Of a DNA stretch of 64,000 nucleotides, positions 1 through 64,000 are shown piece by piece. A program made the position numbers and the translations under genes. The stretch's first letter is position 1. Each line of letters opens with the position of its first letter. Source of the DNA: Enemella dayhoffiae (GTDB lineage Bacteria; Actinomycetota; Actinomycetes; Propionibacteriales; Propionibacteriaceae). The stretch spans positions 1 to 64,000 of the forward strand of contig NZ_NMVQ01000045.1 in assembly GCF_002250625.1 (NCBI RefSeq), given 5' to 3'. The notes under the pieces were generated by a model, which was given only the letters and a program-made list of their open reading frames with translations, did not search any database and had not been told where the DNA came from.

Positions 1-122
1 GCAACACCGAACGTGCCGCCGCACTTGCCCCTTGGCTCGAGCACTACAACACTGAACGATGCCACAGCGCACTCGGAGGCAAACCACCGATCAGCCGGCT
101 ACCAACCTGATGGCCGGGTACA
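1..122 (+). mobile_element. 3' end of an IS481-like transposase gene, cut by the window edge
   Basis: A reading frame is open from the left edge and ends with TGA at 108-110. It reads APWLEHYNTERCHSALGG then KPPISRLPT, the typical C-terminal end of IS481/IS3-type DDE transposases (W-x-x-x-Y-N-x-x-R-x-H-x-x-L-x-G, then P-P-x-S-R). Only about 35 residues are in the window, so the catalytic DDE residues cannot be seen. Whether the element is intact to the left is unknown. The right terminal repeat is probably just after the stop (a GTACA at 118-122 resembles the ACA ends of this family), but this is a guess. Its neighbour is the 3' end of the dehydrogenase E2 gene on the other strand. Confidence 0.75.
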
Positions 123-155
123 TCTAGCGCCCCGGCCGAGCTCGCCGCAACTCCC

Positions 156-1892
156 TCAGGCCAGGTCCGCGCCCCAGTCCCGGGTCTGCAGGATGTCGCG
201 TACCCGGAGCAGGAATTTGGACGCGGTCGCCCCGTCGAACGCCCGGTGGTCATAGACCAGACCGATGATGCCCACCGGGTGGATCGCGATCATGTCGCCC
301 ACGGCGACCGGCTTGCGGGCCACCCCGTCCAGGCACATGATCGCCACGTTGGGCTGGTTGATGATCGGCGCCGACGCATAGCTCTGATAGGGACCCACGT
401 TGGTGATGGTGAACGTGGAACCGCGCATCTCGTCCATCCCGAGCTTCCCGGCGCGCCCCAGCTCGGCCTGCTTCTTGATCTGGCTGCCGACCCCCTTCAG
501 GTTGAGCTGGTCGGCGTCGCGCACCACCGGCACGATCAGACCCTGCTCGTCCAGATCGACGGCGATGCCCAGGTTGACGTAGGGGTGCAGCGTCTGCTGC
601 TTGTTCGGCACGTCGATGCTGGAGTTCACCGCCGGGAACTCCAGCAGCGCGTCGCAGGTCGCGCTGGCCACGAAGGTGAGATAGGACAGCGAAGCCCCGG
701 TCGCCTTCTTGTACGCCTCCTTGTGCGCCCGACGGCACTTCTCCACGTTCTCGTAGTCCACCTCGATCGAGGTCCACACCTGGGGCGCGGTCTGCAGCGA
801 GCGGACCATCCCGGCGGCGATCGCCAACCGCATCTTCGACAGCGTCACCACCTCGTCGCGGTTGTCGGGGACCCCCGGCACGGCCGGTGCCCCGGCATCC
901 GGCCCCATCGGGGCCGCCGCTGCGGCCGCGGGCGCCTGGGTGGCGGCTGCGCTGGGTTTCGCGGGCGCGGCGGGGTTCGGCGTACGCCCGGACGACGGCT
1001 TGCCGCCGCCGGCCGAGATGGCCGCCTGGACGTCTTCGCGTCGGATCCGTCCGCCCTCACCGCTGCCGGAGATGTCGGCCAGGTCGATGCCGTGCTCGGC
1101 CGCCAGCCGGCGGACCAGGGGGGACAGGTTCTTGCCGGGGGAGGCGCCCGGACCGGCGCTCGCGCCGGCGGGGCTGGACCTGGTCGGCCCCTTCTCGCCA
1201 TGCGCCGGGGCCGGAGCCACCTCCCCGGAACCGGACGGTTCGGAACCGGCCTCGCCGATGCGGGCGATCACCGTGCCCACCGGGGCGGTTTCGCCCTCGG
1301 CGACCAGGATCTCCAGCAGGACGCCGTCGTGCGGGCTGGGGATCTCGGAGTCCACCTTGTCGGTGGACACCTCATAGAGCGGGTCGTCGAACTCGACGGT
1401 GTCCCCGACCTGCTTCAGCCAGCTGCCGATGGTGCCCTCGGTGACGGTCTCGCCCAGCTTCGGCATGGTCAGGTCGTGCACGATCCCGGCGCCCTCGGCC
1501 ATTCCCGCGGACTCGCCCGGCGGCGTACCCTCGTCGGCTGAGCCTGTCGAAGCCTCGTCGGTCGAGCCCCCAGAACCGTTGGCTGAGCCTGTCGAAGCCT
1601 TGTCGGTCGAGCCCCCAGAACCGCTGGCTGAGCCCGTCGAAGCCCCCTCCGGGCCGATCCGGACCAGCTCGGTGCCGACGGGTACGGTCTCGCCCTCGCC
1701 GACCAGGATCTCCAGCACCACCCCGTCGTGCGGGCTGGGGATCTCTGAGTCCACCTTGTCGGTGGACACCTCGAACAGCGGGTCGTCGAACTCGACGGTG
1801 TCCCCGACCTGCTTCAGCCAGCTGCCGATGGTGCCCTCGGTGACGGTCTCGCCCAGCTTGGGCATCGTCACGACGAAGATCTCGTCTGTCAT
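156..1892 (-). CDS. 2-oxoacid dehydrogenase E2, dihydrolipoamide acyltransferase with two lipoyl domains
   Basis: This is the acyltransferase core of a pyruvate or branched-chain 2-oxoacid dehydrogenase complex (578 aa). It moves the acyl group from E1 through swinging lipoyl arms to CoA. Two nearly identical lipoyl domains are visible, each with the ETVTEGTIGSWLKQVGDTVEF core and a lipoylation lysine in STDKVDSE (about K46 and K179). They are followed by a peripheral-subunit-binding domain (NLSPLVRRLAAEHGIDL, about residue 245) and the catalytic domain ending in DHRAFDG (active-site His549, Asp553). A 45-bp repeat codes the linker between the lipoyl domains. The ATG at 1892 was chosen over an upstream in-frame start because GAGGAG lies 8 nt before it. 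It is the last gene of the E1a-E1b-E3-E2 operon, 28 nt after lpdA. Substrate (pyruvate or branched-chain) is not decided by sequence reading alone. Confidence 0.93.
   Translation of the reverse strand: MTDEIFVVTMPKLGETVTEGTIGSWLKQVGDTVEFDDPLFEVSTDKVDSEIPSPHDGVVLEILVGEGETVPVGTELVRIGPEGASTGSASGSGGSTDKASTGSANGSGGSTDEASTGSADEGTPPGESAGMAEGAGIVHDLTMPKLGETVTEGTIGSWLKQVGDTVEFDDPLYEVSTDKVDSEIPSPHDGVLLEILVAEGETAPVGTVIARIGEAGSEPSGSGEVAPAPAHGEKGPTRSSPAGASAGPGASPGKNLSPLVRRLAAEHGIDLADISGSGEGGRIRREDVQAAISAGGGKPSSGRTPNPAAPAKPSAAATQAPAAAAAAPMGPDAGAPAVPGVPDNRDEVVTLSKMRLAIAAGMVRSLQTAPQVWTSIEVDYENVEKCRRAHKEAYKKATGASLSYLTFVASATCDALLEFPAVNSSIDVPNKQQTLHPYVNLGIAVDLDEQGLIVPVVRDADQLNLKGVGSQIKKQAELGRAGKLGMDEMRGSTFTITNVGPYQSYASAPIINQPNVAIMCLDGVARKPVAVGDMIAIHPVGIIGLVYDHRAFDGATASKFLLRVRDILQTRDWGADLA
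1539..1642. repeat. 45-bp tandem repeat in the E2 linker, core TGAGCCTGTCGAAG
   Basis: Three copies of TGAG-CC(T/C)-GTCGAAG begin at 1539, 1584 and 1629, exactly 45 bp apart. Between copies lies GTCGAGCCCCCAGAACC. The 15-codon period keeps the frame, giving Ser/Thr/Gly-rich linker units (ASTGSA-type) between the two lipoyl domains. The same core occurs between genes at 15786-15844. Confidence 0.85.
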
Positions 1893-1920
1893 CTGTTGTC
1901 TCCTCGCAGCTCGGGGCGGT

Positions 1921-3318
1921 TCAGCCGTGCAGCGATCGGCCACTGAAGGTGATCATGGTTTCGCCGATGATCTCCGACAGGCTCGGGTGGGCGTGGATCA
2001 GGTGGGCCACCTCCGACGGCGTGGCCTCCCAGTTGACCGCGTAGTAACCGCCGTTCATCAGCTCCGAGGCCCACGGCCCGCAGAGGTGGAAGCCGATGAT
2101 CGGTCCGTCGTTCGGCCGGGCCAGGATCTTGATCATCCCCTCGGTCTCGCCGACGATCATGGAGCGGCCGTTGCCGGGCCAGGGGTGCTTGCGCACTTCG
2201 TAGTCGATGCCGGCCTCCTTGGCCTGCTCCTCGGTCATCCCGGACCAGGCGATCTCCGGGTGGGCGTACACGATCCACGGCACCTTGCCGTAGTCGACCG
2301 GGACCGGGTCCTCACCCAGGATGTGCCGCACCGCCACGATCGCCTCGGCGTACGCCACGTGCGCCAGCCCGGGGGTGTTCACCACGTCGCCGACGGCGTA
2401 CACCTTGTCGCGGGTGGTGCGCATGGTGGCGGTGTCCACCTCGATGAATCCGCGGTCGTCGAGTTGTACGCCGGCCTCGGCGAACCCCTGGTCCTCCGAC
2501 AGCGGCCGGCGACCGACCGCCACCAGCACCTGCTCCACCTCGAGGGTCTGCTCCTTGCCCTTCACCTCATAGGGCACCGTGACCGAGGAGCCGTTGTCGG
2601 TGAGCCTGCCCACCTTCGCCCCGCCGATCGCCTTCAGCCCGCGCTTCTTCAGGCTCTTGGCGACGTGGGCGGCCACCTCCTGGTCGGCGCCGATCGGCAG
2701 CACCGGGTTGGGCAGGTATTCCAGCAGCGTGGTGTCCACTCCCAGGTCGACGAAGACCGAGGCGAACTCCACCCCGATCACCCCGCCGCCGATCACCGCG
2801 ATCGACTTCGGCAGCGTCTCCCAGGTGGAGTTGGTCGCCTGGTCGGAGGTGATCACGCGCGGACCGGGCTCCATCCCGGGGAACCACTTCGGCACCGAAC
2901 CGGAGACGATGATGACGTGCTCGGCGTCGATCACCCGATCGTCGACGACGATCTTCCCGTCGGCGTTCATGGTGCCGAAACCGCGCACCATCTCGATCTT
3001 CCGCTTCTTGATCAGCCCCTCGAGGCCCTTGACCAGCTGGTTCACCACGCCGGACTTGCGCTTGTTCACCGCCGGCCAGTCCACGGTGGTCTCGCCCTTG
3101 GGCAGCCGGAAGCCGAAGCCGTCGGCGTGCTGCACGTTGCGATACACCTCGGCGGCCTGCAGCAGCCCCTTGGCGGGGATGCAGCCCCGGTTCAGACACG
3201 TTCCACCGAAGGTGTCCTTCTCCACGATGGCCACCTTCAGGCCCGCGGAGGCGGCGTACAGGGCCGCGGCGTAACCGCCAGGACCGCCGCCCAGCACGCA
3301 GATGTCGAACTCGCTCAC
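1921..3318 (-). CDS. lpdA: Dihydrolipoyl dehydrogenase (E3)
   Basis: This FAD enzyme reoxidises the dihydrolipoyl groups of E2 with NAD+ (465 aa, normal family length). The N-terminal FAD motif is VLGGGPGGYAAALYAA. The redox-active disulfide is GGTCLNRGCIPAK (Cys41, Cys46). A second dinucleotide fold appears as AVIGGGVIGVEFAS, and the C-terminal interface has the catalytic pair HAHPSLSE. The GTG start at 3316-3318 overlaps the TGA of the E1 beta gene (GTGA), so the two are probably translationally coupled. E3 encoded inside the complex operon and before E2 suggests a dedicated E3. It may also serve other lipoyl complexes. Confidence 0.95.
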   Translation of the reverse strand: MSEFDICVLGGGPGGYAAALYAASAGLKVAIVEKDTFGGTCLNRGCIPAKGLLQAAEVYRNVQHADGFGFRLPKGETTVDWPAVNKRKSGVVNQLVKGLEGLIKKRKIEMVRGFGTMNADGKIVVDDRVIDAEHVIIVSGSVPKWFPGMEPGPRVITSDQATNSTWETLPKSIAVIGGGVIGVEFASVFVDLGVDTTLLEYLPNPVLPIGADQEVAAHVAKSLKKRGLKAIGGAKVGRLTDNGSSVTVPYEVKGKEQTLEVEQVLVAVGRRPLSEDQGFAEAGVQLDDRGFIEVDTATMRTTRDKVYAVGDVVNTPGLAHVAYAEAIVAVRHILGEDPVPVDYGKVPWIVYAHPEIAWSGMTEEQAKEAGIDYEVRKHPWPGNGRSMIVGETEGMIKILARPNDGPIIGFHLCGPWASELMNGGYYAVNWEATPSEVAHLIHAHPSLSEIIGETMITFSGRSLHG

Positions 3319-4307
3319 GCCCGCACCACCTTGACCACGGTCTCCTCGATCATGGCCGGCTGCGGAATCACCGCATCCTCCAGCGGGGGGCTGGTCGGGG
3401 TCGGGGTGTTCAGCGCGGCCACCCGCTCCACCGGCTGGTCGAGCCACCAGAAACACTCCTTCTGAATCATCGCCGCGATCTCGGCGCCCATGCCCAGGTG
3501 CTCGGCCGCCTCGTGCAGCACCACCGCCCGGGAGGTCTTGCGCACCGACTCCACGATGGTCTCGACGTCCATCGGCACCACGGTGCGCAGGTCGATCACC
3601 TCGACGGAGATGTCCTGCTGCTCGGCCAACCGCTCGGCGATCTCCAACCCCTGGTGCACCCCGGCGGAATAGGTCACCAGGGTCACGTCGCTGCCTTCGC
3701 GGGCCACCCGCGCCTTCCCCAGCGGGATCGGCTCCAGCGACACCGGGTGCTGGGCGGTGAGCCGGCGGTACAGGTACTTGTTCTCCAGGAACAGCACCGG
3801 GTTGTTGTCGCGGATCGAGGCGATCAGCAGCCCGGCCACGTCCTCGGCCAGCCCCGGCATGACGATCTTGATCCCCGGCACGTGCGCGAAATAGGACTCC
3901 ACGCTCTGGCTGTGCGTGGGCCCGGCGCGCAGCCGACCGCCGAAGGGCGCCCGCATCGTCACCGGCATCGGATCGCCGGTACGCCAGTGGTGGCGGGCCA
4001 GCACGTTGATGATCGGGTCGAAGGCGCAGGAGATGAAGTCGGCGAACTGGAACTCCACCACCGGGCGCAGCCCGACCAGCGCGGCCCCGGCGGCCAGGCC
4101 GGTCACCCCGGTCTCGGCGATCGGGGTGTCCACCACGCGGCGTTCCCCGAACTTGTCCAGGAATCCCTTGGTCACCTTGAACGCCCCGCCGAACTGGCCG
4201 ACGTCCTCGCCGATCAGGAACACGTTGTCGTCGCGTTCCATCTCGGCCTCCAGGGCTGCCCCGATGGCGTCCAGATAGGTGTAGGTGGTCTTCTCCTCAG
4301 TCGGCAT
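3315..4307 (-). CDS. 2-oxoacid dehydrogenase E1 beta subunit
   Basis: This is the beta chain of the thiamine-diphosphate E1 (330 aa), which pairs with E1 alpha to decarboxylate the 2-oxoacid. Typical blocks are visible: TYLDAIGAALEAEM at the N-terminus, GEDVGQFGGAFKVTKG (ThDP-activating Glu), DTPIAETGVTGLAAGAA, the EFQFADF block, and a C-terminal transketolase domain with the DLRTVVPMDVETI block. The ATG at 4307 was chosen because it overlaps the end of E1 alpha by 11 nt and begins the conserved region. A longer reading upstream lies entirely inside E1 alpha. Family members are annotated as PDH, BCKDH or acetoin dehydrogenase, and sequence reading alone does not separate these. Confidence 0.93.
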   Translation of the reverse strand: MPTEEKTTYTYLDAIGAALEAEMERDDNVFLIGEDVGQFGGAFKVTKGFLDKFGERRVVDTPIAETGVTGLAAGAALVGLRPVVEFQFADFISCAFDPIINVLARHHWRTGDPMPVTMRAPFGGRLRAGPTHSQSVESYFAHVPGIKIVMPGLAEDVAGLLIASIRDNNPVLFLENKYLYRRLTAQHPVSLEPIPLGKARVAREGSDVTLVTYSAGVHQGLEIAERLAEQQDISVEVIDLRTVVPMDVETIVESVRKTSRAVVLHEAAEHLGMGAEIAAMIQKECFWWLDQPVERVAALNTPTPTSPPLEDAVIPQPAMIEETVVKVVRA

Positions 4308-5628
4308 AGACACCGTCCTCGATGTTGCTGGGGTCGGGCATGGGGGCCGCCAGAGCGGTCTTCCTGGCCTCGATCGCCCACTTCCTGGCGTCCTCACGGA
4401 TCGTTTCGGCCTCGTCCTGGCTGACGATCCCCGCGGCCACCATCCTTTCCTCGAACAGGGCGACCGGGTCCCGCTTGGCCCAGGTCTCCTTCAGTTCCGG
4501 CAGCACGTAGTCACCGGGGTCGTGCTCGGCGTGCCCGTGCATGCGCATCGTGACCGCCTCCAGGATCGACGGGCCGCCGCCGCTGCGGGCCCGTTCCACG
4601 CACTCGGTCGCCGCGTCGTGCACCGCGACCACGTCGGTCCCGTCGCACTTGATGCCCGGCATCCCGTACGCCACCGCCTTGATCGCGAAGCTGGCCGAGT
4701 GGGTCTGCAGCGGCAGCGGGGTGGAGTAGGCGTACTGGTTGTTCTGGATCACGAACACCACCGGCAGCTGCATCGCGCCGGCGATGTTGACCGCCTCGTG
4801 GAAGTCGGCCCGCGAGGTCGACCCGTCGCCGCACATCGCCACCGCGACCCGGTCCTCGCCGCGATACTTGGCGGCGAACGCCATCCCGGTGGCCACCGGG
4901 AAGTTGGCCGGGATGTGGCTGGGCGGGTTGTAGGTGTTCAGGTCCAGCCGGCCGTAGTGCAGGGTGCCGTCCCGTCCGCCGGTCGGCCCGATCGCGCGGC
5001 CCATGAACGACGCCATCACCTGCTCCGGCGGCATGCCGCGCATCAGGTGCGCGCCGACGTCGCGGTGCAACGGGCAGAAGTAGTCGTCGGCACGCATCGC
5101 CGCCATCACCCCGACCCCGATCGCCTCATGCCAGTTGCCGGAGTAGTAGGAGCCCAGCAGGTCACCGCTGCGGTACATCGCGTGCATCCGGTCCTCGAAC
5201 GCCCGGGTGTGCACCAGCGCCTCGAGCAGTCTGCGCATCAGTTCGGGGTCCCGGCCGTCGACCGGTGCCGGGGGATTGGCCGAGGTGTCGGTGATGTTCA
5301 GCGCCGCCAGCACCTCGGCGGGAATCTCGTGCGGGACCGGCGGGGCCAGGGTGCCGGCCGCGGAGCCCTTGACGGACTCATAGGTGGGCACCTCGACCTC
5401 CTTGGACACGTCGAGATCCTGCTGGCCCAGCGCCACCGTCTCCGCGGCCAGGGTCCGGTTGCCCGCGGCCTTCTTGGCGGTCGCCTTCTTCGCCGGGGCT
5501 TTCTTGGCGGTCGCCTTCTTCGCCGGGGCCTTCTTGGCGGTCGCCTTCTTGGCGGGGGTCTTCTTCGCCGCAGCCTTCCTGGTCGCGGAGCGGGACTCGG
5601 TGTCGCTGTCGTTGTTCGCGGTGGCCAT
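4297..5628 (-). CDS. 2-oxoacid dehydrogenase E1 alpha subunit with a Lys/Ala-rich N-terminal tail
   Basis: This is the alpha chain of the ThDP-dependent E1 (443 aa). The ThDP/Mg motif is CGDGSTSRADFHEAVN ending near QNNQYAYS, and the phosphorylation-loop-like region is MRMHGHAEHDPGDY. About 95 residues precede the conserved core. Residues 17-54 are built from PAKK and ATAKK repeats, a histone-H1-like tail that is not part of normal E1 alpha. The ATG at 5628 was chosen because AGGAGG lies 7 nt upstream and the alternative GTG at 5658 overlaps the MaoC gene. It is the first complex gene of the operon and follows maoC by 26 nt. Confidence 0.92.
   Translation of the reverse strand: MATANNDSDTESRSATRKAAAKKTPAKKATAKKAPAKKATAKKAPAKKATAKKAAGNRTLAAETVALGQQDLDVSKEVEVPTYESVKGSAAGTLAPPVPHEIPAEVLAALNITDTSANPPAPVDGRDPELMRRLLEALVHTRAFEDRMHAMYRSGDLLGSYYSGNWHEAIGVGVMAAMRADDYFCPLHRDVGAHLMRGMPPEQVMASFMGRAIGPTGGRDGTLHYGRLDLNTYNPPSHIPANFPVATGMAFAAKYRGEDRVAVAMCGDGSTSRADFHEAVNIAGAMQLPVVFVIQNNQYAYSTPLPLQTHSASFAIKAVAYGMPGIKCDGTDVVAVHDAATECVERARSGGGPSILEAVTMRMHGHAEHDPGDYVLPELKETWAKRDPVALFEERMVAAGIVSQDEAETIREDARKWAIEARKTALAAPMPDPSNIEDGVYAD
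5467..5577. repeat. 30-bp repeats coding the PAKK/ATAKK tail of E1 alpha
   Basis: GGCGGTCGCCTTCTT alternates with CGCCGGGGCYTTCTT in a 30-bp period. On the coding strand this encodes KKATAKKAPA units. The near-identity at DNA level shows recent tandem expansion. Confidence 0.8.
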
Positions 5629-5654
5629 CAGCACCTCCTGGATCGCAGGCTTTG

Positions 5655-6125
5655 TCACTCGTAGTAGCGGAACACCAGATCGGCCACGCAGCAGGGCTTT
5701 TCCTCACCCTCGACCTCATAGCTCAACCGGTAGACGGCCTCGATCCCACCGGGCAGGTCCTTCACCTCGGCCAGGTTCACGTGCATCCGGAACCGGCTGC
5801 CGGTCTTCAGCGGAGCCGGGAAACGCACCTTGTTGAGGCCGTAGTTCAGGATCACCGAGAATCCTTCGACGGTGCAGATCTCCCACAGCAACCCGGTCGA
5901 CATGGACAGGGTCAGGAAGCCGTGCTGGATGGTGGTGCCGTAGGGACCATCCTGGGCACGTTGCGGATCGACGTGGATCCACTGCTCGTCACCGCTCATC
6001 CGGGCAAACTCGGTGATCCGGTCCTGGGTGACCTCGATCCAGCGACTGGTGCCCAGGTCGGAGCCGGATCGTTCGTGCAGCTCGGCGCTACCGGTGATCA
6101 CATCGGGGGTCTGCTGGTCGCTCAA
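5655..6125 (-). CDS. MaoC-family (hot-dog) dehydratase
   Basis: This is a single hot-dog domain protein of 156 aa. The hydratase-2 style motif is seen as SGDEQWIHVDPQRAQDG followed by YGTTIQHGFLTL, with the Asp/His catalytic pair of R-specific enoyl-CoA hydratases. The start is a TTG at 6123-6125, chosen because a strong AAGGAGG lies 5 nt upstream and no ATG or GTG fits. The open frame upstream has no ribosome site. It is the first gene of the operon with the 2-oxoacid dehydrogenase, so it may hydrate an enoyl-CoA derived from the complex's product; that role is inferred from position only. Confidence 0.88.
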   Translation of the reverse strand: MSDQQTPDVITGSAELHERSGSDLGTSRWIEVTQDRITEFARMSGDEQWIHVDPQRAQDGPYGTTIQHGFLTLSMSTGLLWEICTVEGFSVILNYGLNKVRFPAPLKTGSRFRMHVNLAEVKDLPGGIEAVYRLSYEVEGEEKPCCVADLVFRYYE

Positions 6126-6253
6126 CTCGGCCTCCTTGACGTTTGTCCCGACCCTAGTGGTCGGCAACTTTGGAGGGAAGGGGCCGCTCAGGAGTTGATC
6201 ACCAACCTGTACGCCGGAGGCTCCGGTGTCCTGGCGGGCGGGCGTACGCCAGG

Positions 6254-6913
6254 TCAGGAGGTGATGCCGCCGATGACCATCAACAGGATGATCATCGTGC
6301 CGATCGCGCTCGTCGCGATCCCGCCGATCGCCAGCCCCCGCCCGGAATAGGAGCGCGGTTCGTTCGAGATCTGACGCAGGGCGGCGATCCCGAACCCCAG
6401 CCCGATCGGCCCGGTGATCCCGCAGGTCACCGAGAGGATGCCGAGCACCAGCGACACCGTCGCGTACGGCGACTTCGGCGGTTCCGGCCGGAAGGCGTAC
6501 GGGTAGGGCGAGCCGTAGGGGCGGGAATGTCCGGTCGGCACCGGCGGATAGGGCTGCAGCGCGTTCTGGGCCTGGTAGTCGCGGTAGGCGGCCTGGGCCG
6601 GATCGACGGTGCCATAGGGGTAGGTCGGGAAGCTCGGGCCCTCGGCGTACGCCGGCTGGGTCGGCTCGGGGTACGCCGGCTGCTCGGGTTCGGCGTACGG
6701 GGCCTGGGTCGGGTAGGGATCCTGGGGGGCCTGGGCCTGGGCCTGGGGGGCCTGGGGTGGCTCGGGGGAGGGCGAGGGCGCCGCTGCGGAGGTCGCTTCG
6801 AAGCCCACCGGGGTCGTGCCGTCGGCGAGGGTCTCGAACCGGTTGTTCTCGCCGAGCCCGTCACCGGGGCGGGCTCCCTCACGGCTGAAGGGGCTGGCCG
6901 ATCCGTCCGTCAT
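6254..6913 (-). CDS. Proline-rich DUF4190 membrane protein
   Basis: Function is unknown (219 aa). The first 150 residues are rich in Pro, Gln, Ala and Tyr (PQAPQAQAQAPQDPYPTQAP type) and lack any enzyme motif. The last 70 residues form the DUF4190 unit: a first membrane helix (ATVSLVLGILSVTCGITGPI), an amphipathic loop with RQISNEPRSYSGRG, and a second helix (IATSAIGTMIILLMVIGG). Such proteins usually sit in the membrane with the disordered tail in the cytoplasm. The ATG at 6913 was chosen with AGGTGG 6 nt upstream. It is separated from mdh by a terminator hairpin and probably stands alone. Confidence 0.85.
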   Translation of the reverse strand: MTDGSASPFSREGARPGDGLGENNRFETLADGTTPVGFEATSAAAPSPSPEPPQAPQAQAQAPQDPYPTQAPYAEPEQPAYPEPTQPAYAEGPSFPTYPYGTVDPAQAAYRDYQAQNALQPYPPVPTGHSRPYGSPYPYAFRPEPPKSPYATVSLVLGILSVTCGITGPIGLGFGIAALRQISNEPRSYSGRGLAIGGIATSAIGTMIILLMVIGGITS

Positions 6914-7002
6914 CGTGACCACCTGTCTGTCCTTTCACCAAGCGTACTTGTCGACGACGCCACGACAGGGGCGCTCGGTTCCCCGCGGTCGTCGCGGCGA
7001 GG

Positions 7003-7039
7003 AAAAAGTCAGGCCCCGTCCGCGTGGACGGGGCCTGAC
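7003..7039 (-). terminator. Rho-independent terminator of mdh
   Basis: A perfect 14-bp stem (7008-7021 with 7026-7039, GTCAGGCCCCGTCC arm) with a GCGT loop is followed on the minus strand by TTTTTCC. It lies 17 nt after the mdh stop codon. Confidence 0.93.
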
Positions 7040-7055
7040 CGGTTGCCGGGTGGAA

Positions 7056-8078
<1,023 letters not shown>

Positions 8079-8095
8079 TTATCAGGGCACCCAGG

Positions 8096-8173
8096 CTCGC
8101 TCACGCTTACCGCCTGACTCCCACGCGTCCCCAAGTGGGAAAGCGCGAGTGGGAACCGATGAGCGTGAGCGAG
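8096..8173. repeat. Palindromic intergenic element, family 1 copy A
   Basis: Outer arms CTCGCTCACGCT (8096-8107) and AGCGTGAGCGAG (8162-8173) are perfect inverse complements. Inside them a weaker inverted pair continues (CTCCCACGCG against CGCGAGTGGGA). The terminal CGCTCACGCT-TA-CGG pattern recurs at 57841-57912. It lies between mdh and the symporter gene. Confidence 0.75.
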
Positions 8174-8203
8174 GACCCCGGTCTGGAGGCGTACCAAGGA
8201 GAA

Positions 8204-8236
8204 ACCCGCGTCGCTCAGGTATCGAGCGACGCGGGT
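8204..8236 (-). terminator. Hairpin after the symporter gene
   Basis: ACCCGCGTCGCT (8204-8215) pairs perfectly with AGCGACGCGGGT (8225-8236) across a 9-nt loop. On the minus strand it is followed by TTTCTCC. This makes a moderate terminator for actP, whose stop is about 75 nt upstream. Confidence 0.6.
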
Positions 8237-8311
8237 CTCCGCGAGTTTTCGACGGCTACGCCGAAGACCGGGGATTGGGCGCCCTGCGCGCGAAGCGCCT
8301 GATGAAACAGA

Positions 8312-9928
8312 TCAGTGGTTGATCGCGCCGTGGGCTCCGGCACCGGTCATCGAGCGCACCTCCATCTCGGCGGAGATCGCGGTGTTGTCCTCCTTGCTGA
8401 GCACCGAGCCGAGCCAGCCGAGAAAGAAGCCGATCGGCACCGACACGATCGCCGGGTTGTCCAGCGGGAACCAGGCGAAATGCAGGTTGGGGAACATCGC
8501 GCTGGCGAGCGGCTTGGTGTCGCCGATCATCCCCGAGACCGCCGGGGAGAAGATGATCAGCACCAGCGCCGAGATCAGCCCGCCCCAGATCGACCACACC
8601 GAGCCCTGGGTCTTGAAGTTCTTCCAGTACAGCGAATAGAGGATCGACGGCAGGTTTGCACTGGCCGCGATGGCGAAGGCGAGCGAGACCAGGAAGGCGA
8701 TGTTCATGCTCTTCGCCGCGATCCCGCCGAGGATCGACAGGATGCCGATCACCAACACGGTGTAGCGCGCCACCCGCACCTCCTGGGCCGGTTCGGCGTT
8801 GCCGTGCTTGATCACCGAGTTGTAGATGTCGTGTGCGAACGACGCCGAGGCGGTGATGGTCAGACCGGCCACCACGGCCAGGATCGTGGCGAAGGCGACA
8901 CCGGCGATGATCGCCAGCAGCACCGTCCCGCCGAGGGCGTACGCCAACGCCGGCGCGGCCGCGTTCGCCTTGCCGGGCAGGGCGTTGATGGCGTCCTTGC
9001 CGACGAGCGCCGCCGCCCCATAACCGATCACGATCGTCATCAGATAGAACGCGCCGATCAGCCCGATCGCCCAGGTGACCGACTTGCGGGCCTCCTTGGC
9101 GGTCGGCACGGTATAGAAGCGCATCAGCACGTGCGGCAGGCCGGCCGCGCCGAGCACCAGCGCCAGCGACAGCGAGATGAACCCCAGCTTGTTGGTGCCA
9201 TAGCGGCCCATCGGCTGGATCAGCGCCTCGCCGGTTCCAGCCTTGACCGCGTTGACCCGGTCGATCGCCGACTGGATCACGCTGGACAGGTTGAACCCAT
9301 AGAGCGCCAACACCCAGATGGTCATCACGAGCACGCCGCCGACCAGCAGCACGGCTTTGATCATCTGCACCCAGGTGGTGCCCTTCATGCCGCCGATCAG
9401 CACGTAGGCGATCATCAGCAGCCCGACGATGGCGATCACGATGTTCTGCGCCATGTCGCCCTGTACGCCGAGCAGCAGGTTCACCAGTCCACCGGCGCCC
9501 GCCATCTGGGCCAGCAGATAGAAGAAGGAGACCAGCAACGTGGACACCGCGGCGGCCATGCGTACCGGACGCTGCTTCATCCGGAACGACAGCACGTCCG
9601 CCATCGTGTAGCGACCGGTGTTGCGCAGCGGCTCGGCGACCAGCAGCAGCGCCACCAGCCAGGCCACCAGGAAGCCGATCGAATAGAGCAGACCGTCATA
9701 GCCATAGAGCGCCACCGCGCCGGCGATGCCGAGGAAGGAGGCCGCCGACAGGTAGTCACCGGCGATCGCCAGACCGTTCTGCCGGCCGCTGAACTGGGCG
9801 CCGCCGGTGTAGAAGTCACCGGCCCGCTTGCGCCCGCCGGTGGACACCCGGATCACGATGAACAGTGTGACCACCACGAACGCGGCGAAGATCGCGATGT
9901 TGACGATCGGGTTGCCAAGGGTGTTCAT
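8312..9928 (-). CDS. Cation/acetate-type solute symporter (SSS family, ActP/MctC-like)
   Basis: This integral membrane transporter has about 13 hydrophobic segments (538 aa) and the sodium:solute symporter signature near GGAQFSGRQNGLAIAGDYLS and ASFLGIAGAVALYGYDG. ActP/MctC members import acetate, propionate or pyruvate with a cation. The partner DUF485 gene directly upstream (ATGA overlap, 9925-9928) is the classic yjcH-actP arrangement and supports the monocarboxylate assignment. Exact substrate is not readable from sequence. Confidence 0.92.
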   Translation of the reverse strand: MNTLGNPIVNIAIFAAFVVVTLFIVIRVSTGGRKRAGDFYTGGAQFSGRQNGLAIAGDYLSAASFLGIAGAVALYGYDGLLYSIGFLVAWLVALLLVAEPLRNTGRYTMADVLSFRMKQRPVRMAAAVSTLLVSFFYLLAQMAGAGGLVNLLLGVQGDMAQNIVIAIVGLLMIAYVLIGGMKGTTWVQMIKAVLLVGGVLVMTIWVLALYGFNLSSVIQSAIDRVNAVKAGTGEALIQPMGRYGTNKLGFISLSLALVLGAAGLPHVLMRFYTVPTAKEARKSVTWAIGLIGAFYLMTIVIGYGAAALVGKDAINALPGKANAAAPALAYALGGTVLLAIIAGVAFATILAVVAGLTITASASFAHDIYNSVIKHGNAEPAQEVRVARYTVLVIGILSILGGIAAKSMNIAFLVSLAFAIAASANLPSILYSLYWKNFKTQGSVWSIWGGLISALVLIIFSPAVSGMIGDTKPLASAMFPNLHFAWFPLDNPAIVSVPIGFFLGWLGSVLSKEDNTAISAEMEVRSMTGAGAHGAINH

Positions 9929-10326
9929 GCGGCGCCTCCGCTCTCCAGTTGGTCCTTCAGTCGCGTCGCAGCCGGGTCCAGGGACTTGTTGGCGTGCCGG
10001 ATGTACAGCCAGGTGATGACGAAGGTGGAGACGAACTGCAGGATGCCGAGCACCAGCCCGTAGGTGATCGCCGAGCCGCCGATCCGGTGCGACATGAACC
10101 CCTCGGCATAGCAGGACAGCAGCACGTACAGGAAGTACCAGACGATGAAGAACACCGTCATCGGGAACGCGAACCGGCGGAAACGGGAGCGGAGGTCCGC
10201 GAACTCGCTGCTGTTGGCGACCTCGACGAACGCGTCAGAGGTCGGTTGGACCCGGGATGCGCCGCCGGACGCGGCCGGTGGGACCTCGCCGGCGGGTTCG
10301 CCGCCGGTCGGTCTGCTGTCGCTCAT
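9925..10326 (-). CDS. DUF485 small membrane protein (YjcH-like partner of ActP)
   Basis: The protein has 133 aa. A disordered, Pro/Ser-rich cytoplasmic N-terminus of about 45 residues is followed by the DUF485 core: LRSRFRRFAFPMTVFFIVWY (helix 1), then SAITYGLVLGILQFVSTFVI (helix 2), and WLYIRHANKSLDPAA. The ATG at 10326 was chosen with GGAGG just upstream. It overlaps the symporter start by 4 nt (ATGA), so the two are translationally coupled. Related proteins sit in the membrane next to acetate permeases, but their biochemical role is not settled. Confidence 0.9.
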   Translation of the reverse strand: MSDSRPTGGEPAGEVPPAASGGASRVQPTSDAFVEVANSSEFADLRSRFRRFAFPMTVFFIVWYFLYVLLSCYAEGFMSHRIGGSAITYGLVLGILQFVSTFVITWLYIRHANKSLDPAATRLKDQLESGGAA

Positions 10327-10453
10327 GGAGCCTCCAGTGATCGGGCCGCTCGACCGTGAGCAGCCAATGCCCAAAACATGACACAGGTCACACCAGAATG
10401 TGAGCCGAAGCCCCGGAGGCGATCACGAATCGTTACGTGGTGGCGTACCGCGG

Positions 10454-11305
10454 TCAGCGGAAGATGATCGTCCGCGCTCCGTCGAGCAGGACGCGCCGTT
10501 CGGCGTACAGCTTGACCGCCTGGGTGAGGGTCCGCGATTCCTCGTCCTGGCCGATCGCGACCAGGTCGGCGGGGGAGCGGGTGTGGTCCACCCGGACCAC
10601 GTTCTGCTCGATGATCGGTCCCTCGTCCAGGTCGGAGGTGACGAAGTGGGCGGTGGCGCCGATCAGCTTCACCCCACGGGCGTGCGCCTGGCGGTACGGG
10701 TTGGCGCCCTTGAACCCCGGCAGGAACGAGTGGTGGATGTTGATCGCCCGCCCGGCCAGCGCCGCGCACAGCTCCGGCGACAGGATCTGCATGTAGCGGG
10801 CCAGGACCACGAGCTCGATCTGGTGTTCCTCGACCACCTCCAGCACCCGCTGCTCGAACGCCGCCTTGGTTTCCGGCAGCACCGCGTGGTGTTCCAGGGG
10901 TACGCCGTAGAAGCCGGTCAGCTCCGCCAGATCGGGGTGGTTGGCCAGCACCAGCGGGATCTGCACCGGCAGCCAGCCCGAGCGCTGCCGAAACAGCAGG
11001 TCGTTGAGGCAGTGCGCCGCCTTGGAGGCGAGGACGAGGGTACGCAGCGGGCGCCCGACCTCGTCCAGCTGCCACTCGGCCGCCAGCTCGTCGGTCAGCG
11101 CGTCCAGCGCCCGCTCCAGCTCGGCCCGGTCGACCGCCGACTCCACCTGCAGGCGCATGAAGAATCGCCCGTCGGTGTTGGAGAACTGCTGCAGCTCGGT
11201 GATGTTGCCGTGGGCCGACACCACCGCCCCGGAGACGGCGTGCACGATCCCGGGCCGGTCGTCGCAGACGAGGGTGATCACCCACTGCTGGTTGCTGGAA
11301 CTCAC
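10454..11305 (-). CDS. purU: Formyltetrahydrofolate deformylase
   Basis: PurU hydrolyses 10-formyl-THF to formate and THF and balances one-carbon pools (283 aa, usual length). The N-terminal ACT domain (WVITLVCDDRPGIVHAVSGA) is a regulatory glycine/methionine-sensing domain in the family. The C-terminal formyltransferase fold shows the catalytic block AINIHHSFLPGFKGANPYRQA and the conserved Asp in HFVTSDLDEGPIIEQ. The GTG start is preceded by TAAGGT 6 nt upstream and no separate leader, so a leaderless transcript is likely. It stands alone between the DUF485 gene and a lipoprotein gene. Confidence 0.95.
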   Translation of the reverse strand: MSSSNQQWVITLVCDDRPGIVHAVSGAVVSAHGNITELQQFSNTDGRFFMRLQVESAVDRAELERALDALTDELAAEWQLDEVGRPLRTLVLASKAAHCLNDLLFRQRSGWLPVQIPLVLANHPDLAELTGFYGVPLEHHAVLPETKAAFEQRVLEVVEEHQIELVVLARYMQILSPELCAALAGRAINIHHSFLPGFKGANPYRQAHARGVKLIGATAHFVTSDLDEGPIIEQNVVRVDHTRSPADLVAIGQDEESRTLTQAVKLYAERRVLLDGARTIIFR

Positions 11306-11311
11306 CGGTCC

Positions 11312-11317
11312 ACCTTA
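11312..11317 (-). promoter_or_regulatory. Leaderless -10 box of purU
   Basis: TAAGGT on the minus strand ends 6 nt before the GTG start, so transcription would begin at or next to the start codon. Confidence 0.5.
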
Positions 11318-11328
11318 GGGGCACATCA

Positions 11329-11925
11329 TCAGTTGGCCGGCGCAGGCAGCGGCACCTCGCCGACCTTGTTGCCCAACTCGTCGTTGATCACGATCGTGAT
11401 CGGGCCCGGCGGGGCGTCGAAGCTGACGACCCCGGCCCACCAGTCTCCGGGTTTCAGCTCCCGCGAGGAGAGCACCGGCTCGTTGCCGTCGCTGCCCATC
11501 GTCGGGGTCAGCGGTGCCTGGTTGGGGGCCACCGCCGCGAAATAGAGCGGGTTGACCAGCACCTTCCCCTCGCGGGCGGTGACCAGCACGTCCAGCACCA
11601 GATAGCGGCCAGTGGGCGGCGCCGAGTTGGGCCCGTTTCCGGTGCGCTGCCAGGAGAACGTCTTGATCTGCAGGCTGGCCGCGCCCTGTTGCAGCTTGTA
11701 GTCCACCGGTGCCGGGCCCGGCAGCAGCACGCGGTTCTCGGTCGGCGTGGCCGTGGGGGTGGGGGTACGCCGGGGAGTCGGCGTGAGCGGCGCGACCGAG
11801 GCCCGGGTGGCCGAGGCGACCGAGGTGGGCCGGCCGACGGCCGTCGCTCCACCGCCGCACCCGCAGAGCAGCAGCACGGCAGCCGAAACGGTCCCGACGA
11901 TGGTTCGGGTGGCGGTGCGGTGCAT
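11329..11925 (-). CDS. Putative secreted lipoprotein of unknown function
   Basis: This 198-aa protein has a lipoprotein signal: a basic N-terminus, hydrophobic TIVGTVSAAVLLL, then the lipobox LLCG-C with the lipidated Cys near residue 23. A Thr/Pro-rich linker (TPTPRRTPTPTATPT) leads to a beta-rich domain of about 130 residues. This resembles the DUF4352/telomeric-repeat-like immunoglobulin folds (YLVLDVLVTAREGKVLVNPL; WAGVVSFDAPPGPITIVIND). The ATG at 11925 was preferred to an upstream ATG at 11952 because it gives a standard signal peptide. No catalytic motif is visible. Confidence 0.75.
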   Translation of the reverse strand: MHRTATRTIVGTVSAAVLLLCGCGGGATAVGRPTSVASATRASVAPLTPTPRRTPTPTATPTENRVLLPGPAPVDYKLQQGAASLQIKTFSWQRTGNGPNSAPPTGRYLVLDVLVTAREGKVLVNPLYFAAVAPNQAPLTPTMGSDGNEPVLSSRELKPGDWWAGVVSFDAPPGPITIVINDELGNKVGEVPLPAPAN

Positions 11926-12002
11926 CGTTCGAGTGTGCCACCGTCGGAGCATCGATGACTCGGCGACGGGCCGTGACTGGGTGATCAGTCGTGGTCGATC
12001 GG

Positions 12003-13169
12003 TCAGTCCTGGCCGAACAGGTCGCGCGTGTACACCTTGTCGACCACGTCGGCCAGCGCCTCGGACGGGCGGTTGGCGACGATCACGTCGGCCCGCGACT
12101 TGAAGTCGGCCAGGTCGGTGACCACCTCGGAGTTGAAGAACTCGTCGGCCTCGAGGGTCGGTTCATAGACGATCACCGGGACCCCCTTGGCCTTGATCCG
12201 CTTCATCACCCCCTGCACCGAGGAGGACCGGAAGTTGTCCGAGCCGGCCTTCATGGTGAGCCGGTAGATGCCGACCACCTCCGGCCCGCGAGCCAGGATG
12301 TCGGTGGCGATGAAGTCCTTGCGGGTGGTGTTGGAGTCGACGATCGCGCGAATCAGGTTCTGCGGCACCTCGGAATAGTTCGCCAGCAGCTGCCGGGTGT
12401 CCTTGGGCAGGCAATAGCCGCCATAACCGAACGACGGATTGTTGTAGTGGTTGCCGATCCGCGGATCGAGGCCCACGCCGTCAATGATCTGGCGGGTGTC
12501 CAGGCCATGGTTGGCGGCATAGGTGTCGAGTTCGTTGAAATAGGCGACCCGCATCGCCAGATAGGTGTTGGCGAACAGCTTGATCGCCTCGGCCTCGGTG
12601 GATCCGGTGAACAGCACCGGCACGTCGTCGTCCTCGGCCGCCTCGACCAGCAGCTCGGCGAACCGGTGCGCCGATTCGGTGTCGCTGCCGACCACGATCC
12701 GCGACGGGTGCAGGTTGTCGAACACGGCCCGCCCCTCGCGCAGGAATTCGGGTGAGAACATCAGTTCCAGACCGGGGTGTCGCTCGCGCAGTTCGCGGGT
12801 GTGGCCGACCGGCACCGTCGACTTCACCACCACCGTCGCGGCCGGGTGCTGCTCGGCCACGGCCGCGACCACCGCGTCCACGCTGGAGGTGTCGAAATAG
12901 TTGGCGTCCGGGTCATAGTTCGTCGGCGTCGCCACCACCACGATCTCCGCGTCGGCGTACGCCTCAGCGGGCTCGGCGGTCGCCCGCAGGTCCAGCCCGC
13001 CGCCGGCGAGCAGCTCGGACAGCTCGGGGTCGGCGATCGGGGAGCGGCCGCCGTTGACCGTGGCCACCCGCTCGGCGTCGATGTCCAGCGCCGTCACCCG
13101 GTGGCGCCGGGCCAGCAGTGCCGCCAGGGACATCCCGACATAGCCGAGTCCGACCACAGTGATCCGCAT
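12003..13169 (-). CDS. UDP-glucose 6-dehydrogenase
   Basis: It oxidises UDP-glucose (or a related UDP-sugar) to the uronic acid with two NAD+ (388 aa, the short form also seen in enterobacterial Ugd). The NAD motif is [18 protein letters not shown]. The catalytic cysteine lies in [23 protein letters not shown]-binding C-terminal domain follows ([18 protein letters not shown]). The ATG at 13169 begins exactly at the Rossmann fold, and TATGGT lies 6 nt upstream, which suggests a leaderless transcript. The product would feed capsule or cell-wall polysaccharide synthesis. No glycosyltransferase genes are adjacent, so the pathway is not defined here. Confidence 0.95.
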
Positions 13170-13175
13170 GGGCGC

Positions 13176-13181
13176 ACCATA
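13176..13181 (-). promoter_or_regulatory. Leaderless -10 box of the UDP-glucose dehydrogenase gene
   Basis: TATGGT on the minus strand lies 6 nt before the ATG, a close match to TATAAT placed for a leaderless mRNA. Confidence 0.55.
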
Positions 13182-13204
13182 TCCGGGGTGTGGTGAACGG
13201 ACGG

Positions 13205-14329
13205 TTACGCGATCCGGGAGAACGCCAGCAGGTCGGTCCGGGACCCGTTGCGCAGCCGTTCGGCACCGGTCATCGACCCGGTCTCGGTGAACCCGGCCGC
13301 CCGCGCCACGGCGGCCGAGGCGACGTTGTCGCGGGCGCAGCGGACGGTCAGCGCCTGGTGCGGGCCGTCGACGCCGAGCGCGAAATCGGCCACCCGGCGT
13401 ACCGCCGCGGAGGTGACACCCCGGCCGCGGGCGTCGGGGTGCGCCCAGTAGCCCAGCTCGCCCGTGCCGGCGTCGTCGGTCAGCCGGAACAGCGTCACCG
13501 CCCCCAGGCAGCGGTCGTCGTCGGTGGCGGTGACGCACCAGGTCCACTGGTCGTGCCGGGAGTCGCCCTCGCGGCACCAGTCCACGAACTGTCGGGCCGC
13601 GGGCAGGTCATAGGGGGCGGGCAGTTGCGGCATCCACCGCTGGGTCAGCGGATCGTCGCACCCCTCGACGATCCGCGGCAGGTCGGCCTCGGTGAACGCG
13701 CGCAGCCGCAACCCGTCGGTTTCGAGGGTGGGCATCCGGGGTACGCCACCCCGCGGGTCGTCGGTGGTCAGCGTCGCCAGCCAGCAGTCCCGCAGCTCAC
13801 CGCGCTGCGGGGCGTACGCCCGCAGGGGCGCGGCGAACCGGAAGCCGAGGCTCTCGGCCAGCCAGCGCGAGGGCCAGTTGCCCGCGTACGCCAGCCAGAC
13901 CAGGCTCCGCTGGCCACCGGGGCCGAACGCCCAGTCAACCACCATCCGGCAGGCAGCCGCCATGATCCCGCGGCCTCGGGCACCCGGCCATGCGGCGAGA
14001 CCGAACTCGGCCCGGGCGGGGCCGGTCAGCCGCAGGTCGATCGTGCCGCAATAGCGGCGTACGCCGTCCACCTCGGCCTCGACCGCCCAGGCGATCAGTC
14101 TCCCCGCCGCCACCTCCCCGCGGAGGTGCTCATCGACGAACCAGCGGGCATCGGCCTCGGCATAGGGCACCGGGACCGTGGTCCAGCGGATCGACTCGGG
14201 GTCGCGGCACTGTTCCACCATCCCGGGCAGGTCGGCGTCGGTGTGGGCGCGCAGGGTGATCCCGCGCTCGGTGTCGAACAGGGTGGGGATGTCGTCTGGC
14301 CAGCGGGGCGTGGCGGGGTTCGCGGGCAT
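13205..14329 (-). CDS. Tandem GNAT (RimJ/RimL-type) acetyltransferase
   Basis: This 374-aa protein has two GNAT domains in a row. Domain 1 (residues about 20-185) has [20 protein letters not shown] at its start and the acetyl-CoA loop [20 protein letters not shown]. Domain 2 (about 200-374) has [20 protein letters not shown] and [21 protein letters not shown]. The R-G-R-G loops in both domains look able to bind acetyl-CoA. The matching starts of the domains show an internal duplication. Members act on protein N-termini, small amines or antibiotics. The target here is unknown. It is divergent from the CNNM gene. Confidence 0.9.
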
Positions 14330-14444
14330 GTCCGAGATTCAATCGCATCGCGGCAACCCGCTTTCCGTATCCTTGGCCCATGATCAGCGATCAGGAGTGC
14401 CATAGACCCGTGCCCGCCGCCCGTCCGGGTGAGGGGTTGGCCTC

Positions 14445-15797
14445 GTGCTGACCGACATCCTGCTGATCTTCATCTTCATCGTGATCGGCGGCATCTTCGC
14501 CGGTGCCGAGATGGCGCTGGTGTCGCTGCGCGACAGCCAGATCAAGCAGCTGGCGCACCGCGGCAAGCGCGGCGCCACGGTGGCCCGGCTGGCGGCCAAC
14601 CCGAACATGTTCCTCTCCGCGGTGCAGGTCGGGGTGACCCTTTCGGGCTTCCTGTCCTCGGCCTTCGGCGGCGCCACCCTGGCGGCGGCACTGGCTCCCC
14701 AGCTGACCCGCGCCGGACTGCCACCCAACGCCGCCAACCTGGTCGCGCTGGTGCTGATCACGATCGTCATCTCCTATTTCTCGATCGTGCTGTCCGAGCT
14801 CACCGCCAAGCGGCTGGCGATGCAGCGGGCCGAGGGGTTCGCGCTCGCGCTGGCGCCGATGGTGAACGGGATCGCCACGGTGCTGAAGCCGGTGATCTGG
14901 TTCCTCGGGGTTTCCACGAACGTCGCGGTGCGGGTGCTCGGTGGCGACCCGCGGGCGTCCCGTGAGGAGGTCACCGACGAGGAGATCCGCTCGATGGTCG
15001 CCGGCTCGCAGACCCTGGGTGATGTCGAGCGGCAGATCGTGGACGACGTGTTCGACGCGGGGGAGCGGTCGCTGCGCGAGGTGATGATCCCGCGTACCGA
15101 GGTCGACTTCCTGGAAGGTGACCTGCCGGCCTACAAGGCGGTGCGGCTGATGGCCGACGCCCCGCACAGCCGCTATCCGGTGATGCGCGACGGTGCGGAC
15201 GACATCGCGGGATTCGTGCACGTGCGGGATCTGTTCGATCCGGACGTGGCGACCCGCTCGACCCCGGTGATCGAGTTCGTACGCCCGGTGCTCGCCCTGC
15301 CCGAGACGGTGAAGGTGCTGCGCGCGCTGAGCGAGATGCGCCGCAACGCCGCGCACCTGGCGATCGTGCGCGACGAATACGGCGGGACCGCCGGCATCGT
15401 CACCATGGAGGACCTGGTCGAGGAACTGGTCGGCGACATCACCGACGAATACGACGTGGTCGCCGAGGAGACGATCACCACGGTGCACGAGCGCGAGCTG
15501 GACGGGCTGTTGTCGCTGGAGGACTTCGCCGACGAGACCGGGCTGAGTCTGGACGAGGGCCCCTATGACACGTTGGCCGGCTGGTTCATGGCCCGGCGCG
15601 GTCAGCTGCCGGTGGTCGGCGCCGAGCTCGAGGCCGAGCTGATCCCGGTGGAGCAGGCCGAGTCCGAGGAGCCGATCGCCGAGCGGTTCTCCTTCACCGT
15701 GACCGAGCTCGACGGCCGCCGCGCCGCCCGCATCCTGATGAAGCGCCTCGATCCCACGCTCCCTGACCCGGCCGAGGTAGACCCCAACGTTCCCTGA
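14445..15797 (+). CDS. CNNM/CorC-family membrane protein (hemolysin-like)
   Basis: This 450-aa membrane protein starts with a DUF21/CNNM transmembrane domain of four helices (LTDILLIFIFIVIGGIFAGA, AEMALVSLRDSQ). Two CBS domains follow (VMIPRTEVDFLEGD; FVRPVLALPETVKVLRALSE), and it ends in a CorC/HlyC transporter-associated domain (LDGLLSLEDFADETGL). Family members are linked to Mg2+/Co2+ homeostasis; hemolysin is a historical name only. The GTG start has GAGGGG upstream. The stop codon TGA at 15795-15797 lies inside a repeat sequence, so the last residues (NVP) are supplied by that repeat. Confidence 0.92.
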   Translation: MLTDILLIFIFIVIGGIFAGAEMALVSLRDSQIKQLAHRGKRGATVARLAANPNMFLSAVQVGVTLSGFLSSAFGGATLAAALAPQLTRAGLPPNAANLVALVLITIVISYFSIVLSELTAKRLAMQRAEGFALALAPMVNGIATVLKPVIWFLGVSTNVAVRVLGGDPRASREEVTDEEIRSMVAGSQTLGDVERQIVDDVFDAGERSLREVMIPRTEVDFLEGDLPAYKAVRLMADAPHSRYPVMRDGADDIAGFVHVRDLFDPDVATRSTPVIEFVRPVLALPETVKVLRALSEMRRNAAHLAIVRDEYGGTAGIVTMEDLVEELVGDITDEYDVVAEETITTVHERELDGLLSLEDFADETGLSLDEGPYDTLAGWFMARRGQLPVVGAELEAELIPVEQAESEEPIAERFSFTVTELDGRRAARILMKRLDPTLPDPAEVDPNVP

Positions 15798-15844
15798 GCC
15801 TGTCGAAGGGAACCCGGCCAACGTTCCCTGAGCCTGTCGAAGGG
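15786..15844. repeat. Two direct copies of AACGTTCCCTGAGCCTGTCG repeat
   Basis: A 25-bp sequence (AACGTTCCCTGAGCCTGTCG then AAGGG) is at 15786-15810 and again, identical, at 15820-15844. The first copy contains the stop codon of the CNNM gene. The 14-bp core TGAGCCTGTCGAAG is the same as in the E2 linker at 1539-1642. Confidence 0.88.
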
Positions 15845-15881
15845 CCAATCGATTGGCGACGCGTACACCCGACGCAGCAGA

Positions 15882-16910
15882 ATGACCCCCATGCAGAACG
15901 CCAAGCCTCGAGCCCTCTCCCTCGCCCAGTCCACCGCCGATTCGATGCACCTGGGCAACTATCTGGGCGCGCTGCGGCAGTGGGTCGGGATGCAGGACGA
16001 GTTCGAGGCGTTCTTCGGCGTCGCCAACCTGCACTCGCTCAACGAAGGCCCCGACCCCGAAGTCCTGCGGGAGCGTACGCTGCGCACCGCCGCCCAGATC
16101 ATCGGCGCCGGCGTCGACCCCGAGAAGTCGGTGGTGTTCGTGCAGTCGCAGGTGCCCGAGCACACCCAGCTGATGTGGGTGCTGTCCTGCCTGACCGGGT
16201 TCGGCCGGGCCGAACGGATGACCCAGTTCAAGGACAAGGCCAGCAAACGCGGCACCGAGTCCACCAACGTCGGGCTGTTCACCTATCCGATCCTGATGGC
16301 CGCCGACATCCTGATCTATCAGGCCGACAAGGTTCCGGTGGGGGAGGACCAGCGCCAGCACCTGGAGCTGACCCGCGATCTGGCCGAGCGGTTCAACACC
16401 ACCTACGGCGAGACCTTCGTGGTGCCGCAGCCGCACATCCTGTCCTCGGTCGGCAAGATCCAGGACCTGCAGGATCCGACCGGCAAGATGTCCAAATCGT
16501 CCCCCTCGCCGAACGGCCGGATCGACCTGCTCGACGACCCCAAGGTCGTCACCAAGCGGTTCAAGTCCGCGGTCACCGACTCCGGCAGCGAGGTCCGCTT
16601 CGACGAGGCCGAGAAGCCGGGCGTGTCCAACCTGCTGAACATCCTGTCCGCGTTCACCGGTACGCCGATCCCGCAGCTGGAGCAGGACTTCGAGGGCAAG
16701 ATGTACGGCCACCTGAAGGTCGCGGTCGCCGAAACCGTCGCCGACGCCCTCGCCCCGATCCGCACCCGCACCCTCGAGCTGCTGGACGACCGGGCCGAGC
16801 TGCAGCGGATCCTGGACGACGGCGCCGAGCGGGCCCGCGTCGTGGCTGCGGCCACGATGACCGACGTCTATGACAGGATCGGGCTGCTGGCGGGCCCGAA
16901 GGGGGCTTGA
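15882..16910 (+). CDS. trpS: Tryptophanyl-tRNA synthetase
   Basis: This class I aminoacyl-tRNA synthetase charges tRNA-Trp (342 aa). The HIGH-type motif is MHLGNYLGALRQW and the KMSKS loop is PTGKMSKSSPSPNGRI. The tryptophan pocket block TYPILMAADILIYQADKVPVGEDQ is complete. The first motif reads ALSLAQSTADS where the family normally has a form like SGxQPTxD, so the usual Gly and Pro are replaced by Leu and Ser. ATGs at 15882 and 15891 are both possible and neither has a good ribosome site. It is followed 18 nt later by the phosphotransferase gene. Confidence 0.95.
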   Translation: MTPMQNAKPRALSLAQSTADSMHLGNYLGALRQWVGMQDEFEAFFGVANLHSLNEGPDPEVLRERTLRTAAQIIGAGVDPEKSVVFVQSQVPEHTQLMWVLSCLTGFGRAERMTQFKDKASKRGTESTNVGLFTYPILMAADILIYQADKVPVGEDQRQHLELTRDLAERFNTTYGETFVVPQPHILSSVGKIQDLQDPTGKMSKSSPSPNGRIDLLDDPKVVTKRFKSAVTDSGSEVRFDEAEKPGVSNLLNILSAFTGTPIPQLEQDFEGKMYGHLKVAVAETVADALAPIRTRTLELLDDRAELQRILDDGAERARVVAAATMTDVYDRIGLLAGPKGA

Positions 16911-16928
16911 ACGACCCGGAGAGAATGA

Positions 16929-18167
16929 ATGAGTGCGACCGTGCAGGACCCGGACGGGTCCCGCCTGCTGACCACCGATCAGGTGGCTCCGCTGCTAGCC
17001 GCGGCCGTCTCCCATGCCGGCGGTCACCTGGTGTCTTGGCAGTTGGACCACGTCGACGCCAACCCCAACCAGTCGACCACCGCCACCTACACCGCCGTCG
17101 TCGACTGGCCGTTCGGCCGACGCAACGAGCTGCTCGGGGTGAGCGCACGCGCCAACGGGCGTACGCCGACCGACGAGCGCGCCGAGATCTTCGTCGACGG
17201 CGACCGTGAGGCGGTGGTCTGGCTCTATCCGCGCGACCCCGACCTGCCCGGGCTGGCGCGGGCGGCATACCCGGAGGACATGTCGCGGCTGCTGTCGGGG
17301 GTGATGGGCGTGCCGGTGCCGCCGGATCGGGTCCGCCTGGACATGATCGGTTATCGGCCGCGGCGCCGGGCCGTGCTGCGCGCCACCACTGACCTGGTCG
17401 GGCCGCAGGGGCCCTATCGGACCGTGTTCTATGTGAAGGTGCTGCGCGAGACCTTGTTCGAGGAGGTACGCCGCCGCCACGAGTTGCTGCGTGGGGCCGG
17501 CGTACCCGCCCCACGGGTCGCCGCCGCCACCCCGGACTGTCTGCTCGTGCTCGACGAGTTGCCGGGAATCCCGCTGAGCAAGGCGATTTTCGATCCCGAA
17601 CCGCCCTGCACCGCCGAGCAGCTGATCTGGGTACTGGACTCGATGCCGCGCCCGGTCTCCGAGCTGCCGCGGCGGGCGCCCTGGGCCGATTCGATCCAGC
17701 ACTACACCGAGATGGTGATCAAGGCGATGCCGACCCTGGAGCATCGGCTGCGGTGGCTGGCCGAGGAGATCAGCACCGGGCTGGCGCCGATCCCGCCCGG
17801 TCACGAACCGACCCACGGTGACTTCCACGAGGGTCAGATCCACGTCTCCGGCGGGCAGATCTGCGGACTGCTCGACGTCGACACGATCGGCCCTGGGCGT
17901 CGTGCCGACGACCTGGCGTGTCTGGTCGCCCACCTGTCCACCGTGCAGCGGATGAACGCCCAGCAGGCGGCCCGGGTGCGGCACCTGTTGTCGACGTGGG
18001 TGCCGGTGTTCGACGAGCGGGTCGACCCGACCGAGCTCAGGCTGCGGGCCGCCGCCGTGGTGATCTCGCTGGCCACCGGCCCCTATCGCGGCCAGGAACC
18101 CAACTGGCAGGCCGAGACGGTCGGCATCGTCGATGCCGCGGAAACCCTTGTGTCACAGGTTTTGTGA
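16929..18167 (+). CDS. APH-family phosphotransferase (kinase fold)
   Basis: This 412-aa protein has an aminoglycoside-phosphotransferase/choline-kinase-like fold. Visible motifs are FYVKVLRETLFEEVRRRHEL (ATP-binding Lys and Glu), the catalytic loop EPTHGDFHEGQIHV, and the metal Asp in ICGLLDVDTIGPGRRADD. The catalytic-loop Asn found in many kinases is Gln here (HGDFHEGQ). The N-terminal 150 residues (TATYTAVVDWPFGRRNELLG) resemble the cap of maltokinase-like proteins. Substrate is unknown. It probably shares a transcript with trpS. The ATG has GGAGAG upstream. Confidence 0.8.
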   Translation: MSATVQDPDGSRLLTTDQVAPLLAAAVSHAGGHLVSWQLDHVDANPNQSTTATYTAVVDWPFGRRNELLGVSARANGRTPTDERAEIFVDGDREAVVWLYPRDPDLPGLARAAYPEDMSRLLSGVMGVPVPPDRVRLDMIGYRPRRRAVLRATTDLVGPQGPYRTVFYVKVLRETLFEEVRRRHELLRGAGVPAPRVAAATPDCLLVLDELPGIPLSKAIFDPEPPCTAEQLIWVLDSMPRPVSELPRRAPWADSIQHYTEMVIKAMPTLEHRLRWLAEEISTGLAPIPPGHEPTHGDFHEGQIHVSGGQICGLLDVDTIGPGRRADDLACLVAHLSTVQRMNAQQAARVRHLLSTWVPVFDERVDPTELRLRAAAVVISLATGPYRGQEPNWQAETVGIVDAAETLVSQVL

Positions 18168-18290
18168 ACCGTCAACAATCCGGTCGTCCAGTCCGGATGG
18201 AGGAGAATCCCCCTATTGCCCGCGACGCGGGGACCACCCTGATATCGCCATAAGCACAGGTCGTGCGGTGGAACTCGGGGGAGAACCCAC

Positions 18291-18576
18291 ATGTCCAGAC
18301 GATTCCTCTCGCGCGCCGGAATGGCGCTCCTCACTCTGATCCTCGCGGTGCGCGCAGGCGTTCCACGGCGGGATGATCCACTGGTCCCCCGCCAGCGGCG
18401 CCTGGCCGACCTGGGGGGCGATTCAGCAGCACTGGGCGAAGAACGGTTGGGAGACGGGGAAGTACGGTTATCCGCTCGACACCGAGAACTGTTACCCGTT
18501 GGGTGGTGGTACGGGTTGTCAGCAGCACTTCCAAGGCGGCGTGATCACCTGGAACCAGATAGCTGGCGCCTACTGA
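18291..18576 (+). pseudogene. Remnant of a secreted LGFP-repeat protein gene
   Basis: The 5' part (ATG 18291, with GGGGGAG upstream) encodes a signal peptide, MSRRFLSRAGMALLTLILAV. From about 18348 the sequence continues in another frame as an LGFP segment: CAQAFHGGMIHWSP, then [20 protein letters not shown], and the end unit CQQHFQGGVITWN, finishing at TGA 18574-18576. A deletion of the middle, with loss of frame, joined the two ends. The C-terminal segment closely matches the ends of the LGFP proteins at 20407 and 26856, so this was once a fourth member of the group. Confidence 0.8.
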
Positions 18577-18595
18577 GGGGTCGCGAGTCGGCCGA

Positions 18596-18958
18596 TCAGC
18601 TCAGGCTGATCGGCCGGCCGTGCAGAGTCCTGGCGGCTGCCTCGTGCCAGGCCCGCTCGGTGCGGACGAGCTCGTCGGCGGTGACCAGGCCGCGGTCGGC
18701 GAGCAGTCCCAGCAGGGCGTCGGTCCAGCGGAGGTAGTAGTCCGAGCCGTCGGAATCCGTGCTCTGCTTGAGTTCCCGGCCGAGGCGATCGGCCCATTCC
18801 GGCCAGTCGAAGACGCCGCGCTCGTGCAGGGCCACGGTGATCGCGAACACCTGCGCCTGCCAGGGTTCGGCGAACACGGTCTTATCGCCGGCGGCCGGCG
18901 GCAGCGGCATCGCATCACAGCTCGCCTCGACCCGGGCCAGTTCCTCGGCGGCGCTCAC
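18596..18958 (-). CDS. Nitrile hydratase accessory (activator) protein
   Basis: This 120-aa protein matches the small nitrile hydratase activators that help load the metal and mature the alpha subunit. It is recognised from the block FAEPWQAQVFAITVALHERG followed by VFDWPEWADRLGREL and GSDYYLRWTDALLGLLADRG, which also resembles the N-terminal half of the beta subunit. The GTG start (18956-18958) overlaps the stop of the beta gene (GTGA). It is the last gene of the alpha-beta-activator operon. Confidence 0.88.
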   Translation of the reverse strand: MSAAEELARVEASCDAMPLPPAAGDKTVFAEPWQAQVFAITVALHERGVFDWPEWADRLGRELKQSTDSDGSDYYLRWTDALLGLLADRGLVTADELVRTERAWHEAAARTLHGRPISLS

Positions 18959-19596
18959 GGTGACTCCGGCTCGACCGGTCGGAGGTAGGGCTCGAACGCG
19001 TCGACGCTCACCACCAGGCCGGGGCCAGCGTCGGATCCCCACAGCTCGGTGCCCGCGAACTCCACCGTGTAAAGGAATTCTGGCGTCCGATCGGGGACCT
19101 CGCCGATCGGCACCGCGTTGCGATCGGGAAACACGAACGCGCCGTGGACGGCGCTCACCGTGCCGATCTTCGCGGCGGCGTACGCCGGGAGCCGGGTGTG
19201 GACCACTTCGGGCACGGCCGTGGTGCGCACCCGCTGACCCACCCGGTACGCCGGAAGTACTGCGGTCTCCCGGTCGTAGGGCGAGCCGTTCTGCAACCCG
19301 GGCAGCATTTCCGCCCAGGTCCGGGCCCGGACTCCGCAGTCGTCCAGCAGTCCGGACCGCCGCAGCAACCCCTCGAGCGCCTCGAGCCAGATCCGGTAGT
19401 AGCTCTTGTGCAGGTAACCGGGCAACCGTTCCCGGGCCGACCGGCTCTGGTCGATGTTCCATCGCCCGAGCGCCCCGGTGGCCAGGGTCAGGGCCAGCGT
19501 CCGGCGCTCCCACTCGGCGTGGAAGGTGGGTTCATCGGGCTCGGGGTGGACCGGGCCGAGGTCGGTTCGTCCCCCAACATCCTGCTGCCGGCTCAC
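18955..19596 (-). CDS. Nitrile hydratase beta subunit
   Basis: This non-metal subunit of the alpha/beta enzyme converts nitriles to amides (213 aa). The N-terminal part [20 protein letters not shown] and [14 protein letters not shown], and the C-terminal SH3-like part [18 protein letters not shown] and [15 protein letters not shown], are both present in one chain. That argues against thiocyanate hydrolase, where these halves are split. The GTG start overlaps the alpha stop (GTGA, 19593-19596), which indicates coupling. The common N-terminal MNGxHDxGG form is changed to [14 protein letters not shown]. Confidence 0.9.
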
Positions 19597-20231
19597 CGTT
19601 GAGGCTCCGGCCCGGTCTGCTCCGGCAGGAGCGCGGTCCCGATCATCGAATCCCGGGAAACCAACCCGGCCAGGGATTCCTCCGTCCAGCCCTCGGTGCC
19701 GCTGGGGCGCTGCGGCAGCACCAGGTAGCGGACCTCGGCGGTCGAGTCCCAGACCCGGATGCGGGTGTGTTCGGGGAGAGTGTGACCGAAGTCGGCGAGT
19801 ACGCCGCGCGGGTCCCGCACCGCCTTGGCCCGATAGACCGGTGACTTGTACCAGACCGGCGGCAGCCCCAACACCGACCACGGATAGCAGGAGCACAGCG
19901 TGCACACCACCAGGTTGTGCAGCTCGTCGGTGTTCTCGACCGCCACCAGATGTTCGCCCTGTCGGCCACGGCACCCCAGCTCGGCGACCGCCGCCGTGGC
20001 GTCGCTGAGCAGCCGGTCCCGGAAGCCCGGATCGACCCAGGCGCGGGCGACCACGGCCGCCCCGAGGTGGGGGCCGATCTCCGACTCGTAGCGCTCGACG
20101 ATGCGGTCCAGGGCATCCGGGTCCACCAACCCCCGGTCGGTGAGCAGGGTTTCCAGCGCTCTGGCCCGGGCGTCGGACTCCGACAGCTCGGAAAACCCGT
20201 CATGGGTGTGCTCGTGCTGGTCCGCCGCCAT
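19593..20231 (-). CDS. Nitrile hydratase alpha subunit, cobalt-type
   Basis: This is the metal-binding subunit (212 aa). The metal claw is [18 protein letters not shown]. The VCTLCSC form with Thr marks the Co(III) class, while VCSLCSC marks the Fe class. Two of its cysteines are normally oxidised to sulfinic and sulfenic acids. The His-rich start (DQHEHTHDG) may be disordered. The ATG at 20231 is set by TAATCT 7 nt upstream (leaderless). Order alpha-beta-activator with GTGA overlaps at both junctions gives a tight operon. No amidase or cobalt transporter gene is next to it. Confidence 0.93.
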
Positions 20232-20238
20232 GCGGTCA

Positions 20239-20244
20239 AGATTA
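20239..20244 (-). promoter_or_regulatory. Leaderless -10 box of the nitrile hydratase operon
   Basis: TAATCT on the minus strand lies 7 nt before the ATG of the alpha subunit. The palindromic element at 20247-20337 lies directly upstream and would cover the -35 region. Confidence 0.55.
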
Positions 20245-20246
20245 GA

Positions 20247-20337
20247 CCCCGCACAACTCCGGTCTGACGCCTGGGGCGCGACGAGCGGCCGCGGGTTCGC
20301 GGCGGGTGCCGGTCCGTGACACCGGAGATGTGCGGGG
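20247..20337. repeat. Palindromic intergenic element, family 2 copy A
   Basis: CCCCGCACAACTCCGGT (20247-20263) and ACCGGAGATGTGCGGGG (20321-20337) are inverse complements with one mismatch in 17. The spacer contains GACGAGCGGCCGCGGGT, which recurs with one change in the second copy at 55837-55931. It overlaps the promoter region of the nitrile hydratase operon. Confidence 0.8.
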
Positions 20338-20351
20338 AGAGCGCCAACAGG

Positions 20352-20385
20352 TCGGGCCCCGGGACCGTGTGGTCCCGGGGCCCGA
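20352..20385 (-). terminator. Strong hairpin after the ExeM-type nuclease gene
   Basis: A perfect 15-bp stem (20352-20366 with 20371-20385, TCGGGCCCCGGGACC arm) with a GTGT loop lies 22 nt past the nuclease stop. There is no T-run, which is common for actinobacterial terminators. Confidence 0.7.
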
Positions 20386-20406
20386 TCGTGCCGGCTGTGC
20401 GTGTGA

Positions 20407-23400
20407 TCAGAACGTGCCGCGCACCGCATTCCAGACGATGGTGCCGCCCTGGAAGTCCTGGCGACACTCGCGTACGCCGTTCACGGTGCCACAGGTCTCA
20501 CCGAACACCGGATAGCCATAGCGGCCGGCCTCCCAGCCGTTGCGGGCCCAGTGCTGCTGAATCGCACCCCAGACCGGCCGGGCGTCGGTGCGGGGCGACC
20601 AGTAGATCGCGCCCCCTTGGAAGAACTGCCCGCAGCCGCCGTCGCGCAGCCCGCAGAACTCGGATCCGGTCGGGTAGCCGAGCTGGCTGGTCTCCCAGCC
20701 CAGGGCGGCGTACCGCTGATAGATCGCCCCCCAGATCGGGTGCGCCCCGGTCGCGGGCGACCAGGAGATCAGGCCGCCGCTGAACCGCTGGGTGCACCCG
20801 CCGTCACGCAGCCCGCACAGCTCGTCACCGGTGGGATAGCCCAGCGTGCTGGTCTCCGACTTCACCTTCCCGTACGCCTGGCCGATGGCTCCCCAGACGG
20901 GGTGGGCATCGGTGCCGGGGGACCAGTACATCGAGCCGCCCCGGAAGAACTGCACGCAGCCGCCGTCCCGCAGCCCGCAGATCTCATCCGAGGTGGGATA
21001 ACCGAGCTTCCCGGTCTCCCAACCCATCCGGGCCCACTTGTCGCGAACCGCACCCTTCACCAACTGGGCGTTGGTGCTGTTCGAGGAATAGATCGAACCG
21101 CCGGTGAAGTGACGCATGCAGCCACCGTCCCGCAGCCCACAGGTCTCGGGTCCGGTCGGGACCCCGACCGGCCCATTCATCCCGCCCAGGGAGTTCCACT
21201 TCACCGTGATCGGCGAATCCGGATTCGGAGTCGGAGTCGGCGTGGGCGTGGGGGTCGGGGTCGGCGTGGTCGTCGCCGCCTTCAGCCCCACCAGTGCCGG
21301 ATCATGATCGGAGGCCGCAAACGGTTCACTGGTATAGAAATCGGTCACGTTGTAGTTGCGCCGCGAATACTGCATCGCGACCGACTCGTCGGCGTTGATG
21401 TCCCACACCCCCGATCCGGTGACCAGTGCCTTCGCCGCCGCGTTGGCGAAGATGTGGTCCAGCGAACCGAGCCGACCGCTGAACTGATAGGTCGTCTCGT
21501 CGGGGTTCTCGACGTTGTGATAACCCGCCGCCTCGATGATCTGGACCGGCTCCTCCTTGCTGTAGGCGTTGAAGTCACCGACCAGCAGCACCGGCTTGCC
21601 GGCGAACTGTTGGTTCGTCCAGCTCGTCAGGGCGGTCGCCTGCGCCTTGCGTGACGGGTTCGACTTGCCCTGGCCGGTGCCGTCGTCGTCACCAGAGCCC
21701 TTCGACTTGAAGTGGTTCGCGACCGCGACGAAGCCGAGATTCGACGTGGTGGAACGGAATTCCTGGGCCAGCGGATAGCGGGCGTTGGCGAACGCGTCGT
21801 CCAGCTGGATCAGCGAACCGCCGACCGGCGCCGCCTTTGACTTGTCGTAGATGAACGCGGTGCGGATCACGTCCTCGTTGCTCGGGGTGACCGTCGGGCT
21901 GGGCACCGCGGCCCAGTTGCCACCCTTGGCGTTCAGCTCGGCGACCAGCTTGTTCAGCGTCAGATCCCGCTCGTGCGAGATCCAGGAGAGCCCGGCGGAG
22001 TTCTCCACCTCCATCAGCGCGATCACCTCGGCCCCGGATCCGTTGATGGCGTTGACGATCTTGGCCTGCTGGTCGTTGAACGCCGACTGCGTGTACGCCC
22101 CGCGCACCTCGCACATGTCGGTCGTCACCGGGTTGCCGTTGCGATCGGTGTACGCCTTGCACGGCTTGACCGCGTTCTCCTGCTCACCGAGATCGGTGAA
22201 ATAGTTCAGGATGTTGAAGGTTGCCAGCTGCAGCTCCCCACCGACGGCCGGCGGGGTCGCCGGGCGGTCGTTCTCACCGGTCACCGGGATGTCGGTGTCG
22301 TCGCTGCCGACGACCTGCCCGGTGGGCTGGAAGTTCCACTGGAAGCGGTAGTCCAGGATCACCGGCTTTCCGAACGTCAGTTGGGAATTGGTCCGCATCG
22401 GCGTGGTCTGCGACAGGTAGGGCAGCGGGGATCCCTTGGCGGTCGCGTTGTTCATGTAGTCCCACGCCGACCCGTCATCCAGGGTGATGTACTTCTTCGC
22501 CTGCTCGGCCTCGTAGGCCGCTGCCTCGGTGTAGGGCACCTTGTCGGTGGCGGTGTAGAGCGGCTTGTCACCCACGGCCAGACCGAGCTGGCCGTACTGG
22601 TTCAGCTGGTAGTTGTTGGTGATCGTGTAGTTGCCCTGCGGCAGCACCGACATCCCCTCGTACGCCTCCTTCTCGGCGTCGGTGGTCGGCAGCGTGGCCA
22701 GCGGGGTCGGCGTCACCGGAGCGCAGCCGTCGACCGCGGTGAGCGTGATCCCGGTCAACTCGGTCAGCGTCTTGTAGCCGTCGGTCTGGGTGGTCGGATA
22801 TTCGGTCACCTTGCCGGTCACGTCATAGCAGCGGCCCGGCTCCACCGAGGTGTTGCCGAAGGCGAACACACCATCGGACGCCTGACCGGCGGCCTTCGGC
22901 GTACCCCCGCTGCCCGGGGTCTGCAGATAGAACCCGTTGAACCCGCCGGTCGGATAGTTGGCGGTCACCACACCGCGCACGGTCACGGTCTGGTCCTTCA
23001 GCGGCGACATCGCGCCGGTGCCCTGCACCTCGGCGATCGTCCGGGTCGTCGGCGTTCCCGTGGTCGGGCTGGAGGTCGGTGTGGGCGAGGACGGGCCGCT
23101 CGGCGTCGGGGTCGGCGTCGGCGTACCACCAGCGGAGTTCTGCGGGGTCGGCGCGCCCACCGTGAAGTCGGCGGCGTTGTTGTCGGTGTCCACGCCGGCG
23201 GTGGTCCGCGCGGCCGAGGTGGTGTTGGACAGCGCCGGGGTGGCCGCCCCCTCGAACCTGGTCGCCGCGCCGTAACCGACCTTGTCCACCACGGCACCGG
23301 AGGCGTCGGTGAGCTCGACCGCGCCGTTGGTACCGCTCATCGCCACCGCGCAGGTGACCTCCGGGGTGGGCAGCGCCGGGGCGGTGCCGGTGCCGGCCGC

Positions 23401-23727
23401 CTGCTGGGCCAGGTAATAGCCCGACGGCTGGACCGCCCCGGTCAGCGCGCAGCTGCCGCCCGAGCCGCCGCTCGCCGAATAGTAGGTGAGCTTCCAACCC
23501 GTGAGGTCGATCGGCGACGCGGTCCGATTGTAGAGCTCGATGAAGTCGTTCTTGAGCGGGGCGCCGGAGTTTCCGCCGCCGCCGTACACCTCGTTGACGA
23601 CCAGGTGGTCGGCGACGGCGCGGGGACTGGCGGGGGCGGCGTACGCCCCGGCGACCGCCATCGAGGTGGACAGCAGGCCGGCGGCGGCTGCCAGCGCGAT
23701 GCTGGCTCTGGATCGGGTCCAGGACAT
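20407..23727 (-). CDS. Secreted ExeM/NucH-type endonuclease with five LGFP repeats
   Basis: This is a large exported nuclease of 1106 aa. Its domains in order are: a signal peptide (to about AYAAPA, residue 32); a lamin-tail domain ([32 protein letters not shown]); a Pro/Thr linker; an OB-like domain ([20 protein letters not shown]); an endonuclease/exonuclease/phosphatase domain with [28 protein letters not shown] and the catalytic SDHDP; a PTPTPTPT linker; and five LGFP repeats (LGYPTSDE-type) each with a CGLRDGGC insert. The family cleaves extracellular DNA in feeding or biofilm turnover. The LGFP tail probably holds it at the cell envelope. It is divergent from the acyl-CoA mutase gene. 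Confidence 0.93.
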
Positions 23728-23919
23728 GAGGGGGACTCCCGTGGTTGGAGGCAGGACCCGCCCGACGCTAGCGGTGCCGGACGGTGTGTGAGGCAGGAAG
23801 TTCCCTGACCCGACAAAGATTCACCCGGACGCCGACTGGCCGTTACCTACCTGGGAGCCGTCTCATCTGCCGCCGGTGCGCATCGGCCGAACACCCCACG
23901 GGCCCCGGAGGCCGGGCGG

Positions 23920-23925
23920 TATGGT
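23920..23925 (+). promoter_or_regulatory. Leaderless -10 box of the acyl-CoA mutase gene
   Basis: TATGGT lies 6 nt before the ATG at 23932, the same arrangement as at the UDP-glucose dehydrogenase gene. Confidence 0.55.
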
Positions 23926-23931
23926 GCAACC

Positions 23932-25512
23932 ATGAGCGGTCAGACCGAATCGGGCACCGATTTCCAGTCCGTCTATGACGCGGACTCGCTGGCGGGATTC
24001 GACCCCGCGCAGCAGTTGGGCGCGCCCGGTGCATACCCCTACACCCGGGGTGTCTATCCCACCATGTACACCCAGCGTCCCTGGACGATGCGCCAGTATG
24101 CCGGATTCGGCACCGCCACCGAGTCGAATGCCCGCTACAAGGAGCTGATCGCCAACGGCACGATGGGGCTGTCGGTCGCGTTCGACCTGCCCACCCAGAT
24201 GGGTTACGACTCCGACGCCGACGTCAGCAGCGGCGAGGTGGGCAAGGTCGGGGTGGCGATCGACTCGATCGAGGACATGCGGATCCTGTTCGGCGGGATC
24301 GACCTGGGCAAGGTGTCCACGTCGATGACGATCAACGCCCCGGCCGCGGTGCTGCTGCTGCTCTATCAGCTGGTCGCCGAGGAGCAGGGGACCCCGGCCG
24401 ACAAGCTGACCGGCACCATCCAGAACGACGTGCTCAAGGAATACATCGCCCGCGGCACCTACATCTTCCCGCCGGCCCCGTCGCTGCGGCTGATCTCGGA
24501 CATCTTCGGCTATTGCAAGGCCGAGATCCCGAAGTGGAACACCATCTCCATCTCCGGCTATCACATGGCCGAGGCCGGAGCCACGCCCGCCGAGGAGATC
24601 GCGTTCACCCTGGCCGACGGCATCGCCTATGTCGAGGCGGCGATCGCCGCCGGGCTCAAGGTGGACGACTTCGCCCCGCGGCTGTCGTTCTTCTTCGTCT
24701 CCCGCACCACGATCCTGGAGGAGGTGGCCAAGTTCCGCGCCGCCCGCCGGATCTGGGCGAAGATCATGAAGGAGCGCTTCGGCGCGCAGAACCCCAAGTC
24801 GATGATGCTGCGCTTCCACACCCAGACCGCCGGCGTCCAGCTGACCGCCCAGCAGCCCGAGGTGAACATGGTCCGGGTCGCGGTGCAGGCGCTGGCCGCG
24901 GCCCTGGGCGGGACCCAGTCGCTGCACACGAACTCGTTCGACGAGGCGATTGCGCTGCCGACCACCAAGTCGGCCCGGCTGGCGCTGCGCACCCAGCAGG
25001 TGATCGCGTTCGAGTCCGACGTGTGCAAGACCGTCGACCCGTTCGCTGGCTCCTTTGTCGTCGAGTCGCTGACCGATGGCGTCGAGGCCGAGGCGTGGAA
25101 GCTGATCGAGCGCGTCGACGAGCTCGGTGGTGCGGTGAAGGCGATCGAGCAGGGCTTCCAGAAGAACGAGATCGAGCAGTCGGCGTACCAGATCGCCCAG
25201 CAGATCGACTCCGCCGAACGGGTGGTGGTGGGGGTCAACCGGTTCACCCTCGAGGAGGAGGACCACTACGACCCGCTGCGGCTGGACCCGACGATCGGGG
25301 AACAGCAGTCCGCCCGGCTGGCGAAGCTGCGCGCCAACCGCGACAATGACGCCGTGCAGGCGGCGCTGGCCGAGATCAAGCGGGCGGCGCGGGGCAGCGA
25401 CAACCTGCTCTATCCGATGAAGGAGGCGCTGCGGCTGTCCGCCACCGTTGGTGAGGTGTGTGACGCCCTGCGTGAGGTGTGGGGGGTCTACGAACCGAAT
25501 GATGCGTTCTGA
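23932..25512 (+). CDS. Acyl-CoA mutase large subunit (methylmalonyl-CoA mutase family)
   Basis: This 526-aa substrate-binding chain belongs to an adenosylcobalamin-dependent mutase. Blocks typical of the TIM-barrel domain are visible: [52 protein letters not shown], the catalytic-His block [20 protein letters not shown], and [17 protein letters not shown]. The cobalamin-binding domain (DxHxxG) is absent. This is normal for the two-protein type, where a separate small subunit carries B12. No such gene lies nearby. Substrate (methylmalonyl-, isobutyryl- or ethylmalonyl-CoA) is not settled by reading. The next gene starts inside its last codons. Confidence 0.93.
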
Positions 25513-26755
25513 GCCGATTGGCTCGGGGGCCCGGCCCGAGTTGCTGACCCGGATCGATGACCTGGTCGAGGAGCTCCAGCCACGACTTGTCGAGTGGCGC
25601 CGAGACCTGCACGCCCACCCCGAGCCCAGCCGTGCCGAACATCGGACCACCTCCCGGATCAGGGGAGTGCTCGAGTCGCTGGGGCTGGAAGCACGTTCGC
25701 TCGAGGTGCCCACCGGGTTGTACGCCGACGTGCTGCCCGACGGCAGCCGGCGGGTCCCGCGGATCGGGCTGCGCGCCGACATCGACGCGCTCTCCCTGGT
25801 CGACCAGAAGGACGTGCCCTACCGTTCCACGCACACCGGGGTGGCCCACGCCTGCGGGCACGACGTGCACACCGCGGTGCTGCTCGGGGCTGCCGAGGTG
25901 CTGGTCCGGCTGCGGGAACAGGGACTGCTCAACCGCGGCGTACGCCTGCTCTTCCAGCCCGCGGAGGAGACCAGCCCGGGTGGGGCCCTGGACATGGTCG
26001 CCCAGGGCCTGCTCGGCGACCTGCGCGAGGTGTACGCCCTGCACTGCGACCCGCGGACCGAGGTCGGCCGGGTCGCCATCCGCACCGGCGCGATCACCTC
26101 GGCCTGCGACCGCTTCCAGGTCACCTTCAGCGGCCCCGGCGGGCACAGCTCGCGGCCGCATCTCTCGGCCGACCTGGTGATGGCGATCGGCGCGGTGATC
26201 ACCGAGGTGCCGACCCTGCTGTCCCGGCGCATCGACCCGCGGGTGGGTGCCTCGATGGTGTGGGGCCAGGTCCAGGCCGGCAACGCGCCCAACGCGATCC
26301 CGGCCAGCGGGCAACTCTCGGGAACCCTGCGCTGCCTCCAGTTGGAGGGCTGGCAGCGGGCACGTGACCTGGTGCCGCAGCTGATCGAACAGGTGGCCGC
26401 CCCCTACGGGGTGAGCGTGCAGGTGGACCGGTCGACCGGGATCCCGCCGACCGTCAACCACGCGGCCGCGGCCGGCCGGCTGGCCGAGGTGTGCAGCGCC
26501 GTCCTCGGGCCCGACTCGCTGGCCGACACCGAACAGTCACTCGGCGGCGAGGACTTCTCCGAGATGGTGCTGGCGGTGCCCGGCGCGCTCGGCAGGCTCG
26601 GCGTACGCCCGGTCGGCAGCGCCGACTGGCCGGACCTGCACCGCCCCGGGTTCGACGTGGACGAGGCCTGCCTGGGCGTCGGCGTCCGCGTCCTCTCCGG
26701 CCTGGTGGCGTTGCGACCGGACCCCGGTCCGCGCCGGCGCAGCCAGGCCGCCTGA
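25502..26755 (+). CDS. M20-family amidohydrolase (metallopeptidase fold)
   Basis: This is a di-metal hydrolase of 417 aa. Metal and catalytic blocks are visible: [51 protein letters not shown] and the C-terminal [12 protein letters not shown] dimerisation domain ([20 protein letters not shown]) sits in the middle. Family members remove N-acyl groups from amino acids such as hippurate, IAA-amino acids or N-acetyl-diaminopimelate. The exact substrate is unknown. The ATG at 25502 (another ATG is one codon earlier) overlaps the mutase stop by 11 nt, so both are likely in one transcript. Confidence 0.9.
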
Positions 26756-26855
26756 GCGGACAATCACCTCGACCCGGCCCGGATCGGTTTGAGCGGGGGG
26801 TCAGATGTCTTAGAGTTTGCGTGCTGTTGGCACTTCCCCCTGCACTGGAGGCTCG

Positions 26856-29066
26856 ATGTCTCGCTGGATGCGCCGCGCCGCGCTGTCGCTGTCCGCGTCG
26901 GCCGCAGTCCTGATCGGCCTTGCCGGGCCGGCTGGGGCGGCGCCGCCGCAACCCGGCCCCACCGATCCAGCGACCGAAGGACTGCGCCAGGCGGTACGCC
27001 GCGACCTCGGCCTCGAGTGGCCGGAATACCTGGCCCGCGGGGCCGCCGCCGAGCGTGCCGCCGACCTGGACCGTCAGCTGCAGGGCACCCCGGACTATCG
27101 CGGGGTCGCGCTGCAGGGCGCCGAGGTGGTGGTCACCGGAGGCGGGGACAAGGTGGACCGCGAGGCCCGCAACGCCGGCGCCCGGGTCACCGCCAACGGG
27201 CGCAGGGCGGCCAGCGCCGAACCGATGCTGCAGAAATACCTGGCCGAGGTGGGCGCCGAGGGACTCGGGTCGGTGCAGGTCACCGCCGACGGTTGGCTGA
27301 TCACCGTGGCCCGCCCCGACCAGCCGCGCAACACCCGCTCCGGCCGCAGCGTCAGCCCGCAACAGTTCGCGGCGCAGAACCCGGGCGTACGCCTGCAGGC
27401 CGGGGGGCCGGCCACGCAGCGCGCCGACGTGCTGGGCGGCCAGGGCTGGGAGGGTTTCTGGTCCGGGGGCGGCCTCCGTTGCTCGATCGGGTTCGCCGGG
27501 TTCGACCCGGCCGGTCGCCAGGAGATGGTGTCCGCGGGTCACTGCACCCGGGACAACCAGGTCAACCAGGCGAGGTTGGAGGCGGATCCGGGGGTCTTCC
27601 TCGGCAACCGGACGTTCGGCCAGTTCGGCGGTCCCAACAACGCCAGCAACACCCAGAGCACCGCCGGGACCGACCTCAGCATCTTCGTCGGGCCCAGCCA
27701 GGACCTGCTGCCCATGGTCGACGCCTACGGCTGGCGCTCCAAGGTGACCGGGGTGTCCAACGCCGTCGTCGGGGCGCCCGTCTGCACCGCCGGGCGTACC
27801 AGCCGGAAGTGGAGCTGCAGCACCATCGACGGGGTGGGCGCGTTCGCGGTGGGCGGTTTCCGCGGGGACGACGACGTGCGCTATGTGAACGGGTTTGGAT
27901 CCCAGCTGACCACCCTGGGCGGTGATTCGGGCGGATCGATGGTGTCCGGGCTGAAGGCGATCGGCGTGCTCAGCGCGGGGGACAACTACAACGGCGTCGA
28001 GTACTCCTACGGGGCCAACCTGGACACCTTCCGGTCGATGGGCCATCAGGTCGAGCTCTGGCTGGCCAACCCGGTTGCCAACGCCGGTGCCGCCGGTGGC
28101 CGCATCACCGGCCGGGTCCCGGTCGACGGGGGAGACACCGTGGCCCCCAACACCCAGGTCCGGATCAGCGCCAACGGCACGACCAGCACGGTGCCGGTCG
28201 CCGCCGACGGCACGTTCAGCTTCACCGCTCCCGGCAACGGCAGCCAGGTCACTCTGACCACCATCAACGGATACAGCGGCTCGGGCGCGGCCACCTGGAC
28301 CCCGGCCAACGGCACCCCCACCGGGGAGCGGATCTGCGGCCTGCGCGACGGCGGCTGCTTCCAGCCCTACGCCGGCGGGATCATCTACTGGTCTTCGGCC
28401 GGCAGCTACCTGGTCAAGGGCGCGATCTACAACAAGTGGTCCGCGCTCGGCTGGGAGAAGGGCCAGCTCGGCTATCCGACCTCCGGGGAGATCTGCGGGC
28501 TGCGCGACGGCGGCTGCTACCAGCGCTTCCAGGGCGGGCGGATCTATTGGTCGCCGAGCTCCGGCGCCCACCCGGTCTGGGGCCTGATCGCCGACAAGTG
28601 GGACAGCACCAACTATGAGTGGGGCACCCTCGGCTATCCGACCGGCGACGAGAACTGCGGGCTGCGCGACGGCGGCTGCTTCCAGACCTTCCAGAACGGG
28701 ATGCTGTACTGGAGCCCGCGCTCGGGCGCCCACTGGATCCGCGGCGCCATCCAGGACCGGTGGGCCCAGCTGGGTTGGGAACGCTCCAGGTTTGGCTATC
28801 CGCTCTCCGACGAGAACTGCGGACTGCGCGACGGCGGCTGCTATCAGGTGTTCTCCGCCGGTGCCATCTACTGGTCCCCGCGCACGGGCGCCCAGCCCGT
28901 CGAGGGCGCGATCTGGGACTACTGGGGCCGCAACGGTTGGGAGGGCGGTCGCTTCGGCTACCCCGTCGCGGGGGAGAGCTGCAGCGGTACGCCGACCATG
29001 CGCTGCACCCAGCCCTATCAGGGCGGGACCATCACCTGGACCGCCAGCGGGGGCGCCGCCGGCTGA
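26856..29066 (+). CDS. Secreted chymotrypsin-like (S1) protease with five LGFP repeats
   Basis: This 736-aa exported serine protease has a signal peptide ending near PAGAAPP. A propeptide of about 150 residues (including a streptogrisin-prodomain-like ITVARPDQPRNTRSG) is followed by the catalytic domain. Its triad is His229 in VSAGHCT, Asp273 in GTDLSIFVG and Ser358 in LGGDSGGSM. A short beta domain (PNTQVRISANGTTSTVPVAA) leads to five LGFP repeats with CGLRDGGC inserts. The ATG at 26856 was chosen with TGGAGG 5-6 nt upstream. It is probably autoprocessed outside the cell and retained on the wall by the repeats. Confidence 0.93.
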   Translation: MSRWMRRAALSLSASAAVLIGLAGPAGAAPPQPGPTDPATEGLRQAVRRDLGLEWPEYLARGAAAERAADLDRQLQGTPDYRGVALQGAEVVVTGGGDKVDREARNAGARVTANGRRAASAEPMLQKYLAEVGAEGLGSVQVTADGWLITVARPDQPRNTRSGRSVSPQQFAAQNPGVRLQAGGPATQRADVLGGQGWEGFWSGGGLRCSIGFAGFDPAGRQEMVSAGHCTRDNQVNQARLEADPGVFLGNRTFGQFGGPNNASNTQSTAGTDLSIFVGPSQDLLPMVDAYGWRSKVTGVSNAVVGAPVCTAGRTSRKWSCSTIDGVGAFAVGGFRGDDDVRYVNGFGSQLTTLGGDSGGSMVSGLKAIGVLSAGDNYNGVEYSYGANLDTFRSMGHQVELWLANPVANAGAAGGRITGRVPVDGGDTVAPNTQVRISANGTTSTVPVAADGTFSFTAPGNGSQVTLTTINGYSGSGAATWTPANGTPTGERICGLRDGGCFQPYAGGIIYWSSAGSYLVKGAIYNKWSALGWEKGQLGYPTSGEICGLRDGGCYQRFQGGRIYWSPSSGAHPVWGLIADKWDSTNYEWGTLGYPTGDENCGLRDGGCFQTFQNGMLYWSPRSGAHWIRGAIQDRWAQLGWERSRFGYPLSDENCGLRDGGCYQVFSAGAIYWSPRTGAQPVEGAIWDYWGRNGWEGGRFGYPVAGESCSGTPTMRCTQPYQGGTITWTASGGAAG

Positions 29067-29209
29067 GCTGGCCTGCCGGGTGGTCAGTCTGTACGCCCGC
29101 TGGAGGGTTTGATCACGGTTCGGTCGCGTGGGCCAGGCGCCGCCCTGACTGGCGGTAGATATGGGGCCATCCGCGCCAGCCCCTTGGCGCCACCCCTGAG
29201 GAGTTCCTG

Positions 29210-30805
29210 ATGAAGTCCCGCCTGTCCTTCGTGGCGCTGGTGGTCACCCTGCTCTCGCTGGCCTCACCGGCGTACGCCGCCCCCACCGGTGCCCCGGCCG
29301 CCAGCACCCCGACCGCCAGCACCCCGACCCCGTCGGTCAGCCGCACCGCCACGCGGACCCCCTCTCGCGCCTCGACCGCCCCGACCCGGTCGGCCACCCC
29401 CGCCACCGTGCGGGAGACCCCGGCCGCGACCGCTGAGCCGAGCGCAACCCCGACCCCCACGCCCAGCCCGGTCCCGGCCCACCCGATCGACGCCCGGTAC
29501 GCCGAGTTGGGCGGACCGACCGGTTTCCTCGGCCAGCCGGTCAGCGAACTGAGCTGCGGTTTGCCGGGCTCCGGCTGCATGCGCCACTACGCCGGCGGTT
29601 CGATCTACTGGACCCAGGCCACCGGCGCCCAGTTCATCCGCGGCGCCATCTTCCAGCGCTGGGGCGGCAAGGGCTGGGAGACCGGCTTCCTCGGTTACCC
29701 GACCTCGAGCGAGGCCTGTGGGCTGATCGAGGGCGGCTGCTACCAGTTCTTCCAGGGCGGGGCGATCTACTGGTCCCCCACCACCGGGGCCACCATCGTC
29801 CGTGGCGCGATCTTCCAGCGGTGGGCCCAGCACGGCCTGGAGCGGAGCTTCCTCGGCTATCCCACCGGTGAGGAAGTGTGCGGACTGCGCGATGGCGGCT
29901 GCTTCCAGGCCTTCCAGCGTGGGTCGATCTACTGGTCCCCGCCCAGCGGCGCGCAGGCGGTGGCCGGTGAGATCATGAACCACTGGGGTCGCAACGGCTG
30001 GGAGGGCGGCTTCCTGGGCTACCCGACCACCGCCGAGGTGTGCGGGCTGCGTGATCGCGGCTGCTACCAGGGCTTCCAGGGCGGCTCGATGTACTGGACG
30101 CCGAACTTCGTCGCCCACGCCGTGCGCGGGATGATTCTGGACAGCTGGCACCGGATGGGCCGGGAGAACAGCTCGTTGGGCTATCCGAGTGGTGACGAGC
30201 GCTGCGGGCTGGTCGGCGGTGGCTGCTTCCAGGCGTTCCAGGGCGGCTCGATCTACTGGTCCCCGGCCACCGGGTCCCAGCCGGTCAAGGGCGAGATCAT
30301 GAACCACTGGGGCCGCAACGGCTGGGAGGGCGGCCACCTCGGCTACCCGACCACCGGCGAGTTCTGCGGACTCCGCGGCGGTGGCTGCGGACAGCACTTC
30401 CAGAACGGCTCCATCTACTGGCAGGCCCGCTTCGGCGCCCACTTCGTCAAGGGTGCCATCCGCGATGAGTGGTCGCGCCAGGGGTGGGAGCAGGCTTTTG
30501 GCTATCCGCTGACCGACGAAATCTGCGGTCTGGTGCGGGGAGGATGTCGTCAGATGTTTGAGGGCGACGACGCCATCTACTGGGCGCCTGCTGTCGGCGC
30601 GAACGCGGTCCCGCGGGAAATGATGGCCGCATGGGGTCGATACGGCTGGGAGACCGGCCGCCTCGGCTACCCAACCTCTCGGGCGTGGGTCCAAGATGCC
30701 CCCAACGGGGCGAACCGCGCTTGGCAGGACTTCCAGGGGGGAACGATCTCCTTCGTCTTCCACGACTGGAACAACATGGGAGAGCCGAGTTTTACCTGGC
30801 GCTGA
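29210..30805 (+). CDS. Secreted LGFP-repeat protein
   Basis: This 531-aa exported protein has no enzyme domain. The signal peptide ends at SPAYAAP. A Thr/Ala/Pro-rich segment of about 65 residues follows, and the rest is eight LGFP units (for example [20 protein letters not shown] then FQRGSIYWSP). Each unit carries a paired-Cys insert, so intra-repeat disulfides are likely. LGFP modules bind the cell envelope in corynebacteria. The ligand in this organism is unknown. The ATG has GAGGAG 8 nt upstream. It follows the protease gene by 143 nt and shares its repeat type. Confidence 0.9.
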   Translation: MKSRLSFVALVVTLLSLASPAYAAPTGAPAASTPTASTPTPSVSRTATRTPSRASTAPTRSATPATVRETPAATAEPSATPTPTPSPVPAHPIDARYAELGGPTGFLGQPVSELSCGLPGSGCMRHYAGGSIYWTQATGAQFIRGAIFQRWGGKGWETGFLGYPTSSEACGLIEGGCYQFFQGGAIYWSPTTGATIVRGAIFQRWAQHGLERSFLGYPTGEEVCGLRDGGCFQAFQRGSIYWSPPSGAQAVAGEIMNHWGRNGWEGGFLGYPTTAEVCGLRDRGCYQGFQGGSMYWTPNFVAHAVRGMILDSWHRMGRENSSLGYPSGDERCGLVGGGCFQAFQGGSIYWSPATGSQPVKGEIMNHWGRNGWEGGHLGYPTTGEFCGLRGGGCGQHFQNGSIYWQARFGAHFVKGAIRDEWSRQGWEQAFGYPLTDEICGLVRGGCRQMFEGDDAIYWAPAVGANAVPREMMAAWGRYGWETGRLGYPTSRAWVQDAPNGANRAWQDFQGGTISFVFHDWNNMGEPSFTWR

Positions 30806-30843
30806 GCAGCGCACAGCCGTGCTGACGCGTTATAGCTGAACAA

Positions 30844-30877
30844 GAACCGGCCGTCGGGAATCCCCGGCGGCCGGTTC
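30844..30877 (+). terminator. Hairpin after the LGFP-repeat gene
   Basis: GAACCGGCCG (30844-30853) pairs with CGGCCGGTTC (30868-30877), and the stem continues inward with one G-T pair. It lies 38 nt past the stop and has no T-run. Confidence 0.6.
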
Positions 30878-31051
30878 GCGTCACCTGGGGTGCGTGAATG
30901 GTCAACTTGCTCACCAACTGGATCGCCCCGGTAGAGTTGACCCGTTCCACCTCCGCTGCAGCTTCACCCTGAAGGCAGCGGCCCCCATCTCGGACGGCCG
31001 TCACACACGAGCAAGCCGGTCAGGCGTACCCCTGTCGGCGAAGGGAGAGCT

Positions 31052-32260
31052 GTGGTTCACACCTGGGTCTGGATCGCCACCGTGGCGGGCATCGTCGCGC
31101 TGCTGTTGTTCGACTACTTCTTCCACGTCCGCAAGGCGCACACGCCGACGCTCAAGGAGTCGGCCACCTGGTCGGCGCTCTACGTCGGGATCGCGCTGGC
31201 ATTCGGTGTGGGCGTGTGGATCTTCGGCGGCATGGACATGGGCCAGGAATACTTCGCCGGCTATGTCACCGAGAAGGCGCTCTCGGTGGACAACCTGTTC
31301 GTGTTCCTGATCATCATGGCCAGCTTCAAGGTGCCGCGGGCCGATCAGCAGAAGGTGCTGCTCTTCGGCATCGTGTTCTCCCTCTTCGCCCGGACCGGGT
31401 TCATCTTCATCGGTGCCGCGCTGATCAACACCTTCGCCTGGGTGTTCTACATCTTCGGACTGATCCTGATCCTGACCGCGGGAAACCTGCTGAAGAAGGA
31501 ACACGACGACGAGGACGACGAGGCGGACAACTTCATCATCCGGGTCGCCCGCAAGCTGGTCCGCACCTCCGACAAGTATGACGGCGACAAGCTGTTCACC
31601 GAGGTCGACGGCAAGCGGGTGCTGACCCCGATGCTGCTGGTGATGATCGCCATCGGTGGTACCGACATCCTGTTCGCTCTGGACTCGATCCCGGCCATCT
31701 TCGGGCTGACCCAGAACATCTTCATCGTGTTCACCGCGACCGCGTTCTCGCTGCTCGGCCTGCGCCAGCTGTTCTTCCTGATCGACGGATTGCTCGACCG
31801 ACTGATCTACCTCTCCTACGGACTGGCCGCGATCCTCGGCTTCATCGGCGTGAAGCTGATCCTGCACGCCCTGCACGAGAACAACGTGCCGTTCATCAAC
31901 GACGGTGAGCACGTCACGGTGGTCGAGGTGTCCACCCAGGTGTCGCTGGCGGTCATCATCGGCGTGCTGGTGATCACCGTTGTCGCGTCCCTGCTCAGCC
32001 CCAAGGGGCGCGCGCTCAGCCTGGCCAACAACGCCCGACGGCACGCGCGCGAATACCTCGACACCGACTACGAGACCGACCCGGAGCTGCGCGAGGAGAA
32101 CTACCAGAAGCTGCTGCGCGAGGAGGAGCAGATCCGCGCCCTGTCGGACAAGCAGCGGCACTGGGTGCGCCAGGAGGCCGAGATCATGGAGGAGATCCGC
32201 AGGGCGCACACCGAACATGACGGCCACGCGGACTCGGTGCCCCCCACAATCGAGAAGTGA
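31052..32260 (+). CDS. TerC-family membrane protein
   Basis: This integral membrane protein (402 aa, about nine hydrophobic segments) belongs to the TerC family, which is linked to tellurite resistance and to manganese or calcium handling. The family core is clear: MGQEYFAGYVTEKALSVDNL, VLLFGIVFSLFARTGFIFIG, then IGGTDILFALDSIPAIFGLT, with conserved acidic residues in membrane helices. A charged loop (KKEHDDEDDEADN) and a charged C-terminal tail are cytoplasmic. The GTG start has AAGGGAGA upstream. The stop overlaps the GTG of the next frame (GTGA). The 170-nt upstream region shows no riboswitch that I can recognise. Confidence 0.92.
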   Translation: MVHTWVWIATVAGIVALLLFDYFFHVRKAHTPTLKESATWSALYVGIALAFGVGVWIFGGMDMGQEYFAGYVTEKALSVDNLFVFLIIMASFKVPRADQQKVLLFGIVFSLFARTGFIFIGAALINTFAWVFYIFGLILILTAGNLLKKEHDDEDDEADNFIIRVARKLVRTSDKYDGDKLFTEVDGKRVLTPMLLVMIAIGGTDILFALDSIPAIFGLTQNIFIVFTATAFSLLGLRQLFFLIDGLLDRLIYLSYGLAAILGFIGVKLILHALHENNVPFINDGEHVTVVEVSTQVSLAVIIGVLVITVVASLLSPKGRALSLANNARRHAREYLDTDYETDPELREENYQKLLREEEQIRALSDKQRHWVRQEAEIMEEIRRAHTEHDGHADSVPPTIEK

Positions 32261-33507
32261 ACCTCGTACCCCTTGTCGGCGGGGGCCTGGCCGGGTTGAT
32301 CTGCCTGGTCGTCGCCTGGGTCGCCTGGCGGCGCAGCGCCGATCAGATCTTCGCCGGGGTCACCCCCGGTCTGTTCCCGCTGCCCGGGCAGCCGCAACGG
32401 GTGGAGCGGGTGCGCGGTGGCCGGGAGTACGCCGGTCCGGTCGCCGTGCAGTTCCAACCCCCGCGGGACCTGGCGCCCGGTCTGGTCGGCACCGTTGTCG
32501 ACGGGCACGCGGAGCTGCGTGACGTCACCGCCACCATCATCGACCTTGCGGTACGCGGATTCCTGCGGATCGAGGCGGTACGCCCGGAAGGCGCGCAAGG
32601 TGCACAGGGCAACCAGGCCAAGCAGGGAAAGCAGGACTGGGTGCTGACGGCGCTGCCCAACCCGCCGGCGGACGCCCGCCCGTTCGAGCACGACCTGCTG
32701 CGAGCGCTCTTCCGCACCGGCCCGCGGGTGCGCATGTCCGACCTCCAGGCGAGTGCCGGCAAGGCGATGCGGGACGCCCAGGTCGAGCTGTACCGCCAGG
32801 TGGTGGCCAACGGCTGGTATCCGCGACACCCCGCCGCAGCCGGTGGGCGACTGCGGATCTGGGGCGTGGTGCTGATGGTGCTCGGGCTGATCGCCACCAT
32901 CGCGGTCGCCGCGTTCGCGGTCATCGGTCGGCTGGACTGGTGGGCCATCGCCGGGCCGGCGCTCACCCTGCTCGGCGGGCTGGTGCTGCTGCTGGTCGGC
33001 CGCCGGGTGCGGGTCGGGCGTACCGCAGCAGGAACCGCGATCACCGTGCAGGCATGAGGATTCAAGCAATACCTGGCCACGGCCGAGGCGGACCAGATCC
33101 GCTTCGAGGAGGCCTCGGAGGTGTTCAGCCGCTATCTGCCCTATGCGATCGTGTTCGGCGTCGCCGAGCACTGGGCGAAGGTGTTCGGCGAGGTGGCCAA
33201 GCGCTACCAGGAGTCGCTCGGGGGCGACTGGAGCGCCGGCGACGTGCTGTTCGACCTGATGTGGTTCGACCTGGTCTCCGGGTTCGACCTGTTCGGCGTG
33301 GGGATCCCCGACGCGGAGCTGTTCAACCTGCCTGAGGTGTTCGGCGGGATGGACGCCGCCGGCGCCGGGGTTCTCGGTGACGCGGGTGACGTGATCAGCG
33401 GATTCACCGATGGGGTTGGAGATTTCGTCGACTCCGCCAGCGGGTTCGACCTGCCCGACCTGGGCGGTTGCGACCTCGATCTCGGCGGCTGCGACGGCTG
33501 CGGCTGA
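32257..33507 (+). pseudogene. DUF2207 membrane-protein gene interrupted by an in-frame TGA
   Basis: One continuous frame of 417 codons is broken only by TGA at 33055-33057. Before it: a membrane helix (LAGLICLVVAWVAWRR), LPGQPQRVERVRGG, the block LRDVTATIIDLAVRGFLRIE and two more helices. After it, in the same frame: GFKQYLATAEADQIRFEEAS, FSRYLPYAIVFGVAEHWAKV and a Gly/Cys/Asp-rich tail, which are the normal continuation of DUF2207 proteins. Family members usually have Arg at the broken position, so CGA to TGA is the simplest change. The usual extracytoplasmic N-terminal domain is also missing. The start is a GTG coupled to terC. It could be a real pseudogene, a sequencing error or a split protein. 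Confidence 0.8.
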
Positions 33508-33515
33508 AAAACCCT

Positions 33516-33545
33516 TTGCGGACAGGAAGTCCCGGCTCCCATACT
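33516..33545 (+). promoter_or_regulatory. Candidate promoter of the Y RNA locus
   Basis: A -35-like TTGCGG (33516-33521) and a -10-like CATACT (33540-33545) are 18 bp apart. A start 7-8 nt downstream would fall at 33552-33553, the first base of the closing stem of the first RNA. Both boxes are imperfect, so the support comes mainly from the position. Confidence 0.5.
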
Positions 33546-33552
33546 TGAACCC

Positions 33553-33713
33553 GTCGCGATACGCCGGGCCGAAGGCACTCGGTTATCCCACTTCAGATGG
33601 ACAGGTTCCAGGTTCGAATCCTGGCCACCCCTCGGGGTGTGTAGCTCAACTGGCAGAGCGGTTTGCCGGGCCACCGGCTCTCCGGGCGCCACCCCATGTC
33701 CGACGTTCGCGAC
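33553..33713 (+). ncRNA. Candidate Y RNA (YrlA-like) with a permuted tRNA-like module, copy 1
   Basis: The 22 nt at 33566-33587 (GGGCCGAAGG then CACTCGGTTATC) match the conserved 5' strand of vertebrate Y RNAs at 17 of 22 positions as I recall human Y1. Predicted folding: lower stem 33553-33569 with 33698-33713 (GTCGCGA/TCGCGAC, ACG/CGT, CGGGC/GTCCG); internal loop CGAA (33570-33573); upper stem GGCACTCGG (33574-33582) with CCGGGCGCC (33682-33690). The loop holds a T-arm (CCAGG-TTCGAAT-CCTGG, 33608-33624), an acceptor-like stem (CCACCC/GGGTGT) closed by CTCG, a D-arm (GCTC-AACTGGCA-GAGC, 33644-33659) and a GCCGG/CCGGC hairpin. This order is a tRNA permuted at the acceptor end, as known for YrlA RNAs, which bind Ro60/Rsr. 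Confidence 0.8.
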
Positions 33714-33725
33714 ACCCCAAACCGT

Positions 33726-33829
33726 GGGGTGCGGGCCGATTGCGGTCGGTTATCTGGCGATTGAGGTTCGATTCCTGATCCGCTGCCCAGGCAGCGGAAG
33801 GTCCGGTCGCACCAACCTGCCCGCACCCC
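33726..33829 (+). ncRNA. Candidate compact Y RNA, copy 2
   Basis: This second copy starts 12 nt after the first. Its signature at 33733-33754 (GGGCCGATTG then CGGTCGGTTATC) matches copy 1 at 18 of 22 positions. The lower stem GGGGTGCGGGC (33726-33736) pairs perfectly with GCCCGCACCCC (33819-33829). Next come the internal loop CGA, TTG/CAA, a 3-nt bulge CAC, and the upper stem CGGTCGG (33743-33749) with CCGGTCG (33803-33809). The apical part has an AGG-TTCGATT-CCT arm (33764-33776) resembling a T-arm and a hairpin CCGCTGC/GCAGCGG (33780-33797), but no D-arm. It ends 48 nt before the Ro60 start codon and may be processed from a shared transcript. Confidence 0.75.
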
Positions 33830-33877
33830 TTCATCCTGCCCAACCACCCTGCCCAGACCGTCGTGAGGAGGACGATC

Positions 33878-35461
33878 ATGGTCGACATCCTGAAGCTGAT
33901 CAACCTGCGGCGTACGCCCCAGTCGCTGCGCGCCGACGCCCGACAGCAGCCCAACGCTGCCGGCGGGTTCACGTTCGTCCTCGACGACGTGGCACGGCTG
34001 CGTCGGTTCCTGATCCTGGGCACCGAGGGTGGCACCTACTACACCTCGGCCCCCGAGCTCACCTTGGACAACGCCGAGGTCGTGCTGCGGCTCTGCGCCG
34101 AGGATCCGGATTCGTTGCTGGCAACGATTCGCGAGGTCTCGGTGGGCGGTCTGGCGCCGCGTCAGCAGCCGACCCTGTTCGCGCTGGCCGCGGCCACCGC
34201 GCGCTGCGACGAGCCGTATCGTCGTCGGGCGTTGGCGATGCTGCCCGAGATCGCCCGGACCGGAACCCAGCTGTTCCTGTTCGCCGGCTATGTCGAGCAG
34301 TTCCGCGGCTGGGGTCGTGGGCTGCGTCGCGCGGTCGCGGCCTGGTACGCCGACCAGCCGCTGCAGAAGGTGGCCTACCAGGCGGTGAAGTATCGCTCTC
34401 GTGAGGGCTGGACCCACCGCGACCTGCTCCGGCTGTCGCACCCGCGCACCACCGACCCGGCCCGCCGGGCGCTGTTCGAGTGGGTGGTGCGCGGTGGTGA
34501 GCCGACCGAGGTGGCCGACGCGCTGCCGCAGGTCACCGGCTTCGTCGCCGCCCAGCGCGCCGACACCGACGAGCTGGTACGCCTGATCGACCGCCACGCG
34601 CTGACCTGGGAGATGCTCCCGGATCACGCGCTGACCCAGCCGCAGGTGTGGGATTCCCTTGTCCGCAAGGGGATGCCGATGACCGCGCTGCTGCGTCAGC
34701 TCGGCCGGTTGACCGCTCTCGGGGTGCTCGCCCCCGGGGCGGAGGTGACCGAGCTGGTGGTGGCGCAGCTGGTGGACACCGAGCGGATCCGCTCCGCCCG
34801 GGTGCACCCGCTGCAGGTGCTGATCGCCCAGCGCACCTACGCCACCGGACACGGTCTGCGCGGGTCGCTGACCTGGCGGCCGGTACCGCAGGTGATCGAC
34901 GCGCTCGAGCAGATGTTCGAGCGGGCGTTCACCACGATCCGGCCGACCGGCAAGCGGTTGCTGCTGGCCATCGACGTGTCGGCGTCGATGGACTGTGGGC
35001 ACCTCGCCGGATCCGCCATCACCCCGCGGGAGGCGGCCGCGGCGATGGCGATGGTCACCGCGCGGACCGAGTCGGCGTACCAGATGGTGGGGTTCTCGCA
35101 CCGCCTGGTGCCGCTGCCGATCTCCCCACGGCAGCGGATGGACCACGTCGTCACGGCGATGCGGTCGGTGCGGATGGGCGCGACCGACTGCGCGTTGCCG
35201 ATGCAGTTCGCGCTGCGTCGCAAGCTCGCGGTCGACGCGTTCGTGGTCTTCACCGACAACGAGACCTGGTTCGGGGACGAGCACCCGCACCAGGCGCTCC
35301 AGCGCTACCGCACCGCGACGGGCATCCCGGCGCGGCTGGTGGTGGTCGGCATGACCGGAACCCTTTCCACGATTGCCGATCCCGACGACGCGGGAATGCT
35401 GGACGTGGTCGGTTTCGACGCCTCGGCGCCGTCGGTGATGGCCGACTTCATCCGCGGTTGA
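33878..35461 (+). CDS. rsr: Ro60/Rsr ortholog, TROVE domain with C-terminal vWA
   Basis: This ring-shaped RNA-binding protein (527 aa) binds Y RNAs and misfolded or single-stranded RNA ends. Residues 10-340 are the alpha-helical TROVE repeats (KVAYQAVKYRSREGWTHRDL and LRLSHPRTTDPARRALFEWV). Residues 360-527 form a vWA domain with an intact metal site: DVSAS (Asp366, Ser368, Ser370), Thr436 in GATDCALPM and Asp460 in VFTDNETW. The C-terminus IADPDDAGMLDVVGFD is strikingly like animal Ro60. The ATG at 33878 was chosen with GAGGAGG 8 nt upstream. In known bacteria Rsr works with exoribonucleases such as PNPase through a Y RNA tether. The two RNA candidates upstream fit that. No rtcBA genes are nearby. 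Confidence 0.94.
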   Translation: MVDILKLINLRRTPQSLRADARQQPNAAGGFTFVLDDVARLRRFLILGTEGGTYYTSAPELTLDNAEVVLRLCAEDPDSLLATIREVSVGGLAPRQQPTLFALAAATARCDEPYRRRALAMLPEIARTGTQLFLFAGYVEQFRGWGRGLRRAVAAWYADQPLQKVAYQAVKYRSREGWTHRDLLRLSHPRTTDPARRALFEWVVRGGEPTEVADALPQVTGFVAAQRADTDELVRLIDRHALTWEMLPDHALTQPQVWDSLVRKGMPMTALLRQLGRLTALGVLAPGAEVTELVVAQLVDTERIRSARVHPLQVLIAQRTYATGHGLRGSLTWRPVPQVIDALEQMFERAFTTIRPTGKRLLLAIDVSASMDCGHLAGSAITPREAAAAMAMVTARTESAYQMVGFSHRLVPLPISPRQRMDHVVTAMRSVRMGATDCALPMQFALRRKLAVDAFVVFTDNETWFGDEHPHQALQRYRTATGIPARLVVVGMTGTLSTIADPDDAGMLDVVGFDASAPSVMADFIRG

Positions 35462-35486
35462 GGCCGGGTCGAAACGAGCCGGGGGT

Positions 35487-35522
35487 GGCCCGGAAGTTCA
35501 CGCGTTGCTGAGCTTCCGGGCC
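35487..35522. terminator. Hairpin between the convergent Ro60 and CYTH-CHAD genes
   Basis: GGCCCGGAAG (35487-35496) pairs perfectly with CTTCCGGGCC (35513-35522) over a 16-nt loop. The right arm lies in the last codons of the CYTH-CHAD gene. It could stop transcription from both sides. Confidence 0.45.
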
Positions 35523-36988
35523 GCCTTCAGCGCCGCGACGGCAGGGCCGCGGGCGGACTCCTCGCGTTCCACCAGTCGCTGGTGCAGCACGCCATAGGTG
35601 AACGAGGACTCGCCCGCGGCCGTGGCCGCCTCGGCGAGTTCGCGCAGCCGTTCGCGGATCACCACACAGTCCTGCACCACGCCGAGGGTCTCGGTGACCT
35701 GTTCCCAGGCGCCGGCCATCGCGGCCGCCTCGTCACCGCACACGTCGATCGACGCCTCCCACGCATACCGCGCGGCCTTGGCGCGTTTGCGGGTGAGGTG
35801 CCACGCCTCCTCGGCCTCGGCCCCCTCGAGCCCGCGGGCCCGCCGCCACGCCTTGGCCACCCGCCGATCGACCCGCCCGAGCAGCTCGGGCAGCACCCCC
35901 TTGGCCCGCGCGCCGGCATAGTCGGTGAACGGCGGATCGGTGACCAGATCGAGCAGACTCGTTGCCAGCCTGGAAAACCGGGCCGAGTCGAGCGCCTTGA
36001 CCAACTCACGGTGCGCCCGCCGGTGCTGCTCGTCGAGGGTGTTCTCGATCCGCTCGGCGACCGGGCTGATCACGCTGTCTGCGGGCAACGCGTTCAGCTC
36101 ACCGCGGAGCTGATCGCGCAGCACCTCGGCATCCCGCGGGGCGCCGAGCATCCCCGCCAGCCACTTCAGTTCGGCCCGGAGCTGGTCGGTGACCTCGCGG
36201 TCCATCAGCGCACGGAAGGTGCGCAGGGCGCTGCGCAGCCGCCGGGTGGCGACCCGCATCTTGTGCACCGAGTCGGGAACGTCGGCGCGCACGTCGGCCT
36301 CACGGTTCTGGATCACCCCGACCTGGTCGGCCAGGTGGGCGCCGATCACCTGGGCCGCGGTCGCCTTGCGCGGGCGTGCCGGACGGTCGGCCTCCGCCAA
36401 CTGCTCACCCAACGCCTGGACCAGCTTCGACACCGACTCCGAGACGGGTACGCCGGCCTCCGCGAACCGGGCGGTGATCCGGTCCAGCAGCTCCACTCTG
36501 CCGCGGGTCAGCTCCACCTCCAGCTCGCGCCAGCTGCATTCCTCGCCCCGGCGTACCGCGGTCACCTTGTCGTCGCAGAGCATCGCCAGCGACCCGCCGC
36601 GCGGGCCGGTCAGCTGGGTCTCGGTGCGGTTGGTGCGCAGTTCCAGCACCGGCACCAGGGGAGCGGCGCCGATGATGTCGGTGACCTGCTCGCGCAGCGC
36701 CGTGGGCACCAGCCGTGCCGCCGAACCGGTGGTCAGCGGGAGTCCGACCTCGGTGCGGCTGTCGCCGTCACCGGGCAGCTTGAGGTGCCAGCCGGCGTCG
36801 TTTCCTCCGGTACGCCGCCGCAGCGTCCGCCGGTTGCGGGCCAGCAGCAGGTCGGGGGTGTCGTAGTAGACGGCCTGCAACCGGTGCCGCTCGGTCTCGC
36901 CGAGGCGTACCAACTCGGAGAGGTCGGGTACCTGCTGCCCGTCCTCGATCCGGAACTTCCGCTCGGTCTCGGTGGCCCTGGTGGCCAT
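35498..36988 (-). CDS. CYTH and CHAD domain protein
   Basis: This 496-aa protein has an N-terminal CYTH triphosphate-tunnel domain (ATETERKFRIEDG with the ExExK-type motif, then RRRTGGNDAGWHLKLPG and WRELEVELTRGRVELLDRI). A C-terminal CHAD helical domain contains conserved His and Arg (VHKMRVATRRLRSALRTFRA; HLTRKRAKAARYAWEAS). CYTH domains act on triphosphates such as inorganic tripolyphosphate. CHAD domains bind polyphosphate. A role in phosphate-polymer metabolism is therefore likely, but the exact reaction is not shown. The ATG has AAGGGAG upstream. It follows the hydrolase gene by 12 nt and is probably co-transcribed with it. Confidence 0.93.
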   Translation of the reverse strand: MATRATETERKFRIEDGQQVPDLSELVRLGETERHRLQAVYYDTPDLLLARNRRTLRRRTGGNDAGWHLKLPGDGDSRTEVGLPLTTGSAARLVPTALREQVTDIIGAAPLVPVLELRTNRTETQLTGPRGGSLAMLCDDKVTAVRRGEECSWRELEVELTRGRVELLDRITARFAEAGVPVSESVSKLVQALGEQLAEADRPARPRKATAAQVIGAHLADQVGVIQNREADVRADVPDSVHKMRVATRRLRSALRTFRALMDREVTDQLRAELKWLAGMLGAPRDAEVLRDQLRGELNALPADSVISPVAERIENTLDEQHRRAHRELVKALDSARFSRLATSLLDLVTDPPFTDYAGARAKGVLPELLGRVDRRVAKAWRRARGLEGAEAEEAWHLTRKRAKAARYAWEASIDVCGDEAAAMAGAWEQVTETLGVVQDCVVIRERLRELAEAATAAGESSFTYGVLHQRLVEREESARGPAVAALKAARKLSNA

Positions 36989-37000
36989 TGAACGCTCCCT

Positions 37001-37885
37001 TCAGCTGGTCCGGGCCGCGGACGCGACGGCGTCCAGCCCGGGCTCGGCCATGATGATCGTGTAGTGGTTGCTGCCCGGCACCTCCCGCACCTCGAACCGG
37101 GGCAGGTCCGCGGCCCGCTCGGCGACCGCCGCGGCCGGATAGAGCCCTTCCGGCTGGTCCAGCAGGCCCCGCTCGGCGCGCAGGAAGACGGTCGGATGCT
37201 GCAGCGCAGCCAACGCCGCGGCCACCGAGGCGCCGCCCTGCACCTCTCGGGAATCGGCCACCATCGCCTCGACCGCCGTGGCCGGCCGCAGGTGTGGCGC
37301 CTGCCCGACCAGGTCATAGCTCAGATAGCGCTCCAGCGCCGCGTCCCAGTGGTCGGCGAACGCCGGGTGGGCGCGCCAGAAGTCCAGGTAGGCGCGCTCG
37401 CTCGGGAACTCCCGGCTGAGCCGCTCGGCCGCGGGACCGAGCACCGCCTGGATCGCCTGCTCCGGGTCCATCCCCGGTGGCAGCGGCAGCGGCAGACCGC
37501 CGTCGACGAGCACCAACCGGGACACCAGCTCGGGGTGTCGATGCGCGAGCACCACCGCGACGAACGCGCCCATGGAGTGACCGACGACAACCACCGGCTC
37601 CTCGACCCCGACCGTCGCGAGCAGGGCGGCCAGGTCGTCGGCGTGACTGACCATGCCCCAGGGCCCGGGCAGGGTGTTGCTGCGACCCCGGCCGCGCAGG
37701 TCGGGGGCGATCACCCGATGCCCGGGCAGCGCGTCGGCCAGTTGCTGCCAGGCCAGGTGGGAGGCGGTGATGCCGTGGATCGCCAGCACCGTTGGCGCCT
37801 GTGCGGCGTCCTGCTCCGGAGTCCAGATGCCGGCCCGCAGCGTCCCGCCCCGCACCGGCGCGTCGACGGTGCGGTGGTCGCTCAT
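37001..37885 (-). CDS. Alpha/beta-hydrolase
   Basis: This is a single alpha/beta-hydrolase domain of 294 aa. The oxyanion region is VLAIHGITASHLAWQQLADA. The nucleophile elbow is VVVGHSMGAFVAVVLAH (Ser). A block APDLRGRGRSNTLPG follows the family pattern. The catalytic His is in VPGSNHYTIIM near the C-terminus. A lid region precedes the catalytic acid. Substrate is unknown. The ATG overlaps the stop of the SDR gene upstream (ATGA, 37882-37885), so the pair are coupled. Esters or lactones linked to hydroxybutyrate metabolism are possible but speculative. Confidence 0.88.
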   Translation of the reverse strand: MSDHRTVDAPVRGGTLRAGIWTPEQDAAQAPTVLAIHGITASHLAWQQLADALPGHRVIAPDLRGRGRSNTLPGPWGMVSHADDLAALLATVGVEEPVVVVGHSMGAFVAVVLAHRHPELVSRLVLVDGGLPLPLPPGMDPEQAIQAVLGPAAERLSREFPSERAYLDFWRAHPAFADHWDAALERYLSYDLVGQAPHLRPATAVEAMVADSREVQGGASVAAALAALQHPTVFLRAERGLLDQPEGLYPAAAVAERAADLPRFEVREVPGSNHYTIIMAEPGLDAVASAARTS

Positions 37886-38634
37886 TTGGCGGTCCAGCCG
37901 CCGTCGGCGACGAAGTTGCTGCCGGTGATCATCCCCCCGTGCGGGCCGGCGAGAAAGGCGATCATCGCGCCGAGGTCCTCTGGGGCGACGAACTTTTTGA
38001 TCGCGTGCGGGGCGAGCATCACCTTCTCGGCGACCTCGTCCTCACTCATGTTGTGCGCCCGGGCCTGGTCGGGGACCTGCTTGGCGACCAGCTCGGTCCA
38101 GGCGTACCCGGGGTTGACGCAGACGCTGGTGACGCCGTGCTCGGCGCCCTCGAGGGCGGTCACCTTGGAGAGTCCCTCCAGCCCGTGCTTCGCGGAGACG
38201 TACGCCGACTTGTAGGCGGAGGCGACCAGGCCGTGCACCGAGGACACGTTGATGATCCGGCCGAACGAGTTGGCGTACATGTGCGGCAGGCTGGCGCGGA
38301 TCAGCAGGAAGGGCGCCTCCAGCATGACCCGGTGCAGCAGTCGCCAGCGCTCGGGGTCGAACTCCTGGATCGGGGAGACCTGCTGCATGCCGGCGTTGTT
38401 GACCAGGATGTCGGCGTCCAGCCGAAGGTCCTCCAGGGCGCGGGTGTCACCCAGATCGCACACCCACGCCTCACCGCCCACCTCGTCGGCGACCTGCTGG
38501 GCGGCCTCGGCGTTCAGATCAGCCACCACGACGTGGGCCCCCTCGGCCGCCAGGGCCCGGGAAGCGGCGGCGCCGATGCCGGCACCGCCACCGGTGACGA
38601 TCGCCTTGCGGCCCTCAAGTGTCTGCTCGCTCAT
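37882..38634 (-). CDS. SDR oxidoreductase, 3-hydroxybutyrate dehydrogenase-like
   Basis: This short-chain dehydrogenase of 250 aa has the nucleotide motif AIVTGGGAGIGAAASRALA, the NNAG motif in DILVNNAGMQQVSPIQE, and catalytic Ser/Tyr/Lys in NVSSVHGLVASAYKSAYVSAKHG. The QQVSPIQEF region, the substrate-loop CVNPGYAWTELVAKQVPDQ and the end GSNFVADGGWTAK resemble D-3-hydroxybutyrate dehydrogenases, which make acetoacetate. Close SDR families look alike, so the substrate is tentative. The ATG has GGAGG upstream. An 8-bp repeat array lies in its leader. Confidence 0.85.
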   Translation of the reverse strand: MSEQTLEGRKAIVTGGGAGIGAAASRALAAEGAHVVVADLNAEAAQQVADEVGGEAWVCDLGDTRALEDLRLDADILVNNAGMQQVSPIQEFDPERWRLLHRVMLEAPFLLIRASLPHMYANSFGRIINVSSVHGLVASAYKSAYVSAKHGLEGLSKVTALEGAEHGVTSVCVNPGYAWTELVAKQVPDQARAHNMSEDEVAEKVMLAPHAIKKFVAPEDLGAMIAFLAGPHGGMITGSNFVADGGWTAK

Positions 38635-38648
38635 GCTGCTCCTCCCTG

Positions 38649-38696
38649 TCGGCCCGTCGGCCCGTCGCCCCGTCGCACTGTCGTCCTGTCGTGCGG
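38649..38696. repeat. Six 8-bp units (TCGGCCCG type) in the SDR leader
   Basis: TCGGCCCG, TCGGCCCG, TCGCCCCG, TCGCACTG, TCGTCCTG and TCGTGCGG follow each other without gaps. It lies just upstream of the ribosome site of the SDR gene. Confidence 0.7.
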
Positions 38697-38726
38697 AGGG
38701 CGGGCCGCTCCGCGGCATCCTTCAGG

Positions 38727-39338
38727 CTACCGTCTGGGCCACACGCCCGAGCTGCCCCTGCGGTGCGAGTCGACCAGATGGGTGTCAACGATCCCGACGG
38801 CCTCCATCAGCGCGAACATGGTGGTCGGACCGACGAACCGGAAGCCGCGCCGCTTCAACGCCCTGGACAGCGCCACCGACTCGGGGGAGGTGGTCGGGAT
38901 CTCCGCCAGCGTCCGCGGGGCCGGGGTCTCGGCCGGTTGGTGCGACCAGATCAGCTCGACCAGCCCCTCCTGCTCACGCAGCGCCACCGTCGCCGCGGCG
39001 TTGCCGATCGTGGCCAGGATCTTGGCGCGGTTGCGGACGATCCCGGCGTCGGCGAGCAGCCGTTCGACGTCGCGGTCACCGAACGCGGCGACCGCGTCCG
39101 GGTCGAAGTGGGCGAACGCGGCGCGGAAGTTGTCCCGCTTGCGCAGGATCGTCGCCCAACTCAACCCCGCCTGGAATCCCTCGAGGCTGAGCCGCTCGAA
39201 CAGGCCCTGCTCATCGCGGATCGGCATGCCCCACTCGGTGTCGTAGTAGGCGCGCAGCAGCGGATCGCTGGCCGCCCACACCGGACGCGCCAACCCGTCG
39301 TCGCCGATCACCACAGCCGGCTCGCTCACCTCATCCAC
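38727..39338 (-). CDS. DNA-3-methyladenine glycosylase I-like protein with lost zinc ligands
   Basis: This helix-hairpin-helix DNA repair glycosylase of the Tag family (203 aa) has the block YDTEWGMPIRDEQGLFERLS and the active-site region LEGFQAGLSWATILRKRDNF (catalytic-pocket Glu). The ALKKRGFKFVG-like block is ALSRALKRRGFRFVGPTTMF. Compared with E. coli Tag as I recall it, three of the four structural zinc ligands are changed: the N-terminal Cys is Pro (RPVW), the next His is Tyr (AYYDTEWG) and the C-terminal Cys is Ser (THLVDS). The GTG start at 39338 is uncertain; a GTG at 39329 also fits. It is divergent from the APC permease. Confidence 0.9.
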   Translation of the reverse strand: MDEVSEPAVVIGDDGLARPVWAASDPLLRAYYDTEWGMPIRDEQGLFERLSLEGFQAGLSWATILRKRDNFRAAFAHFDPDAVAAFGDRDVERLLADAGIVRNRAKILATIGNAAATVALREQEGLVELIWSHQPAETPAPRTLAEIPTTSPESVALSRALKRRGFRFVGPTTMFALMEAVGIVDTHLVDSHRRGSSGVWPRR

Positions 39339-39367
39339 CTCGTCGCTCGTCGTTCACCTGCGCTGCC

Positions 39368-39373
39368 TAGTCT
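39368..39373 (+). promoter_or_regulatory. Leaderless -10 box of the APC permease gene
   Basis: TAGTCT lies 7 nt before the GTG at 39381. There is no ribosome site, and this spacing sets the start choice. Confidence 0.5.
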
Positions 39374-39380
39374 GACGGCC

Positions 39381-40652
39381 GTGACCGACAACGGGCAGCC
39401 CGGGCTGAAACGGCAACTGCGGCTGGGCGACGCCGTGTTCATCGGACTGGGTTCGATGATCGGGGCCGGGGTGTTCGCGGTGTGGGTGCCCGCGGCCCAG
39501 GTGGCCGGGGTGTGGCTGCTGCTCGGGCTGGCGATCGCGCTGATGGTGGCCTACTGCAACGCGACGTCCTCGGCCCAGCTCGCCGCGCAGTATCCGACCT
39601 CGGGCGGCACCTACGTCTATGGCCAGGAGCGGCTGGGGGAATGGCCGGGATTCCTTGCCGGGTGGGGATTCGTGGTCGGCAAGACCGCCTCGGTGGCGGC
39701 AATGGCGCTCACCTTCGGGCAATATCTGGCGACCGCATTGGGGGTGCCCGACATCGCGACGATCGGCCGCTCGCTGGCGATGGCGGCGGTGCTGGTGCTG
39801 GCCGCGGTGAACTGTTTGGGGGTGACCCGCACCGCCCGGCTGACTCGGATCATCGTGGTGATCGTGCTGGCGGTGCTGGTGGTCGCCATGGTCAACAACG
39901 TGGCCTGGCCGATGTGGGGGTGGGTGCGCCTCGCCGAGCCCGGCCCGATCGGCCCCTATCAGGTGCTGCAGTCGGCCGGGCTGTTGTTCTTCGCGTTCGC
40001 CGGTTATGCCCGGATCGCCACCATGGGCGAGGAGGTGGTCGAGCCCCGGCGGACGATCCCGCGGGCGATCCTGATCGCGCTGTCGCTGACCGCGGTCGTC
40101 CATTTCGTCGTGGGTGCGGTGCTGCTTCGCGGCGGCGCCCAGTGGATCGCTTCTGCCCAGGCTCCGCTGGCACTCTCGCGCTGGCACTCGGTGACCCTGG
40201 TGGTCACCGTCGGCGCGGCGCTGGCCACGGCCGGCGCGATGTTGAACCTGATGACCGGGATCGGCCGGACCACCCTGGCGATGGCCCGCAACCGTGATCT
40301 GCCCGGGTGGTTGGCCGTCATCGAGCCGCGTCATCAGGTGCCGCGGCGGGCGGAGGTGGTGCTGGCGGTGGTGGTGTGCGCGCTGCTGCTGATCGGTGAC
40401 CTGCGCACGGTGATCGGCTTCTCCAGCTTCGGCGTACTGATCTACTACTGCATCGCCAACCTGGCCGCGCTGACCCAGGGCCCGGCCGACCGTCGCTTCG
40501 GCAAACCGCTGCAGGTGCTGGGTGCGGTGCTGTGCCTGGTGCTCGTGGCCACCCTGCCCTGGCAGTCGGTGGTCGGCGGTCTGATCATGTACGCCGTCGG
40601 CGCGGCGTACCGGCTGCTCACCCGCGCCCACCGGAAGCACCTCGCCCCCTGA
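39381..40652 (+). CDS. APC-superfamily amino acid permease
   Basis: This 423-aa membrane transporter has about 12 hydrophobic segments. The first helix has the APC signature GDAVFIGLGSMIGAGVFAVW. The TSGGTYVYGQERLGEW block follows helix 2, and ATMGEEVVEPRRTIPRAI marks the loop after helix 6. Members are proton-coupled amino acid or polyamine carriers. The substrate is not readable. A much longer open frame extends upstream, but it lies antisense to the Tag gene. GTG 39381 is supported by the TAGTCT box. It stands alone, with a hairpin after its stop. Confidence 0.88.
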   Translation: MTDNGQPGLKRQLRLGDAVFIGLGSMIGAGVFAVWVPAAQVAGVWLLLGLAIALMVAYCNATSSAQLAAQYPTSGGTYVYGQERLGEWPGFLAGWGFVVGKTASVAAMALTFGQYLATALGVPDIATIGRSLAMAAVLVLAAVNCLGVTRTARLTRIIVVIVLAVLVVAMVNNVAWPMWGWVRLAEPGPIGPYQVLQSAGLLFFAFAGYARIATMGEEVVEPRRTIPRAILIALSLTAVVHFVVGAVLLRGGAQWIASAQAPLALSRWHSVTLVVTVGAALATAGAMLNLMTGIGRTTLAMARNRDLPGWLAVIEPRHQVPRRAEVVLAVVVCALLLIGDLRTVIGFSSFGVLIYYCIANLAALTQGPADRRFGKPLQVLGAVLCLVLVATLPWQSVVGGLIMYAVGAAYRLLTRAHRKHLAP

Positions 40653-40661
40653 CCCGTGCCT

Positions 40662-40683
40662 CGCCCCCGATAGACCGGGGGCG
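40662..40683 (+). terminator. Hairpin after the APC permease gene
   Basis: CGCCCCCG (40662-40669) pairs perfectly with CGGGGGCG (40676-40683) over a 6-nt loop, 9 nt past the stop. There is no T-run. Confidence 0.55.
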
Positions 40684-40762
40684 TCGCACCACTTGGGGAG
40701 CGTCGCGACAGGGCCCTTGATCTGCCCGGGAAGAAAACCTCCGGGCCCGGGGTTGCACGGGC

Positions 40763-41458
40763 ATGAAGATCGACATCTGGTCCGACATCGTGTGCCCGTT
40801 CTGCTATCTCGGCAAGCGGGAGCTGGAGCTGGCGCTGGCCGACTTCGAGCACCGCGACCAGGTGCAGATCAGCTGGCGCAGCTTCGAGCTCGACCCGACG
40901 ATCGAGCCGGTCTCGGACAACACACTCGTGCAGAAGATCGCCAGCAAATACGGCATCAGCGAGGCCGAGTCGGAGCAGTCCCAACGGCAGATCGCCGAGC
41001 GGGCGGCCAGCCTGGGGCTGACCTTCAACTGGCAGCAGGCCCGGTTCGGGAATACCTTCGACGCGCACCGGCTGGTGCACCTGGCAAGGGAGCTCGGGCT
41101 GGAGCAGCAGGCGTACGAGCTCCTGTTGCGCGCCTATTTCACCGACGGCGTGGCGGTCGGCGATCCGGCGGAGTTGCAGCGGCTGGGTGAGGAGATCGGG
41201 CTTCCCGAACAGCGGGTACGCCGGTTGCTCAGCTCCGACGAGTTCGCCGCAGCGGTGCGCGCGGACGAACAAGAAGCCCGTTCCCTGGGCATCTCCGGGG
41301 TGCCGTTCTTCGTCTTCGCCGACCGGTACGCCGTGTCCGGCGCCCAGCCGCAAGAGGTGTTCGCCAACGCGCTCGCCAAAGCATGGCAGGACACCCACCC
41401 GGCCGGACTGATCGACGTCGGGCCCTCCGGCGAAGCGTGCGGCCCCGACGGCTGCTGA
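40763..41458 (+). CDS. FrnE-like DsbA-family oxidoreductase
   Basis: This 231-aa thioredoxin-fold protein has a helical insert. The redox motif is at the N-terminus, DIWSDIVCPFCYLGKRELE (Cys-Pro-Phe-Cys). The cis-Pro block SLGISGVPFFVFADRYAVSG and the AQPQEVFANAL helix are typical of FrnE. FrnE proteins are cytoplasmic disulfide isomerases or oxidoreductases, some linked to stress resistance. There is no signal peptide, in agreement with that. A C-terminal Cys pair (ACGPDGC) is an extra feature. It is convergent with pntB, with stops 5 nt apart. Confidence 0.92.
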   Translation: MKIDIWSDIVCPFCYLGKRELELALADFEHRDQVQISWRSFELDPTIEPVSDNTLVQKIASKYGISEAESEQSQRQIAERAASLGLTFNWQQARFGNTFDAHRLVHLARELGLEQQAYELLLRAYFTDGVAVGDPAELQRLGEEIGLPEQRVRRLLSSDEFAAAVRADEQEARSLGISGVPFFVFADRYAVSGAQPQEVFANALAKAWQDTHPAGLIDVGPSGEACGPDGC

Positions 41459-41463
41459 GCCGA

Positions 41464-42876
41464 TCACAGGGCGGCGAGGATGTCCTCCACGCGCTGCTTG
41501 GCGTCACCGAACAGCATCTGCGTGTTCTCCCGGAAGAACAGCGGATTCTGCACCCCGGCGTACCCGGTCGCCATCGACCGCTTGAACACGATCACCTCCC
41601 GAGCCCGCCACACCTCCAGCACCGGCATGCCGGCGATCGGGGAGTTCGGCTCCTCCAGGGCTGCCGGGTTGACCGTGTCGTTGGCGCCGATCACCAGCAC
41701 CGCATCGGTTTCGGGGAAGTCGTCGTTGATCTCGTCCATCTCCAGCACGATGTCGTAGGGCACCTTCGCCTCGGCCAGCAGCACGTTCATGTGTCCCGGC
41801 AACCGACCCGCCACCGGGTGGATCGCGAATCGCACCTCGACCCCGCTCTCGCGCAGTCGACGGGTCAGCTCGGCCACCGGATATTGCGCCTGGGCCACCG
41901 CCATCCCATAACCGGGCGCGATCACCACCGACCGCGACCTCTTGAGCAGCGCCGCCACGTCGGCTGCGCTGGTCTCCCGGTGCTCCCCATAGTCGCGGTC
42001 GGCATCAGCGGTCACCGCGCCGTCGGAGCCGAAGCCACCGGCGATCACCGAGACGAACGACCGGTTCATCGCCCGGCACATCAGATAGGACAGGATCGCA
42101 CCCGACGACCCGACCAGGGCGCCGGTGACGATCAGCAGGTCGTTCTCCAGCATGAATCCCGCCGCCGCGGCCGCCCAACCGGAATAGGAGTTCAGCATCG
42201 ACACCACCACCGGCATGTCCCCGCCGCCGATGCTCGCCACCAGGTGGAAACCGATCGCGAGCGCGATCAACGTCATCAGCAGCAGCGGGATCAACGACGG
42301 CGCCGCCAGGAACCACACCAGCAATCCCGCGCAGGCGATCAGCCCGAGCAGGTTCAGCAGGTGCCGGACCGGCAGCACCAGCGGGGACGACTTCATCCGG
42401 CCGCTCAGCTTGGCCCAGGCGACCAGCGATCCGGTCAACGTGATCGCACCGATGAACACCCCGAGGAACACCTCGACCAGGTGCACCGGATCGCGGCCTT
42501 CCTCGGCCAGGAAGGAGTTCACGCCGACCAGCACCGCCGCCAGACCGACGAACGAGTGCAGCAGCGCGACCAGTTCCGGCATCCCGGTCATCGCGACCGT
42601 GCGGGCCCGCCAGCCGCCGATCACCGCGCCGATCGACATCGCCAGCGCGATCAGGATCGCGGTCACCACCAGGTTGGAGCTGCCACCGATCTCGTGCGCG
42701 TGCTGCAGCCCGAGCACGATGGTCGCGCCGACCGCCAGCACCATTCCGATCACCCCGGCCAGGTTGCCGCGGCGGGCCGTCTCGTGCCGGGACAGCCCGG
42801 CCAGCGAGGCGATGAACAGCAGCGCGGCCAAGATGTAGACGACCCGCACCGCACCGGCGACCAGCTCAGTCGGCAT
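41464..42876 (-). CDS. pntB: NAD(P) transhydrogenase subunit beta
   Basis: This beta chain of the proton-translocating transhydrogenase (470 aa) transfers hydride between NADH and NADP+ using the proton gradient. The first half is membranous with about nine helices ([20 protein letters not shown] start). The NADP-binding domain III has [20 protein letters not shown], a [10 protein letters not shown] signature, and [14 protein letters not shown] near the end. The gene begins 3 nt after the pntA stop, so the two form one operon and probably make NADPH for biosynthesis. Confidence 0.95.
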
Positions 42877-42879
42877 CGC

Positions 42880-44433
42880 TCAGTCCTTTCGGAACATCGT
42901 CAGCATGCGGTTCGCCACCAGGAATCCGCCGAAGATGTTGATGCTCGCCACCACCACCGCGATGAACGACAGGATCCGCACCGCGAGGTTGTCCGAGCCG
43001 ATCTGCAGCAGCGCACCGACCAGGATGATCCCCGAGATCGCGTTCGTCTCGGTCATCAGCGGGGTGTGCAGGGCGTGGGTGACGTTCGAGATCACGTAGT
43101 ACCCAACCACCACAGCAAGTGCGAAGACCGTGAAGTGCAGCAGGAACACCTGCGGGGTGAATGCCAACCCGACCGCCAGCGCCGCCGCGGCCACTCCCAG
43201 CGAGACCGTGCGCGCGGCCCGTCCGCGCACCGCCACCTCGGCGGTCTGGGTGGTCGCCGCCTCGGAGCGGGTGGCCGAGGCCGCCGCCGGCACCGGCGCC
43301 GCCGACACCTGCACCGGTGGAGGCGGCCAGGTCACCGCACCGGCGTCGGTGACCAGCATCGAGCGCTGCACCACGTCGTCGGTGTCCAGCACCAGTTGCC
43401 CGTCCTTGCCGGGGGCGAGCAGCTTGACCAGGTTGACCAGGTTGGTGCCGAACAGCTGCGACGCCTGGGTGGGCAGCCGCCCGGCCAGGTCGGTGTGACC
43501 GAGGATGATCACCCCGTTGTCGCTCATCACCACCTGATCGGCGCGGGTCAGCTCGCAGTTGCCGCCGTTGGCCGCGGCCATGTCCACGATCACGCTGCCG
43601 GGACGCATCGAGCGCACCATCTCGGCGGTGATCAACCGCGGCGCCGGTCGGCCCGGGATCAGCGCGGTGGTGATCACGATGTCCGCGCCGGCCGACTGCT
43701 CGGCGTACAACCGCATCACCAGGCGTTCCTGGTCGTCGCTCATCTCGCGCGCATAGCCGTCGCTGGACGCCTCCGCGTCCTGCGCGTCGGGCAGGTGCAC
43801 GAACTCCGCCCCCATCGACTCGACCTGCTCGGCGACCTCGGGGCGTACGTCGAACGCCCGGACCACCGCCCCCATCGAGTTGGCCGTGCCGATCGCGGCC
43901 AACCCGGCCACCCCGGCGCCGACGACGAACACGTTCGCCGGTGGCACCTTGCCGGCGGCGGTCACCTGCCCGTTCAGCAGCGAGCCGAAGTTGTACGCCG
44001 CCTCCACCACCGCGCGATAGCCGGCGATGTTCGCCATCGACGACAGCACGTCCAGCGACTGGGCGCGCGAGATCCGGGGGACCGCGTCGAGCGCGAGCGC
44101 GGTCACCCCGCGCACCGCCAGCGCGTCGAGCAGCTCGGGGGAGCGGGCGGGGGCGAGCATGCACGCCAGCACCAGCCCCGGGCGCATCCGGTCCAGCTCC
44201 TCGGGCAGCGGGGCATAGCACTTCAGCACCAGGTCGCTGGCCCACACCTCGGCCGCGTCCCCGACGAAGGCGCCGGCTGCGGCGTACGCCGGATCGGGCA
44301 GGTGGGCCAGCGCTCCGGCACCGGACTCGACCACAACCTCGAAACCCAGACCGACCAGCTGCGTCACGGTCTTCGGGGTGGCCGCGACCATCGTTTCGCC
44401 GGGTCGCAGCTCCTTCGGTACGCCGATCCGCAT
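42880..44433 (-). CDS. pntA: NAD(P) transhydrogenase subunit alpha (fused, single chain)
   Basis: This 517-aa alpha subunit begins with the NAD(H)-binding domain I of alanine-dehydrogenase type ([20 protein letters not shown]; the Rossmann motif [36 protein letters not shown]). A Pro/Ala linker follows, then four hydrophobic segments of domain II ([20 protein letters not shown] is the conserved pore block). In many actinobacteria this chain is split in two; here it is one. The ATG at 44433 was chosen with GGAGG upstream. It is divergent from the FAD oxidoreductase gene. Confidence 0.95.
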
Positions 44434-44559
44434 GTTCCTCCCGCCGGTCCGGGCGCACCGTCGCGCCCTGTTCAGCACCCTAGCCCCGCCGACACGATGG
44501 CGCTGAGCGGGACTCGCCGACGCCCAATAGGCTGGGGACCACGCGAGTCTGGAGGTGCC

Positions 44560-45636
44560 GTGGCGCAGCAGGTGACCATCATCGGAGCCGGGATCACCGG
44601 CCTCACCCTCGGTCTGTTGGCGACCCGGGCGGGTTTGCCGGTGACGCTGGTAGACCCCGGCCTGCGGCTCGGGGAGCGCGACGGGCTGATGGGCGCCCCG
44701 GCCGGTCTGCAGCAGGAGTTGCAGTATCACCACGTCGAGCGCTGGTGGGGAGACGCCGGGCTGCAGGCCTACGCCGAGCAGGTCCGGCGCGGCCAACAGC
44801 TCGTCCTGGCCTGCGCCGCCGACTGCGGCGTACCGGTGACCCGGGCCGAGCAGGCCACGCTGACCGCAGACGGCCGGGAGGCGTTCTGGCTGCGGCACGA
44901 GGTGGTCGCGATGCGGCAGGCCGGGCTGCAGCCGGTGTTCACCGACGAGACCGGGTTGCCGTTCAGCACCCGCCCGCAGCTGGTGCTGCCCGATCAGCCG
45001 GTGCTGGACCTGATCGCCTATCGCGACGCGCTGGCCGCGGCGCTCACCGAGGCGGGTGGCGTGATCACCACCACCGGGGCGAGCCCCGATGGGTGGACCG
45101 TGTCGACGACCCCGGAACCGGTGTTCGACCGGGCGCTGATCCGGCCGCGGCTGCGGAGGGCGGACTGGTCGTGGGTGGAGCTGGCCAGTGCCGACCCGGC
45201 GGCCTTCCCGCTGCGCAGCGGTACCGACCTCGACGACGGTGGCCGGATCTGGGCGCGGCGCGGGGATCGGCTCTGGCTGGGCAGTCGGCGGCAGGACAGC
45301 CGGGCCCAGGCCGCCCGCTGGTTCCCCGAGGCAGAGGTGATCGCCAGCTGGTCCGCGCCCGCCGCGGCCAGCCTGGATTCGCTGCCGCTGGTGGGGTACG
45401 CCGGTTCACCGGCGGACAAGCGGCTGGTGGCCACCGGGTTCGACGCCTGGGAGCTCACCCTGGGCAGTGCCGCGGCCCTGCAATTGGTCGACGTGCTGAC
45501 CGGGAAGGGGCGCGTGGACCTGCCCTGGTCCCCGGTACGCCTGGCCCGTCCGCTGAGCGTGCTCCGCGCCGGCTGGAGCACCGCCCGGCACGCGCTGCGG
45601 GTCAGCCCCGTGTCGCCGTTCCCGCGGCGCGGCTGA
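44560..45636 (+). CDS. FAD-dependent oxidoreductase (DAO-like)
   Basis: This 358-aa flavoprotein has an N-terminal FAD motif [21 protein letters not shown] with an acidic residue after the second strand ([14 protein letters not shown]). The C-terminal part has the block [17 protein letters not shown] then [17 protein letters not shown], which is the normal second flavin-contact region of D-amino-acid-oxidase-type enzymes. A substrate cannot be named from sequence. The GTG at 44560 was chosen with GGAGG 5 nt upstream. The frame is open far upstream, but that part is only antisense to pntAB. It is convergent with the binding-protein gene. Confidence 0.85.
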
Positions 45637-45642
45637 GTCCGG

Positions 45643-47310
45643 CTACTTGAGGTAGCCCACCTTCTCCCAGGAGATGCTGGCCAGCCCCTGGGCGCCCAGG
45701 TTGGCCAGCCGCAGCGAGGCACCGACCGACCGCGGTTGTTGGTACAGCGGAATGGTCGGCAGGGTCTCCCACAGCTTGCCGTCGAGCTGGTTGGCCAGCT
45801 CGACCCGGCGGGGCAGTGCCGGCTCGGCGGCGATCTGCTCGAGCAGCTGGTCGATCTCCGGGTTCTCCAGCCGCGAATAGTTCTGGTCGGTGCCCGACCC
45901 GAACCGGTCGGACAGTTCACCGAACGGGTGCCGGCTGCCCTGGCCGCCCATCGTGATCAGGTCGAAGCGGCCACCGGACAGCACCGACCCGTTGTCGAAA
46001 TCGGCCAGCGAGGCGTCGCTCAGCTGCACCTGGAAGCCGACCGCCTTGAGCTGCTCGGCGATCGCGGCGGCCTCCGCCTCGGCGGCGGCGACCCCGCGGA
46101 CCTGCACCAGGTTGACCTGGAGCGCCCGGCCGTCCTTGCTGCGGGTGCCGTCCTTCTCCTTCCACCCGGCCTTGTCCAGCACCGAGCGGGCGGCGTCGAG
46201 GTCGCGGGTCAGTTCGAGCCGGGCGGCGTTGTCGACGTAGCCGTCCTGGCCGGTGAGGAACACCCGGTTCCCCAGCGGGGCGGCGTTGAACTCGATCCCG
46301 GGAAGGGCCTGGCTGCCGATCCTCGACCGGTTCAGGGTGAGCGCGACGGCCTTGCGTACCGCCGGTTCGCTGACCGGGCCGGTGGAGGCGGTGTTCAGCA
46401 CCAGCTGCCGCCAGGTGGTGGCCGCGGCGCGGCGTACCTGATGATCCGGCACGGTCTTCGCGGCCTTGTAGAGCTCGGGGGAGGTGGACAGGTCGAGCAG
46501 GTCGATCTCCTGGTTGGCGTACGCCCTGCCCTGGTTCTCCCGGGGGATCTCGCGGATCGTGAGCCGGTCCAGCAGCGGCTTCTCGCCCCACCAGGTGGAG
46601 TTCGGGGTGGCCACGAGCACCTTCTGCGCCTGGTCATACTGGTCGACCGCGAACGGGCCCGACATCCACTCCTTGCGCCAGGTGGTCCAGCCGGCGTTGA
46701 ACGTGTTCGCGTCGCGGACCGACTCGGCGCGCAGCATGCTGACCCGCTCGAACACGCCGCGCCAGTCGGGGTAGGCCTTGTTGAAGGTGACCTGCGCCTC
46801 CTGCTGGCTGGCGCCGGCCGTCACCTCTCGGATCTGGTTGAAGCGCAGACCGGAGTTGCAGCGGAACCCGGCGGAGCGGCCGTTGCACGCCTGCCAGGTG
46901 GCGATCAGGTCGTTGGCCGACAGCGGCTGCCCGTCTCCCCAGGTGGCGCGCTGGTTGAACTTCAGCGTCACCACGGTCGGGTTGCTGGAGGTCTCGGTCG
47001 CCGACTCGAGGAAGGCGGTGTTGGGGGTGGCCACCCCGTGCTCGTCATAGCTGAAGAACTGCGGCAGCACGGCCCGGCGGAAGCTGTCCAGACCCGGCGC
47101 GGCGTCGGCCGACATCGGGTTCAGGTTGCCGATCGACTCCGACGCCAGCCTTACCTCGCCACCGGGTTGCAGGGCTGCCCGATCCTGCGGGTTGACGTCG
47201 CTGGCGGGCAGGGGGGTGGTGTTGCTCTCGCCCTTGTCCTCGGGCTTGCTGCAACCGGTGACCAGCAGGCCGACCACAACCGGGACGGCCAGGATCCGCC
47301 GGAACTTCAC
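45643..47310 (-). CDS. ABC transporter substrate-binding lipoprotein, family 5 (peptide type)
   Basis: This 555-aa exported solute-binding protein has a lipoprotein signal (FRRILAVPVVVGLLVTGC, lipid Cys). SBP_bac_5-type blocks follow: ATPNTAFLESATETSSNPTV, TLKFNQRATWGDGQPLSAND, RNSTWWG-like TPNSTWWGEKPLLDRLTI, and VRKAVALTLNRSRI. Members bind peptides, nickel or other solutes for an importer. No permease or ATPase genes are next to it, so it works with proteins encoded elsewhere. The GTG at 47310 was chosen with GGAGG just upstream. Confidence 0.9.
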   Translation of the reverse strand: MKFRRILAVPVVVGLLVTGCSKPEDKGESNTTPLPASDVNPQDRAALQPGGEVRLASESIGNLNPMSADAAPGLDSFRRAVLPQFFSYDEHGVATPNTAFLESATETSSNPTVVTLKFNQRATWGDGQPLSANDLIATWQACNGRSAGFRCNSGLRFNQIREVTAGASQQEAQVTFNKAYPDWRGVFERVSMLRAESVRDANTFNAGWTTWRKEWMSGPFAVDQYDQAQKVLVATPNSTWWGEKPLLDRLTIREIPRENQGRAYANQEIDLLDLSTSPELYKAAKTVPDHQVRRAAATTWRQLVLNTASTGPVSEPAVRKAVALTLNRSRIGSQALPGIEFNAAPLGNRVFLTGQDGYVDNAARLELTRDLDAARSVLDKAGWKEKDGTRSKDGRALQVNLVQVRGVAAAEAEAAAIAEQLKAVGFQVQLSDASLADFDNGSVLSGGRFDLITMGGQGSRHPFGELSDRFGSGTDQNYSRLENPEIDQLLEQIAAEPALPRRVELANQLDGKLWETLPTIPLYQQPRSVGASLRLANLGAQGLASISWEKVGYLK

Positions 47311-47402
47311 ATGTCCTCCATCGAATTCGGGCGCGGGGGCGGGCGTGCAAACCAACCTAGGGTACGCCGAACCTGCGTCGCGGTGGAAACTCGGCGCCGC
47401 CC

Positions 47403-49049
47403 TCAGATCCAGGACTGGAACCACATCCGCCACTGCCAGTGTGACATCGGCAGCACGGCGTCGGTCAGGATCGGGTGGATGAACGCGAAGTTGAGCGCCA
47501 CCAGCGCCACGAACGCCCCCGCGATGATCCCCCCGAACCGGCGTCGCTCACCGCCGTCGGCGGGGCCGATGATGCGCCCGAGCACCAGCGCGACGGCGAT
47601 ACAGGTGAACGGGATGATCACGATCGCATAGAAGAAGAACAGCGGCCGGTCGGAGTTCGGGAACCAGGTCAACCAGGTCGAGGCCACTCCGAGCACGGGT
47701 ACGCCGAAGCGCCAGTCGCGGGCGAACAGCCACAGCACCAGGCTGGCCAGCAGCGCGAACACGCCCGCCCACCACAGGATCGGCGTACCCATCCCGCTGA
47801 TCACCCGCAGGCAGGTCTCGGGCCCGGGGCAGCCCTGGGTGCCGGGTTGGATGTCGTTGACCGCGTCGATCCCGATCGGTCGGGCGACGAACAGCCAACC
47901 GGCCGGGGACGCCGAATAGGGGTGGGTGGCGTCCTTGATCCCCTGGCCGGTGTGGAAGTCGAGGATGTCGCGGTGATACTGCAGCAGGGAGCCGAGGCCC
48001 TGACCGAGGATGCGCACCACCGGGTCGTCGGGGTGTTCGGCCCCCCAGTTGCGGTCATAGCCGCCGGAGGTGCTCAGCCAGCCCGCCCAGGTGCTCAGAT
48101 AGACGAACCCGGCCAGCACCACCTGATAGACGAACGCGATCGGCCCGTCGACGACCAGTCCGCGCAGCGAGCCCACCCCGGCCCCGGCCAGGCGACGGGC
48201 GCCGACGTCCCAGATCACCGACAGCAGCGAGAACGCCGCCAGCACATAGATCGAGTTCCATTTCGTGGCGCAGGCCGCGCCGAACACGATCCCGGCGACC
48301 AGCCGCCACGGGCGCCACCAGAAGATCGGCCCGAACCTGCCGCCCAGGTCCGGGAGCTGTTTCGCCGCCAGGTGGTCGGCAAGTTTCTCGCGGAACCAGT
48401 CCCGGTCGCGGACCAGCACCGCCACCCCGAGCACGCAGAAGAACGCCTGGAAGATGTCGAGCAGGGCGATCCGCGACATCACGAAGTGCAGCCCGTCCAG
48501 GCTGAGCAGCAGGGCCGCGATCCCGCCGATCAGGGTGGAGCGGGCGAGCCGGCGGGTGAGGAAGAACACGACGGTGAGCAGCGCGCAACCGAAGAACACC
48601 GCGGCGATCCGGAACCCGAACGCGTTGAACCCGAACGCCTTGATCCCCAGGGCGATCAGATACTTGCCCAGCGGCGGGTGCACGATGAACGAGCCGGACT
48701 CCTTCATCCCCGAGAAGTCGCCGCGCAGCACCTGCTGATCGGCGCCCTCGGCCCAGTCGTGCTCGAAGCCGGTGGTGATCAGCGCATAGCCGTCCTTGGC
48801 GTAGTAGATCTCGTCGAACACCATCCCGGCCGGACGGCCCAGATCCACCATCCGCAGCACGAACGCGATCAGCGTGATCGACATGCCGACCACCCACGCC
48901 AGCGCCAGGTCGTTCGGCATCGCGTTGCGCAACCGGTCGATGGTCGGGACCGGGGGGCGGATCTGTGGGCCGCCGGTCACCGGGTGCGGCGAGTCGTACC
49001 ATCGCTGGTCGCCGCGGGCGCCGTCGCGGGTCTGGGAGGCCTGGGTCAC
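47403..49049 (-). CDS. Pmt-type protein O-mannosyltransferase
   Basis: This 548-aa polytopic membrane enzyme moves mannose from polyprenyl-phosphate-mannose to Ser/Thr of secreted proteins in actinobacteria. Visible signs are an acidic first loop (RMVDLGRPAGMVFDEIYYAK, with the catalytic Asp-Glu), HPPLGKYLIALGIKAFGFNA, the second-loop GWDVGA-like RFGPIFWWRPWRL, and a tail SHWQWRMWFQSWI. The likely clients include the Thr/Pro-rich linkers of exported proteins in this window. GTG 49049 is preferred because TAGGAT sits 7 nt upstream. An ATG at 49058 would overlap that box. Confidence 0.93.
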   Translation of the reverse strand: MTQASQTRDGARGDQRWYDSPHPVTGGPQIRPPVPTIDRLRNAMPNDLALAWVVGMSITLIAFVLRMVDLGRPAGMVFDEIYYAKDGYALITTGFEHDWAEGADQQVLRGDFSGMKESGSFIVHPPLGKYLIALGIKAFGFNAFGFRIAAVFFGCALLTVVFFLTRRLARSTLIGGIAALLLSLDGLHFVMSRIALLDIFQAFFCVLGVAVLVRDRDWFREKLADHLAAKQLPDLGGRFGPIFWWRPWRLVAGIVFGAACATKWNSIYVLAAFSLLSVIWDVGARRLAGAGVGSLRGLVVDGPIAFVYQVVLAGFVYLSTWAGWLSTSGGYDRNWGAEHPDDPVVRILGQGLGSLLQYHRDILDFHTGQGIKDATHPYSASPAGWLFVARPIGIDAVNDIQPGTQGCPGPETCLRVISGMGTPILWWAGVFALLASLVLWLFARDWRFGVPVLGVASTWLTWFPNSDRPLFFFYAIVIIPFTCIAVALVLGRIIGPADGGERRRFGGIIAGAFVALVALNFAFIHPILTDAVLPMSHWQWRMWFQSWI

Positions 49050-49056
49050 GCGCGCC

Positions 49057-49062
49057 ATCCTA
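49057..49062 (-). promoter_or_regulatory. Leaderless -10 box of the Pmt gene
   Basis: TAGGAT on the minus strand lies 7 nt before GTG 49049, and it overlaps the alternative ATG. Confidence 0.5.
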
Positions 49063-49114
49063 GACTGGACCGGTTCTTCGGGACGGGTAGCGAAATGGGT
49101 CAGGAGGTGCTCGG

Positions 49115-49939
49115 GTGCTGGTGCTCGCGGGTACGCCCATCGGCAGCGCCGAGGACGCCTCGCCGCGGCTGCTGCGCACCCTGGCCACCGCCGAGGTGAT
49201 CGCGGCCGAGGACACCCGACGGCTGCACGGGTTGCTGCAGCGGCTCGGGGTGCAGACCTCGGCCAGGGTGGTGTCCTATTTCGAGGGCAACGAGGCCGTG
49301 CGTACACCGGAGCTGGTCGCCGAGCTGAGGGAGGGACGTACCGTCGTGCTGGTCACCGACGCCGGCATGCCGTCGGTCTCCGATCCCGGCTATCGCCTGG
49401 TCGCCGCAGCGGTCGCCGAGGGGGTCGCGGTGACCGCGGTGCCCGGGCCGTCGGCGGTGCTCACCGCGCTGGCCGTCTCGGGGCTGCCGGTGGACCGGTT
49501 CACCTTCGAGGGGTTCCTGCCCCGTAGGGCGGGGGAGCGGTCCCGCAGATTGGCTCGCCTGGCCACCGAGGAACGCACCATGGTGTTCTTCGAGGCTCCG
49601 CACCGGTTGGCCGACTTCCTCGACGACGCGGCCACCGCGCTGGGCGGCGACCGGTCGGCGGCCGTCTGCCGGGAGCTGACCAAGACCTACGAGGAGGTAC
49701 GCCGCGGGGGTCTCGCCGAGTTGGCCGGATGGGCCCGCGAGCACGCCCGCGGTGAGATCACCGTCGTCATCTCCGGTGCCCCGCTCGCCGACGCCGACCC
49801 GGTCGACGCGGTCGCCGAGGTGCAGCAGCTGATGGCCGAGGGTGCCCGGCTGAAACCCGCCGTGGCCGAGGTGGCCGAGCGCAGCGGCGTACCGCGGAAC
49901 GCGCTCTATCAAGCGGTGCTGGACGCCCGGAAGGGCTGA
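49115..49939 (+). CDS. rsmI: 16S rRNA (cytidine-2'-O)-methyltransferase
   Basis: RsmI methylates the 2'-hydroxyl of C1402 in 16S rRNA (274 aa). The tetrapyrrole-methylase fold is clear from LVLAGTPIGSAEDASPRLLR, AAEDTRRLHGLLQRLG, VTDAGMPSVSDPGYRLV, VPGPSAVLTALAVSGLPVDR and FEGFLPRRAGER. C-terminal helix residues (GVPRNALYQAVLD) complete the family length. The GTG start has AGGAGG 8 nt upstream, a strong site. It is divergent from the Pmt gene, an arrangement common in actinobacteria. Confidence 0.96.
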   Translation: MLVLAGTPIGSAEDASPRLLRTLATAEVIAAEDTRRLHGLLQRLGVQTSARVVSYFEGNEAVRTPELVAELREGRTVVLVTDAGMPSVSDPGYRLVAAAVAEGVAVTAVPGPSAVLTALAVSGLPVDRFTFEGFLPRRAGERSRRLARLATEERTMVFFEAPHRLADFLDDAATALGGDRSAAVCRELTKTYEEVRRGGLAELAGWAREHARGEITVVISGAPLADADPVDAVAEVQQLMAEGARLKPAVAEVAERSGVPRNALYQAVLDARKG

Positions 49940-49942
49940 TCC

Positions 49943-49978
49943 GCAGGGGGTGGGTGTAGCGTGCTGCCACCCCCCTGC
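49943..49978 (+). terminator. Hairpin after rsmI
   Basis: GCAGGGGGTGG (49943-49953) pairs with CCACCCCCCTGC (49967-49978) with one bulged base, followed by AAAGGGTTTCTGTTC. It is a moderate terminator. Confidence 0.5.
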
Positions 49979-50015
49979 AAAGGGTTTCTGTTCATTGGAG
50001 AGCGGAGGCTGACTG

Positions 50016-51701
50016 ATGGAGACCGTGCGATTGAACGCACACTGGATCGACTACGCGTTGATCGCGCTGTATTTCGTGTTCGTGCTCGGCGTCGGCTGGT
50101 TCGCCCGCCGAGGCGTGTCCAACTCGATCGAGTTCTTCCTCTCGGGTCGTTCCCTGCCCGCCTGGGTCACCGGGCTGGCGTTCATCTCCGCCAACCTCGG
50201 TGCGGTGGAGATCATGGGCATGTCGGCGACCGGCGCCCAGTACGGCTATCCGACGATGCACTACTTCTGGGTCGGCGCCATCCCGGCGATGCTGTTCCTC
50301 GGCGTGGTGATGATGCCGTTCTACTACGGCTCCAAGGTGCGGTCGGTGCCGGAGTTCATGCGGCGTCGTTTCGGTCCCGGTGCACACCTGGTGAACGCGA
50401 TCTCCTTTGCCCTGGCACAGATCCTGATCGCCGGCGTCAACCTCTATCTGCTCGGCTCGATCGTCAACAAGCTGCTCGGCTGGCCGCTGTGGGTGGCGCT
50501 GATCGTCGCCGCGGCGATCGTGCTGTCCTACATCACCCTGGGCGGGCTGTCGGCGGCGATCTACAACGAGGTGCTGCAGTTCTTCGTGATCATCGCCGCG
50601 CTGCTTCCCCTGACCCTGCTGGGGTTGAACCGGGTGGGTGGTTGGAAGGGGTTCACCGAGCGCGTGGCCAACGACGGGGTGCTCGGCAGCGAGCAGTTGC
50701 ACACCTGGCCGGGTTCCCAGCTGTCCGGTTTCGACAACCCGGTCCTGTCGGTGATCGGCATCGTGTTCGGCCTTGGTTTCGTGCTCTCGTTCGGTTATTG
50801 GACCACCAACTTCGTCGAGGTCCAGCGGGCGATGGCGTCCAAGGACATCACCGCGGCGCGGATGACCCCGATCATCGGCGCCTTCCCGAAGATGTTCGTC
50901 CCGTTCATCGTGATCATCCCCGGCATGATCGCCGCACTGCTGGTGCCGGAGCTGGCGGCGATGAAGCGGGCCGCCGGGGCCAACGAGGACGCCACCGGCG
51001 CGGGTGGGGTGACCTACAACGACGCGCTGCTGCTGCTGATGCGCGACACCCTGCCCAACGGTCTGCTCGGGATCGCGATCGCCGGCCTGCTGGCGGCGTT
51101 CATGGCCGGTATGGCGGCCAACGTGTCGGCGTTCAACACCGTCTTCTCCTATGACCTGTGGCAGCAATACGTGGTGAAGGATAAGGACGACACCTATTAC
51201 CTGAAGGTCGGGCGGATCGCCACGATCGCGGCCTGCCTCATCGCCATCTTCACCGCGCTGATCGCGGCCAACTTCTCCAACCTGATGGACTATCTGCAGA
51301 CCCTGTTCGGGTTCTTCAACGCGCCGCTGTTCGCCACGTTCCTCCTCGGCATGTTCTGGAAACGGGCGACCCCGACGGCCGGCTGGATCGGCCTGCTGGC
51401 CGGCACCGGGTCGGCGATCGCGGTCTATGTGATGAGCCAGACCGGGGTGTTCTCGCTGCCCGGGCAGGGGGCCGCCTTCCTGGCCGCCGGCGTCGCGTTC
51501 GTGGTGGACATCGTGGTGATGGTGCTGGTGTCGCTGGCGACCCGACCCAAGCCGGCTGGCGAGCTGCGCGGGCTGGTCTATTCGGAGACCCCGAAGGCCG
51601 ACTTCCACGACGAGCAGCGCCACCCGTGGTATCGCAAGCCCACCGTGATGGCCGGGATCGCGCTGGTCCTGGTGATCGCCCTCAACGTGATGTTCGCCTG
51701 A
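50016..51701 (+). CDS. Sodium:solute symporter (SGLT-like SSS member)
   Basis: This integral membrane transporter of 561 aa has about 14 hydrophobic segments. SSS motifs are seen as NSIEFFLSGRSLPAWVTGLA, ISANLGAVEIMGMSATGAQY, VRSVPEFMRRRFGPGAHLV and GLLAAFMAGMAANVSAFNTV (the sodium-site serine region). The FxxGR and EFMRRR forms resemble sugar (SGLT) carriers, but substrate is unknown. The C-terminal block PWYRKPTVMAGIALV forms the last helix. It is followed 13 nt later by the small His-rich membrane protein, which is likely its partner. Confidence 0.9.
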   Translation: METVRLNAHWIDYALIALYFVFVLGVGWFARRGVSNSIEFFLSGRSLPAWVTGLAFISANLGAVEIMGMSATGAQYGYPTMHYFWVGAIPAMLFLGVVMMPFYYGSKVRSVPEFMRRRFGPGAHLVNAISFALAQILIAGVNLYLLGSIVNKLLGWPLWVALIVAAAIVLSYITLGGLSAAIYNEVLQFFVIIAALLPLTLLGLNRVGGWKGFTERVANDGVLGSEQLHTWPGSQLSGFDNPVLSVIGIVFGLGFVLSFGYWTTNFVEVQRAMASKDITAARMTPIIGAFPKMFVPFIVIIPGMIAALLVPELAAMKRAAGANEDATGAGGVTYNDALLLLMRDTLPNGLLGIAIAGLLAAFMAGMAANVSAFNTVFSYDLWQQYVVKDKDDTYYLKVGRIATIAACLIAIFTALIAANFSNLMDYLQTLFGFFNAPLFATFLLGMFWKRATPTAGWIGLLAGTGSAIAVYVMSQTGVFSLPGQGAAFLAAGVAFVVDIVVMVLVSLATRPKPAGELRGLVYSETPKADFHDEQRHPWYRKPTVMAGIALVLVIALNVMFA

Positions 51702-51714
51702 GCGGAGGAACCTG

Positions 51715-52038
51715 ATGTCACACGAACACAGCACCCACGACAACGGCACCCACCGCGACGGATCTCACGGTGACGAGCACACCCACGTGGAGCGCGCCGG
51801 CGCGTTCGACGTGCGCAACTTCATCGCCGCGCTGATCGGGCTCTATGGGCTGATCCTGCTCATCTTCGGACTGGTCGCCTTCACCGGTGAGGATTCCGCC
51901 AAGACCGGCGGGGTGAACGCCAACCTGTGGGCCGGGGTGGCGATGCTCGTCTTCGCCGCCCTGTTCGCGGTGTGGGCGCGGGTGAACCCGATCCGGATCG
52001 AGGTCAGCGAGGACGACGAGGCGCCGCGGGCGCACTAG
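51715..52038 (+). CDS. Small His-rich two-helix membrane protein
   Basis: Function is unknown (107 aa). The first 27 residues are His/Asp-rich (HEHSTHDNGTHRDGSHGDEH), a possible metal-binding tail. Two helices follow (FIAALIGLYGLILLIFGLVA and NLWAGVAMLVFAALFAVWA), then a short acidic end. It is placed directly after the SSS symporter in the same transcript. The architecture is like small accessory subunits of such carriers (compare DUF485 with ActP), but the sequence is different. A role as partner is inference from position. Confidence 0.75.
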   Translation: MSHEHSTHDNGTHRDGSHGDEHTHVERAGAFDVRNFIAALIGLYGLILLIFGLVAFTGEDSAKTGGVNANLWAGVAMLVFAALFAVWARVNPIRIEVSEDDEAPRAH

Positions 52039-52041
52039 GAT
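52036..52041 (+). promoter_or_regulatory. Leaderless -10 box of the helicase gene
   Basis: TAGGAT lies 6 nt before GTG 52048. It overlaps the stop of the His-rich protein (TAG at 52036-52038). Confidence 0.5.
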
Positions 52042-52047
52042 CGCCGG

Positions 52048-54591
52048 GTGAAGCTGACCGACGAGGTACCCGGGGACCCCGACACCCTGTACGAACACTT
52101 CACCGAGTGGACCCTGGAGCGCGGGCTGGAACTCTATCCCCACCAGGACGAGGCCGCCATCGAGCTGTTCAGCGGCAACAACCTGATCCTCGCCACGCCC
52201 ACCGGGTCGGGAAAGTCGCTGGTCGCGGTGGCGGCACACTTCGCAGCGCTGGCCACCGACCGGGTCAGCTTCTATACCGCACCGATCAAGGCGCTGGTCA
52301 GCGAGAAATTCTTCAGCCTGTGTGAAATCTTCGGTGCCGACAACGTCGGCATGGTCACCGGGGACGCCTCGGTGAACGCCGACGCGCCGATCATCTGCTG
52401 CACCGCCGAGATCCTCGCCAACCTGTCGCTGCGGGAGGGGCGCGACGCCGACGTCGGGTTGGTGGTGATGGACGAGTTCCACTTCTATTCCGAACCCGAC
52501 CGCGGGTGGGCGTGGCAGGTGCCGCTGCTGGAGCTGCCGCAGGCGCAGTTCCTGCTGATGTCGGCCACCCTCGGCGAGGTGGACCGGTTCGTCACCGACC
52601 TCGACCGGCGGACCGGGCGTACCACCGCGGTGATCGCCGGGGCCGAGCGACCGGTGCCGTTGGAGTTCGAGTGGTCAATGACGCCGCTGCAGGACAAGGT
52701 GGTCGAGCTGGTCCGCGACGACCGGGCGCCGGTCTATCTGGTGCACTTCACCCAGGCCGAGGCGCTGGAGCGGGCGCAATCGCTGCTGTCGTTGCCGTTG
52801 CTGCCCACCGGCGCCGCCGAGCGGATCGCCGCCGAGCTCGGCGCGTTCCAGTTCGGCCCCGGCTTCGGCAAGATCCTCTCCAAACTGGTACGCCGCGGCA
52901 TCGGCGTGCACCACGCCGGAATGCTGCCGAAATATCGGCGGCTGGTCGAGCAGCTCGCCCAGACCGGGCTGCTCAAGGTGATCTGCGGCACCGACACTCT
53001 GGGAGTGGGGGTCAACGTGCCGATCCGCACGGTGCTGCTGACCGGGCTGGCGAAATACGACGGACGCAAGGTGCGCCGACTCAAGTCCCGCGAGTTCCAT
53101 CAGATCGCCGGTCGCGCCGGCCGGGCCGGTTTCGACACCGTCGGATATGTGGTGGTGCAGGCGCCCGAGCACGTGATCGAGAACGAACGGGCGCTGGCCC
53201 GGATCGGCGACGACCCCAAGAAGCGCAAGAAGTTCCAGCGGAAGAAGCCGCCGGAGGGGTTCGTCGGCTGGAACGAGGAGACGTTCGCCAAACTGATCGA
53301 GGCAGAGCCCGAAGAGCTGGTCAGCCGGATGCGGGTCACCCACTCGATGATCCTCAACCTGGTGCAGCGGCCCGGGGATCCCTGGCAGGCAATGAAATCC
53401 CTGCTGCAGGACAACCACGAACCGTGGCGGCGTACCCGTCAGCTGTCCCGCCGCGCGATCGCGCTGACCCGCGGACTGCTCGCCTCCGGCGTACTCGAGA
53501 AACTCGACCCGCCGTCGCCCGATGGACGCACCTGCCGGCTCGCCGAGTCGGTGGGGGAGGACTTCGCGCTGAACCAGCCGCTCGCCCCGTTCGCGGTGGC
53601 GGCGATGGACCTGCTGGATCCCGACGCGGACAGCTATCCGCTGGATGTGGTGTCGGTGATCGAGGCCGTGCTGGAGGATCCGTTCGTGGTGCTGCTGGCC
53701 CAGCAGCGGCGGGCGCGCGGGACGGCGATCGCCGAGATGAAGGCCGACGGCATCGAATACGACGAGCGGATGCAGCTGCTGGAGGAGGTGACCTGGCCCA
53801 AACCGTTGGCTGAGCTGCTGGAACACGCGCTGACGGCGTACGCCCAGACCCATCCGTGGGTGGACCCGAGCGCGCTGTCGCCGAAGTCGATCGTCCGCGA
53901 CCTGTGGGAGCAGGCGATGGACTTCACCCAGTTCATCTCGGTTTATCAGCTGCAGCGCTCCGAGGGGTTGGTGCTGCGCTACCTCACCGACTGCTATCGG
54001 GCGCTGCGCCAGACCGTCCCGGAATCCTTCCGCAGCGAGGAATTCGACACCCTGGTGGAGTGGCTGGGGGAGCTGGTGCGGCAGACCGACTCGTCGCTGC
54101 TGGACGAGTGGGAGGCGCTCACCGACCCCGACCAGGTGGCCGCCACCGCTGCCGCCCGCGCCGCCGGTACGCCGCCGCCCCCGCCGCGCCCGGTCACCGG
54201 CAACGAACGCGTGTTCACCACGATGGTGCGCAACGCGATGTTCCGCCGGGTCGAGCTCGCCGCCCGGGACAAGTGGGCCGAGCTGGCCGCGCTCGACGAG
54301 GCGGCGGCCCACCTGCCCGAGCCGCCGCTGCCGGTGCTGATGACCGCCGACGCGTGGGATGAGGCGCTGGCCGGCTATTGGGAGGAGCACCAGGAGCTGC
54401 TCACCGGCGCCAACGCCCGCGGACCCGCGTTGCTGCGGATCGAGAAGCATCGCACCCGTTGGGAGGTCACCCAGGTGATCGACGACCCGGACGGCAACCA
54501 CGACTGGCGCATCCTCGCCGAGGTCGACCTGCCCGCCAGCGACCAGGCCGGCACCGCGGTGGTGCGCACCCTCGCCTTCGAGCGCCTCTGA
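52048..54591 (+). CDS. Ski2-like DEAD/DEAH-box helicase with a DUF3516-type C-terminus
   Basis: This 847-aa superfamily-2 helicase has motif I ILATPTGSGKSLVAVAAHFA, motif II VVMDEFHFYSEP (DEFH, in place of DExH), motif III LMSATLGEVDRF, motifs IV-V VYLVHFTQAEALERAQ and GTDTLGVGVNVPIRTVLLTG, and motif VI QIAGRAGRAGFDT. This is the Ski2/Mtr4-like type common in actinobacteria, with roles in RNA turnover assumed rather than shown. The long C-terminal part (EPEELVSRMRVTHSMILNLV onward) is the DUF3516-like helical region. The GTG is set by a leaderless TAGGAT box. The 14-bp repeat array follows its stop. Confidence 0.9.
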   Translation: MKLTDEVPGDPDTLYEHFTEWTLERGLELYPHQDEAAIELFSGNNLILATPTGSGKSLVAVAAHFAALATDRVSFYTAPIKALVSEKFFSLCEIFGADNVGMVTGDASVNADAPIICCTAEILANLSLREGRDADVGLVVMDEFHFYSEPDRGWAWQVPLLELPQAQFLLMSATLGEVDRFVTDLDRRTGRTTAVIAGAERPVPLEFEWSMTPLQDKVVELVRDDRAPVYLVHFTQAEALERAQSLLSLPLLPTGAAERIAAELGAFQFGPGFGKILSKLVRRGIGVHHAGMLPKYRRLVEQLAQTGLLKVICGTDTLGVGVNVPIRTVLLTGLAKYDGRKVRRLKSREFHQIAGRAGRAGFDTVGYVVVQAPEHVIENERALARIGDDPKKRKKFQRKKPPEGFVGWNEETFAKLIEAEPEELVSRMRVTHSMILNLVQRPGDPWQAMKSLLQDNHEPWRRTRQLSRRAIALTRGLLASGVLEKLDPPSPDGRTCRLAESVGEDFALNQPLAPFAVAAMDLLDPDADSYPLDVVSVIEAVLEDPFVVLLAQQRRARGTAIAEMKADGIEYDERMQLLEEVTWPKPLAELLEHALTAYAQTHPWVDPSALSPKSIVRDLWEQAMDFTQFISVYQLQRSEGLVLRYLTDCYRALRQTVPESFRSEEFDTLVEWLGELVRQTDSSLLDEWEALTDPDQVAATAAARAAGTPPPPPRPVTGNERVFTTMVRNAMFRRVELAARDKWAELAALDEAAAHLPEPPLPVLMTADAWDEALAGYWEEHQELLTGANARGPALLRIEKHRTRWEVTQVIDDPDGNHDWRILAEVDLPASDQAGTAVVRTLAFERL

Positions 54592-54618
54592 GGCGGGGCC
54601 GCCGAGGCGCGGTCGGTG

Positions 54619-54710
54619 AGGCAGGGTCGCTCAGGCAGGGTCGCTCAGGCAGGGTCGCTCAGGCAGGGTCGCTCAGGCAGGGTCGCTCAGGCAGGGTCGC
54701 TCAGGCAGGG
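54619..54710. repeat. 14-bp tandem array, 6.6 copies
   Basis: The unit AGGCAGGGTCGCTC is repeated without change from 54619 to 54702, followed by a partial unit AGGCAGGG. The length is not a multiple of three. It sits between the helicase and epoxide hydrolase genes. Confidence 0.95.
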
Positions 54711-54772
54711 GACCGAGACTGTCCTGTTGCGCTGTTGTGATGGTGTCACCACCGAAACGACAGGAGCAACCA

Positions 54773-55828
54773 ATGGACATCACCCCCTTCACCGTCGACG
54801 TTTCCGGCGAGGAACTCGCCGAACTGCACCGACGCCTGGACGCCGCCCGGCTGCCCGACGGCCGCGAATCTCTGGCGGAGCTGCTGGGCCACTGGCGACG
54901 GCTCGACTGGCCGGCGCAGCAGGAGCGGATCAACCACACCCCGCAGTTCCTGGCCGAGGCTGGCGAGCGCACCGTGCACTTCGCCCGGATCCGTCCGGAA
55001 CGGGTCACCCGCGGGGCCGTCCTGCTGTTGCACGGCTGGCCGGATTCCCTTCTGCGGTTCGAGAAGGTGTGGGACCGGTTGGCCGGGGCCGGCTTCGACG
55101 TCGTGGTCCCCTCGCTGCCCGGATTTGGGTTCTCCTCCGGTGGCGCGGCCTCCAGTCGGGACACGGCCGAGCTGTTTGCCGGGCTGATGAGCGAGCTCGG
55201 CCATGAGCGGTTCCTGGTCGCCGCAGGCGACCTCGGCACCGGGGCCGTCCTCGCGTTGGGTCGCCAGCACCGGCAGCGGTTGGTGGGGGCACACCTGTTG
55301 GACATCGGCTATCCGAGCATCCCCGAGCAGGATCTCACCAGCGTCGAACGGGAGTGGGCCGACTTCATCGCGCAGTGGTTCGCCACCGAGGGCGGGTACG
55401 CCCACGTGCAGAGCACCAAACCGCAGATCATCGGACCGGCGCTCACCGACAGTCCCGCTGGCCTGGCCGCGTGGATGTTCGGGTTCATCGAGGCGGGAGC
55501 GGTGGACGGCGACGTGGCCGCGGCCTTCGGCGGGCTGGATGAGCTGCTGGTCAACCTCAGCCTCTACTGGTTCACCCGGACCGGCGGGTCGGCCGCCGAT
55601 GCATACGCCGCCGACGGCTGGGGCGGGGACACCTCCCGGGTCGAGGTGCCGACGGCGGTCCTGGTCGCCCCGCGGGATTCCCGTCCGCCGCGTGAATGGT
55701 GCGAGCGGCAGGCCACCGTGGTGCGCTACACCACCCTGGCCGAGGGCGGTCATTTCCTGCCGCTGGAGTGCCCGCAGGCGTACACCGACGACCTGCTCGC
55801 CTTCGCCGACCAGCTGGCCGGGCGCTAG
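54773..55828 (+). CDS. Epoxide hydrolase (EHN-type alpha/beta-hydrolase)
   Basis: This 351-aa enzyme has an N-terminal EHN domain (PFTVDVSGEELAELHRRLDA, and GHWRRLDWPAQQERINHTPQ) followed by an alpha/beta-hydrolase. The oxyanion motif is LLHGWPDSLLRF. The nucleophile loop is LVAAGDLGTGAVLALG (Asp). The catalytic His is in LAEGGHFLPLECPQ. Family members open epoxides with water and are related to juvenile-hormone and microsomal epoxide hydrolases. Substrate is unknown. The ATG at 54773 has AGGAG upstream. Confidence 0.92.
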   Translation: MDITPFTVDVSGEELAELHRRLDAARLPDGRESLAELLGHWRRLDWPAQQERINHTPQFLAEAGERTVHFARIRPERVTRGAVLLLHGWPDSLLRFEKVWDRLAGAGFDVVVPSLPGFGFSSGGAASSRDTAELFAGLMSELGHERFLVAAGDLGTGAVLALGRQHRQRLVGAHLLDIGYPSIPEQDLTSVEREWADFIAQWFATEGGYAHVQSTKPQIIGPALTDSPAGLAAWMFGFIEAGAVDGDVAAAFGGLDELLVNLSLYWFTRTGGSAADAYAADGWGGDTSRVEVPTAVLVAPRDSRPPREWCERQATVVRYTTLAEGGHFLPLECPQAYTDDLLAFADQLAGR

Positions 55829-55836
55829 CCCAGTGG

Positions 55837-55931
55837 CCAACCGCACAACTCCGGTGTCTTCGTGGCACCTCGACGAGCGGACGCGGGTCTGCGCGCCGTG
55901 CGGTCAAATGATCATGGAGTTGTGCGGTTGG
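55837..55931. repeat. Palindromic intergenic element, family 2 copy B
   Basis: CCAACCGCACAACTCC (55837-55852) and GGAGTTGTGCGGTTGG (55916-55931) are perfect 16-bp inverse complements. The spacer contains GACGAGCGGACGCGGGT. This is a second copy of the element at 20247-20337, with the same ends and the same core. Confidence 0.85.
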
Positions 55932-55937
55932 GCGGCG

Positions 55938-57089
55938 TCAGAGTGCCTGGGCCAGGTCGGTGATCAGATCCTCCGGGTCCTCCAGGCCGACCGACATCCG
56001 CACCAGATCGGCGTCGGGGCGGGCGTCGGCGGCGACCGGGCGGTGGGTCAGGCTGGCCGGGTGCTGGATCAGCGAGTCCACCCCGCCCAGCGACACCGCA
56101 TGGGTGATCAGCCGGGTGCGGCTGACCAGCCGGGCCGCGGCGTCGAATCCGCCGGCCAACCGGAACGACACCATCGCCCCCGGACCGCAGAGTTGCCGCC
56201 CCAGCAGGGATTGCGGGTCCTGTCCCGGCAGGCCGGGGTAATGCACCCGGGCCATCTCGGGGCGTCGCGACAGCCAGTCCGCGACGGTCGCGGCGTGCTG
56301 TTGCTGGGCGCGCACCCGCACCGGCAGGGTCTGCAGCCCGCGGTGCAGCTGGTAGGCGGCCAGCGGGTGCAACAGGGCCCCGGTCAGTGCCCGGATGTGG
56401 CGGAGCCGGGTCGCCCACTCGGCGTCGGTGGCGACGATCCCGCCCATCAGGTCACCGTGCCCGCCGAGATACTTGGTGGCCGAGTGCAGCACCAGGCGTA
56501 CGCCGTGCCGGCCCGGCTGCTGCAGCACCGGGGTGGCGAACGTGTTGTCGATCAGCACCGGGACCCGGCCCGCCGCGGCCACCAGCGCGCTCAGGTCGAG
56601 CAGCTCCAGCGACGGGTTCGCCGGGGTCTCGGCGACCACCAGCCCGGTCTCGGCGGTCAGCGCGTCGGCGACCTGATCGGGCTCGGCCCAGGTGACCCTG
56701 GTGCCGAGCAGTCCGCTGGCGAGCACGTGGTCGGTGCCGCCATAGAGCGGGCGCACCGCGACCACGTGCGGGGTGCCCGCCTGCACCAGCGAAAGCAGCA
56801 CCGCCGACAGCGCGGCCATGCCCGAGGCGTACGCCACGGCCTGTTCGCACCCCTCCAGCCTGGCCAACGCCCGCTCGAACCGGTCCACGTTGGGGTTCCA
56901 GAGGCGCTGATAGACCAAGCTCATCCCGGCCTCGGGCCGCCCACCCCCCGCCATCGTGTCGTAGGCGTCGCCGCCGCTGGCCAGGTCGGTCACCGGATAG
57001 GTGGTGGACAGGTCGATCGAGGGGACGTGGGCGCCGAGTGCGGTCAGGTCCTCCCGACCGGCGTGCACGGCTGCGGTATCACCTTTCAT
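55938..57089 (-). CDS. PLP-dependent gamma-family lyase (Cys/Met metabolism)
   Basis: This 383-aa pyridoxal-phosphate enzyme belongs to the cystathionine gamma-synthase/lyase and methionine gamma-lyase group. Signs are YQRLWNPNVDRFERALARLE (PLP-phosphate Tyr/Arg region), EGCEQAVAYASGMAALSAVL, VIDNTFATP-like VLIDNTFATPVLQQP, and the lysine that binds PLP in LHSATKYLGGHGDLMGG. The C-terminal HAVSLGGVDSLIQHPASLTH is normal. Lyase or synthase activity cannot be separated by sight. It is divergent from an Lrp/AsnC regulator, which probably controls it. Confidence 0.93.
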   Translation of the reverse strand: MKGDTAAVHAGREDLTALGAHVPSIDLSTTYPVTDLASGGDAYDTMAGGGRPEAGMSLVYQRLWNPNVDRFERALARLEGCEQAVAYASGMAALSAVLLSLVQAGTPHVVAVRPLYGGTDHVLASGLLGTRVTWAEPDQVADALTAETGLVVAETPANPSLELLDLSALVAAAGRVPVLIDNTFATPVLQQPGRHGVRLVLHSATKYLGGHGDLMGGIVATDAEWATRLRHIRALTGALLHPLAAYQLHRGLQTLPVRVRAQQQHAATVADWLSRRPEMARVHYPGLPGQDPQSLLGRQLCGPGAMVSFRLAGGFDAAARLVSRTRLITHAVSLGGVDSLIQHPASLTHRPVAADARPDADLVRMSVGLEDPEDLITDLAQAL

Positions 57090-57185
57090 GACTCAATCAT
57101 GCGGATTCACCTGGCTGGGCGCGACAGATCAGTGGATTCTGCGCTTCTGAGGTTCTTCAACGCTGATTTTGCGATCAAGGTCGCC

Positions 57186-57191
57186 TAGGCT
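57186..57191 (+). promoter_or_regulatory. Leaderless -10 box of the Lrp/AsnC gene
   Basis: TAGGCT lies 6 nt before the ATG at 57198. The shared 108-bp intergenic region also has TGATTTTGCGATCA, a possible operator half-palindrome. Confidence 0.45.
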
Positions 57192-57197
57192 GACTCC

Positions 57198-57710
57198 ATG
57201 CCGAAGAAGCCGCGCCGTCCTCTCGAGCCCGGTCCGCCGCCGCGTCAGCGACCACTGCTGGACGAGGTGGACGCGGTGCTGGTGCGCGAGCTCACCGTCG
57301 ACGCCCGCCTGTCCAACGCGGCCCTCGCCCAGCGGGCCGGGATCGCCGAGTCGACCTGCTCGGCCCGGGTGCGCAGCCTGGTCCGGCGCGGGGTGATCCG
57401 CGGATTCACCACCGTGCTCGACCCGGCTGGCCTGGGGGCGCCGGTGCGGGCGATGGTCGCGGTACGCCTGTCCGGGCACGACATGGCCCAGGTGGACGCG
57501 TTCGGTGAGCAGGTGTCTCAGCTGCCCGGGGTGCTGGAGGTGTGGAACGTCTCCGGCGCCGACGACTTCGTGGTGCAGATCGCCTGCGGCTCACCCGATG
57601 AGCTGCGCGACTTCGTGCTGACACACCTGAGTTCGCGGTCCGGCGTGGTGCACGTGCAGACCTCGCTGATCTTCCGCAGCCACCGCGGCCGCGGCGTACC
57701 GATCGGTTGA
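57198..57710 (+). CDS. Lrp/AsnC-family transcription regulator
   Basis: This 170-aa protein has an N-terminal winged-helix (LDEVDAVLVRELTVDARLSN, then ALAQRAGIAESTCSARVRSL, ending RGVIRGFTTVLDP) and a C-terminal RAM/effector domain (MVAVRLSGHDMAQVDAFGEQ; LEVWNVSGADDFVVQIACGS). Lrp proteins sense amino acids and bind as octamers. The position divergent from the PLP lyase suggests it responds to a sulfur amino acid such as cysteine or methionine. This is inference. A basic 20-residue N-terminal extension (PKKPRRPLEPGPPPRQR) is unusual for the family. Confidence 0.93.
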   Translation: MPKKPRRPLEPGPPPRQRPLLDEVDAVLVRELTVDARLSNAALAQRAGIAESTCSARVRSLVRRGVIRGFTTVLDPAGLGAPVRAMVAVRLSGHDMAQVDAFGEQVSQLPGVLEVWNVSGADDFVVQIACGSPDELRDFVLTHLSSRSGVVHVQTSLIFRSHRGRGVPIG

Positions 57711-57840
57711 GACACTGGCCCAGATGACGATTCCCCGTGACAGTTCGGGACCGCCGCCGGTCGTGGCCGACTTGGCCCGGGGACGACCGGTACGCCCGGT
57801 GACAGGTGTCAGTGGTAGCGCAAACTTGGCGGACCCTTTT

Positions 57841-57912
57841 GCTCAAGCTTATCGGTCAATTGTCCCGCGCATCCAATCGGGGACGCGGGACAATTGACCG
57901 ATAAGCGTGAGC
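57841..57912. repeat. Palindromic intergenic element, family 1 copy B
   Basis: Arms 57841-57869 and 57884-57912 are inverse complements with one mismatch in 29 (GCTCAAGCTTATCGG left; CCGATAAGCGTGAGC right) and a 14-nt loop. The outer part matches the element at 8096-8173. It lies in the 241-bp gap between the Lrp and tatD genes. Confidence 0.88.
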
Positions 57913-57938
57913 GAAGGGGTGGGGGTGGGGGATCGCCG

Positions 57939-57944
57939 TAGACT
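57939..57944 (+). promoter_or_regulatory. Leaderless -10 box of tatD
   Basis: TAGACT lies 7 nt before GTG 57952 and decides that start over the upstream in-frame codons. Confidence 0.5.
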
Positions 57945-57951
57945 CGGCCCG

Positions 57952-58785
57952 GTGAAGGATGAGCTGCCACCGCCCCCGGACCCGCTGCCGCGGCCCGTCG
58001 TCGACTCGCACTGCCACCTGGACACCGCCCAGCAGGTGACCGGGTTGGACCCCGCCGAGGCGATCCAGCGCGCGGCCGCGGCGAACATCCACCGCATCGT
58101 GCAGATCGGCTGCGACGTCGAGGGCTCCCGGTGGGCGGTCGAGGCCGCTCGTCGGTTCGACACGGTGGTGGCCACGGTGTCGCTGCACCCCAACGACGCC
58201 GCCCGGATCGGCCGTGACCGACTGCCCGCCGCGCTGGCCGAGATCGACCGGCTGGCCGGCAATGAGGTGGTGCGCGGGGTGGGGGAGACCGGGCTTGACC
58301 ATTTCCGTACTCGGGAAGCGGATCTCCAGCAGCTGCAGCGTGAATCCTTCGCCGCGCACATCCAGATCGCCAAGCAGCACCAGAAGACCCTGGTCATCCA
58401 CGACCGCGACGCGCACGCCGACGTGTTGCAGGTGCTGGACGCCGAGGGGGTGCCGGAGCGGGTGGTGATGCACTGCTTCTCCGGCGATGCCGCGTTTGCC
58501 CGTAGGTGCCTGGATCGCGGCGCCTGGCTGTCTTTTCCCGGGCCGGTCACCTACAAGGCCAACCACGAACTGCGCGAGGCGATGCGGATCACCCCGAGCG
58601 ACCGCTTGTTGACCGAGACCGACGCCCCCTATCTGGTTCCGGTGCCCTGGCGTGGCTATCCGAACGCGTCCTATCTGGTCCCGCACACGGTGCGTTTCCT
58701 TGCCGAGGAGCGCGGCGACGACCTCGAAGAGCTGTGTGATTCCCTGACCAGCAACGCGTTTGCGGCGTTCGGTGGTGCCTGGTGA
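57952..58785 (+). CDS. tatD: TatD-family metal-dependent DNase
   Basis: This 277-aa TIM-barrel hydrolase has metal ligands in VVDSHCHLD (His-x-His), Glu in [11 protein letters not shown], and His in [13 protein letters not shown] and [15 protein letters not shown]. Asp in [20 protein letters not shown] completes the site. Family members are 3'-exonucleases acting on DNA or RNA. It is the first of three genes joined by GTGA overlaps (tatD, nitroreductase, rsmA). tatD-rsmA neighbourhood is common in actinobacteria, usually with a lytic transglycosylase or rsmA following. Confidence 0.95.
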
Positions 58786-59372
58786 GGTTGGCGGCGGCGA
58801 TCCGCAAGCGACGGATGGTGCGTTCGTACGCCGATCGTCCGGTTCCCGCGGAGGTGCTGGAGGAGCTGATCGACTTCGGCGTACGCGCCCCCTCGGCGGG
58901 GTTCAGCCAGGGGGTCAGCCTGCAGCTGCTCGACGGTGCCGACCTGCAGCGGTTCTGGCAGGTCACCGTCGACCGGGAAACCAAATGGCTGGAGCGGATG
59001 AGCACCGCCCCGGTGCTGATCCTGGTCTGGGCGAGCAAGGACGCCTACCTGGACCGGTACGCCGAGCCGGACAAGGGGTGGACCGACCGCGACGAGGACC
59101 GCTGGACCGCGCCCTACTGGTTTGTCGACGCCGGCATGGCCGCCGAGAACATCCTGCTCGGGGCCGTGGCCCACGGCCTGGGGGCATGCTTCTTCGGCGT
59201 ACCCCCGGAAAAGGTGGACGCCGTACGCCGCGAGTTCGGCGTACCGGACGAACAGTTGAGCGTCGGCGTGATCAGCCTCGGCTGGCCGGCGGAGGGGGAG
59301 ATCCAGTCGGGATCCCCGCGGAGCCGCGGGCGCATCGCGCGCGAGCAGCAGGTGCATCGGGGGAACTGGTGA
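58782..59372 (+). CDS. Nitroreductase-family flavoprotein
   Basis: This 196-aa FMN-dependent oxidoreductase of the nitroreductase fold has the start [20 protein letters not shown] with the flavin-contact Arg, the block [17 protein letters not shown], and the C-terminal [20 protein letters not shown] then [20 protein letters not shown]. These are the usual FMN and NAD(P)H contact regions. The substrate is unknown. The GTG start (58782) overlaps the tatD stop, and its stop overlaps the rsmA GTG, so it is inserted in a tightly coupled operon. Confidence 0.9.
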
Positions 59373-60223
59373 GCGGGCTGCTGGACGCCCGTTCGGTGCG
59401 CGAGCTCGCGACTCGGCTCGACCTGCGCCCGACCAAACAGCGCGGGCAGAACTTCGTGATCGATGCCAACACCGTCCGCCGGATCGTCAAGGCTGCCGAG
59501 CTTTCCGCCGATGACATCGCCCTGGAGATCGGCCCCGGGTTGGGGTCGCTCACCCTCGGCCTGCTGGACGTGGCTCGGCACGTCACGGTGGTGGAGATCG
59601 AGGACTCGCTGGCCGCGCAGCTGCCACGCACCGTTGCCGAGCGGATGCCCGAGCGGGCCGACCGGCTCGACGTGGTCGGCGCCGACGCGCTGCGGGTCAC
59701 CGACCTGCCCGGGCCGGCACCCACCACCGTGGTCGCCAACCTGCCCTACAACGTCAGCGTTCCGGTGCTGCTGCACCTGCTGGCCACTTTTGGTTCCCTG
59801 CAACGGGGTCTGGTGATGGTGCAGCTGGAGGTGGCCGACCGGCTGGTCGCTGCCCCGGGGTCGAAGATCTATGGCGTGCCGTCGGTCAAGCTGGCCTGGT
59901 ACTGCGAGGCCAGGCGCGTCGGCACCGTGCCGCCGTCGGTGTTCTGGCCGGTGCCCAACGTCGACTCCGGCCTGGTCCGGATGATCCGACGCGAACCACC
60001 TGCGACCACCGCCACCCGCGAGCAGGTGTTTCAGGTGATCGACCTGGCCTTCGCCCAGCGACGCAAGATGTTGCGTGCCGCGCTCTCCGGGCTGTGCGGT
60101 GGCTCGGCCGCCGCCAGCCAGGTGCTGGAGCGGGCCGGGGTGGATCCGCAGGCGCGCGGGGAATCCCTGCTGGTGCAGGACTTCGCGCGGATCGCCCAAA
60201 CGCTCTCGCTACCAAGGGAATGA
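59369..60223 (+). CDS. rsmA: 16S rRNA dimethyladenosine transferase
   Basis: RsmA (KsgA) dimethylates A1518 and A1519 of 16S rRNA (284 aa). Motifs are [20 protein letters not shown], the SAM-binding [18 protein letters not shown], the acidic motif [12 protein letters not shown], and the catalytic [11 protein letters not shown]. The C-terminal domain has [14 protein letters not shown] and the [16 protein letters not shown] block. The GTG start overlaps the nitroreductase stop (59369-59372). The 3' end overlaps the convergent defence-like gene by 15 bp. The usual downstream ispE is absent. Confidence 0.96.
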
Positions 60224-62485
60224 CTGAGAAGGGTTGCTCAGCAAGTCGTGCACGCGTTTCCGCATTCGGGGTTCTGGGCTGATCAAGCCAACTCCGCGAC
60301 GCGAGGCCGCGGTCACGTATCCGGATGCGGTGAGGCGATCAATCGCCTCCGGAACTGACGCTCGGAGCGGTAGAGGAAGCCCCCGTGACAGGGCATCGAC
60401 CTTTCTTGCGGATCCCCGCTGAACATACACCTTGCGAAGAATCGTGAGCGCTACCTTTTCGACATCTTGGAGTGGGAGATTCAATATCGCATCATTGGTG
60501 TCGGATTCGGCGCTGAAAGATTCAATCTCGCAGTTGATAAAGTTTGATTCGCATTCAGGTGGGACTTTCGACCAGCCGACGACTGAGTTGATCAGACAGC
60601 CGCTGAATGAGGGGAACTTCTCATGCGATTCCACTAGCAAGACATCCAGTTCGTCAATCATGCAGTCCCTGAAGTTGGAGCTCGCCATGTAGCCACCTCC
60701 TTCTACGGCCAACCTAGGAATAAGTAGCTCGTGAAACTCAGGAGCCAAGGCCGAGTCTATCTCGCACCCCAGAGAGTCCGCGCAACGGGCGACTTCCATC
60801 AGCGGCTCGTCAGTAAAATTCTGGTTGATGCGATGGTTAAGGGCCTGCTTCGCATGGGCCGGCTGAAATCCCAGTTCGATCAAACGACTCGCGGCGACTT
60901 CCCCTGGTAAACCGTCGGTCGCATTGCTCCACGAGGAGGGACGACCTAATGCATGAGGTCCGAATGGATTCGCCATATAGATGGCCAAGTCTTGCCCGTA
61001 GGCGGCATTAGCTAAATCGACGTCCGCGAATTGACGACTCTCCAGCCCTTGCTCGCTTGAATTGACCGAGACGAGACCGGGAAGGCGAAGAAGCTGCTGA
61101 AGGGCCTCTTGCTCTGGGTCATATCCGCAAACTTCTCGAAACTTCTTGCGCATGTCATCTAGGCTGATTGGGCCCAGATTCCCGTCGCTTGCTCGCGCCA
61201 TGGTGGCGATCCCTGCCAAGAGTGCAAGAACGGAATCGGGGCTAACTGTCTGCAGAAGGTCGGCTTCGCGGCGAGACAGCTGGCTGAGGATTGTGGCCCA
61301 AGCATCGCCACGGTCCAACCCCATCAGAGACTCTGGCCGGTCTACCGCGAGTAGAAATCTGAGAAGTAGGGGCCTTGTGGGGAGCCATGGCGGAGTTGAC
61401 ACATCACCAATCAGGCTGCGCACCCGACCCTCGTCAAAATCACGAAGATGCACAATGTCAGCCGTGTCCAATCCCAGAGTCTCTAGCAATTCTTCATCTG
61501 AGGAAAAGTACTGTGCGCGCCCAGCCACGAGTATTCCGATGGAACTGGGACTTTCTTGGATCAGGTTCCGAACTGGGTGCAGAGCAGCGCGTCGAACAGT
61601 CTTGAGGTCGCGAGCCCCCCCAACCCATTGAACGGGGACAAGCTCATCGAATCCATCCAAGAGTAGATCGCACGCTCCAGCTCGCCAAGCAGAAATAAGC
61701 TGTCTCTCTGAAGTGAATCCTATGTCTTCGGCGTGTCGAGAGAGCACCTCGCGGGGTGTCCGTAAACCGTGAAGATCGCGCAGGTTGATGTGGAGCGGAA
61801 AGCGATTCTCGTCAGGCGTCTTGAAATACGTCTTTCGGAGGTGGAGAAAGGTTTGACGGAGGGCCTCACTCTTTCCTGAGCCATAGTCACCGAGCAAAAT
61901 CGTTGGGTCAGAGTCGCGGACGCGGTCTACGAGGGCGCTGACTCCAAAGGGCCCTGCGTTCAAGAGGGCAGATTCCATGATCGGGTCAACATAGTCACCT
62001 TGCTTATGAACATTTGTTCGATCCCACCCGGCACTCCCAAATGGCGCAGCTTGACGTAGGGAGAGATACGCCTCGGTGTCGATCAGTCTCTTGCGTAGGC
62101 CAAGATAGCTGATAGCGTGGATCTGCAGTCCATGAGCCTTGGCAATCCTATGTATTTCGGCGCGCTGGTGGGCTTCTGGTTCGGATTGGGTAACGAAGAA
62201 TCCTTGAAGGTTCTTGTAGGGATCCTGGATTGCGACCTTACCCAAGAGTTGAGCGATCTTTTCGCCATCTTTGGCAGCCTTTGCCTTGCTACGATCGGTG
62301 GTGAACTCGAATACCTGTACTGAGTCCTCGGAGGTGAACACTGCGTCCCGCTCTTGGCCATCGATGATCGCACTACCGCCGGTATCTGACGGATCAAAGA
62401 TTGCGCGAGCTAGTGCAAGTGCTCGGATTTCAAACTCGCGGCCCGAGTCCTTGTTGTCGCGTGGGGTACGAGACGGTTCGGCCAT
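60209..62485 (-). CDS. NACHT-type STAND ATPase with an N-terminal nuclease-like domain, candidate defence gene
   Basis: This 758-aa protein has three parts. Residues 15-130 look like a PD-(D/E)xK restriction-like fold: [11 protein letters not shown] with Asp47, and VFEFTT with Glu60 in an E-x-T form instead of E-x-K. Residues 165-450 form a NACHT/STAND ATPase: Walker [16 protein letters not shown] (199-206), Walker [11 protein letters not shown] (274-281) and a sensor-like [11 protein letters not shown]. The last 300 residues have helices, then beta-solenoid-like stretches ([40 protein letters not shown]) and a winged-helix-like end. Base composition is clearly lower in GC than neighbours. 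The ATG has AAGGAG upstream. Such single-gene nuclease-NACHT proteins are anti-phage systems. That role is inferred. Confidence 0.82.
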
Positions 62486-62514
62486 CAGGACTCCTTTGTC
62501 ATCGAGGCAGCCTC

Positions 62515-62520
62515 AGCATA
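62515..62520 (-). promoter_or_regulatory. Candidate -10 box of the NACHT gene
   Basis: TATGCT on the minus strand lies about 30 nt before the start codon. No clear -35 is seen. Confidence 0.35.
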
Positions 62521-62570
62521 GCTGAACGTGCTTGCAGGTTGGTCGCTCCTATGGGGTCTCGACCAATTCC

Positions 62571-64000
62571 TCAGCCGCGTCGCCCGCCCAGATAAGAGCC
62601 GACGACCGCGGCCCCGAGGTCGTCCAGGTCGGGGGCGACCACCTCGCCGTCCACGCGGCGGGCCAGCCGATCGATGAACCGGGCGAGCCCCCAATCCTCG
62701 CCCAGCCGGAAGAAGGTGACGTTCGCCCCCAGCCGGCGGGCGGTGTCCAGCTCCTGCACGGTGAGCCCGATCGTGTACGCCGACGGGGGATAGCTGAACA
62801 CCGACTCGCCATCCGGTTCGAGGTGGGCGGTCGGTTCACCGTCGGTGACCACCAGCAGCACCGGCTGCGCCGAGGGGTGCCGTCGGAAGAACCGGTTCGC
62901 CAGCAGCAGTCCGTGATGCAGGTTGGTGCCCTGGACGCCCCAGTTCGCCTCCAGCGAGGTGAGCTCGGTGATCTCGAGTCGCTCGGCGTGCCGACCGAAG
63001 CCGACCAGCTCCAGCGCGTCCCCGCGGAAGCGCGTCGACACCAGCTGATGCAGCGCCAGCGCGGTCTGCTTCATCGGCACCCAACGCCCCTCGATCGCCA
63101 TCGAGAACGAGGTGTCCACCAGCAGCGCCACCGCCGCCTGGGTGCGCGCCTCGGTCTCGGACACCTCGATGTCGTCCATCCGCAGGCGGACGCCCCGGCT
63201 CGGATCCCCGCCCTCGGCCACCGTCCGGCGGACCGCGTTGCCGACCGAACTGGTGACGTCCCACGGCTCGGAGTCGCCGAATTGCCACGTCCGCACCGCA
63301 CCGGTCCGATCGCCGGCCGCTCCCGCGGTGCGGGTTTCCCGCTGCCCGGTACGCCCGGACAACCGCTTCGCCACCTGCCGCAGCAGCGCCCGGCCCAGGT
63401 GGCGCATCGCCTTCGGCGACAGCCGCAGTTTGTCGTCCGGCCCGCGGGTGAGGAACCCCGAATTCTTCAACGCCCGCTCCAGTTCGGCGAGGGTGCGCGC
63501 GTCGACCGCGGCCTGATCGCCGAGTTGCCTAGCCAGCCGCTCCAGGTCGAGGTCGTCCATCGTGGCGCCGGCGTGCTGCTGGGCCAACTGTTCCGCGAGC
63601 GCGTCCAGGTCGGCCAGGTCCTGCATCATCGATGCCGCCTCACCCAGCCCGACGCCCTGCTCACCCTCGAACCCCTCGGAGCCGCCCCAGTCCTCACCGG
63701 GTCGCAGCTCCCGCAGCGTGGAATCCAACGCCGAGAGCGATGCCATCAGCTCCGGTGAGCCGAACGCCTGCTGCGCCAAGGCGTCCAGCTCGGCCCGCTG
63801 CTCGGGGCTGAGCGAGTTGCGCATCCGCTGTGCCGCGGCGGCCCGGGTGGCCAGCGCATCCAGCAGCTCGTCGATGTTGCGCGGGTTCTCGGGGAAGAAC
63901 TCGCCGTGTTTCGCCATGAACTCGGCGAAGTCGTCGGGGGTGTCCTCACCGCGGGAATGCTTGCCCAGCAGGGAGTTCAGGTCGTCCAGCATCTGCTTGA
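62571..64000 (-). CDS. vWA-domain protein, N-terminus outside the window
   Basis: The frame has no stop upstream to the right edge. Conserved sequence (GEFFPENPRNIDELLDAL; MRNSLSPEQRAELDAL) begins at once, so the start is probably outside. The C-terminal vWA domain has its metal site: LLVDTSFSMAIEG (DxSxS), GTN in VQGTNLHHGLL and VTDGEPTAHLE. The middle is helical and Gln/Leu-rich (ALAEQLAQQHAGATMDDLDL). Proteins of this type in actinobacteria usually sit beside a MoxR/ChlI-like AAA ATPase. That gene would lie to the right of the window. An ATG at 63992 is possible but improbable as the real start. Confidence 0.85.
   Translation of the reverse strand, partial: KQMLDDLNSLLGKHSRGEDTPDDFAEFMAKHGEFFPENPRNIDELLDALATRAAAAQRMRNSLSPEQRAELDALAQQAFGSPELMASLSALDSTLRELRPGEDWGGSEGFEGEQGVGLGEAASMMQDLADLDALAEQLAQQHAGATMDDLDLERLARQLGDQAAVDARTLAELERALKNSGFLTRGPDDKLRLSPKAMRHLGRALLRQVAKRLSGRTGQRETRTAGAAGDRTGAVRTWQFGDSEPWDVTSSVGNAVRRTVAEGGDPSRGVRLRMDDIEVSETEARTQAAVALLVDTSFSMAIEGRWVPMKQTALALHQLVSTRFRGDALELVGFGRHAERLEITELTSLEANWGVQGTNLHHGLLLANRFFRRHPSAQPVLLVVTDGEPTAHLEPDGESVFSYPPSAYTIGLTVQELDTARRLGANVTFFRLGEDWGLARFIDRLARRVDGEVVAPDLDDLGAAVVGSYLGGRRG

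Follow-up and report, generated by a model that had tools for sequence, protein, structure and literature searches.

The locus lies within the window, the 64,000-nucleotide stretch of DNA analysed here, in an Enemella-like genome of the Propionibacteriaceae. Its protein-coding part is a Ro60 (Rsr) gene on the plus strand (33878-35461). The 527 amino acid product contains the TROVE and Ro60 vWA domains at full length (Pfam PF25045, E 1.2e-66; PF05731, E 5.9e-43). Its best match in the PDB is the Rsr protein of Deinococcus (2nvo, E 2.9e-121), the Xenopus Ro60 structure is also matched at full length, and the nearest named Ro60 is that of Enemella evansiae (77% identity). In the alignment the equivalents of Xenopus Ro K170, R174 and H187 are kept, which we take to be the residues that bind Y RNA and misfolded RNA. 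A likely ribosome-binding site, AGGAGG, is found at 33866-33871. Two predicted structured RNAs precede the gene on the same strand, giving the order RNA 1, RNA 2, Ro60. RNA 1 (33553-33713) ends 164 nt upstream of the ATG at 33878 and RNA 2 (33726-33829) ends 48 nt upstream of it. A consensus scan of the locus found no sigma-70 promoter and no terminator, so the transcript ends of both RNAs are taken from their helices. This gives lengths of 161 and 104 nt, in agreement with the approximately 160 and 105 nt proposed in an earlier note on this DNA.

The surroundings contain some minor features. Upstream of RNA 1 (32257-33507), a DUF2207 gene looks split in two. The ORF at 32257-33057 covers profile positions 6-200, the ORF at 33121-33507 matches positions 227-247 weakly, and the stop codon at 33055-33057 separates them. 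Neighbouring secreted-looking proteins are encoded at 26817-30805 (ORFs 26817-29066 and 29210-30805) and have many 'LGYP...CGLRDGGC' repeats in common, which are LGFP-like by eye. In two Enemella species (L004 and L005), a AATAAATCGGATGCGGCCCGG-like stretch that is not clear in the window lies 5' of RNA 1. It is possibly a promoter or regulatory element.

The earlier note had read the two elements as Y RNAs, with helices around a CGA internal loop, next to the gene for their Ro60 partner in an actinobacterium. Covariance models, Pfam and PDB matches support this. The Y RNA signature of GGGCCGA followed by GGTTATC is present exactly where the note had placed it (33566-33587 and 33733-33754). 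Searched as CCGAN7CGGTTATC with at most one mismatch, the motif matches the window only at the two Y RNA sites, with 0.14 matches expected and two matches in 1 of 100 shuffles. However, a looser form has 20 matches genome-wide that are mostly due to chance, and so little weight can be put on the motif by itself. Strict motif counts also miss degenerate copies, and covariance models were therefore used. These models, R1 for the YrlA type and R2 for a type with a T arm only, were made from other actinobacteria with all Enemella left out. R1 matches RNA 1 with 84.9 bits (E 2.6e-18) and RNA 2 with 45.3 bits (E 8.5e-9), R2 matches RNA 2 with 72.7 bits (E 1.8e-12) and RNA 1 with 35.3 bits, and neither scores above 12.5 bits elsewhere in the window. 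This structure search with Enemella-free models is the decisive test, and both predicted RNAs are found by it.

A search with Y RNA and YrlA models had been suggested as a check, and with the Rfam models the outcome is different. The vertebrate Y_RNA model has no match in the window even at E <= 5, and membership of that family was rejected. The YrlA model (RF02553) matches the tRNA-like part of RNA 1 only, with 31.6 bits (E 8.4e-5) against a gathering score of 69. None of the actinobacterial relatives tested reaches this gathering score, and Arachnia relatives are matched at full length with up to 52.5 bits. The nematode ceN72 model matches RNA 2 (E 4e-4), again below its own gathering score. 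Rfam thresholds pass over actinobacterial Y RNAs, a tRNA finder labels some of them tRNA-Asp, and R1 and R2 detect them reliably beside Ro60.

RNA 1 is, according to the R1 match, its fold and Rfam YrlA, a putative YrlA-type Y RNA. The 5' strand of the lower stem, the predicted Ro60-binding part, occupies 33553-33569 and pairs with 33698-33713 in the MFE fold. It forms about 15 pairs, interrupted by one mismatch and one bulge, and shows covariation (helix 1). Next comes the conserved CGA strand of the internal loop (33570-33572), the CG of which is invariant in alignment A1. The upper stem (33574-33582) makes eight of nine possible pairs with 33682-33690, as indicated by the fold and the covariation of helix 2. 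Between the strands of the upper stem, the fold and relatives point to an anticodon-like mini-arm, CCA-CUUCAGA-UGG (33588-33600; 7-nt loop 33591-33597). Rfam, the R1 model and covariation place a T arm at 33608-33624 (CCAGG-TTCGAAT-CCTGG), with U 33607 as the equivalent of tRNA residue 48. An acceptor-like hairpin at 33625-33639 (Rfam, fold and covariation) is closed by a loop and has no free CCA end. It is followed by U8 A9 and the D arm (33642-33659, GCTC-AACTGGCA-GAGC; Rfam, R1 and covariation), in which A 33649 is the equivalent of residue 15. The fold also contains an extra hairpin, GCCGG-GCCA-CCGGC (33665-33678), that relatives generally do not have. The single-sequence fold of RNA 1 is only slightly better than that of shuffles (z -1.72).

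The T, acceptor-like and D arms of RNA 1 are thus present in permuted order. From 5' to 3' the parts are the mini-arm, a variable-loop-like stretch, the T arm, the acceptor-like hairpin, U8 A9 and the D arm, which is the order in a tRNA cut open between the D arm and the anticodon arm. The earlier note was right that these are Y RNAs and missed this tRNA-like domain of RNA 1. One tertiary contact can also be followed. Residues 15 and 48 form the Levitt pair of the tRNA core, and their equivalents are A-U in RNA 1 of the window. In 80 YrlA-type relatives they are G-C in 43 and A-U in 32, which is 75 of 80 against 39.8 expected, and 0 of 20,000 permutations gave pairing as high. RNA 1 therefore matches a circularly permuted tRNA in its secondary structure and in one tertiary pair. 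Because the tRNA-like part is matched by YrlA and the 15-48 pair covaries, RNA 1 very probably folds like tRNA. The crystal structure of YrlA described by Wang in 2018 (cited in PMC8394870) reportedly shows a tRNA-like fold.

RNA 2, also supported by a fold z of -4.30, is differently built. Its lower stem (33726-33736) forms 11 bp with 33819-33829 in the fold and has changes on both sides in relatives. CGA separates it from the upper stem. The upper stem of the R2 model (33741-33749) forms nine of nine pairs with 33803-33811. In the single-sequence MFE fold the 5' strand of the upper stem is paired otherwise, and comparative evidence favours the Y form. Relatives show that TTATCTGG (33750-33757) is conserved and marks the RNA 2 type. 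A T-arm-like hairpin (33763-33778; R2 model and covariation) and a GC-rich hairpin found by folding (33780-33797) follow, the latter missing from one Enemella genome (G057). RNA 2 has no D arm and the T arm is its sole tRNA-like part, which makes it a Y RNA but not one of the YrlA type. Therefore, the idea of a plain duplication of one RNA does not hold. The tRNA mimicry of RNA 1 is complete, that of RNA 2 is limited to the T arm, and this pair of RNAs recurs in the same order in Mycobacterium and Nocardia (e.g., L060, L065, L067, L080, and L090).

Changes that break the helices in homologous loci, named in the earlier note as grounds for giving up the proposal, were looked for in relatives. 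The helices persist in both RNA types. For the RNA 1 type 97.6% of cells are paired and 19 of 32 pairs have changes on both sides; the corresponding figures for the RNA 2 type are 94.9% and 10 of 21. Neither shuffles nor slid registers approach the paired cells and covariation scores of either type (0 of 500 shuffles for covariation). Members of alignments A1 and A2 were picked partly by stem pairing, which biases the paired percentage of the Y stem upward. Pairing played no part in the choice of the T, acceptor-like and D arms, the anticodon-like arm set or the 15-48 pair. In a separate control, 104 of 138 motif instances have a 3' partner, against 3.1% in shuffled downstream sequence.

The RNAs also keep company with Ro60. 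In the Propionibacteriaceae, Ro60 is present in 30 of 198 genomes. At E <= 1e-6, R1 has full-length matches in 27 genomes. Each of these carries Ro60, and none of the 168 family genomes without Ro60 has such a match. The 27 are all the carriers with upstream DNA on the contig; in the other three (G072, G022, and G080) this DNA is missing because Ro60 is at a contig edge. Partial R1 matches in genomes without Ro60 (model positions 27-105) were discounted because they resemble adjacent tRNA genes, a T arm and then a D arm. Two weak full-length matches that were fetched (L119 and L120) proved to overlap tRNA genes. Both RNAs thus have a two-helix Y stem kept by compensatory changes, and co-occur with Ro60 in genomes. 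An Enemella relative has an orphan YrlA-type Y RNA at a distance of 1.9 Mb from its Ro60 (L118:4971-5112, G057:C1:1426970-1427111; 68.5 bits). The orphan has a 4-bp arm with a tRNA-Asn-like loop, CUGUUAA.

We are confident that the locus encodes a bacterial Ro60 ribonucleoprotein, with tandem Y RNAs and a same-strand Ro60/Rsr gene just downstream. What if the structures are instead a cis-acting leader of the Ro60 mRNA, such as an autoregulatory Ro60-binding site, and not separate stable RNAs? They are on the same strand, end 48 nt before the start codon and have no recognisable promoter or terminator between them and the gene, and their lower Y stems could serve as a cis binding site for Ro60. 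However, a leader has no need for a tRNA-like core with a covarying 15-48 pair, the orphan copy is far from Ro60 and the Salmonella RNAs come after rsr. In addition, free Y RNAs are known from the same family (PMC11277228). This makes a leader improbable as the whole explanation; a leader role and a separate-RNA role could go together. It is much harder to see the elements as degenerate tRNA genes or tRNA pseudogenes. ARAGORN does call RNA 1 of E. evansiae tRNA-Asp, and the T and D arms are canonical. Nevertheless, the arm order is permuted and no acceptor end is free, ARAGORN reports no tRNA in the window, and the Y stems covary and track Ro60. Least credible are chance hairpins, which a GC-rich genome and the z of only -1.72 for RNA 1 might suggest but which, like pseudogenes, are already contradicted, in this case by the matches to outside models (E 3e-18 and 2e-12) and the covariation (0 of 500 shuffles).

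How might a Ro60-Y RNA particle from this locus work? By analogy with Deinococcus (PMC4726728, PMC8394870) and Salmonella, the lower Y stem would bind the outside of the Ro60 ring and control entry to it. The tRNA-like part of RNA 1 would dock an effector, most likely the exonuclease PNPase, and the particle might thereby pass structured or damaged RNA to PNPase. RNA 2 could be a second adaptor or gate, differently equipped. The locus shares an orthologous Ro60 and the Y stem with the Rsr-Y RNA-PNPase particle of Deinococcus radiodurans (RYPER).

Bacterial Y RNAs have been described in Deinococcus, Salmonella, M. smegmatis and "possibly many more" (PMC4726728), and the tRNA-like type is known as YrlA (PMC8394870). 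RNA 1 is like the YrlA RNAs of Salmonella, phages and M. smegmatis in having a Ro60-binding stem and permuted T, acceptor-like and D arms beside rsr/Ro60. It differs in its low, partial Rfam match and its extra mini-arm, and the window RNAs come before Ro60 with no rtcBA. Salmonella likewise has two tandem Y RNAs adjoining rsr, in the arrangement rsr-yrlBA-rtcBA (PMC7790460), but there they lie after rsr and before RNA-repair genes. No RtcB was found in the window's genome, and a link of the Ro60 locus with RtcBA was dropped. Closer to home, Ro60-Y RNA particles have been immunoprecipitated from Propionibacterium propionicum, a member of the same family (PMC11277228, citing Greiling 2018). Among the members of this family are human commensals with Ro60 particles that antibodies of lupus patients recognise (PMC11277228). 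Two genomes of P. propionicum, now Arachnia propionica (L056 and L057), also have Y RNAs before Ro60, but with four predicted matches each against two in the window's genome. Vertebrate Y RNAs and nematode sbRNAs have the two helices around CGA and the GGUUAUC but, unlike RNA 1, no tRNA-like domain.

The suggestion of the earlier note that the layout is undescribed is unsupported. Tandem Y RNAs by Ro60 are published for Salmonella, as are the P. propionicum particles, and tandem copies are the rule in the actinobacteria surveyed here. Motif counts in 62 Ro60 loci with enough upstream sequence were zero in 2, one in 15, two in 22, three in 10 and four in 13, so at least two copies are present in 45. 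The commonest layout (9 loci) is that of the window, with a YrlA-type RNA first, a T-arm-only RNA second and Ro60 last, and one of the other Enemella loci (L005) also has both RNAs. The window locus thus belongs to a bacterial kind of RNA-quality-control locus that is already known, and is a clean example of it, ordinary and well formed yet missed by current annotation. In 2014 Chen reportedly found more than 250 bacteria and phages with likely Y RNAs close to Ro60, each having at least one RNA that is tRNA-like.

The least ordinary feature of the locus is the anticodon-like arm, which is absent from the displayed Rfam YrlA consensus. Of 76 distinct YrlA-type segments lying between the Y motif and the T arm, phage segments included, 51 can form a 7-nt loop closed by a stem of 3 bp, against 3 to 19 for each of the other loop lengths from 4 to 10. 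The second loop position is T in 46 of the 51. Among members picked by position and CT only, all three stem positions are paired in 29 of 35. The stem covaries (CCA/TGG, TCC/GGA, CCT/AGG, TCA/TGA), with a score of 0.351 against 0.142 and 0 of 500 shuffles reaching it. Most actinobacterial and phage YrlA-type RNAs have such a hairpin of 3-4 bp with an anticodon-like 7-nt loop, CU-NNN-RA. Thirteen of 37 distinct loops are identical to anticodon loops of tRNAs of the window's own genome, where column shuffling predicts 6.0 (p ~1e-4). The loop of the window itself, CUUCAGA, has no equal among the tRNA loops found in that genome.

The arm probably helps the RNA 1 domain to pass as tRNA in folding or before modification enzymes and binding partners. 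A bolder idea, which we think rather unlikely, is that actinobacterial and actinophage YrlA-type RNAs are complete four-armed permuted tRNA mimics. The arm with its C-U-N-N-N-R-A loop would stand in the sequence place of the anticodon arm, and its species-variable 'anticodon' would often equal a genuine tRNA loop. Perhaps it lures anticodon-loop nucleases or modifying enzymes as a decoy or bait, both in cells and in those phages that have Ro60 together with Y RNAs. Either role, decoy or contact for a modification enzyme, is a guess. If the arm is functional, the question of what purpose bacterial tRNA mimics serve would become sharper, and the decoy idea is testable in harmless relatives.

Two further observations concern tRNA calls and phages. 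The E. evansiae Y RNA called tRNA-Asp by ARAGORN is at L004:1197-1274, and at other Ro60 loci (L045, L049, and L057) there are calls of tRNA-Asp or tRNA-Glu in which the loops are of the Y RNA type, so false tRNAs may be listed there by annotation pipelines. Copies of Y RNAs in phages have been noted (PMC7765460). Here, Ro60 is encoded on 57 viral contigs (L167-L223). Of these 46 were searched, and in 36 at least one Y RNA match, sometimes several, lies upstream of Ro60; several carry the anticodon-like arm.
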